From the IMG/VR virus record IMGVR_UViG_3300021957_002955, positions 1-23,756 of that record: a stretch of DNA of 23,756 bases; one strand, 5' to 3'. This DNA comes from a virus. Shown here piece by piece: positions 1-23,756 of this stretch. Below the pieces are notes generated by a model that saw only the letters and a program-made list of their open reading frames with translations, made no database searches and was not told the origin of the DNA. Positions within the stretch are counted from its first letter, which is position 1, and every line of letters begins with the position of its first letter. The position numbers and the translations under genes were made by a program.

Positions 1-126
1 GCAATTGAATTGAAGTATGTTATTCCAGAAGAAATGCGTCCTCGTAAAATCAATATTGGTCAAACGAGGAAACAAAATGACACAAGCAATACTAGCAGCC
101 CACAGCTACTCAACGAGGGCAATTGA
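1..126 (+). CDS. Possible C-terminal end of an upstream gene (partial)
   Basis: From the first base, frame 1 is open to TGA at 124-126 and would encode about 41 residues, beginning AIELKYVIPEEMRPRKINI. The first 25 codons look like ordinary phage coding sequence. The tail after residue 25 is Ser/Asn/Thr-rich and overlaps the next gene, whose start at 77 has its own ribosome binding site, so the real stop context is uncertain. No family is recognised. The gene start lies outside the window. The alternative is that this stretch is untranslated. Confidence 0.35.
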   Translation, partial: AIELKYVIPEEMRPRKINIGQTRKQNDTSNTSSPQLLNEGN

Positions 127-331
127 ACTACTTTTTGAATCATTTAGAACTTTTAGACAGTATAGAATTGAAAGAAAAGCAATTCGTCAAACTGAAAAAG
201 AGCTATCTAAACTTACTGATTATGACCTAGCGGACATTGGAATTTGTAGAGGCGATATTTATTCAATCGCACGATCAAAATCAACTATTAACAATTGCAT
301 AACTAATCGCAATTTGAAAGGTTGGGTCTAA
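77..331 (+). CDS. DUF1127 (YjiS-like) domain small protein
   Basis: An 84-residue protein whose residues about 43-62 (ELSKLTDYDLADIGICRGDI) match the DUF1127 consensus of the type LxxLsDreLaDIGlsRgdI, preceded by a basic helix (about residues 24-42). DUF1127 proteins are short, arginine-rich and especially abundant in Alphaproteobacteria; as recalled, some affect RNA turnover and phosphate metabolism in Agrobacterium. The start at 77 is chosen over an in-frame ATG at 17 because CGAGGA at 65-70 sits 6 bases before it. The stop overlaps the next ATG (TAATG at 329-333), so the two genes are probably coupled. A phage copy suggests capture of a host regulator. The domain call is strong; the role is inference. 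Confidence 0.8.
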   Translation: MTQAILAAHSYSTRAIELLFESFRTFRQYRIERKAIRQTEKELSKLTDYDLADIGICRGDIYSIARSKSTINNCITNRNLKGWV

Positions 332-507
332 TGACAACTATGGTAGCAAACTATTTCTTCTCACCCTTGTCGGGTTTGTGGTCTTCAATCGATCGTTATT
401 CGCAGGTGATTGGATATTCGAGAGCGGCATCGGAACTCGCAAGAATGGGTTTACACGAGGAATCGAAAGCGTGTATGATGGAAATAAAGAAGTTGCAAGA
501 TAAGTAG
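331..507 (+). CDS. Small hypothetical protein coupled to the DUF1127 gene
   Basis: A 58-residue protein starting at ATG 331, which overlaps the stop of the DUF1127 gene; GAAAGG at 316-321 provides the ribosome binding site. It has an aromatic N-terminus (VANYFFSPLSGLWSSIDRY) and a helical C-terminal half with the pattern RAASELARMGLHEESKACMMEI. That pattern loosely resembles the helical half of DUF1127-type small proteins, but the diagnostic DIG-xRxdI block is absent, so no family is claimed. No membrane segment or signal peptide is convincing. An in-frame ATG at 340 is an alternative start. The pairing suggests that it works with, or is regulated like, the preceding gene. Confidence 0.6.
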   Translation: MTTMVANYFFSPLSGLWSSIDRYSQVIGYSRAASELARMGLHEESKACMMEIKKLQDK

Positions 508-521
508 TAATCATATATAAT
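493..521 (+). promoter_or_regulatory. Sigma70-like promoter before the 575 gene
   Basis: TTGCAA at 493-498 and a perfect TATAAT at 516-521 are separated by 17 bases. Transcription would start near 528, inside an 8-bp inverted repeat (524-546), and read into the genes at 575, 805 and 981. The -35 box overlaps the end of the preceding gene. Confidence 0.7.
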
Positions 522-523
522 GT

Positions 524-546
524 GTAGGGGCTGTGATGGCCCTTAC
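524..546 (+). other. Stem-loop at the start of the 575-gene transcript
   Basis: GTAGGGGC (524-531) pairs with GCCCTTAC (539-546), giving eight pairs with one G-T wobble and a 7-base loop. It sits directly downstream of the -10 box, so it would form at or near the mRNA 5' end. No T-run follows, so it is not an intrinsic terminator. A 5'-end stabilising hairpin is the simplest reading. Confidence 0.45.
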
Positions 547-574
547 CTAACACACACAACACAGGAAAATAAAA

Positions 575-805
575 ATGACAAACCCTTATCAAATCCGTAC
601 AGACATTTTGCAAATGGCAAAGGAAATGTTAGACAAACAATATGACATGCAAATGGCAGTTGCTCATCAAGCAATGGATCTGTATAAAGAAAATGCTGAC
701 CAAGCATTAGATGCATACAAAAAGTATGTTCCCAAAGCAATCACTCCCGAGGAAATCAAAGAGCAAGCTGAAAAGCTATATGAGTTTGTTTCGGAGAAGA
801 AGTAA
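575..805 (+). CDS. Conserved phage hypothetical protein (NPY-IR-D type, helical)
   Basis: A 76-residue acidic, helical protein beginning MTNPYQIRTDILQMAKEML, with a C-terminal block resembling ITPEEIKEQAEKLYEFV. The arrangement (NPYxIR, then MLxxQY, then PTxEEIxxxAekLyxFV) resembles a short protein I recall from T4-like phages of marine bacteria, of unknown role. ACAGGAAAATAAAA supplies a ribosome binding site 8-10 bases before the ATG, and a strong promoter lies at 493-521. A phasin-like helix is an alternative reading, but at this length it cannot be supported. Its stop overlaps the next start (TAATG at 803-807). Confidence 0.7.
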   Translation: MTNPYQIRTDILQMAKEMLDKQYDMQMAVAHQAMDLYKENADQALDAYKKYVPKAITPEEIKEQAEKLYEFVSEKK

Positions 806-978
806 TGTATTCTGTTCAAGTGAAAGACACTGATGAAATCATTGCATTGTGTTCTCGTAGAGAGGATGCAGATGGTATTGCTAGTACTAAACTTGACGGT
901 GTTCACTATATTGTAAAAAAACTTGATGATGGGCCTCACTTGCGTGAGGTCTATCGATCTGTATACAATACGAGGTAA
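805..978 (+). CDS. Small hypothetical protein, 57 residues
   Basis: An ATG at 805-807 overlaps the stop of the preceding gene, with GGAGAAGAAG just upstream as ribosome binding site; the frame runs to TAA at 976-978. The product begins MYSVQVKDTDEIIALCSRRE and ends LREVYRSVYNTR. It is mixed alpha/beta with no membrane segment and no recognised family. The tight coupling, strong Shine-Dalgarno and phage-like codon use argue that it is real. A perfect 6-bp inverted repeat (CCTCAC TTGC GTGAGG, 934-949) lies inside the frame. Confidence 0.65.
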   Translation: MYSVQVKDTDEIIALCSRREDADGIASTKLDGVHYIVKKLDDGPHLREVYRSVYNTR

Positions 979-980
979 CA

Positions 981-1067
981 GTGGAAGCAGCATTAACAGC
1001 AGCATCAATCCTTGTTTTTCTTATAGTAGGATTCATTTGGATCGTTGTCTCTGAAAGTAAAAAGTAG
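981..1067 (+). CDS. Very small single-pass membrane protein, 28 residues
   Basis: A GTG at 981, 2 bases after the preceding stop, has GAGG at 972-975 as a ribosome binding site; the frame ends at TAG 1065-1067. The product is MEAALTAASILVFLIVGFIW followed by IVVSESKK: one hydrophobic segment (about residues 5-23) with a short charged tail. That layout is typical of phage mini membrane proteins. No family is recognised. It is supported by position and composition only. The promoter for the polymerase gene overlaps its 3' end. Confidence 0.45.
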   Translation: MEAALTAASILVFLIVGFIWIVVSESKK

Positions 1068-1073
1068 TATAAT
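1045..1073 (+). promoter_or_regulatory. Promoter of the DNA polymerase transcript
   Basis: TTGTCT at 1045-1050 and TATAAT at 1068-1073 lie 17 bases apart, 29 bases before the polymerase ATG. The 14-base string AGTATAATATAGGC around the -10 box recurs exactly at the promoter at 17087-17115, which points to a shared promoter class. Confidence 0.65.
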
Positions 1074-1101
1074 ATAGGCTTTATGTAAGTTCGGAGGGAA
1101 T

Positions 1102-3600
1102 ATGAACTTTTACACTAGCGTTAACCGATATGGTAACAACATCCTCTATAGAGGATTCGAAGATGGCAAGCGTATTGATAAGAAGATACCTTATACGCCA
1201 ACACTGTTTATTCCAACAAACAAAGAGACTGGATGGAATACACTACAGAATAATCCAGTTCAACCTGTCACATTTGACACCATGCGAGATGCAAGAGACT
1301 TCATTAAGAAGTATGATGGTGTAGACAACTTCCCAATCTATGGTACAACAAACTATGTCAATCAGTTTCTTACTGATAGATTTCCTGGTGACATTAAGTT
1401 TGATAGAGAGAAAGTCAATGTGACTTCTCTTGATATTGAGGTTCATTCAGAAGATGGTTTCCCTTTTGTTGCTAATGCTGCTCATCCTGTGACAGCCATT
1501 ACAATGAAGAGCAACCAATCAGACACATACTATGTGTGGGGGCTGAAAGATTATGATCCAGACAAGTGTCCCATTGAGGGAGTTACGGCAATCCATTATA
1601 AGAAGTGCAAAGACGAGATCGAGCTTCTATTGGATTGGTTATCTTGGTGGCATGATTCTCGGTATTGTCCCGACGTGGTTACTGGTTGGAATACTCGTCT
1701 ATTTGACTTTCCTTACCTTATCAATCGTGTAAAGAACATCATTGGTGGTGACGTCTATAAGAAGTTTTCTCCCTGGGGTGTAGTTGATCAGCGTGACATT
1801 GTCATTGCAGGTCGTACTAATATTGCATATGAGATGATGGGTATCCAACAGCTAGACTATTATGATCTATTCCGTAAGTTTGGATATGCATATGGTACAC
1901 TGGAATCATATAAGTTAGATCATGTAGCTTTTACTGTTCTTGGAGATAAAAAGCTCTCGTTCGATGAAATTGGTAATCTGCAGAATCTATACAAGCAAGA
2001 TCATCAACTGTATATTGACTATAACATCAAAGACGTTCAGCTGATCGATCGACTAGAAGAGAAGATGGGTCTGATTACTCTTGCTATGACTATGGCTTAT
2101 CGTGGTGGTGTTAACTACTCCGAGACGTTTGGTACTACATCTATCTGGGATTCTATTCTCTATCGTTTGATGTATAAAGATCAGACTGTGGTTCCTCCTA
2201 AGGTTGCTAAGATCAAAGAGAAGTATCCTGGAGCATATGTTAAGGATCCAATGACAGGTAAGCATGATTGGGTTGTATCTTTTGATCTTAACTCTCTCTA
2301 TCCTAATATTATTGTTCAATATAACATGTCACCCGAGACAATCATTGATGGAGCTATCCCTGGTATCAATGTTGATGCTATTCTAAATGATAAAGACTTT
2401 ATCTTGGATGATGACTATGCTGTAGCTGCATCAGGGTTACAATTTCGTAAAGATCAGCAAGGTGTTATTCCTAAGATCATTAAGCAATACTACGACGAAC
2501 GTAGAGCTATCAAGAATCGTATGCTTGAGGCTCAGCAAGAATATGAGTCAGGTAAGACTAAGAAGCTAGAGAACGAGATCAATACTCTCGAGAACCAACA
2601 AATGTCTATTAAGATTCTTATGAACTCTTTATATGGTGCTTTGGGTAACAACTACTTCCGATACTTCGATCGTCGTATGGCAGAGGCTATTACTACGTCT
2701 GGTCAGCTGTCTATCCTGTGGGCTCAAGAAGCTATCAACAACGAGATGAATAAGTTACTTGAGACGACAGATGTTGATTATATTATAGCTATTGATACTG
2801 ACTCATTGTATGTTCGTATGAAGCCTCTGGTAGATAAGTTTGATCCTAACTCTCCTGTAGACTTTCTTAATAAGATCTGCTCAGAACACTTTGAAGATAT
2901 TCTTGCAGCTGCTTATGATGAGCTGTTTAGAAAGATGAATGCATACGAGAATCGTATGGAGATGGCTCGAGAAGTTATTGCTGACAAGGCTGTGTGGATT
3001 GCTAAGAAGCGTTACTTCATGCAGGTGCACGATAACGAAGGTGTGCGTTATGCTGAACCTAAGCTAAAGGTTATGGGTGTTGAGGCTGTCAAGTCATCTA
3101 CTCCTCAAGTTTGTCGTGATCGTTTCAAAGAGATCTTTAATGTTATTCTAAACGAAGGTGAGGACGCCACTCAGAAGTTTGTTGCTAACTTCCGTAAGGA
3201 GTTCTCTGCTCTCAATCCAGAAGACGTATCATTTCCAAGAGGCATATCTGATATCGATAAGTGGCATGATCGCAATGATGTTTATAAGAAAGCCTGCCCC
3301 ATTCACGTAAGAGGTGCATTGCTATACAATCATCATGTATCTAAGAAAGGCTTAGACAACCGATACGAAACAGTTAAGAATGGAGAGAAGATCAAGTTCT
3401 GTTACTTGAAGACTCCTAACCCTATCAAAGAGAATGTTATCTCCTACTCGTTGAACTTACCTAAAGAGCTTGACTTACATCGATTTATAGACTATAATAA
3501 GATGTATGAAAAGTCATTTGTCGAGCCCATTCGTAACATCTTAGATGAGATTGGTTGGGATGTTGAGCCTCGAGCTACGTTGGAGGACTTCTTTGTTTAG
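1102..3600 (+). CDS. 43: Family B DNA polymerase (T4 gp43-like)
   Basis: The replicative polymerase, 832 residues (T4 gp43 has 898). All expected motifs are visible. The 3'-5' exonuclease has Exo I D111-I-E113, Exo II in GWNTRLFDFPYL, and Exo III in YNIKDVQLID. The polymerase has motif A DLNSLYPNII (D395), motif B KILMNSLYG (K504-G512), motif C DTDS (D565, D567) and the KKRY block (635-638). Both activities should therefore be intact. The start is supported by TCGGAGGGAAT just upstream and by the promoter at 1045-1073. It heads a long transcription unit, and its last codons contain the ribosome binding site of the next gene. It acts in the phage replisome with the helicase at 9637 and UvsX. 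Confidence 0.97.
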   Translation: MNFYTSVNRYGNNILYRGFEDGKRIDKKIPYTPTLFIPTNKETGWNTLQNNPVQPVTFDTMRDARDFIKKYDGVDNFPIYGTTNYVNQFLTDRFPGDIKFDREKVNVTSLDIEVHSEDGFPFVANAAHPVTAITMKSNQSDTYYVWGLKDYDPDKCPIEGVTAIHYKKCKDEIELLLDWLSWWHDSRYCPDVVTGWNTRLFDFPYLINRVKNIIGGDVYKKFSPWGVVDQRDIVIAGRTNIAYEMMGIQQLDYYDLFRKFGYAYGTLESYKLDHVAFTVLGDKKLSFDEIGNLQNLYKQDHQLYIDYNIKDVQLIDRLEEKMGLITLAMTMAYRGGVNYSETFGTTSIWDSILYRLMYKDQTVVPPKVAKIKEKYPGAYVKDPMTGKHDWVVSFDLNSLYPNIIVQYNMSPETIIDGAIPGINVDAILNDKDFILDDDYAVAASGLQFRKDQQGVIPKIIKQYYDERRAIKNRMLEAQQEYESGKTKKLENEINTLENQQMSIKILMNSLYGALGNNYFRYFDRRMAEAITTSGQLSILWAQEAINNEMNKLLETTDVDYIIAIDTDSLYVRMKPLVDKFDPNSPVDFLNKICSEHFEDILAAAYDELFRKMNAYENRMEMAREVIADKAVWIAKKRYFMQVHDNEGVRYAEPKLKVMGVEAVKSSTPQVCRDRFKEIFNVILNEGEDATQKFVANFRKEFSALNPEDVSFPRGISDIDKWHDRNDVYKKACPIHVRGALLYNHHVSKKGLDNRYETVKNGEKIKFCYLKTPNPIKENVISYSLNLPKELDLHRFIDYNKMYEKSFVEPIRNILDEIGWDVEPRATLEDFFV

Positions 3601-4567
3601 TCTTACAGTATTCAAATCTCCTCGTTGGTGGGAGAAAGAGAACCGGTTTGTATATGATAATAAGACTCATCGTCGGATTGACTTTGAGTCCTGGGACAAG
3701 TTTACTAACTTCCTATATAAGTTATCACAACGTGAACTGAAAGGAAAACAGGATGCGGAACTTATCTCGCCAGCTGTATTCAAGCTTGATTCGACAAGAA
3801 AAAGCGACAATGTACTTAATTGGGCAGGTTGGGCTGCTGTTGATGTTGATGACGTTACATTTGATGAATCAATCGAACAGTATCTTAGGGATCGTTATGG
3901 CCATTGGAACTATATTGTTTACAGTACTGCTAGTAGTACGGATACTACTCCAAAGTTTCGTGTGGTCTTTGAACTTAGCGGAGCGGTTGAGCAATCTAGA
4001 ATCAAGCACTTCTGGTGGAGTCTCAATCGAGAACTCGAAGAGATTGGAGACCCACAGACTAAAGACCTCGCGCGAATGTATTATATCCCTGCAACTTATG
4101 CTAATGCTAACAACTTTTTCTTTGTTAACCGTGGTGAGCCTTTGGATATTGACTATGTTCTAGCTCGTCATCCATATGACGATAAACGCGATTCAAAGAA
4201 CTTTATGGATCGCTTGCCTGATGCATGGCGTGAACAGATTATTGATTATCGTAAAGGTAAACTAGACAACACTTCATATGTCTGGTCATCCTATCACGAC
4301 TGTCCGTTTGTCAATAAAAAGCTACTACGAGAGTATGTGGGTATGTCTGGTATAGATGGCACTGGACGATATAGAATGATATATAAGTTAATGATTTCTA
4401 TAGCTGCTAATGCTGTAGAGAAACAATATCCTATTTCTGCAGGCCAGATAGTTGATCTTATAAAACAAATTGATAGAGAAACTGCCAACCTATATGAGAG
4501 TCGGCCGTTAGACATAGAAGCTAATAATGCATTAGAGTATGCTTATAAGAACGGAGTTATACAATGA
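3593..4567 (+). CDS. Archaeo-eukaryotic-primase (AEP/PrimPol)-like protein
   Basis: A 324-residue protein from TTG 3593, chosen because GGAGG at 3582-3586 lies 6 bases upstream; it overlaps the polymerase end by 8 bases. Visible features are WAAVDVDD (D84, D86, D87, an acidic pair like AEP motif I), YSTASSTDTTPKFRVVF (about 110-126, the position of AEP motif II), then GDPQTKDLARMYYIPA (152-167) and PLDIDYVL. This order matches replicative AEP/PrimPol domains of plasmids and phages. The catalytic histidine usual in motif II is not obvious. The C-terminal third (about 230-324) is helical and unrecognised. Its place directly after the polymerase suggests a primase role. No Toprim-type gp61 primase is in the window. 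Confidence 0.55.
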   Translation: MFSLTVFKSPRWWEKENRFVYDNKTHRRIDFESWDKFTNFLYKLSQRELKGKQDAELISPAVFKLDSTRKSDNVLNWAGWAAVDVDDVTFDESIEQYLRDRYGHWNYIVYSTASSTDTTPKFRVVFELSGAVEQSRIKHFWWSLNRELEEIGDPQTKDLARMYYIPATYANANNFFFVNRGEPLDIDYVLARHPYDDKRDSKNFMDRLPDAWREQIIDYRKGKLDNTSYVWSSYHDCPFVNKKLLREYVGMSGIDGTGRYRMIYKLMISIAANAVEKQYPISAGQIVDLIKQIDRETANLYESRPLDIEANNALEYAYKNGVIQ

Positions 4568-5340
4568 GAATTATTGCAGGCCCTTGCCAACACGAATCTT
4601 ATCAACAATCGTTAAGAATAGCTGAGCACTGTGCTGATGTATGCGCAAAGCATGGTATAGATTATATTTTTAAAGCTAGCTATGATAAAGCTAACAGGTC
4701 ACACATCGATGGTGAAAGAGGAGTAGGTTTCAATAGTACACTGTCTTCTTTTAAAATGATGAAAGAAAGAAATCCCAACCTACAAACTCTTACAGATATT
4801 CACTCAGTAGAGGATGTGTATGAGCTAACCAATCATTTCAACGATGCGGTTGATGTATTACAGATTCCTGCATTTCTGTGTCGTCAGACTGATCTTATTC
4901 AAGCTACGTGTGAGACAGATAAGATTGTTAACATTAAGAAAGGTCAATTCCTAGCTCCGTGGGATGTGAGTGGTATACTAAGTAAAACAGAAGGCGCACG
5001 TGAGGTGTGGGTAACGGAAAGAGGAACTAGTTTTGGTTATAATAATTTGGTGGTCGATTTTAATGGCATGCAGTACATGCTTGATAACTATAGCGTACCG
5101 ATCTTTTTTGACGGGACTCACTCAACACAAAAGCCTGGGCTACTCGGTAAAAGTTCTGGTGGTAATCGTGCTGACGTTGCAGGGCTCACTCGTGCTGCCT
5201 CTGCTTTGGGTGTTACTAACTTCTTCTTAGAAGTACATGAGGATCCAGAAATGGCGCCAAGTGATGGGCCAAATATGTTACACATAGAAGACTTTGAGGA
5301 GGTAGTAAATGACATCGTTAGCTATTCTTATACCCGCTAG
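4564..5340 (+). CDS. kdsA: 3-deoxy-8-phosphooctulonate (KDO-8-P) synthase
   Basis: Condenses phosphoenolpyruvate with arabinose-5-phosphate to KDO-8-phosphate, a step towards lipopolysaccharide inner core or capsule. The 258-residue protein carries the family blocks in order: IIAGPCQHES, FKASYDKANRSHIDG, LTDIHSVEDV, DVLQIPAFLCRQTDLI, NIKKGQFLAPWDV, ERGTSFGYNNLVVDF, FDGTHSTQKPG, EVHEDPEMAPSDGPNML. Bacterial KdsA is about 280 residues, so it is slightly short but complete. The ATG overlaps the preceding stop (ATGA, 4564-4567), with CGGAGT upstream. The next gene starts 32 bases before this one ends. It lies between replication genes, so the sugar cassette was inserted into, or is co-expressed with, the replication operon. 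Confidence 0.96.
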   Translation: MRIIAGPCQHESYQQSLRIAEHCADVCAKHGIDYIFKASYDKANRSHIDGERGVGFNSTLSSFKMMKERNPNLQTLTDIHSVEDVYELTNHFNDAVDVLQIPAFLCRQTDLIQATCETDKIVNIKKGQFLAPWDVSGILSKTEGAREVWVTERGTSFGYNNLVVDFNGMQYMLDNYSVPIFFDGTHSTQKPGLLGKSSGGNRADVAGLTRAASALGVTNFFLEVHEDPEMAPSDGPNMLHIEDFEEVVNDIVSYSYTR

Positions 5341-5968
5341 GTACGACTCAACAAGGTTCCCTGGAAAACCTTTAGCCGATCTGGGTGGAACACCAATGGT
5401 TGAACGTGTTTACAACACCTGCGTTGAAGCAGGATTAGACACATATGTTCTTACAGATGATGAGCGCATTGGCACTTTGTTTAATTCTGACAACGTCATA
5501 TATAGTGATCAAGAGTTTCACAATGGAACTGAACGATGTGCTTATGCTTCGGGGATGTTACCTTATGATGCATTCATTAATGTTCAAGGAGACATGCCTG
5601 ACGTCACTGTTGATATGATTCATAGGGTGGGTCAACTAGCTCCTACAGGATTAATAACAGCCTGGACAGAAATGCCTGAGCTGTTGCAATCAGATCCAAA
5701 TTGTGTTAAAATAGTACATAATAACATTACAGCTCATTGGTGTGGAAGAGGTCTTACGATGGGAGATAGACACATAGGAATATATGGATATCCTAAGGAT
5801 CTACTGGCCCAGTATGGACAGAAGCCAGACCGCTATGAAAACCACGAAAGGTTAGAGCAACTAAGATGGTTGGCAAACGGACACAAACTACGTGTACGTA
5901 GAGTTGACTTTAATGGTATTGAAATTAACACACCAGAAGATGCGAGGATATGGAATGCTAGCAGGTAA
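5309..5968 (+). CDS. kdsB: CMP-KDO synthetase (3-deoxy-manno-octulosonate cytidylyltransferase)
   Basis: Activates KDO with CTP to CMP-KDO for transfer to lipid A or capsule. The 219-residue protein shows the nucleotide-binding signature IPARYDSTRFPGKPLADLGG at residues 8-27, PMVERVY, the metal-binding NVQGDMPDV (about 90-98) and a C-terminal EINTPEDARIW. Bacterial KdsB is about 245-255 residues; the shortening is in the middle, where the dimerisation region lies. GAGGAGG just upstream supports the start inside the end of kdsA. With the preceding gene it gives two of the steps to CMP-KDO. KdsD and KdsC are not in the window, so the host would supply arabinose-5-phosphate and the phosphatase. 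Confidence 0.95.
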   Translation: MTSLAILIPARYDSTRFPGKPLADLGGTPMVERVYNTCVEAGLDTYVLTDDERIGTLFNSDNVIYSDQEFHNGTERCAYASGMLPYDAFINVQGDMPDVTVDMIHRVGQLAPTGLITAWTEMPELLQSDPNCVKIVHNNITAHWCGRGLTMGDRHIGIYGYPKDLLAQYGQKPDRYENHERLEQLRWLANGHKLRVRRVDFNGIEINTPEDARIWNASR

Positions 5969-6296
5969 AGTTTGGGGAAACACGGAGCTTGTAGAAGCTA
6001 ATGGTGCTTTGGAGTTTCATCGTATTGAAATGAATAAAGGTGGAGTATGCTCTAAACATCTTCACGAATTCAAATGGAATGGTTTTTATGTTGAATCTGG
6101 TCGTATGCTTATTCGTGTATGGCAGAATGATTATGATTTGGTTGATGAGACTATTCTTGATCCTGGGATGTACACTAAAGTAAAGCCTGGTGTATATCAT
6201 CAGTTTGAATGTCTTGAAGATGGAGTGGCATTTGAGCTCTATTGGGCAGAGTTTAATCACAATGATATTGTTAGAGAAACAGTAGGGCATAAATGA
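5955..6296 (+). CDS. Cupin-domain protein
   Basis: A 113-residue single-domain cupin. Motif 1 is seen in SKHLHEFKWNGFYVESGRMLI (H residues about 34 and 36, then G/E of the barrel) and motif 2 in VKPGVYHQFECLEDGVAFELYW (PGxxHxF). Such proteins bind a metal and often act as sugar isomerases or epimerases; the shape recalls the cupin of phosphomannose isomerase-type or sugar-modifying enzymes. The start at 5955 has GAGGA nearby and lies inside the end of kdsB; an in-frame ATG at 5940 is possible. Its position between kdsB and a cytidylyltransferase argues for a role in surface sugar synthesis. The substrate is unknown. Confidence 0.75.
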   Translation: MLAGKVWGNTELVEANGALEFHRIEMNKGGVCSKHLHEFKWNGFYVESGRMLIRVWQNDYDLVDETILDPGMYTKVKPGVYHQFECLEDGVAFELYWAEFNHNDIVRETVGHK

Positions 6297-6709
6297 AAAG
6301 GGAGGTAATAGGCTTTACAGCATCTACCTTTGACTTGCTTCATGCTGGACATATTGCTATGCTAAGAGAAGCTAAAGAACAATGTGATCATTTAGTGTGT
6401 GGTCTGCAAGTAGACCCATCTGTTGATAGAAGTGATAAGAACGCTCCAGTGCAGACACTAGTCGAACGTTGGACTCAACTACAGGGCGTTAAATATGTGG
6501 ATGAAATCATACCATATCAGACCGAAACAGATCTTGAAGATATTCTAAAACTATTCAACTTTGATATCCGAATTATTGGCGAAGAGTATAAAGATGGGAA
6601 GTTTACTGGTAGAGCCACTTGTGCTGCCAGAGGAATTGAGATACACTTTAACAAAAGAGATCATAGATTCTCAACAAGCGATCTAAGAGAAAGAGTTAAG
6701 AATGCCTAA
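6293..6709 (+). CDS. Cytidylyltransferase-like protein (TagD/HldE-C type)
   Basis: A 138-residue nucleotidyltransferase of the HxGH superfamily: GFTASTFDLLHAGH at residues 7-20 with H17-A-G-H20, and a C-terminal FSTSDLRERV that corresponds to the ISTT-type motif. Length and motifs fit the glycerol-3-phosphate cytidylyltransferase (TagD) or ADP-heptose synthase C-domain class, which activates a phosphorylated sugar or polyol with CTP or ATP. The start overlaps the cupin stop by 4 bases (ATGA). It belongs to the surface-sugar cassette. The exact substrate cannot be read from the sequence. Confidence 0.85.
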   Translation: MKREVIGFTASTFDLLHAGHIAMLREAKEQCDHLVCGLQVDPSVDRSDKNAPVQTLVERWTQLQGVKYVDEIIPYQTETDLEDILKLFNFDIRIIGEEYKDGKFTGRATCAARGIEIHFNKRDHRFSTSDLRERVKNA

Positions 6710-7553
6710 GATATTGATTGTGGGTCATGGGTTTGTTGGTCAGGCTGTGGATTATGGGTTTAGTCATCCTCAAGTAGAAAAAACAATAGTGGACCCCAAG
6801 TATGGAACCGATCTGGATAGTATTGATATCTCTTTATTTGACATCGCTTTTGTTTGCGTACCAACCCCGATGGGAAACGATGGGGCTGTTGATAGTAGTA
6901 TTATTGATAATGTATTGGATCGGTTAACTAAATATGACATTACAACTGTTGTTAAGTCAACAGTTACTCCTGACATTGTCACTAACTGGCCCATCAATGT
7001 AGTTTACAATCCTGAATTCCTCACTGAGAAGTCTGCTAACGAGCAGTTTGTATCCCCACCTTTTCATATATTGGGTGGGTGGCCTGATGCAACAAAGTAT
7101 GTTGAGAAGGTCTATGAGGAATATAGTTTATGCAATCTATGCCCATCTCTCCACATGACATTGGAAGAGGCATCGTTCGTTAAGTATACAATAAACAGCT
7201 TTTTGGCTATGAAGGTTCTATTCTTCAACCAGTTGTATGACGCAGTAAATGAATCAAATGCAAACTTTGCAACAATTGTTAAGGCTGTTGGTATGGATAA
7301 CCGCATTGGATCTTCACACACTAAGGTACCTGGCTTTGATGGCAAACAGGGATATGGGGGAGCTTGCTTTCCTAAAGACACATCGGCGTTTACTAAGTTC
7401 TCTGATAAGTTGACCTTATTGGAGAAATGTATTATAATTAACAATGATTACAGATCACAATATGAACTAGACAATCGGGAGATTGAACAACATGTCAATT
7501 ATGGACAAACTAAAAAAGAACTCCAAGATCAAATCGACGGATATCCTGTCTGA
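6702..7553 (+). CDS. UDP-glucose/GDP-mannose dehydrogenase-family protein, short form
   Basis: An NAD-dependent sugar-nucleotide dehydrogenase of 283 residues. The N-terminus has the Rossmann glycine motif IVGHGFVGQAV, followed by FVCVPTPMG and VVKSTVTP. The central domain shows VYNPEFLTEKSA, then EEASFVKYTINSFLAMKVLFFNQLYD and the catalytic block GYGGACFPKD with C222. Full-length enzymes are about 390-440 residues; this one lacks nearly all of the C-terminal UDP-binding domain. It may use a partner or a different substrate, or make an altered product such as an uronic acid donor. It overlaps the cytidylyltransferase by 8 bases and the uvsX start by 62 bases, and is the last gene of the sugar cassette. 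Confidence 0.88.
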   Translation: MPKILIVGHGFVGQAVDYGFSHPQVEKTIVDPKYGTDLDSIDISLFDIAFVCVPTPMGNDGAVDSSIIDNVLDRLTKYDITTVVKSTVTPDIVTNWPINVVYNPEFLTEKSANEQFVSPPFHILGGWPDATKYVEKVYEEYSLCNLCPSLHMTLEEASFVKYTINSFLAMKVLFFNQLYDAVNESNANFATIVKAVGMDNRIGSSHTKVPGFDGKQGYGGACFPKDTSAFTKFSDKLTLLEKCIIINNDYRSQYELDNREIEQHVNYGQTKKELQDQIDGYPV

Positions 7554-8544
7554 CTCAAAGTTCTTTAACGAAAAAGACTTTACACCAACTGATGTTCCTA
7601 TGATCAACGTTGCTCTATCAGGGTCAGTTGATGGTGGGCTGTCAGCAGGTCTAACTGTATTAGCTGGACCTTCTAAACACTTCAAGACTTCCTTTGCACT
7701 ATTGATGGCAGGTGCCTACCTAAAGGCGCATCCAGAAGCTGTAATGCTGTTCTATGATAGTGAATTTGGTAGTCCTCAGAGCTACTTTGAGCAGTTTGGT
7801 ATTGATACTGATCGTGTACTGCACACTCCAATTACTAATGTTGAAGAGCTAAAGTTTGATATGATTGGTCAGCTTGAAGAGCTAGATCGTAATGATGATG
7901 TTATTATTGTCATTGATTCTATTGGTAATATGGCATCAAAGAAAGAACTGGAAGACGCGCAGAATGAAAAGTCTGTTGCTGATATGTCTCGAGCCAAGGC
8001 GCTCAAAGGCTTGTTCCGTATGACGACTCCTTATCTGACAATGAAGAACATTCCACTATTAGCTATCAATCATACGTATAAAGAGATTGGATTGTTCCCT
8101 AAAGATGTTGTGGGTGGTGGTACTGGCATTTACTATAGTGCAGATAACATCTGGATTCTGGGTCGCCAGCAGGATAAGAAAGGCACAGAGATTCAAGGCT
8201 ATCACTTTGTAATCAATGTAGAGAAAAGTCGTTATGTTAAAGAAAAGTCTAAGATTCCTATTACTGTTTCCTGGGACGGTGGTGTCCGTAGTTACTCTGG
8301 TTTGCTCGATTGCGCTCTTGCTGGTGGTTATGTCATTAAGCCTTCTAATGGCTGGTATGCTGCTGTTGATCAATCTACTGGTGAAGCTGGAGCAAAAGTT
8401 CGGTACGATACAACTCTTGATAAGTCTTTCTGGGACCCGATCTTTACTGAAACAGATTTTAAAGATTTCTTAAAGAAACAATATCAGATTGGTTATCAAT
8501 CGTTAGTATCAATGGATGACATTGTGGAGAATGTTGATGGTTAG
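7492..8544 (+). CDS. uvsX: UvsX RecA-like recombinase
   Basis: Strand-exchange ATPase for recombination-dependent replication and repair in T4-like phages, 350 residues. The Walker A loop GPSKHFKT spans residues 59-66, matching the T4-type GPSKxFKS form; Walker B is DVIIVIDSIGNM. Further RecA-core blocks are LLAINHTYKE and DVVGGGTGIYYSADNIWILGR. The start at 7492 is chosen because GGGAGA at 7477-7482 lies 9 bases upstream; a TTG at 7483 and an ATG at 7501 are alternatives. The 62-base overlap with the dehydrogenase is unusually long. The gene order, UvsX followed within 1.2 kb by a gp41-type helicase, resembles T4. Confidence 0.96.
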   Translation: MSIMDKLKKNSKIKSTDILSDSKFFNEKDFTPTDVPMINVALSGSVDGGLSAGLTVLAGPSKHFKTSFALLMAGAYLKAHPEAVMLFYDSEFGSPQSYFEQFGIDTDRVLHTPITNVEELKFDMIGQLEELDRNDDVIIVIDSIGNMASKKELEDAQNEKSVADMSRAKALKGLFRMTTPYLTMKNIPLLAINHTYKEIGLFPKDVVGGGTGIYYSADNIWILGRQQDKKGTEIQGYHFVINVEKSRYVKEKSKIPITVSWDGGVRSYSGLLDCALAGGYVIKPSNGWYAAVDQSTGEAGAKVRYDTTLDKSFWDPIFTETDFKDFLKKQYQIGYQSLVSMDDIVENVDG

Positions 8545-8824
8545 TATTCCTAATATGTTTGAAGAGAATGTACAATATGAACTCATTCCAGGTGATAATG
8601 ATCATTGGCACATTCGTATCAAAGAAGGTGAATTCATTGAATCGGTGATCAGCTTTGGTAAAGTTTCAATGGAAGAGGATTCTCCCATATTAAGCTTTGA
8701 TCTTACATTAGAATCCAGCCCCGACGAAGAGTTGATCTCAGATAATATAGATTTGCAAAAGTATGCTGGTAAGATATTAGAAAGTATTATTGTTAACAAC
8801 CTTAACGAGCGAGAGCAAAAATGA
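8537..8824 (+). CDS. Hypothetical protein downstream of uvsX
   Basis: A 95-residue acidic protein starting at ATG 8537, 6 bases after GGAGA, overlapping the uvsX stop by 8 bases. It begins MVSIPNMFEENVQYELIPGD and has a predicted beta-rich N-terminal half (HWHIRIKEGEFIESVISFG) and a helical C-terminus (DLQKYAGKILESIIVNNL). No catalytic motif, membrane segment or known family is seen. Position suggests a replication or recombination accessory factor, but that is inference only. Confidence 0.7.
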   Translation: MVSIPNMFEENVQYELIPGDNDHWHIRIKEGEFIESVISFGKVSMEEDSPILSFDLTLESSPDEELISDNIDLQKYAGKILESIIVNNLNEREQK

Positions 8825-9243
8825 AAATTTTAATCATGGGTCTACCTGGGTCTGGAAAGACTTGGTTGGCAGAACAACTTCAAGTAAGATTAAGTTGTGC
8901 TTGGTACAATGCGGATAAGATTCGTGAGATGGCAAACGATTGGGAGTTCTCTGAGACAGCTAGACTTAAACAAGCATATCGAATGAAAGTGCTTGCTGAC
9001 TTGGAGAAGAGCTATAATCGTACTGTCATCTGTGACTTTGTTTGTCCACTCTCTATGACCAGAGATATATTCAATGCAGATATTACTATCTGGATGAACA
9101 CTATCGTTGCTGGAAGGTTCAAGGATACAAACAAAATCTTTGAAGAGCCTGTTAATAAAACATACGTTGTAGATAAGTTTATGACTCATAATGAAGTCGA
9201 CTCTTTTGTTACTATGATGTATAAGGACTTTCCCAATGTTTGA
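8821..9243 (+). CDS. P-loop kinase resembling adenylylsulfate (APS) kinase
   Basis: A 140-residue P-loop kinase: Walker A GLPGSGKT at residues 7-14, YNADKIREMANDWEFSETARLKQAYRM (the ND/NA-D-x-R and aRxxQAxRM pattern of APS kinases), VICDFVCPLSMTRDIF, ITIWMNTIVAGRFKDTNKIF and an E-P pair. The order follows CysC-type APS kinases, which phosphorylate adenylylsulfate to PAPS, though the protein is shorter than the usual 190-200 residues. Small kinases of this type occur in phages and may have other substrates. It overlaps the following nucleotidyltransferase by 8 bases, so the two are probably functionally paired. Confidence 0.7.
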   Translation: MKILIMGLPGSGKTWLAEQLQVRLSCAWYNADKIREMANDWEFSETARLKQAYRMKVLADLEKSYNRTVICDFVCPLSMTRDIFNADITIWMNTIVAGRFKDTNKIFEEPVNKTYVVDKFMTHNEVDSFVTMMYKDFPNV

Positions 9244-9640
9244 TCATTTCAAACCTACAACACAAATGCTAGGTCGATGGCAACCATGGCATCCTGGTCA
9301 TACTGAATTGTTTAAAAGAGCGTTAGCAGAAACAGGTCAGGTTTGTATTCAAATTAGAACCGTCCCTCAAGATACAGATGCTTCAGGTGGTCGTACAGTA
9401 ACTCAAGATGATAATCCGTTTACTATAGACGATGTTATCCGTAACATTAGAGTAGCCCTTGATAAAGAAGGATTTACCTATGGAAAAGAATATATTGCAA
9501 TGAAAGTACCAAACATCGTTGACATTAGCTACGGTCGTGGTGTAGGATATACATTCACGGAACATGATCTTGGCGAGGATGTTCATCAGATCTCTGCAAC
9601 CAAGATCCGAGCGCGTATGCGAGAAGAAGGAAAATTATGA
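9236..9640 (+). CDS. HxGH nucleotidyltransferase (NMN/sulfate adenylyltransferase-like)
   Basis: A 134-residue single-domain nucleotidyltransferase: GRWQPWHPGHTEL with H19-P-G-H22, and the C-terminal ISATKIRARM (about 123-132) that matches the ISxTxIR loop. The GRxQPxHxGH form is typical of NMN adenylyltransferases and of some phage adenylyltransferases rather than of canonical ATP sulfurylase. Placed directly after an APS-kinase-like gene with an 8-base overlap, it could supply an adenylylated substrate to it, or act in NAD or cofactor salvage. The substrate is undetermined. Its stop overlaps the helicase start (ATGA at 9637-9640). Confidence 0.7.
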   Translation: MFDHFKPTTQMLGRWQPWHPGHTELFKRALAETGQVCIQIRTVPQDTDASGGRTVTQDDNPFTIDDVIRNIRVALDKEGFTYGKEYIAMKVPNIVDISYGRGVGYTFTEHDLGEDVHQISATKIRARMREEGKL

Positions 9641-11004
9641 GCAATGTTGAACAAGTAATCTTACGCAATGTGCTGACTAACGAACAGTTCATGCGAAAGG
9701 TACTTCCTTTTATTAAACCAGAATACTTTCAAGGTGTGTATAACCAGCTATTCAAAGAAGCTGGTAAGTTTGTTGGCAAGTACAATAAACTACCTAACCT
9801 TGACGCTTTTAAGATTGAGATTGATCAATCAGAGAAGTTTAATGATGATCAGTATACAGCAGCAATGGAGTTACTTCCAAAGATATTTGCACAAGAAACA
9901 TCTGATGATAAATGGCTGATTGATACTACAGAGAAGTGGTGTCAAGACAGAGCGATTCATAATGCTATTATGGAAAGCATTAGTATCATAGATGGTAAGC
10001 ATAAAACTCTAACTAAAAATGCTCTACCAGATCTATTGACGAAGGCTTTAGCTGTTACGTTTGATCCTTCTGTAGGTCACGACTATATTGAAGACGTAGA
10101 ACAACGATATGAGTTCTATCATATGGACGAAGAGCGAATTGCATTTGATTTAGATTACTTCAACCGTATCACTAAAGGTGGAGTTCCAAATAAGACTCTC
10201 AATATATGTCTTGCTGGTACTGGTGTTGGTAAGTCATTATTCATGTGTCATGTAGCTGGTAATGTATTGAACCAAGGTAGAAACGTACTATATATTACAA
10301 TGGAAATGGCAGAGGAGCGTATTGCTGAACGTATAGATGCTAACCTGCTTAACGTGCCGTTAGATCAGTTGCAACATATATCTAAGCCTATGCTAACTAG
10401 CAAGGTAGAAGACTTAGTTGCTACTCATAATGGTAAGTTGATTATTAAAGAATATCCAACTGGAGCTGCTCATGCTGGGCATTTCAGAGCTCTACTCAAC
10501 GAATTAAAACTAAAGAAGAACTTTGTCCCTGAGATGATCTTTATTGACTATCTCAATATCTGTGCTTCTAGTCGGATGAAAGGTATGGGAGGATCAATCA
10601 ATTCATACACATACATCAAAGCAATTGCTGAAGAGCTACGTGGTCTTGCTGTTGAGTTTGATGTACCAATCTTCTCTGCAACGCAAACAACTCGTAGTGG
10701 TTTTACTTCATCGGATCCTGGGCTTGAAGACACGAGTGAGTCTTTTGGATTACCTGCCACGGCCGATCTAATGTTTGCTTTAGTATCGTCGGAAGAGTTG
10801 GAATCACTAGGACAAGTAATGGTGAAGCAGCTGAAGAACAGATATAATGATCCTGGTAAGCACAAAAGGTTTGTATTAGGTATTGATAGATCTCGTATGA
10901 GATTATATGATGCTGAGAATCCTGAAGAAGGTGTTGTGGATGACTCACCAGCGTTTGACAAATCTGGTACAGCTGAACGGTTCAAAGACTTTAAAATGGA
11001 ATAG
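9637..11004 (+). CDS. 41: DnaB-like replicative helicase (T4 gp41-like)
   Basis: Hexameric 5'-3' helicase of the phage replisome, 455 residues, close to T4 gp41 (475). The N-terminal helical domain (about 1-150) is followed by a RecA-type motor: Walker A LAGTGVGKS (A193-S200), VLYITMEMAEERIAERIDA, Walker B MIFIDYLNI (D304), then SATQTTRSG and a C-terminal KNRYNDPGKHKRFVLGID. GAAGGAAAATT precedes the ATG. It ends the run of co-directional genes that began at the polymerase; a new promoter candidate follows at 11002. Confidence 0.95.
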   Translation: MSNVEQVILRNVLTNEQFMRKVLPFIKPEYFQGVYNQLFKEAGKFVGKYNKLPNLDAFKIEIDQSEKFNDDQYTAAMELLPKIFAQETSDDKWLIDTTEKWCQDRAIHNAIMESISIIDGKHKTLTKNALPDLLTKALAVTFDPSVGHDYIEDVEQRYEFYHMDEERIAFDLDYFNRITKGGVPNKTLNICLAGTGVGKSLFMCHVAGNVLNQGRNVLYITMEMAEERIAERIDANLLNVPLDQLQHISKPMLTSKVEDLVATHNGKLIIKEYPTGAAHAGHFRALLNELKLKKNFVPEMIFIDYLNICASSRMKGMGGSINSYTYIKAIAEELRGLAVEFDVPIFSATQTTRSGFTSSDPGLEDTSESFGLPATADLMFALVSSEELESLGQVMVKQLKNRYNDPGKHKRFVLGIDRSRMRLYDAENPEEGVVDDSPAFDKSGTAERFKDFKME

Positions 11005-11031
11005 ACAACCCGTGATAGAAACAATTATTAT
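11002..11031 (+). promoter_or_regulatory. Candidate promoter upstream of thyX
   Basis: TAGACA at 11002-11007 and TATTAT at 11026-11031 are separated by 18 bases in the 52-base gap before thyX. The TAGAC form of the -35 box is also used before the gene at 17163. Both boxes depart from consensus, so this is a modest call. Confidence 0.4.
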
Positions 11032-11056
11032 ACAGACAGTAAGGTAAAAAGATAGA

Positions 11057-11743
11057 ATGCATGCAAAACTTATTTCCCATAGTCAACCCAGCTTCCGTAT
11101 CCACGCTGGCGAACTTGCACCAACGGGGCTTGATAACATCCAAGACCTCATTGCATACGCAGCGCGTGTCTCCAATCCAGCGAACCAAGCTAACACCAAA
11201 ACAACGCCAAAGCTACTTGAGTATCTCATCAAACATAAGCACTGGTCCCCATTTGAAATGTCAAGCGCCTGTATTGAAATTGAAACAACCAGAGACATTG
11301 CCAGACAACTCCTCCGACATCGGTCATTCTCATTCCAAGAGTTTTCTCAGCGGTATGCTGACATACGCGATCTTAACGATGATTTTGTAATTCGTGAAGC
11401 ACGGTTGCAAGATCCTAAGAACCGTCAGAATAGTATTCAGAACAACGACCCTGCTTTGGAAGATGAGTGGGCCAACAAACAACTAGCCATCATTGAAATG
11501 GTAAAGATGGCATACGATTGGGCAATAGAAAATGGTATTGCCAAAGAACAAGCCCGAGCTATTTTACCAGAAGGAAACACAGTTTCTCGACTATATGTGA
11601 ATGGTACTATTAGATCATGGATTCATTATATCGAACTACGTTCCGCTAATGGAACGCAGCAAGAGCATATGGATTTAGCACTAGCAGTTGCAGAAGCAAT
11701 TGGAAAAATTTATCCCAGCGTTGTCAATTTCATAAAGGAGTAG
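11057..11743 (+). CDS. thyX: FAD-dependent thymidylate synthase
   Basis: Makes dTMP from dUMP with methylenetetrahydrofolate and reduced flavin. The 228-residue protein shows the ThyX signature RHRSFSFQEFSQRY at residues 87-100, which matches RHRxxSxxExSxRY. It also has VSNPANQ near the N-terminus, HKHWSPFEMSSACIEIE before the signature, and a C-terminal ARAILPEGNTVSRLYVNGTIRSWIHYIELR with the active-site serine/arginine region. It appears complete. The ribosome binding site is weak (AAGG at 11041-11044). ThyX in lytic phages boosts thymidine supply. It opens the unit that also carries the deazaguanine genes. Confidence 0.97.
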   Translation: MHAKLISHSQPSFRIHAGELAPTGLDNIQDLIAYAARVSNPANQANTKTTPKLLEYLIKHKHWSPFEMSSACIEIETTRDIARQLLRHRSFSFQEFSQRYADIRDLNDDFVIREARLQDPKNRQNSIQNNDPALEDEWANKQLAIIEMVKMAYDWAIENGIAKEQARAILPEGNTVSRLYVNGTIRSWIHYIELRSANGTQQEHMDLALAVAEAIGKIYPSVVNFIKE

Positions 11744-11747
11744 TATA

Positions 11748-11993
11748 ATGTCAGCAGGAAGTCGTCAAAGAAAGATCTCAACTTATTATTCAGACTTTGG
11801 TAAAGGATATGCAGAAGTCTGGATGGACTTTAAAGAAGAGGTTGCTTTTATTAAGTATTTTGATGATAATGATGTTAAGTTTTTTGAAGAAGAGTTTCCT
11901 AACAAAGCTATTGGTTATGTTGAGGACGCTGCAGAGAACTGGGCTTTAGGAATAAAAAAATTGGAAGGAAGTATTCAAGGTGCCTTATTGTAG
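11748..11993 (+). CDS. Hypothetical protein between thyX and queD
   Basis: An 81-residue acidic, aromatic-rich protein beginning MSAGSRQRKISTYYSDFGKG, with WMDFKEEVAFIKYFDDNDVKFFEEEFPNKAI in the middle. AAGGAG 8 bases before the ATG is a strong ribosome binding site. No motif, membrane segment or family is recognised. It overlaps the queD start by 14 bases, so it is translationally coupled to the deazaguanine pathway. Confidence 0.7.
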   Translation: MSAGSRQRKISTYYSDFGKGYAEVWMDFKEEVAFIKYFDDNDVKFFEEEFPNKAIGYVEDAAENWALGIKKLEGSIQGALL

Positions 11994-12423
11994 TACAAAA
12001 ACATATGGTCATAACATTGGCCTCAGCGCTTGCTTTAGACAGCCAAACGCTCACTCCCACTGTAAGTTCTTACATGGGTATTCGTTAGCATTCAAGTTTA
12101 CATTCTGTGCAAGCGAGCTTGATGAACGTAACTGGGTTGTAGACTTTGGTGGACTTAAACCATTGAAGGCTTGGCTCGAAGATACGTTTGATCATAAAGT
12201 TGTTCTGGATGAAAAAGATCCACATCTAATTGACTTTCACATGCTTGCTGAAAAAGGACTAGCTGAACTTACTGTCCTTGATGGAGTGGGTGTAGAGATG
12301 TTTGCAAAGCATGCATATGACTTTGCTGATAAGCTAGTGAGAGAGATGACAGACAATCGTTGTTGGGTTGTCTCTGTAGAATGTGCAGAGCATGGAGCTA
12401 ACAGCGCCATCTATAATGCTTAG
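11980..12423 (+). CDS. queD: 6-carboxytetrahydropterin synthase-like (QueD family)
   Basis: Second step of 7-deazaguanine synthesis: 7,8-dihydroneopterin triphosphate to 6-carboxytetrahydropterin. A 147-residue protein from GTG 11980, supported by AAGGAAG at 11965-11971. Seen: C28-K-F-L-H32, the catalytic-cysteine/zinc-histidine stretch; VVDFGGLKPL; DTFDHKVVLD with the Asp-His pair; and VECAEHGANSAIY near the end. In E. coli QueD the zinc ligands are an upstream His and both His of HGH. Here the second is Tyr (H32-G-Y34) and the upstream His is not in its usual place; H25 and H27 may substitute. The family call is firm, but the metal site is atypical. It lies one gene before queE. Confidence 0.88.
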   Translation: MPYCSTKTYGHNIGLSACFRQPNAHSHCKFLHGYSLAFKFTFCASELDERNWVVDFGGLKPLKAWLEDTFDHKVVLDEKDPHLIDFHMLAEKGLAELTVLDGVGVEMFAKHAYDFADKLVREMTDNRCWVVSVECAEHGANSAIYNA

Positions 12424-12431
12424 GAGGTATC

Positions 12432-12620
12432 ATGGTTAAAGCTATTCTCGATAAAAAGTTTCTAACTGTTCAGGCAGATTCAAGTGGTGAATTATTCCTT
12501 GAGTTTCCTGACGATTTGTTGGATACTATGAACTGGAAGCCAGGTGATACTATCATCTGGACAGAGCTTCCTAATGGTAATGGATATAGTGTAGAGAAAG
12601 CGAAGACGCATGACGGATAA
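12432..12620 (+). CDS. AbrB/MazE-like small protein
   Basis: A 62-residue protein with the pattern LEFPDDLLDTMNWKPGDTII (about residues 22-41) followed by a short beta hairpin. This matches the swapped-hairpin AbrB/MazE/SpoVT fold consensus (I-P-xx-l-lGWkxGDxl). Such proteins are DNA-binding regulators or antitoxins, though phage versions are uncharacterised. AGGAGG at 12422-12427 is a strong ribosome binding site. It sits between queD and queE and overlaps queE by 11 bases. A regulator of the deazaguanine operon is possible but unproven. Confidence 0.55.
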   Translation: MVKAILDKKFLTVQADSSGELFLEFPDDLLDTMNWKPGDTIIWTELPNGNGYSVEKAKTHDG

Positions 12621-13551
12621 GAAATATACATACAGTGAAATCTTTCACAGCATTCAAGGCGAGGGACACTATACTGGTGTCCCTACTGCTTGGATTAGAT
12701 TCTTCTTGTGTAACTTACAATGTGATGGTTTTGGTCAGAAGTTTCCGACTAAGCCTGATACATATGAATTGCCGTATGCAGACTTTGATGCTCACTCAGT
12801 CGATCGTGTAGAAGATCTTCCTGTGTGGGAAAAGGGATGTGATAGTTCATATACTTGGTCAAAGAAGTTTAAACATCTTATGGGTCAAGCTACTGGAGCT
12901 GAGTTAGCTCAGAAGCTAGTAGACATTATGAAGAATGAACACAACCCAGAAGGTTGGTTCCGTCATCCTCTATCTGGTCAACACAATCATTTGTGTATTA
13001 CTGGCGGCGAGCCTTTGATGCGTCATGCGCAGAATGCTTTCTTAGATATCTATGAAGCCTTGTCTCTTATGCCTGGTGGAAAGATACCTGAGACGCAGTA
13101 TATGGCGTCAGAGAACCTCCCTTCAAGTATCACGTGGGAGACTAACGGCACTCAAGCCTTGACAGACGATTTTGCTAATCGTATTAAGTCTCCTATCTTT
13201 AAGCCAGAAGCATTCTTCTCTATTTCACCAAAGCTATGGACTGTAGCAGGTGAGAAGCGTGAGAAGGCTATTAAACCTAATGTTGTAAAACAATATTGGG
13301 AAACATCTCGTAATGGTCAGCTGAAGTTTGTTGTGGGTCCAGAGCAAGAGCAATGGGACGAACTAGACGAAGTTGTAAACATCTTCCGTAACCAAGGTGT
13401 TAAATATCCAGTGTGGATTATGCCAACAGGTGCTCGTTTAGAAGAGCAAGAGAAAGACGCTGGAGATGTAGCAAGAATGGCATTCGAAAGAGGATACAAT
13501 GTATCTGGTCGAATGCATGTATATCTATTTGGTAATGCAATAGGAACATAA
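12610..13551 (+). CDS. queE: 7-carboxy-7-deazaguanine synthase-like radical SAM protein (QueE family)
   Basis: Radical SAM ring contraction of 6-carboxytetrahydropterin to 7-carboxy-7-deazaguanine (CDG). The N-terminus EIFHSIQGEGHYTGVPTAWI (residues 10-29) is the QueE hallmark. Cluster cysteines are C34 and C38 (CNLQC) and, after about 38 residues, C77 in GCDSSYTW, which corresponds to the usual CDTxYxW end of the motif. Later blocks are ITGGEPLM, TWETNGT, FSISPKLW and LKFVVGP. At 313 residues it is about 90 longer than typical QueE. The extra length is the loop between the second and third Cys plus segments around 85-125 and 150-180. All functional anchors remain. Confidence 0.9.
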   Translation: MTDKKYTYSEIFHSIQGEGHYTGVPTAWIRFFLCNLQCDGFGQKFPTKPDTYELPYADFDAHSVDRVEDLPVWEKGCDSSYTWSKKFKHLMGQATGAELAQKLVDIMKNEHNPEGWFRHPLSGQHNHLCITGGEPLMRHAQNAFLDIYEALSLMPGGKIPETQYMASENLPSSITWETNGTQALTDDFANRIKSPIFKPEAFFSISPKLWTVAGEKREKAIKPNVVKQYWETSRNGQLKFVVGPEQEQWDELDEVVNIFRNQGVKYPVWIMPTGARLEEQEKDAGDVARMAFERGYNVSGRMHVYLFGNAIGT

Positions 13552-13552
13552 T

Positions 13553-13984
13553 ATGTATAGAGTAACAGCATTCTTTAAAGACGACAAAGTATCACAGGAG
13601 TTCCATGATATCAATGATGCAATTGAATTCCGTGATGATGTTGATGCTCACTATCCAAATAGAGTAATATTTAGAAAGGTAATCTCAATGAGAGAATGGG
13701 TATTTAATTGTTGGAATGTAGTAATGGATCATCAGAAAAATCCACTAAGTAATATTCCTGACTTTAGTACACGACATATGATCATGCAAGTATTAGCATG
13801 GATGTGGTGTATTGTATTTGCTATTATTGTAGGTAGCATGTGGGCAGGAGTGTTTAGTATGATTCTCCATGCACTACTACTAGCCGCAGTCGCGGTAACA
13901 GTAGCAACTTTTGAAACAGCAAAGCGTAAGCCATCAATCTTCGTGAGCCGTAATGGCCGTGGAATGGGTGGTGAACACGAATGA
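13553..13984 (+). CDS. Two-pass membrane protein of unknown function
   Basis: A 143-residue protein. A soluble N-terminal part (residues 1-45, MYRVTAFFKDDKVSQEFHDI onward, alpha/beta) and a Trp-rich linker precede two hydrophobic segments at about 77-96 and 98-120 (MQVLAWMWCIVFAIIVGSMW, then GVFSMILHALLLAAVAVTVA). The tail is basic and Gly-rich (KRKPSIFVSRNGRGMGG). AGGAAC precedes the ATG. The family is unknown. The gene overlaps the next start by 4 bases (ATGA). An inner membrane location is likely; no link to deazaguanine chemistry is visible beyond its position between queE and folE. Confidence 0.7.
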   Translation: MYRVTAFFKDDKVSQEFHDINDAIEFRDDVDAHYPNRVIFRKVISMREWVFNCWNVVMDHQKNPLSNIPDFSTRHMIMQVLAWMWCIVFAIIVGSMWAGVFSMILHALLLAAVAVTVATFETAKRKPSIFVSRNGRGMGGEHE

Positions 13985-14421
13985 AGTTTAAGAGCAAGAT
14001 CTATCTAGATTATGATGACGTTGAGTCAATGAACATGAATCTTGTTCACGATGTTTCAAAGTTTAAACCTGAGATCATTGTGGGAATTACTCGTGGTGGG
14101 CTCCTCCCTGCTCTCCACCTTTCCCATCATCTTGATCGCCCTATGAAAACTATACAATGGCAGACCAGAGATGCTGATAAGTGTGAACACAATGAAGAGA
14201 TCCAAAACTATATGGATCATGGTGCCAGAGTCATTTTTGTTGACGACATTAATGATACTGGCCGCACATTCCTAGAGATATCTAAACGATATCACGGATC
14301 ACGTCCTAATATTAGGTTCACGTCTCTTGTTAAGAAACAAGAAACTGATTATCCATATGCCTCTGCAGCGTTGACGTTGACAGATAAAAGATGGATAGTG
14401 TTCCCGTGGGAAAAAGACTAA
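13981..14421 (+). CDS. Phosphoribosyltransferase (type I PRTase fold)
   Basis: A 146-residue PRTase. The PRPP-binding motif is VIFVDDINDTGRTF (about 85-98), matching hhhhDDxxxTGxT. IIVGITRGGLLPALHLSHHL (about 33-52) is the N-terminal block with the Arg-Gly-Gly loop typical of purine PRTases such as XGPRT/HGPRT-like enzymes. The C-terminus has the hydrophobic base-binding-like WIVFPWE. It could salvage purines for replication, or act on a deazapurine in this operon; the substrate is not determinable by eye. It starts 4 bases inside the preceding gene. Confidence 0.8.
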   Translation: MKFKSKIYLDYDDVESMNMNLVHDVSKFKPEIIVGITRGGLLPALHLSHHLDRPMKTIQWQTRDADKCEHNEEIQNYMDHGARVIFVDDINDTGRTFLEISKRYHGSRPNIRFTSLVKKQETDYPYASAALTLTDKRWIVFPWEKD

Positions 14422-14540
14422 TACTAACAAAACAAAAAGGTTTTCCAGAACTTGTGCTTCCGAGCTTTTGTCTGGCGCAGTCTGATGGTCCTCCCCTTTC
14501 CACCATCATTAAACACAAATCTGAAAAGGTAGTAATATGA
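14391..14540 (+). CDS. Possible small gene bridging the PRTase and folE
   Basis: An open frame from ATG 14391 to TGA 14538-14540 would encode 49 residues (MDSVPVGKRLILTKQKGFPE onward). Its stop overlaps the folE ATG (ATGA, 14537-14540), the coupling pattern seen throughout this genome. Against it, the ribosome binding site is weak, the codons are more GC-rich than those of neighbours, and the frame begins inside the PRTase. It spans the only sizeable gap (115 bases) in this unit, which could instead be an untranslated folE leader with a stem-loop at 14483-14508. Confidence 0.3.
   Translation: MDSVPVGKRLILTKQKGFPELVLPSFCLAQSDGPPLSTIIKHKSEKVVI
14483..14508 (+). other. Stem-loop in the folE leader
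   Basis: TGATGGT (14483-14489) pairs perfectly with ACCATCA (14502-14508) around a 12-base pyrimidine loop CTCCCCTTTCC plus flanking base. The loop is complementary to Shine-Dalgarno-type sequence and can pair CCTTT with AAAGG at the folE ribosome binding site (14525-14529). There is no T-run, so it is not a terminator. Regulatory function is a guess. Confidence 0.35.
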
Positions 14541-15247
14541 CTAAAGGAAAACAAATGAATATCTCTGATGTAATTAAAGACCGTATTGATGAAGCAGGAG
14601 CTCGGTATTGGGCTAATGATAACATCTCGGAGTTTATTACTGAAGATGAGAAGTGGGAGCTTATTGATGAGCTCGAAGAGAAGTTCCGTGGTGTTCTTAG
14701 CTCTTTGATTATTGATCAGGGTGAAGATCCTAACTCTATGGGTACAGCTCGTCGTCTGGCAAAGATGTATGTCAATGAAACTATGGCTGGTCGTTATGAC
14801 CCTCAGCCACCCGTAACTGCATTTCCTAATGATGATGCAGACACACGTTATGGTGGTATGATTGTTGTACGATCAGAGATTAAGTCTATGTGCTCACATC
14901 ACCACCAGCCAGTGTCTGGTGTAGCATACATTGGTCTGATTCCTGGTGTTAAGGTTATTGGTTTGTCTAAATACACTCGTATTGCTCAACACTGTGCCCG
15001 ACGTGGTACATTGCAAGAAGAGCTTACACAAGACATTGCTAATGAGATTGCAACTCATACAGGCGCGAAGGACCTTGCTGTATACATTCAAGGTACACAT
15101 GGTTGTTGTGAGAACCGTGGCATTATGGCACACAGCTCGTTGACTCAAACTTGTGAGTTGCGTGGACAGTTCTTTAATCCATCAGTCAAGAATGAGTTCT
15201 TAGACTATATTAAGATGCAACAACAATTTGCGGGGAATCGTGTATGA
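14537..15247 (+). CDS. folE: GTP cyclohydrolase I
   Basis: Converts GTP to 7,8-dihydroneopterin triphosphate, the entry step to both folate and 7-deazaguanines. The 236-residue protein has zinc site SMCSHHHQPVSG with C119 and H122, and HGCCENRG with C190 four residues before R194, matching the three E. coli ligands. VIGLSKYTRIAQHCARRGTLQEELTQDIA is the conserved core. The N-terminal tail is longer than in some phage forms. AAAGG 7 bases before ATG 14537 fixes the start; ATG 14555 also has AAAGGA and is a second candidate. With QueD and QueE it completes the route from GTP to CDG. Confidence 0.95.
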   Translation: MTKGKQMNISDVIKDRIDEAGARYWANDNISEFITEDEKWELIDELEEKFRGVLSSLIIDQGEDPNSMGTARRLAKMYVNETMAGRYDPQPPVTAFPNDDADTRYGGMIVVRSEIKSMCSHHHQPVSGVAYIGLIPGVKVIGLSKYTRIAQHCARRGTLQEELTQDIANEIATHTGAKDLAVYIQGTHGCCENRGIMAHSSLTQTCELRGQFFNPSVKNEFLDYIKMQQQFAGNRV

Positions 15248-15405
15248 TGAATCATATGAATGTTAGTTTTGTTAAGAGTGGCCTGCGATTCGTCGCAGGT
15301 GGCGCTCTTATTAGTGGAAGTCTGCTGTGGGGTGGTGTATTCATTATCCTAGCAGAAGTTCTAGGTGTATTAGAAGAAGTTGTAGATAAACGAAAGGAAG
15401 ACTAA
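15244..15405 (+). CDS. Small single-pass membrane protein, 53 residues
   Basis: The frame from ATG 15244 (which overlaps the folE stop) to TAA 15403-15405 encodes a small protein with a hydrophobic stretch at about residues 17-40 (VAGGALISGSLLWGGVFIIL) and a charged C-terminus (EEVVDKRKED). In-frame ATGs at 15247 and 15259 are alternatives. Its stop overlaps the next start (TAATG). A strong stem-loop (15274-15309) lies within the frame. No family is recognised. Coupling on both sides supports it as a real gene. Confidence 0.6.
   Translation: MMNHMNVSFVKSGLRFVAGGALISGSLLWGGVFIILAEVLGVLEEVVDKRKED
15274..15309 (+). other. Strong intragenic stem-loop with UUCG loop
   Basis: AAGAGTG (15274-15280) pairs with CGCTCTT (15303-15309, one wobble). 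Inside, CCTGCGA (15282-15288) pairs perfectly with TCGCAGG (15293-15299), closing a TTCG tetraloop. This is about 14 pairs in an AT-rich genome. No T-run follows. It lies in the small membrane gene after folE and could be an RNA processing or transcript-stability element; function unknown. Confidence 0.5.
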
Positions 15406-15605
15406 TGAAGGAACGTCTATTAGAATGTTTTGTTTCACATGCTAAGGGGCATGTCGACAAACACTTAGCAAATGTCGAAGTTCTTTTGAACCATCCCGCT
15501 GGGATTGGTGAACATGGAGATATCATTGAGGAGATTGAAAAAGAACTTGATGAGGTCGCCAAATACGACGATCTGCTTGAAATGGTTGAAAAGTATTTAA
15601 AATAA
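15405..15605 (+). CDS. Conserved phage hypothetical protein (SHAKGH type)
   Basis: A 66-residue acidic helical protein starting at ATG 15405, overlapping the preceding stop, with GAAAGGAAG upstream. It contains LLECFVSHAKGHVDKHLANV, HPAGIGEHGDIIEEIEKELD and a C-terminal AKYDDLLEMVEKYL. I recall similar short proteins in T4-like marine phages, with no known function; this is from memory. It has no membrane segment. It is the last gene before the promoter at 15609. Confidence 0.75.
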   Translation: MKERLLECFVSHAKGHVDKHLANVEVLLNHPAGIGEHGDIIEEIEKELDEVAKYDDLLEMVEKYLK

Positions 15606-15608
15606 CTG

Positions 15609-15637
15609 TTGACTTCTGTTTCACCATGTTGTATACG
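15609..15637 (+). promoter_or_regulatory. CTGTTGACTT-class promoter before the HNH gene
   Basis: TTGACT at 15609-15614, 17-base spacer, TATACG at 15632-15637. The surrounding AACTGTTGACTTCTGTTTCAC is nearly repeated at 19293 and 20717, and its first part at 22402. Transcription would start near 15644. Confidence 0.7.
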
Positions 15638-15667
15638 TAAATGTGGAAGCAACAAAAGGTGGTTAAA

Positions 15668-16030
15668 ATGCCAGCATCGTATGAAGAATTCAAAACCAAT
15701 TACCTTGTCGAAAATTTTATAGATAAGTTTGGTAAACCAAAGCATACTCGCTTAGTTAAACATTACTTCTATCGTTACAATGAACAGCTCAAAGCAGAAT
15801 TTGGATTTGATCTATATCGTTGTGAAGAATGTAAATGTGTAGGTCACAACAACCGTCCTATCATGATGGAACTAGAACACGTCAATCGTATTACAAATGA
15901 TTCTCGTATTGAGAATCTAAGATCATTGTGTCCTAACTGCCACACTCAGACTGATGGTTATAAGAATCGCATGTTGACAATTGAAGAATATTGGAGTAGA
16001 GTGTGGAGTGAAGAATGGAAAGGTGAATAA
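15668..16030 (+). CDS. HNH endonuclease
   Basis: A 120-residue HNH nuclease with a zinc-ribbon frame: C52-x-x-C55 (RCEECKC), ELEHVNRI with E70-H71 as the first catalytic His region, N83 in SRIENLR, and C88-x-x-C91-H92 (LCPNCHTQT). The order C-EH-N-C-CH is that of a standalone HNH domain; no DNA-binding domain is obvious beyond the N-terminal 45 residues. The start at 15668 has AAAAGGTGG upstream. An in-frame ATG at 15641 would precede the predicted transcription start and is rejected. It may be a homing nuclease or have a role in packaging or host DNA cleavage; the family is firm, the role open. Confidence 0.85.
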   Translation: MPASYEEFKTNYLVENFIDKFGKPKHTRLVKHYFYRYNEQLKAEFGFDLYRCEECKCVGHNNRPIMMELEHVNRITNDSRIENLRSLCPNCHTQTDGYKNRMLTIEEYWSRVWSEEWKGE

Positions 16031-16452
16031 TGTATAAGTTTTATTTTCTAACATTGAGGAACAAGGTATTTCCTTTAGATGGAAACAAAGTGTTCTGTAA
16101 GTTTGGTATCACTCATCAATCAGATGTTCTGAGACGATTTGATCCATCTGTAGATGATGGATATCATAAAAGCGAGAAGTATCTTGAGTGGGATATCAAA
16201 TGTGACTTCTCTATGTTCTTTGATACTAAAGAAGAAGCTCTTGCTGTAGAGCAAAGATGGTTAACAGAAGTTTTTCCTAACCCAGGTCCTACAAAGGTGT
16301 GGGTTGAAAAAGTTCTTGATTGTCCAGACAATCAGTACTATAGTGAGGCCAGTGGAATCACTGAACTACGGTTGCTAACAGAGAAACAACGTAAGTGGGT
16401 CCTATGGCAATTATATGAAATGAAGGAGAATACACTTGAAAAAAGTATTTAA
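16030..16452 (+). CDS. GIY-YIG/T5orf172-like protein (tentative)
   Basis: A 140-residue protein. FYFLTLRN is followed by FCKFGITHQSDVLRRFDPS (about residues 22-40) and EEALAVEQRWLTEVFP (about 68-83). This spacing (short beta with aromatic, K-x-G-x-T/S-x(n)-R, then E-A-x-x-x-E) is that of GIY-YIG-related T5orf172/MUG113 domains, in which Arg and Glu are catalytic. The YIG half is not clear, so activity is uncertain. The start overlaps the HNH stop by 1 base (TAATG). Adjacency to an HNH nuclease is suggestive. Possible mobile-type nuclease pair. Confidence 0.4.
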   Translation: MYKFYFLTLRNKVFPLDGNKVFCKFGITHQSDVLRRFDPSVDDGYHKSEKYLEWDIKCDFSMFFDTKEEALAVEQRWLTEVFPNPGPTKVWVEKVLDCPDNQYYSEASGITELRLLTEKQRKWVLWQLYEMKENTLEKSI

Positions 16453-16819
16453 TCAGATATGGGTAACATTCAAAAAAGAGGGGATACACAAGTATCCTGC
16501 GGCACTAGATGATCCTAAACTTGCTACTGGTGATTGGGATGATGTTAGCTTTTTGGGCTATCCTCATCGGCACATTTTCCATTTTCGGGTGGGTGTTGAG
16601 GTTTTTCATGATGATCGTGACATTGAGTTTATTCAGTTTAAGCGTTGGCTTGAGCGTCTATATTCTGATGGAACACTCACACTTGATTACAGATCTTGTG
16701 AGATGGTTTCAGACGAGCTTGCAGAACTTATCGGTGCACGATATTCTGGACGGGCAGTAGAGATCGAAGTATCCGAAGATGGAGAAAATGGTTCCGTCTC
16801 GCGATACGAACCTGTATAA
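16436..16819 (+). CDS. Conserved phage hypothetical protein (FLGYPHRHIF type)
   Basis: A 127-residue protein from TTG 16436, with AAGGAG at 16422-16427 as its ribosome binding site. Distinct blocks are WVTFKKEGIHKYPAALDDP (near residues 9-27), VSFLGYPHRHIFHFRV and DDRDIEFIQFKRWLERLY. A His/Arg/Asp-rich centre (YPHRHIFH, HDDRDIE) would suit a metal or nucleic acid contact. I recall similar proteins in T4-like marine phages, without known function. It overlaps the preceding gene by 17 bases. The C-terminus is acidic. Confidence 0.7.
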   Translation: MKKVFNQIWVTFKKEGIHKYPAALDDPKLATGDWDDVSFLGYPHRHIFHFRVGVEVFHDDRDIEFIQFKRWLERLYSDGTLTLDYRSCEMVSDELAELIGARYSGRAVEIEVSEDGENGSVSRYEPV

Positions 16820-16822
16820 ATA
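16815..16822 (+). promoter_or_regulatory. T4-type late promoter TATAAATA
   Basis: The octamer TATAAATA matches the T4 late promoter box used by the gp55 sigma factor. It spans the last bases of the preceding gene and lies 21 bases before the gene at 16844. A second copy is on the minus strand at 22387-22394. Confidence 0.65.
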
Positions 16823-16843
16823 ACCCTGTATACATTTAATCTT

Positions 16844-17089
16844 ATGGGATCTCAAAAGATGCAATCATTTCACAATCACTCTTTGCAAGAAGATGCAGTA
16901 GCAGCTGCAAAGAAAAAACTAAAGCCGATGAAGGGTAAGGACGTTTCGTTCACTCATCAGCAATCAGGCGAAAAAGTTACTGGTAAGTATCAAGGTATGA
17001 AGTCTATGGGCGGCCGCTCGTATGCTCATATTGAGACTGGTAAAGGTGCGTTTAGAGTACCTCCTCATCACGTACATCAGGCACAGTAG
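16844..17089 (+). CDS. Hypothetical basic protein expressed from a late promoter
   Basis: An 81-residue protein, basic and Gly/His/Lys-rich: DAVAAAKKKLKPMKGKDVSF is followed by SGEKVTGKYQGMKSMGGRSY and AHIETGKGAFRVPPHHVHQAQ. The second half has a beta pattern like a small barrel. The ribosome binding site is weak for ATG 16844; ATG 16859 is an alternative. The upstream TATAAATA suggests expression with virion or lysis genes. A small nucleic-acid-binding or virion protein is plausible. No family is recognised. Confidence 0.6.
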   Translation: MGSQKMQSFHNHSLQEDAVAAAKKKLKPMKGKDVSFTHQQSGEKVTGKYQGMKSMGGRSYAHIETGKGAFRVPPHHVHQAQ

Positions 17090-17115
17090 ACTTTTTATTT
17101 GATTTGAAGTATAAT
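17087..17115 (+). promoter_or_regulatory. Promoter of the DpdA-like gene
   Basis: TAGACT at 17087-17092 overlaps the stop of the preceding gene; TATAAT at 17110-17115 follows a 17-base spacer. The string AGTATAATATAGGC is shared exactly with the polymerase promoter. Transcription would begin near 17122, within a perfect inverted repeat at 17115-17142. Confidence 0.65.
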
Positions 17116-17142
17116 ATAGGCAGGATTAGACTTCTGCCTATA
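17115..17142 (+). terminator. Perfect 9-bp hairpin between the late gene and dpdA
   Basis: TATAGGCAG (17115-17123) pairs with CTGCCTATA (17134-17142), loop 10 bases, followed by CTTTTAAC. It could be a weak intrinsic terminator for the upstream gene. Because it overlaps the -10 box and start site, it could also be an operator or a 5'-end hairpin for the dpdA transcript. Which role applies is not resolved. Confidence 0.4.
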
Positions 17143-17162
17143 CTTTTAACTATGGAGACATT

Positions 17163-18026
17163 ATGACAGAATTTGCACACATAACGCCTACGGCGTACTT
17201 AGACCTATTTGCATCAGGTCGACCTTTTCATTTAACGCTAGCTCATTTAGTTGAGGAAGATCCAGTATACACAAACTGGTATGCTCAACGAGACTTATCT
17301 CGTGGCTTGTCCCCTTATGTTAACATCATGGACAACTCAGCTTTTGAAATGTATAAGCAAGGGCGTGAGATGTATCCGTCTGAAAAGCTAATTGAGATGG
17401 GCACCAAAGTTGCTGCTGACTATATTGTTATGTCAGACTATCCTGGTCAACCTTCACAGGTAACTATTGAGAAAGCTATAGAGATGGCACCTGAGCTTCG
17501 CGAAGCAGGCTTTGGAACTTTCTTTGTACCTCAATCTAGCGAAGGTGACTTAGAAGATCTGATCGATGCGTTTGAATGGGCAGCTACATCAGAACATGTA
17601 GACTACATTGGGGTGTCTATCTTAGCTGTTCCGATTGCATATGGTGTTGAGAAAGACAATAAGCTGCAGCGGTTTATGTCTCGTTGGAAGTTTATGGGAG
17701 AATTAGAATCACGAGGCATTCTTGATAAGATTAAGAATAACGGTAAGATGATTCACTTCTTAGGTATGGTCGATGGTCCTAACGAGTGTGAGTTGGTAGA
17801 CAAATATTTGTGGGCAATTGACTCATGGGATAGCTCAGCAGCTGTTTGGGCTGGTATGTGTGGTATCTCTTTTGATAACTCTCCAACTGGATTAATTGAT
17901 GGTAAGAATGAAATAGAGGTTGACTTTGATCATGATTCAGGGGATATTGCGAGTATTGCTTTGGCAATGAAGAATATGAAATATATTGATGATCAGCTAC
18001 CTAGTGGAGACTATTATGACTATTAA
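17163..18026 (+). CDS. dpdA: DpdA-like 7-deazaguanine DNA transglycosylase (TGT family)
   Basis: A 287-residue TIM-barrel protein of the tRNA-guanine transglycosylase superfamily. MDNSAFE (D57 onward) stands where TGT has DSGGFQ. YIVMSDYPG (D92) and YIGVSILAVPIAYG (148-161) resemble the substrate-pocket strands. IHFLGMVDGPNECELVDKYL followed by AIDSWDSSAAVWAG (D220, D223) parallels the TGT block YLMGVGxPxD...GxDxFDCVxPTR, so D223 fits the nucleophile. The C-terminal zinc cysteines of tRNA TGTs are absent, as in DpdA proteins that act on DNA. With FolE, QueD and QueE nearby, exchange of guanine for a 7-deazaguanine in phage DNA is the likely role. TGGAGA upstream supports the start. Confidence 0.75.
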   Translation: MTEFAHITPTAYLDLFASGRPFHLTLAHLVEEDPVYTNWYAQRDLSRGLSPYVNIMDNSAFEMYKQGREMYPSEKLIEMGTKVAADYIVMSDYPGQPSQVTIEKAIEMAPELREAGFGTFFVPQSSEGDLEDLIDAFEWAATSEHVDYIGVSILAVPIAYGVEKDNKLQRFMSRWKFMGELESRGILDKIKNNGKMIHFLGMVDGPNECELVDKYLWAIDSWDSSAAVWAGMCGISFDNSPTGLIDGKNEIEVDFDHDSGDIASIALAMKNMKYIDDQLPSGDYYDY

Positions 18027-18309
18027 TTATAAACGAAATGAAGATAAGATTATCGAAGGTATCAAGGCATACGTTGATGCTACGTATAGTCAACACTATG
18101 CTGGTAAGAACAACCGTGATGTAGTTGATGATTGGGAAGACTGTGGTATTGCTAAGGAAGCATTTATGTCTAACATCATTAAGTATGCAAAACGATTTGG
18201 TAAGAAGGATGGAAATAATCCTAAAGACATCATGAAGATTATTCATTACTCTATCTTCTTGCTTAATGAGTTGGATGATAGCAAGAAGGACCCATATGCA
18301 AATGGATGA
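18016..18309 (+). CDS. DUF3310-like phage protein
   Basis: A 97-residue protein. SQHYAGKNNRDVVDDWEDCG followed by AFMSNIIKYAKRFGKKDGNNPKDIMKIIHYSIFLLNE (about 27-85) matches the DUF3310 pattern: HY, then E/D, then GNxxKYxxRxGkKxxxxxDLxKaxxYl. The family is common in phages, sometimes labelled a nucleotide kinase, with no proven function. The start at 18016 has GTGGAG 6 bases upstream and lies inside the end of the dpdA gene. The next gene starts before this one ends. Confidence 0.7.
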   Translation: MTINYKRNEDKIIEGIKAYVDATYSQHYAGKNNRDVVDDWEDCGIAKEAFMSNIIKYAKRFGKKDGNNPKDIMKIIHYSIFLLNELDDSKKDPYANG

Positions 18310-18550
18310 GTTTGATGTACCAAAGCTCCACAAGTGGGCTGACAACATTGAGCATACTCTTACAGAATGGGCAATGGAAACTGTTCAAGAACATTATGGG
18401 GTAGATGACACTGACAATCTAACCGAAGAGCAGTGGCAAGAGCTACGCGATTGGGTTGACCTCAAGTATGATACACCGTATGATTGGGTCGTAATAGGTT
18501 TTAATAATATTCTAAACGCATGGGAAAACGCAAACTATGAGCATGATTAA
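18296..18550 (+). CDS. Hypothetical acidic phage protein
   Basis: An 84-residue acidic protein rich in Trp: KLHKWADNIEHTLTEWAMET, then a predicted loop (VDDTDNLTEEQWQELRDWVD), then WVVIGFNNILNAWENAN. ATG 18296 is favoured because AAGGA at 18286-18290 lies 5 bases upstream; ATG 18302 is also possible. All-helical, no membrane segment, no recognised family. It overlaps both neighbours, as part of the dpdA unit. Confidence 0.65.
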   Translation: MQMDEFDVPKLHKWADNIEHTLTEWAMETVQEHYGVDDTDNLTEEQWQELRDWVDLKYDTPYDWVVIGFNNILNAWENANYEHD

Positions 18551-19034
18551 TATTGGTGGGCCAACAGCCCGAAGTTCATTAACTGAAGTACAAGATGGTG
18601 ATGTGCAGCCTAATGCTGTTGATCTTCGCTTGGGTAAAGTATACTGGATCAAACCTCAAACATTTACTATTGACGAAGATCAGAAAGTCCATCGAGGATC
18701 TGAGCTTATGGAAATAGATGAGGATGGGTATTACAATCTAGGTGTAGGTCATTATGAAGTTGTTATGGACAACGAGATTACCGTTGGTGAGGGTGAGGCT
18801 GGCTTTGTCATCACTCGATCTACTCTTAACCGTAACGGTGTGTTCCTTACAAGTGGTCTGTACGATACTGGTTACAATGGCGTAATGGCTGGTGTTATGC
18901 ATGTTGCTGTAGGTTTGATGAAGATCAAGCCTGGAACAAGAATTGGACAATACCTTTGTTTTGAAGCTGAACAAACATCTATATACTCTGGAGACTATGG
19001 TAAAGGAAAAGCCCATGACCAGAAGTATGAATAA
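18537..19034 (+). CDS. dUTPase/dCTP deaminase-family enzyme
   Basis: A 165-residue protein of the trimeric dCTP deaminase/dUTPase fold: QPNAVDLRLG (residues about 23-32), VITRSTLNRNGVFLTSG (motif 3-like PRSxLxxxG region), LYDTGYNGVMAGVMHV, PGTRIGQYLCFEAE and a C-terminal YGKGKAHDQKYE. The block LYDTGYNG resembles the dUTPase IDxDYxG motif with its catalytic Asp. The glutamate typical of dCTP deaminase in the following strand (VLEF) is not present. A dUTP hydrolase is therefore somewhat more likely than a pure deaminase. It supplies dUMP for ThyX and keeps uracil out of DNA. Confidence 0.75.
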   Translation: MSMINIGGPTARSSLTEVQDGDVQPNAVDLRLGKVYWIKPQTFTIDEDQKVHRGSELMEIDEDGYYNLGVGHYEVVMDNEITVGEGEAGFVITRSTLNRNGVFLTSGLYDTGYNGVMAGVMHVAVGLMKIKPGTRIGQYLCFEAEQTSIYSGDYGKGKAHDQKYE

Positions 19035-19270
19035 TGTTTACAGTTGAGATGGACTTTGACGAAATAGAGATCACCGTCTTAGATGACGGTGGTCGCTTTG
19101 AAGACGTTAAAGTGTTCTCATATGATGAAGTTATATACATCAGACAGTTTAGCGAAAAAAAGAACAAGTGGGACTTAATTCAAATGACCCCCGAAATGTA
19201 TGCTGAATTAATGACAGCATGGCAATCCCCAGAAGGATCGTTTATAACAAACCTTCGTAGAAATATTTAA
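19034..19270 (+). CDS. Hypothetical phage protein
   Basis: A 78-residue acidic protein beginning MFTVEMDFDEIEITVLDDGG, with a beta-rich first half and a helical end (MTPEMYAELMTAWQ). It starts in TAATG overlap with the preceding stop. No motif, membrane segment or family is recognised. It ends the unit; AT-rich sequence (19266-19293) and a new promoter follow. Confidence 0.65.
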   Translation: MFTVEMDFDEIEITVLDDGGRFEDVKVFSYDEVIYIRQFSEKKNKWDLIQMTPEMYAELMTAWQSPEGSFITNLRRNI

Positions 19271-19297
19271 ACTTTTTAATTTTCTTTAAATTAACTG

Positions 19298-19326
19298 TTG
19301 ACTTCCGTTCCACTTTATGGGATAAC
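19298..19326 (+). promoter_or_regulatory. CTGTTGACTT-class promoter before the ArdC-like gene
   Basis: TTGACT at 19298-19303, 17-base spacer, GATAAC at 19321-19326, with an AT-rich tract at 19266-19293 that could act as an UP element. The string TTAACTGTTGACTT continues into a spacer (CCGTTCCAC) similar to those at 15609 and 20722. Confidence 0.7.
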
Positions 19327-19354
19327 GGTAGCATAGGAAATGAGGAGAAATGAA

Positions 19355-19648
19355 ATGTTTAACGCAGTTACAAAACACGAATATTCAGGTAAGAACGAAG
19401 CAATCTTGGCCCAGCTTGGCTTTGACGAAGATGATGCTTTTGTTACTTTCAAGCAAGCTATCAAACTTGATGGTATTTCAGGTAAAGCCCTGAAAGGTAT
19501 CAAGAAAGCTGCTACCTTGGTTCGTTACTCCCGTACAGAAAAAGAGCAAGATGAAACTGGTAAGATGGTTGCTAAACCAATATACTTCTCAGTGTTTCAC
19601 CTTGAAGATATCTTGGCTCGTAGAGTAGATCAAGAGGTGGCAGCATAA
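19355..19648 (+). CDS. ArdC N-terminal-domain-like protein (candidate anti-restriction)
   Basis: A 97-residue protein. FVTFKQAIKLDGISGKALKG followed by KKAATLVRY and, after a charged loop, PIYFSVFHLEDI matches the ArdC/DUF1738 N-terminal domain pattern: W/yxTFkQA-x-x-lGg-V-x-KGeK-x-x-x-vvy, loop, y-xVFNxeQi. In ArdC this domain binds single-stranded DNA and protects incoming DNA from restriction. Only this domain is present; the metalloprotease half of full ArdC (about 300 residues) is absent. GAGGAGA at 19342-19348 selects ATG 19355 over 19340. Having its own promoter suggests early expression. The fold call is moderate; anti-restriction function is inference. Confidence 0.55.
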   Translation: MFNAVTKHEYSGKNEAILAQLGFDEDDAFVTFKQAIKLDGISGKALKGIKKAATLVRYSRTEKEQDETGKMVAKPIYFSVFHLEDILARRVDQEVAA

Positions 19649-19830
19649 TGGGTATGTCAAATTATATTCTTGGTCTTGAAGAGCAGTTCTTTGACGCAGT
19701 TCAAGATGTTGCACATGAGTGCGAAACACTTGATGAGCTCTTTGAGGTAATGGAGCCTCAAAGAGATTTAGTTAAACATATGTCATCTGATAAAGTTGAT
19801 GATGTAATTGGAGAGATTTGGTTTTCATAA
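19648..19830 (+). CDS. Small acidic hypothetical protein
   Basis: A 60-residue acidic helical protein beginning MGMSNYILGLEEQFFDAVQD. It starts in TAATG overlap with the preceding gene, with AGAGGTGG upstream; ATG 19654 is an alternative. No family is recognised. Small, very acidic proteins next to anti-restriction genes are sometimes DNA mimics, but the size and pattern here do not establish that. Confidence 0.6.
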   Translation: MGMSNYILGLEEQFFDAVQDVAHECETLDELFEVMEPQRDLVKHMSSDKVDDVIGEIWFS

Positions 19831-20039
19831 TGGCTAGAACTGTTCACTATGTTGGAATGGATATGGACACCTATAGACGGGCTAGACTCGTCTTTGGTGG
19901 ACCAGCCTATTACCACAGGTGGATGGACGATAGAGTATTCACCGAGGTTGGTGATAGCGATATGGTAGTTATTGATAATGCAAAAAAGAGCAGATACGTA
20001 TGGGATGCATCTGCAGTAGACAGGAGTTATACAGAATGA
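19830..20039 (+). CDS. Hypothetical protein, 69 residues
   Basis: ATG 19830 overlaps the preceding stop; the protein begins MARTVHYVGMDMDTYRRARL and is aromatic-rich (GGPAYYHRWMDDRVF), ending VVIDNAKKSRYVWDASAVDR. The Shine-Dalgarno is distant (GGAGAG at 19810-19815), so translation may depend on coupling. A compact alpha/beta fold is likely. No family is recognised. Confidence 0.6.
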   Translation: MARTVHYVGMDMDTYRRARLVFGGPAYYHRWMDDRVFTEVGDSDMVVIDNAKKSRYVWDASAVDRSYTE

Positions 20040-20311
20040 AAAATGAAACTTTTTTATTAAGTAAACAGCAAGATGAGACTGCTGTCATTGCCATGGAAGA
20101 GATGGCTGAATTGATTCAGGTGCTATCCAAAGCTATGCGCTTTGGGTACACTCCTGGTGATACTGGTAAGCGTCTGGTTCAAGAGATGGGTGATGTGAGA
20201 CTTCTTCTTGAACTCTTACAGAATACCTTTGGTATCGAAGATGATGAGATTTATCTGGCTATGGAAAGCAAAAAAGCTAAGCTGATGGCATGGAGTAGTC
20301 TTTATGAGTAA
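20036..20311 (+). CDS. MazG-like nucleotide pyrophosphohydrolase
   Basis: A 91-residue all-alpha NTP pyrophosphatase. The metal-binding motif is E22-M-A-E25 (MEEMAELIQVLSKAMRFG) and, one helix later, E50-M-G-D53 (LVQEMGDVRLLLELL), the EExxE...ExxD signature of the MazG/dUTPase-2 superfamily. AGGAG before ATG 20036 fixes the start. It may hydrolyse non-canonical or excess dNTPs, or, as proposed for some phage MazG proteins, alter host alarmone-like signals; the substrate is unknown. It overlaps the next gene by 8 bases. Confidence 0.78.
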   Translation: MKNETFLLSKQQDETAVIAMEEMAELIQVLSKAMRFGYTPGDTGKRLVQEMGDVRLLLELLQNTFGIEDDEIYLAMESKKAKLMAWSSLYE

Positions 20312-20501
20312 GTTCTATCATGCAGCAGATCAGATGACTACTAAAGGTCATTGGGCTACAGGAACAGTCTGGTCTGTTGACGGATCTAAGAATAATGTGT
20401 ATAATGTTGAAATGTCGGACAGAGGTTTTCATTGTAACTGTCCAGCGTTTCGTAAGTGTAAGCATATCAAAAGTGTAGAGGAAGGATTTTGTTATGAGTA
20501 A
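20304..20501 (+). CDS. SWIM-type zinc-finger small protein
   Basis: A 65-residue protein whose C-terminal half carries FHCNCPAFRKCKHIKSV, a clear SWIM zinc-finger (CxC, then CxH). The first half is a beta-rich pattern (ATGTVWSVDGSKNNVYNVEM) typical of the strands that precede SWIM motifs. SWIM domains bind DNA or protein. The start lies 8 bases inside the MazG-like gene. Confidence 0.78.
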   Translation: MSKFYHAADQMTTKGHWATGTVWSVDGSKNNVYNVEMSDRGFHCNCPAFRKCKHIKSVEEGFCYE

Positions 20502-20709
20502 TCAACGTGCAGGAAAAACCCATCGAGCAGCAGCTAACGATAGTATGAGCGATATGAAGTTACGTAACTTCTTTCGTGTTGCAGCTTCTTTGGTAGAAGA
20601 GGATTCTGATGCTCAGTTTTACTTTGAGCAGATTGTAGATCATATGAACAATGGTGGTAACATCATGTCTGATGATCCTACTACTGTGGGTAGAATTCTT
20701 GGGGTGTAG
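20494..20709 (+). CDS. Hypothetical protein, 71 residues
   Basis: Begins MSNQRAGKTHRAAANDSMSD, with a basic N-terminus and a helical, acidic middle (FFRVAASLVEEDSDAQFYFE), ending in PTTVGRILGV. GAGGAAGG upstream is a good ribosome binding site. It overlaps the SWIM gene by 8 bases. No family is recognised. It is the last gene before the promoter at 20722. Confidence 0.6.
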   Translation: MSNQRAGKTHRAAANDSMSDMKLRNFFRVAASLVEEDSDAQFYFEQIVDHMNNGGNIMSDDPTTVGRILGV

Positions 20710-20721
20710 GTAAATTAACTG

Positions 20722-20750
20722 TTGACTTTTGTTCTACAATAGTGTACAAA
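20722..20750 (+). promoter_or_regulatory. CTGTTGACTT-class promoter before the HAD gene
   Basis: TTGACT at 20722-20727, 17-base spacer, TACAAA at 20745-20750. The stretch AAATTAACTGTTGACTT is the same as that at 19288-19304, followed by TTGTTCTAC. Transcription would start near 20757, which excludes upstream start codons for the following gene. Confidence 0.7.
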
Positions 20751-20785
20751 GAGGCATGAAGAAATTAATAAGGAATGAAAATAAT

Positions 20786-21283
20786 ATGAAATTGTACTTA
20801 GATATGGATGGAGTCATTGCTGACTTCTTTGGAGCAATCGAAAAGAAATTCGAGATTGAGCATTGGAAAGATCTAGAAGATCCTCTTCTTGCTATCAAAG
20901 GTTTAAAGAACACTGATTGGTTCAACACCCTTGATCTATTTCCTACTTCTAAGAAATTGGTAGATGCTTGTCGTGATATCGCAGGACGCAATTATGGTAT
21001 TTGTTCTTCACCTATTTTAGATGATGAAATGAATACTGGATATTGGAAACGCACATGGCTTGATCGCCATGGTTTTCTTCCAGAGATTCCTAATCTTATC
21101 TTTACTAAAGAGAAGCATAAGTTTGCTAATGAGAATATCTCTGGTGAACCTAACATCTTAGTAGATGATAAACCCAGCAACATTCGCGAATGGAATGCTG
21201 CTGGAGGTATTGGTTTGTTGTATCAAGCTAACGAGAATGATGTTGACGAATTGATCAACGACATTCGTTACGCTTATAGTTAA
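20786..21283 (+). CDS. HAD-family 5'(3')-deoxyribonucleotidase
   Basis: A 165-residue HAD phosphatase: motif I YLDMDGVIADFF with D6 and D8, motif II GICSSP, motif III Lys in KEKHKF, motif IV ILVDDKPSNIREW with the Asp-Asp pair. The order and size match 5'(3')-deoxyribonucleotidases (NT5C type), which dephosphorylate dNMPs and tune nucleotide pools. ATG 20786 is chosen because AAGGA lies 11 bases upstream and the predicted transcript begins near 20757. Its stop overlaps that of the convergent minus-strand gene by 4 bases (GTTAAC). Confidence 0.82.
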   Translation: MKLYLDMDGVIADFFGAIEKKFEIEHWKDLEDPLLAIKGLKNTDWFNTLDLFPTSKKLVDACRDIAGRNYGICSSPILDDEMNTGYWKRTWLDRHGFLPEIPNLIFTKEKHKFANENISGEPNILVDDKPSNIREWNAAGGIGLLYQANENDVDELINDIRYAYS

Positions 21284-21705
21284 CCTTTCTTGTCAGGTGC
21301 ACTCTTACCTTTAGAGTATGCCTGCGCGCCAAAGAACGCAGCTACCAAACCAGCAATTGCAACAAAGTATGTTGGTGCAATATCACTAATTAGTTTGGAT
21401 GCTGTTTCTTGTCCTACGATAGATGTTATAAGGATTAGTACGGGATAGAGTAACATCCCCCACAATGCAAACCAAGCCATTGCTCGGATTTGATCCTCTT
21501 TTGCATCTTCGTTTTCTTGCATCTTACGTTTGTGTTCAAACTCAGCAATCTCTTTAGCACGAGCCATCTCTTCATCTGTTATCACTCCGTCTCCGTCAGT
21601 GTCAAGATGAGCAAAGATAGAATCTGCTTGTAAGACCTTAGCTTCTTCTTTTTTCTTATCTGCCATTGTTTTCATCTCCACTCCAAATGAATTTTTCTCA
21701 GCCAC
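21280..21705 (-). CDS. EF-hand membrane protein
   Basis: A 141-residue protein. DTDGDGVITDEE (about residues 35-46) is a textbook EF-hand calcium loop. It is followed by a charged helix (MARAKEIAEFEHKRKMQENE) and two hydrophobic segments, about 76-98 (WFALWGMLLYPVLILITSIV) and about 110-128 (TYFVAIAGLVAAFFGAQAY). Three starts are possible: GTG 21705 (AGGAG, 6-base spacing, 8-base overlap with the upstream gene), ATG 21675 and ATG 21666. Co-transcribed with an SNase and a small membrane protein behind a late promoter, it may be a holin-like or virion membrane component. Function unproven. Confidence 0.7.
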   Translation of the reverse strand: MAEKNSFGVEMKTMADKKKEEAKVLQADSIFAHLDTDGDGVITDEEMARAKEIAEFEHKRKMQENEDAKEDQIRAMAWFALWGMLLYPVLILITSIVGQETASKLISDIAPTYFVAIAGLVAAFFGAQAYSKGKSAPDKKG

Positions 21706-21901
21706 CTAGAGCTCCTGTGATTGCGGGAGCAAATGAAGCAGCAGCCCATAGGCCAATTGCAATTGCACCGACACCTACAACAACCCACTTCATTTTCATG
21801 TCGTCAACCAGCATTTTGATTCCAATAAGTTCATTACCTAGGACTCTGAGTGACAATTCCATTTTGCCTTCTGGCATGTCTACTATTTTTTCGTCGCTCA
21901 T
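21698..21901 (-). CDS. Small single-pass membrane protein
   Basis: A 67-residue protein with an N-terminal amphipathic helix (EGKMELSLRVLGNELIGIKM) and one membrane segment at about 39-62 (WVVVGVGAIAIGLWAAASFA), ending PAITGALGG. The start overlaps the SNase stop by 4 bases (21898-21901) and the end overlaps the EF-hand gene. The shape is consistent with a small holin or a spanin-like membrane anchor, but no family is recognised. Late expression is inferred from the TATAAATA at 22387-22394. Confidence 0.65.
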   Translation of the reverse strand: MSDEKIVDMPEGKMELSLRVLGNELIGIKMLVDDMKMKWVVVGVGAIAIGLWAAASFAPAITGALGG

Positions 21902-22359
21902 TTCATTTCCTCTTTTGCTTCTTGAACTACATTAGGATCAACTGTACCGTTTTCCATTAACAGATTTCTATTAGCCATGTGTGCCATTTCAACATCAGCT
22001 TTATTCTGTCCATGATATTTAACAGCATGACCTTCTTCAATCATGATGTCAGTTACCATACGGCCATCTTCAGATACGAAATCGCCAAGCACTCTTCCGA
22101 ACTTGCCTTTCATATCTTCACCATCTTTGGCTATTTGTGTTTTAAGAACAGTTGTTTTACCAAGTAAGGATTTTAGTCTTTCTTTGGATGCAAGTCCAAA
22201 TACTTTTTCGACCTTATCTCTAGTTCTGGATTCAGGAGTATCAATTCCCATTATACGTACACGTTCATCAGTTAATACTATACCAAACCCTAGTTCAATA
22301 TCCACATCAACTGTATCTCCGTCAACCACTCTGTTGACTTGAGCTCTATATTCATACAT
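21898..22359 (-). CDS. SNase-like (thermonuclease-family) nuclease
   Basis: A 153-residue staphylococcal-nuclease fold protein: RVVDGDTVDVDIELGFG, then VRIMGIDTPE with R35 and E43, and GKFGRVLGDF with R89. These match the Arg-Glu-Arg active site of micrococcal nuclease, and the calcium-site aspartates D13/D15 are present. EEGHAVKYHG closes the fold. No signal peptide is seen, so action is intracellular or from the virion. GAAGGGA lies 9 bases upstream. First gene of a minus-strand late unit; possible roles are host DNA degradation or DNA end-processing. Confidence 0.9.
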   Translation of the reverse strand: MYEYRAQVNRVVDGDTVDVDIELGFGIVLTDERVRIMGIDTPESRTRDKVEKVFGLASKERLKSLLGKTTVLKTQIAKDGEDMKGKFGRVLGDFVSEDGRMVTDIMIEEGHAVKYHGQNKADVEMAHMANRNLLMENGTVDPNVVQEAKEEMK

Positions 22360-22386
22360 AGTTTCATTCCCTTCTATATATTTGTA

Positions 22387-22394
22387 TATTTATA
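22387..22394 (-). promoter_or_regulatory. T4-type late promoter TATAAATA (minus strand)
   Basis: TATTTATA on the plus strand reads TATAAATA on the minus strand, 28 bases before the SNase start. It shares an 81-base divergent intergenic region with the CTGTTGACTT promoter at 22406, so early- and late-type promoters lie back to back. Confidence 0.65.
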
Positions 22395-22405
22395 AAAATT
22401 AGCTG

Positions 22406-22434
22406 TTGACTTCAACATTAAAGTATGGGATGTT
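22406..22434 (+). promoter_or_regulatory. CTGTTGACTT-class promoter before the SleB-like gene
   Basis: TTGACT at 22406-22411 within AGCTGTTGACTTC; the best-spaced -10 is GATGTT at 22429-22434. TATAAG at 22434-22439 is closer to consensus but 22 bases away. If the 17-base spacing is used, transcription begins near the ATG at 22441, implying a leaderless message or use of the internal ATG 22480. Confidence 0.5.
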
Positions 22435-22440
22435 ATAAGT

Positions 22441-22929
22441 ATGAGCAGAACAACAAATATAATAAGTGGATTAATAACCATGTCAATTGCTGCAGGTATT
22501 GTAGCAGCAGCGATGATGGCTCCACCCGCTGTCGATCCAAAGCAACACGAATGTCTTGCTTTGAACATCTATCATGAGGCTAGAGGTGAGAGAGTGGAAG
22601 GTCAAATCGCAGTTGCTCAAGTAACTATCAATAGAGTTGATCACGATGAGTGGCCATCTACTATCTGTGAGGTTGTATATGAACCAAAGCAGTTTAGTTG
22701 GACTCATCTAGTTAAACAACAAACACCACAAGACAATAGAGCGTGGCGCAAAGCTAGAGTTATTGCTCGTGATGTTATGATCGGAAACGTAGAAGATCCC
22801 ACCAACGGTGCTGTCTTCTATCATGCGAACTATGTCAATCCTGATTGGGCAGAATATATGGATCTGTCTAAAGTGATTGGCAATCATTTATTTTATACAT
22901 GGGACGGTGACTGGAATGCAGACAACTGA
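22441..22929 (+). CDS. SleB-like cell wall hydrolase
   Basis: A 162-residue protein with a hydrophobic N-terminal anchor or signal (about residues 8-28, SGLITMSIAAGIVAAAMMAP) and a Hydrolase_2/SleB domain: CLALNIYHEARGERVEGQIA with the catalytic-type E46, VAQVTINRV, KQFSWTHL and GAVFYHANYV. SleB-type lytic enzymes cleave peptidoglycan glycan strands. It is probably the endolysin, or an endolysin with a signal-arrest anchor, in this phage. ATG 22441 has little ribosome binding site; ATG 22480 is an alternative that would shorten the anchor. It stands opposite the late minus-strand unit. Confidence 0.88.
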   Translation: MSRTTNIISGLITMSIAAGIVAAAMMAPPAVDPKQHECLALNIYHEARGERVEGQIAVAQVTINRVDHDEWPSTICEVVYEPKQFSWTHLVKQQTPQDNRAWRKARVIARDVMIGNVEDPTNGAVFYHANYVNPDWAEYMDLSKVIGNHLFYTWDGDWNADN

Positions 22930-23122
22930 AGAAATACCAATAGAACTTGAATGCTGGATGCTTAAGCATGGCATACTACCAGCCGAAGACATGAGAGCTC
23001 TATATGGATCACAATCTGATGTATACATAGCAGAAGAAGAAACTCCACATGAATATGCTGTACGTACTGGAATTTCAATGGGATGGACGCCAAGCTATGA
23101 TGGCGAAGAACCTCCCTTTTAA
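22916..23122 (+). CDS. Small acidic hypothetical protein
   Basis: ATG 22916 lies inside the end of the hydrolase gene (overlap 14 bases). The 68-residue protein begins MQTTEEIPIELECWMLKHGI and ends GWTPSYDGEEPPF. It is very acidic, with two helical parts around a loop. No family is recognised. It could be an accessory to the hydrolase or an unrelated small phage protein. Confidence 0.6.
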   Translation: MQTTEEIPIELECWMLKHGILPAEDMRALYGSQSDVYIAEEETPHEYAVRTGISMGWTPSYDGEEPPF

Positions 23123-23143
23123 TAATGGCGTTAGGAGAAAACG

Positions 23144-23626
23144 TTGAAGGATGATAGTAAAAAATTATGGAAAAAGGTAAAGAAAATGGATCTAGGAAAC
23201 CCTGTGATAACTGCATTAGTTGGCCTGGTTATTTTTTATATTGGGCTTAAAACATTCTCAGGGGGAATGAAGTCCATGGGCAATATGGAACACTTGAATT
23301 GGTTCTTAGGTAATCCAATGTATATGTTCTTTGGTGGTATTATAATGACTCTATTATGGCAGTCGTCAAGTTTGTCTACAACAGCAATCATTGCTTTAGT
23401 AGCTGCAGGAGCTCTACCATTACCAGCAGCAATTGCTTGTGTACTAGGAGCTAATCTAGGTACAACAGGAACTATCTGGTTAGCAGGATTGTTTGTATCG
23501 GATGGTATGCCCAAAGGTGATACACTACGTATTGCTATGGCACACACTGGTATGAACTTATTGATGGCTCTTGCATTGCTACCCTTTGTTGGTCGTATAG
23601 GTCAACTATTAATGAAAATAGGGTAG
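23144..23626 (+). CDS. Half-length Na+/phosphate cotransporter (PNaS/NptA-like repeat)
   Basis: A 160-residue membrane protein with about four hydrophobic segments. It carries one full repeat of the Na/Pi-cotransporter domain: GGIIMTLLWQSSSLSTTAII with Q73-S-S-S76, LVAAGALPLPAAIACVLGAN, GANLGTT (102-108) and RIAMAHTGMNLLMALALLPF. Full transporters have two such repeats in about 300 residues or more plus, often, a PhoU domain; this has one and no PhoU region. It may work as a dimer or modify a host transporter. TTG 23144 is chosen for AGGAGA at 23133-23138; ATG 23186 is an alternative. Probably an auxiliary gene for phosphate uptake. Confidence 0.78.
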   Translation: MKDDSKKLWKKVKKMDLGNPVITALVGLVIFYIGLKTFSGGMKSMGNMEHLNWFLGNPMYMFFGGIIMTLLWQSSSLSTTAIIALVAAGALPLPAAIACVLGANLGTTGTIWLAGLFVSDGMPKGDTLRIAMAHTGMNLLMALALLPFVGRIGQLLMKIG

Positions 23627-23665
23627 GACCTAAAAGGCACAGTTAAGAAAATATCATATCCAGTG

Positions 23666-23694
23666 TTGACAATATATTGGGTATGATGTAATAT
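23666..23694 (+). promoter_or_regulatory. Promoter of the tmRNA gene
   Basis: TTGACA at 23666-23671 is followed after 17 bases by TAATAT at 23689-23694. A perfect TATAAT at 23694-23699 is 22 bases from the -35 box, so it is less likely to be used. Transcription would start around 23701, exactly before the RNA segment. Confidence 0.6.
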
Positions 23695-23697
23695 ATA

Positions 23698-23756
23698 ATC
23701 CGTAAGCGTTAATAACGGATATATGGACCGCGGGGCAGTACCGCGCAGCTCCACCA
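23698..23756 (+). ncRNA. ssrA: tmRNA acceptor piece (circularly permuted ssrA gene, partial)
   Basis: The last bases form a T-arm: stem CGCGG (23729-23733), 7-base loop GGCAGTA, stem CCGCG (23741-23745). This is followed directly by CAGCTCC and ACCA (23746-23756), the same acceptor 3' strand as E. coli tmRNA (CAGCTCC-A-CCA), including the U that makes the alanine G3-U70 pair and discriminator A73. GGAC precedes the T-stem, as in tmRNA. Upstream is another stem, ATCCGT/ACGGAT (23698-23703 with 23715-23720). Only a protein gene and promoter lie upstream, so the CCA-bearing piece comes first: the permuted order of alphaproteobacterial tmRNA. The coding piece, which should begin GGGGCTG, would lie beyond the window. 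Confidence 0.75.

Follow-up and report, generated by a model that had tools for sequence, protein, structure and literature searches.

Two-piece tmRNAs make up 53 of 133 distinct phage tmRNA structures, and 50 of these 53 came from marine or aquatic samples (PMC9004378). At present, 79 unique phage tmRNAs are listed in the database (PMC11915505). Methylophilales phage Melnitz, which infects the gammaproteobacterium OM43, is a described two-piece case with an alpha-type tmRNA, and Pelagibacter phage Mosig is among the isolates that carry both a tmRNA and a riboswitch (PMC9004378). A two-piece tmRNA in a marine phage is thus an already published kind, and the window studied here, the whole stretch of 23,756 nucleotides that forms one virus record, adds another member. 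Judged by their description, Melnitz and Mosig resemble the window phage in that an alpha-type permuted tmRNA is found in a marine T4-like phage with an early-type promoter just upstream. A glutamine riboswitch was reported with the Melnitz gene, whereas the window and the scanned relatives contained no riboswitch at gathering score. When the tmRNAs of two relatives (L020 and L063) were compared with the phage collection by blastn, only short matches and no closely similar tmRNA gene were found. With the Rfam family RF01849 and the merged model RF04321, the window end shares the T-arm GGC.GTACC and the encoded CCA, and the relatives with a complete gene also share the gene order, the acceptor stem, GGATCGAC and the tag. 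Like the RNA of mycobacteriophage DS6A, which consists of a tRNA-like domain only, the gene is phage-encoded and tmRNA-like; the DS6A RNA has no tag frame, whereas the relatives of the window gene do.

The acceptor piece at the end of the record

A sequence-only reading had claimed that the window ends in a T-arm, CAGCTCC and ACCA with no tRNA body upstream, and that this is the order of a permuted ssrA gene, in which the acceptor piece precedes the coding piece. Direct reading of the last 91 bases gave the same order of motifs: TAATAT is followed by GTAAGC, GTTAATAAC, GGATATAT, GGAC, CGCGG, GGCAGTA, CCGCG, CAGCTCC and ACCA (Table 1). The last base of the record is the A of CCA, and ARAGORN called no tRNA or tmRNA in the window. 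The T-arm loop matches the alpha_tmRNA consensus, and the CAGCTCC strand shows the U70 side of the G3.U70 alanine identity pair.

Table 1. Features at the 3' end of the window (positions in the 23,756-nt record).
Feature	Position	Strand	Details
Na+/Pi-cotransporter-like gene, 160 aa	23144..23626	+	PF02690, 59.2 bits (Pfam)
Sigma-70-like promoter	23666..23694	+	TTGACA 23666-23671, 17-nt spacer, TAATAT 23689-23694
Acceptor piece of permuted tmRNA (ssrA) gene	23695..23756	+	Rfam partial matches and relatives-only covariance model
Distal P2 strand GTAAGC	23702..23707	+	pairs with GTTTAC, 5' of the resume codon, in the coding pieces of relatives
Proximal P2 strand GGATATAT	23717..23724	+	pairs 8/8 with ATGTATTC of short-form coding pieces
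GGAC	23725-23728	+	read directly
T-arm	23729..23745	+	5-bp stem CGCGG 23729-23733 / CCGCG 23741-23745, loop GGCAGTA
3' acceptor strand	23746..23756	+	CAGCTCC 23746-23752 and ACCA 23753-23756; U70, discriminator A, encoded CCA

In a search of the last 357 bases with relaxed thresholds, the two best Rfam families were RF04321, tmRNA_permuted (33.8 bits, E 2.3e-5, model positions 1-63, truncated 3'), and RF01849, alpha_tmRNA (24 bits, E 2.1e-5, truncated). Both scores are lower than the gathering cut-offs (47 and 50 bits, respectively), because the matches are truncated at the contig end. As only half a gene is present, the lack of an ARAGORN call and of any Rfam match at gathering in the window is expected. 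Nine acceptor pieces from other viral contigs, with the window left out, were used to build a covariance model, which gave 81.1 bits (E 5.2e-18) for the acceptor piece and 13.2 bits for its runner-up in the window. Together with the complete genes found in relatives, these matches bear out the permuted order that had been read from the letters, and confirm that the window end is the acceptor piece of a permuted two-piece tmRNA gene. The terminal region folded no better than its shuffles (z -1.17), and a local hairpin, ATCCGT/ACGGAT, was rejected: it does not occur in the relatives and was also the source of a chance microRNA match.

The Na/Pi-cotransporter gene directly upstream of the acceptor piece has 506 related stretches in viral contigs and is a conserved neighbour of the tmRNA in several relatives. 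Neither its protein nor the window DNA had close counterparts in the phage collection (no match and no direct neighbours, respectively). The candidate promoter between the two is not significant alone, because shuffled regions contain 2.2 such promoter-like sites each on average. TGTACA/TTTACA-17-TAATAT was recognised by eye at the equivalent position in L106, L110 and L171, and other relatives differ. The TTGACA-17-TAATAT element would start a transcript a few bases before the acceptor piece or at it.

Complete genes, pairing and tags in relatives

The coding piece is absent from the window because the record stops at CCA. It was not found elsewhere in the window, including the start, where a circular record might have placed it; there is no terminal repeat either, and three exact patterns taken from the window end retrieved no overlapping contig. 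The earlier expectation of GGGGCTG, a tag frame and a tRNA-like domain downstream therefore held in relatives with the Na/Pi gene, the record itself ending before that part. Complete permuted tmRNA genes lie 3' of the Na/Pi gene in L020/L133, L046, L063, L067 and L103, and a permuted tmRNA also follows this gene in L077. L020 and L133 are one contig, which is colinear with the window over ~14.5-23.6 kb and carries the whole gene. The relatives score 68-118 bits with RF04321, above gathering, and in each the CCA is followed by an intervening hairpin (IVS), GGGGCTG, the tag frame and the tRNA-like domain. The IVS of viral genes is usually 25 to 226 nt long and usually ends in TGAT, after which GGGGCTG begins; its ends pair together (mean stem 10.3, versus 6.4 for shuffled partners). 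A DNA polymerase gene lies 3' of the tmRNA in L063 and L103. In L098, a permuted tmRNA at 1431-1783 is surrounded by over ten tRNA genes in a row (352-3189).

The two pieces of the gene pair with each other. The acceptor stem was paired at 7/7 positions in 142 of 143 cases in a repeated count that did not require pairing beforehand. G3.U70 is kept in 81/81 unique relatives, alongside three compensated acceptor-stem variants, in a first relative set for which paired acceptor and T-stems had been required, which biases the G3.U70 counts. Among 17 short forms (see below), 95.5% of the cells in proximal P2, distal P2, the T-stem and the acceptor stem are paired. Covariation in these four helices amounts to 40 cells changed on both sides, as against 0-11 in slid controls, and 0/500 shuffles were as high; the initial requirement biases helices 3-4 of this test, and helices 1-2 were never required to pair. 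Distal P2 pairs 6/6 in all 17 sequences, with A-U, G-C or G-U at one pair. The strands of the window itself match the partner strands of the short form at 7/7, 8/8 and 6/6 positions, and only 0.7% of shuffles reach the 8 pairs that proximal P2 forms with ATGTATTC.

These results bear on whether the window end could instead be a 3' fragment of a host ssrA gene, which is a favoured attachment site, left by integration or excision or as a decayed copy. Such ssrA fragments have been described in prophages (PMC9004378, PMC4131195), and half the gene is what the window displays. However, relatives carry a complete gene at the equivalent place, all window strands still match their partner strands, the gene content is T4-like, and the break is the end of the record rather than a junction. 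We therefore consider a host fragment very unlikely.

An example of the tags in relatives, from genes that follow the Na/Pi gene, is ANDNFAPSGFALAA. Most tags are of the -LAA/-IAA type, 70 among 89 unique genes parsed end in ALAA (for 6 of these 89, the parse wrongly gave a short form), and a tag frame ending in AA is present in all parsed viral genes but a few that were cut by the contig end or had diverged. For L046, ARAGORN wrongly read the tag as AGSWPLA instead of ANDNFAPSGFALAA. Judging from these sequences, the tag of the window phage, unseen beyond the record end, would be close to ANDNFAPSGFALAA. Three contigs (L114, L123 and L158) have an unusually long tag, ANDNFKPELSFDFDGVLEAA, ending in LEAA, and three others (L143, L160 and L174) a very short one of 9 residues, ANANYSLAA.

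The tags argue against a tRNA-like decoy of the DS6A type, which would have no tag frame, titrate SmpB and block host trans-translation. A phage RNA of this type exists, a similar molecule inhibits tmRNA (PMC4131195, PMC11915505), and the window contains no tag; yet a tag frame ending in AA is found in the relatives linked to the Na/Pi gene and in nearly all parsed viral genes, and the short form retains an A at -4 relative to the resume codon. A decoy is thus even less probable than a host fragment. The T-arm-to-CCA stretch is common to many contigs and has differing continuations, so an assembly fork plausibly explains why the record breaks exactly at CCA. The same circumstance might suggest a host tmRNA end fused to phage DNA where the contig stops, but such an artefact hardly deserves credence, as L046 (80% over 602 bases) and L103 (77%) each give one unbroken alignment that spans the window from the Na/Pi gene to the end of CCA.

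Short and long forms of the two-piece tmRNA

The distance from GGGGCTG to the resume codon is bimodal in the relatives. Short forms, of which 23 are unique, have 46-48 nt, unlike RF01849 and RF04321, and the long form has about 79-89 nt, as these families do; six apparent 55-nt spacers were misparsed long forms. Helix P2 and the resume codon of the short form are just 10-11 nt apart, too close to leave room for pseudoknot 1. By position, pseudoknot 1 would occupy the additional nucleotides of the long form. The A at -4, the counterpart of A86 in E. coli, is kept in 23/23 short forms. Short-form permuted tmRNAs were found in ten contigs (L020, L046, L106, L110, L113, L137, L138, L151, L166 and L171) and at the loci that match a strict pattern; most were overlooked by ARAGORN, and Infernal detects them at 67-89 bits. 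A gene for a small, apparently exported protein (MKIAAIAAAALV...) lies 3' of the tmRNA in four of them (L020, L106, L110 and L171).

The strict short-form pattern matched 42 viral contig stretches and none of the 385 alphaproteobacterial genomes sampled, within which SAR11 was not distinguishable. A looser version hit one of 115 alphaproteobacterial genomes, at a GC-rich, chance-like site, and the long-form pattern matched 19 of 115, a few of which look like chance. The window groups with the short form because its acceptor sequence, GTAAGCGTTAATAACGGATRTATGGAC, is that of L046, L106 and L110, and the tmRNA of this phage is probably an unusually short version. Past position 23756, an IVS hairpin is expected, followed by GGGGCTGA, ~47 nt and a GCA AAY tag ending in -LAA.

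Pseudoknot 1 is near-universal among aligned tmRNAs (PMC1168896). On balance, we lean slightly towards the existence of a marine phage clade, the window phage included, whose two-piece tmRNA has lost pseudoknot 1. In this natural minimal tmRNA, P2 would lead straight into a single-stranded leader of 10-11 nt; it would be mostly overlooked by ARAGORN and absent from the sampled alphaproteobacterial genomes.

Proposed function, phage and host

Starting from the acceptor piece observed in the window and the architecture, covariation and tags observed in its relatives, we consider it very likely that a T4-like, probably marine phage has a functional permuted ssrA gene whose 5' half forms the window end and which would act as follows. 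Transcription would start at a promoter of the gene's own, 3' of the Na/Pi-cotransporter gene, and the resulting precursor would fold with its hairpin IVS, which host tRNA-processing enzymes would excise, and the two resulting RNAs would stay joined via the acceptor stem and helix P2. Host alanyl-tRNA synthetase would charge the tmRNA through G3.U70, and the charged tmRNA would enter stalled ribosomes together with host SmpB. Translation would then resume on a short tag ending in -LAA, so that the ribosome is released and the broken peptide marked for proteolysis. The phage may benefit by keeping ribosomes free while mRNAs are degraded. No SmpB gene was found in 12 related records, and the RNA would therefore have to use that of the host.

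The T4-like nature of the phage is seen in its DNA polymerase and UvsX, which are 54% and 79% identical to those of Phage C48C1, respectively; the record of that phage contained no permuted tmRNA match. The suggestion of an alphaproteobacterial host is weakly supported: the T-arm is indeed of alpha type, but an alpha-type tmRNA does not fix the host, because the host of Melnitz is OM43 and the T-arm motif also occurs in Saccharibacteria. In genome contigs (L201-L279), both Saccharibacteria and Alphaproteobacteria commonly carry the T-arm/acceptor motif GGGGCAGTACCSNNCAGCTCCACCA. Elsewhere in the window, genes for a DAHP/KDO-8-P synthase-like enzyme, cytidylyltransferases and a UDP-sugar dehydrogenase stand in a row (4564-7553), a probable phage surface-sugar module, and a DUF1127 protein is encoded at the window start (17-331).

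The window adds one more phage, from a T4-like and probably marine group, to those with a ribosome-rescue RNA of their own. Two-piece tmRNA genes of phages are undercounted, as contig ends cut them off and ARAGORN overlooks most of the short forms. In E. coli, pseudoknot 1 is replaceable, and it is dispensable for tagging in the laboratory (PMC4236655); with the short form, nature would offer a test of this dispensability.
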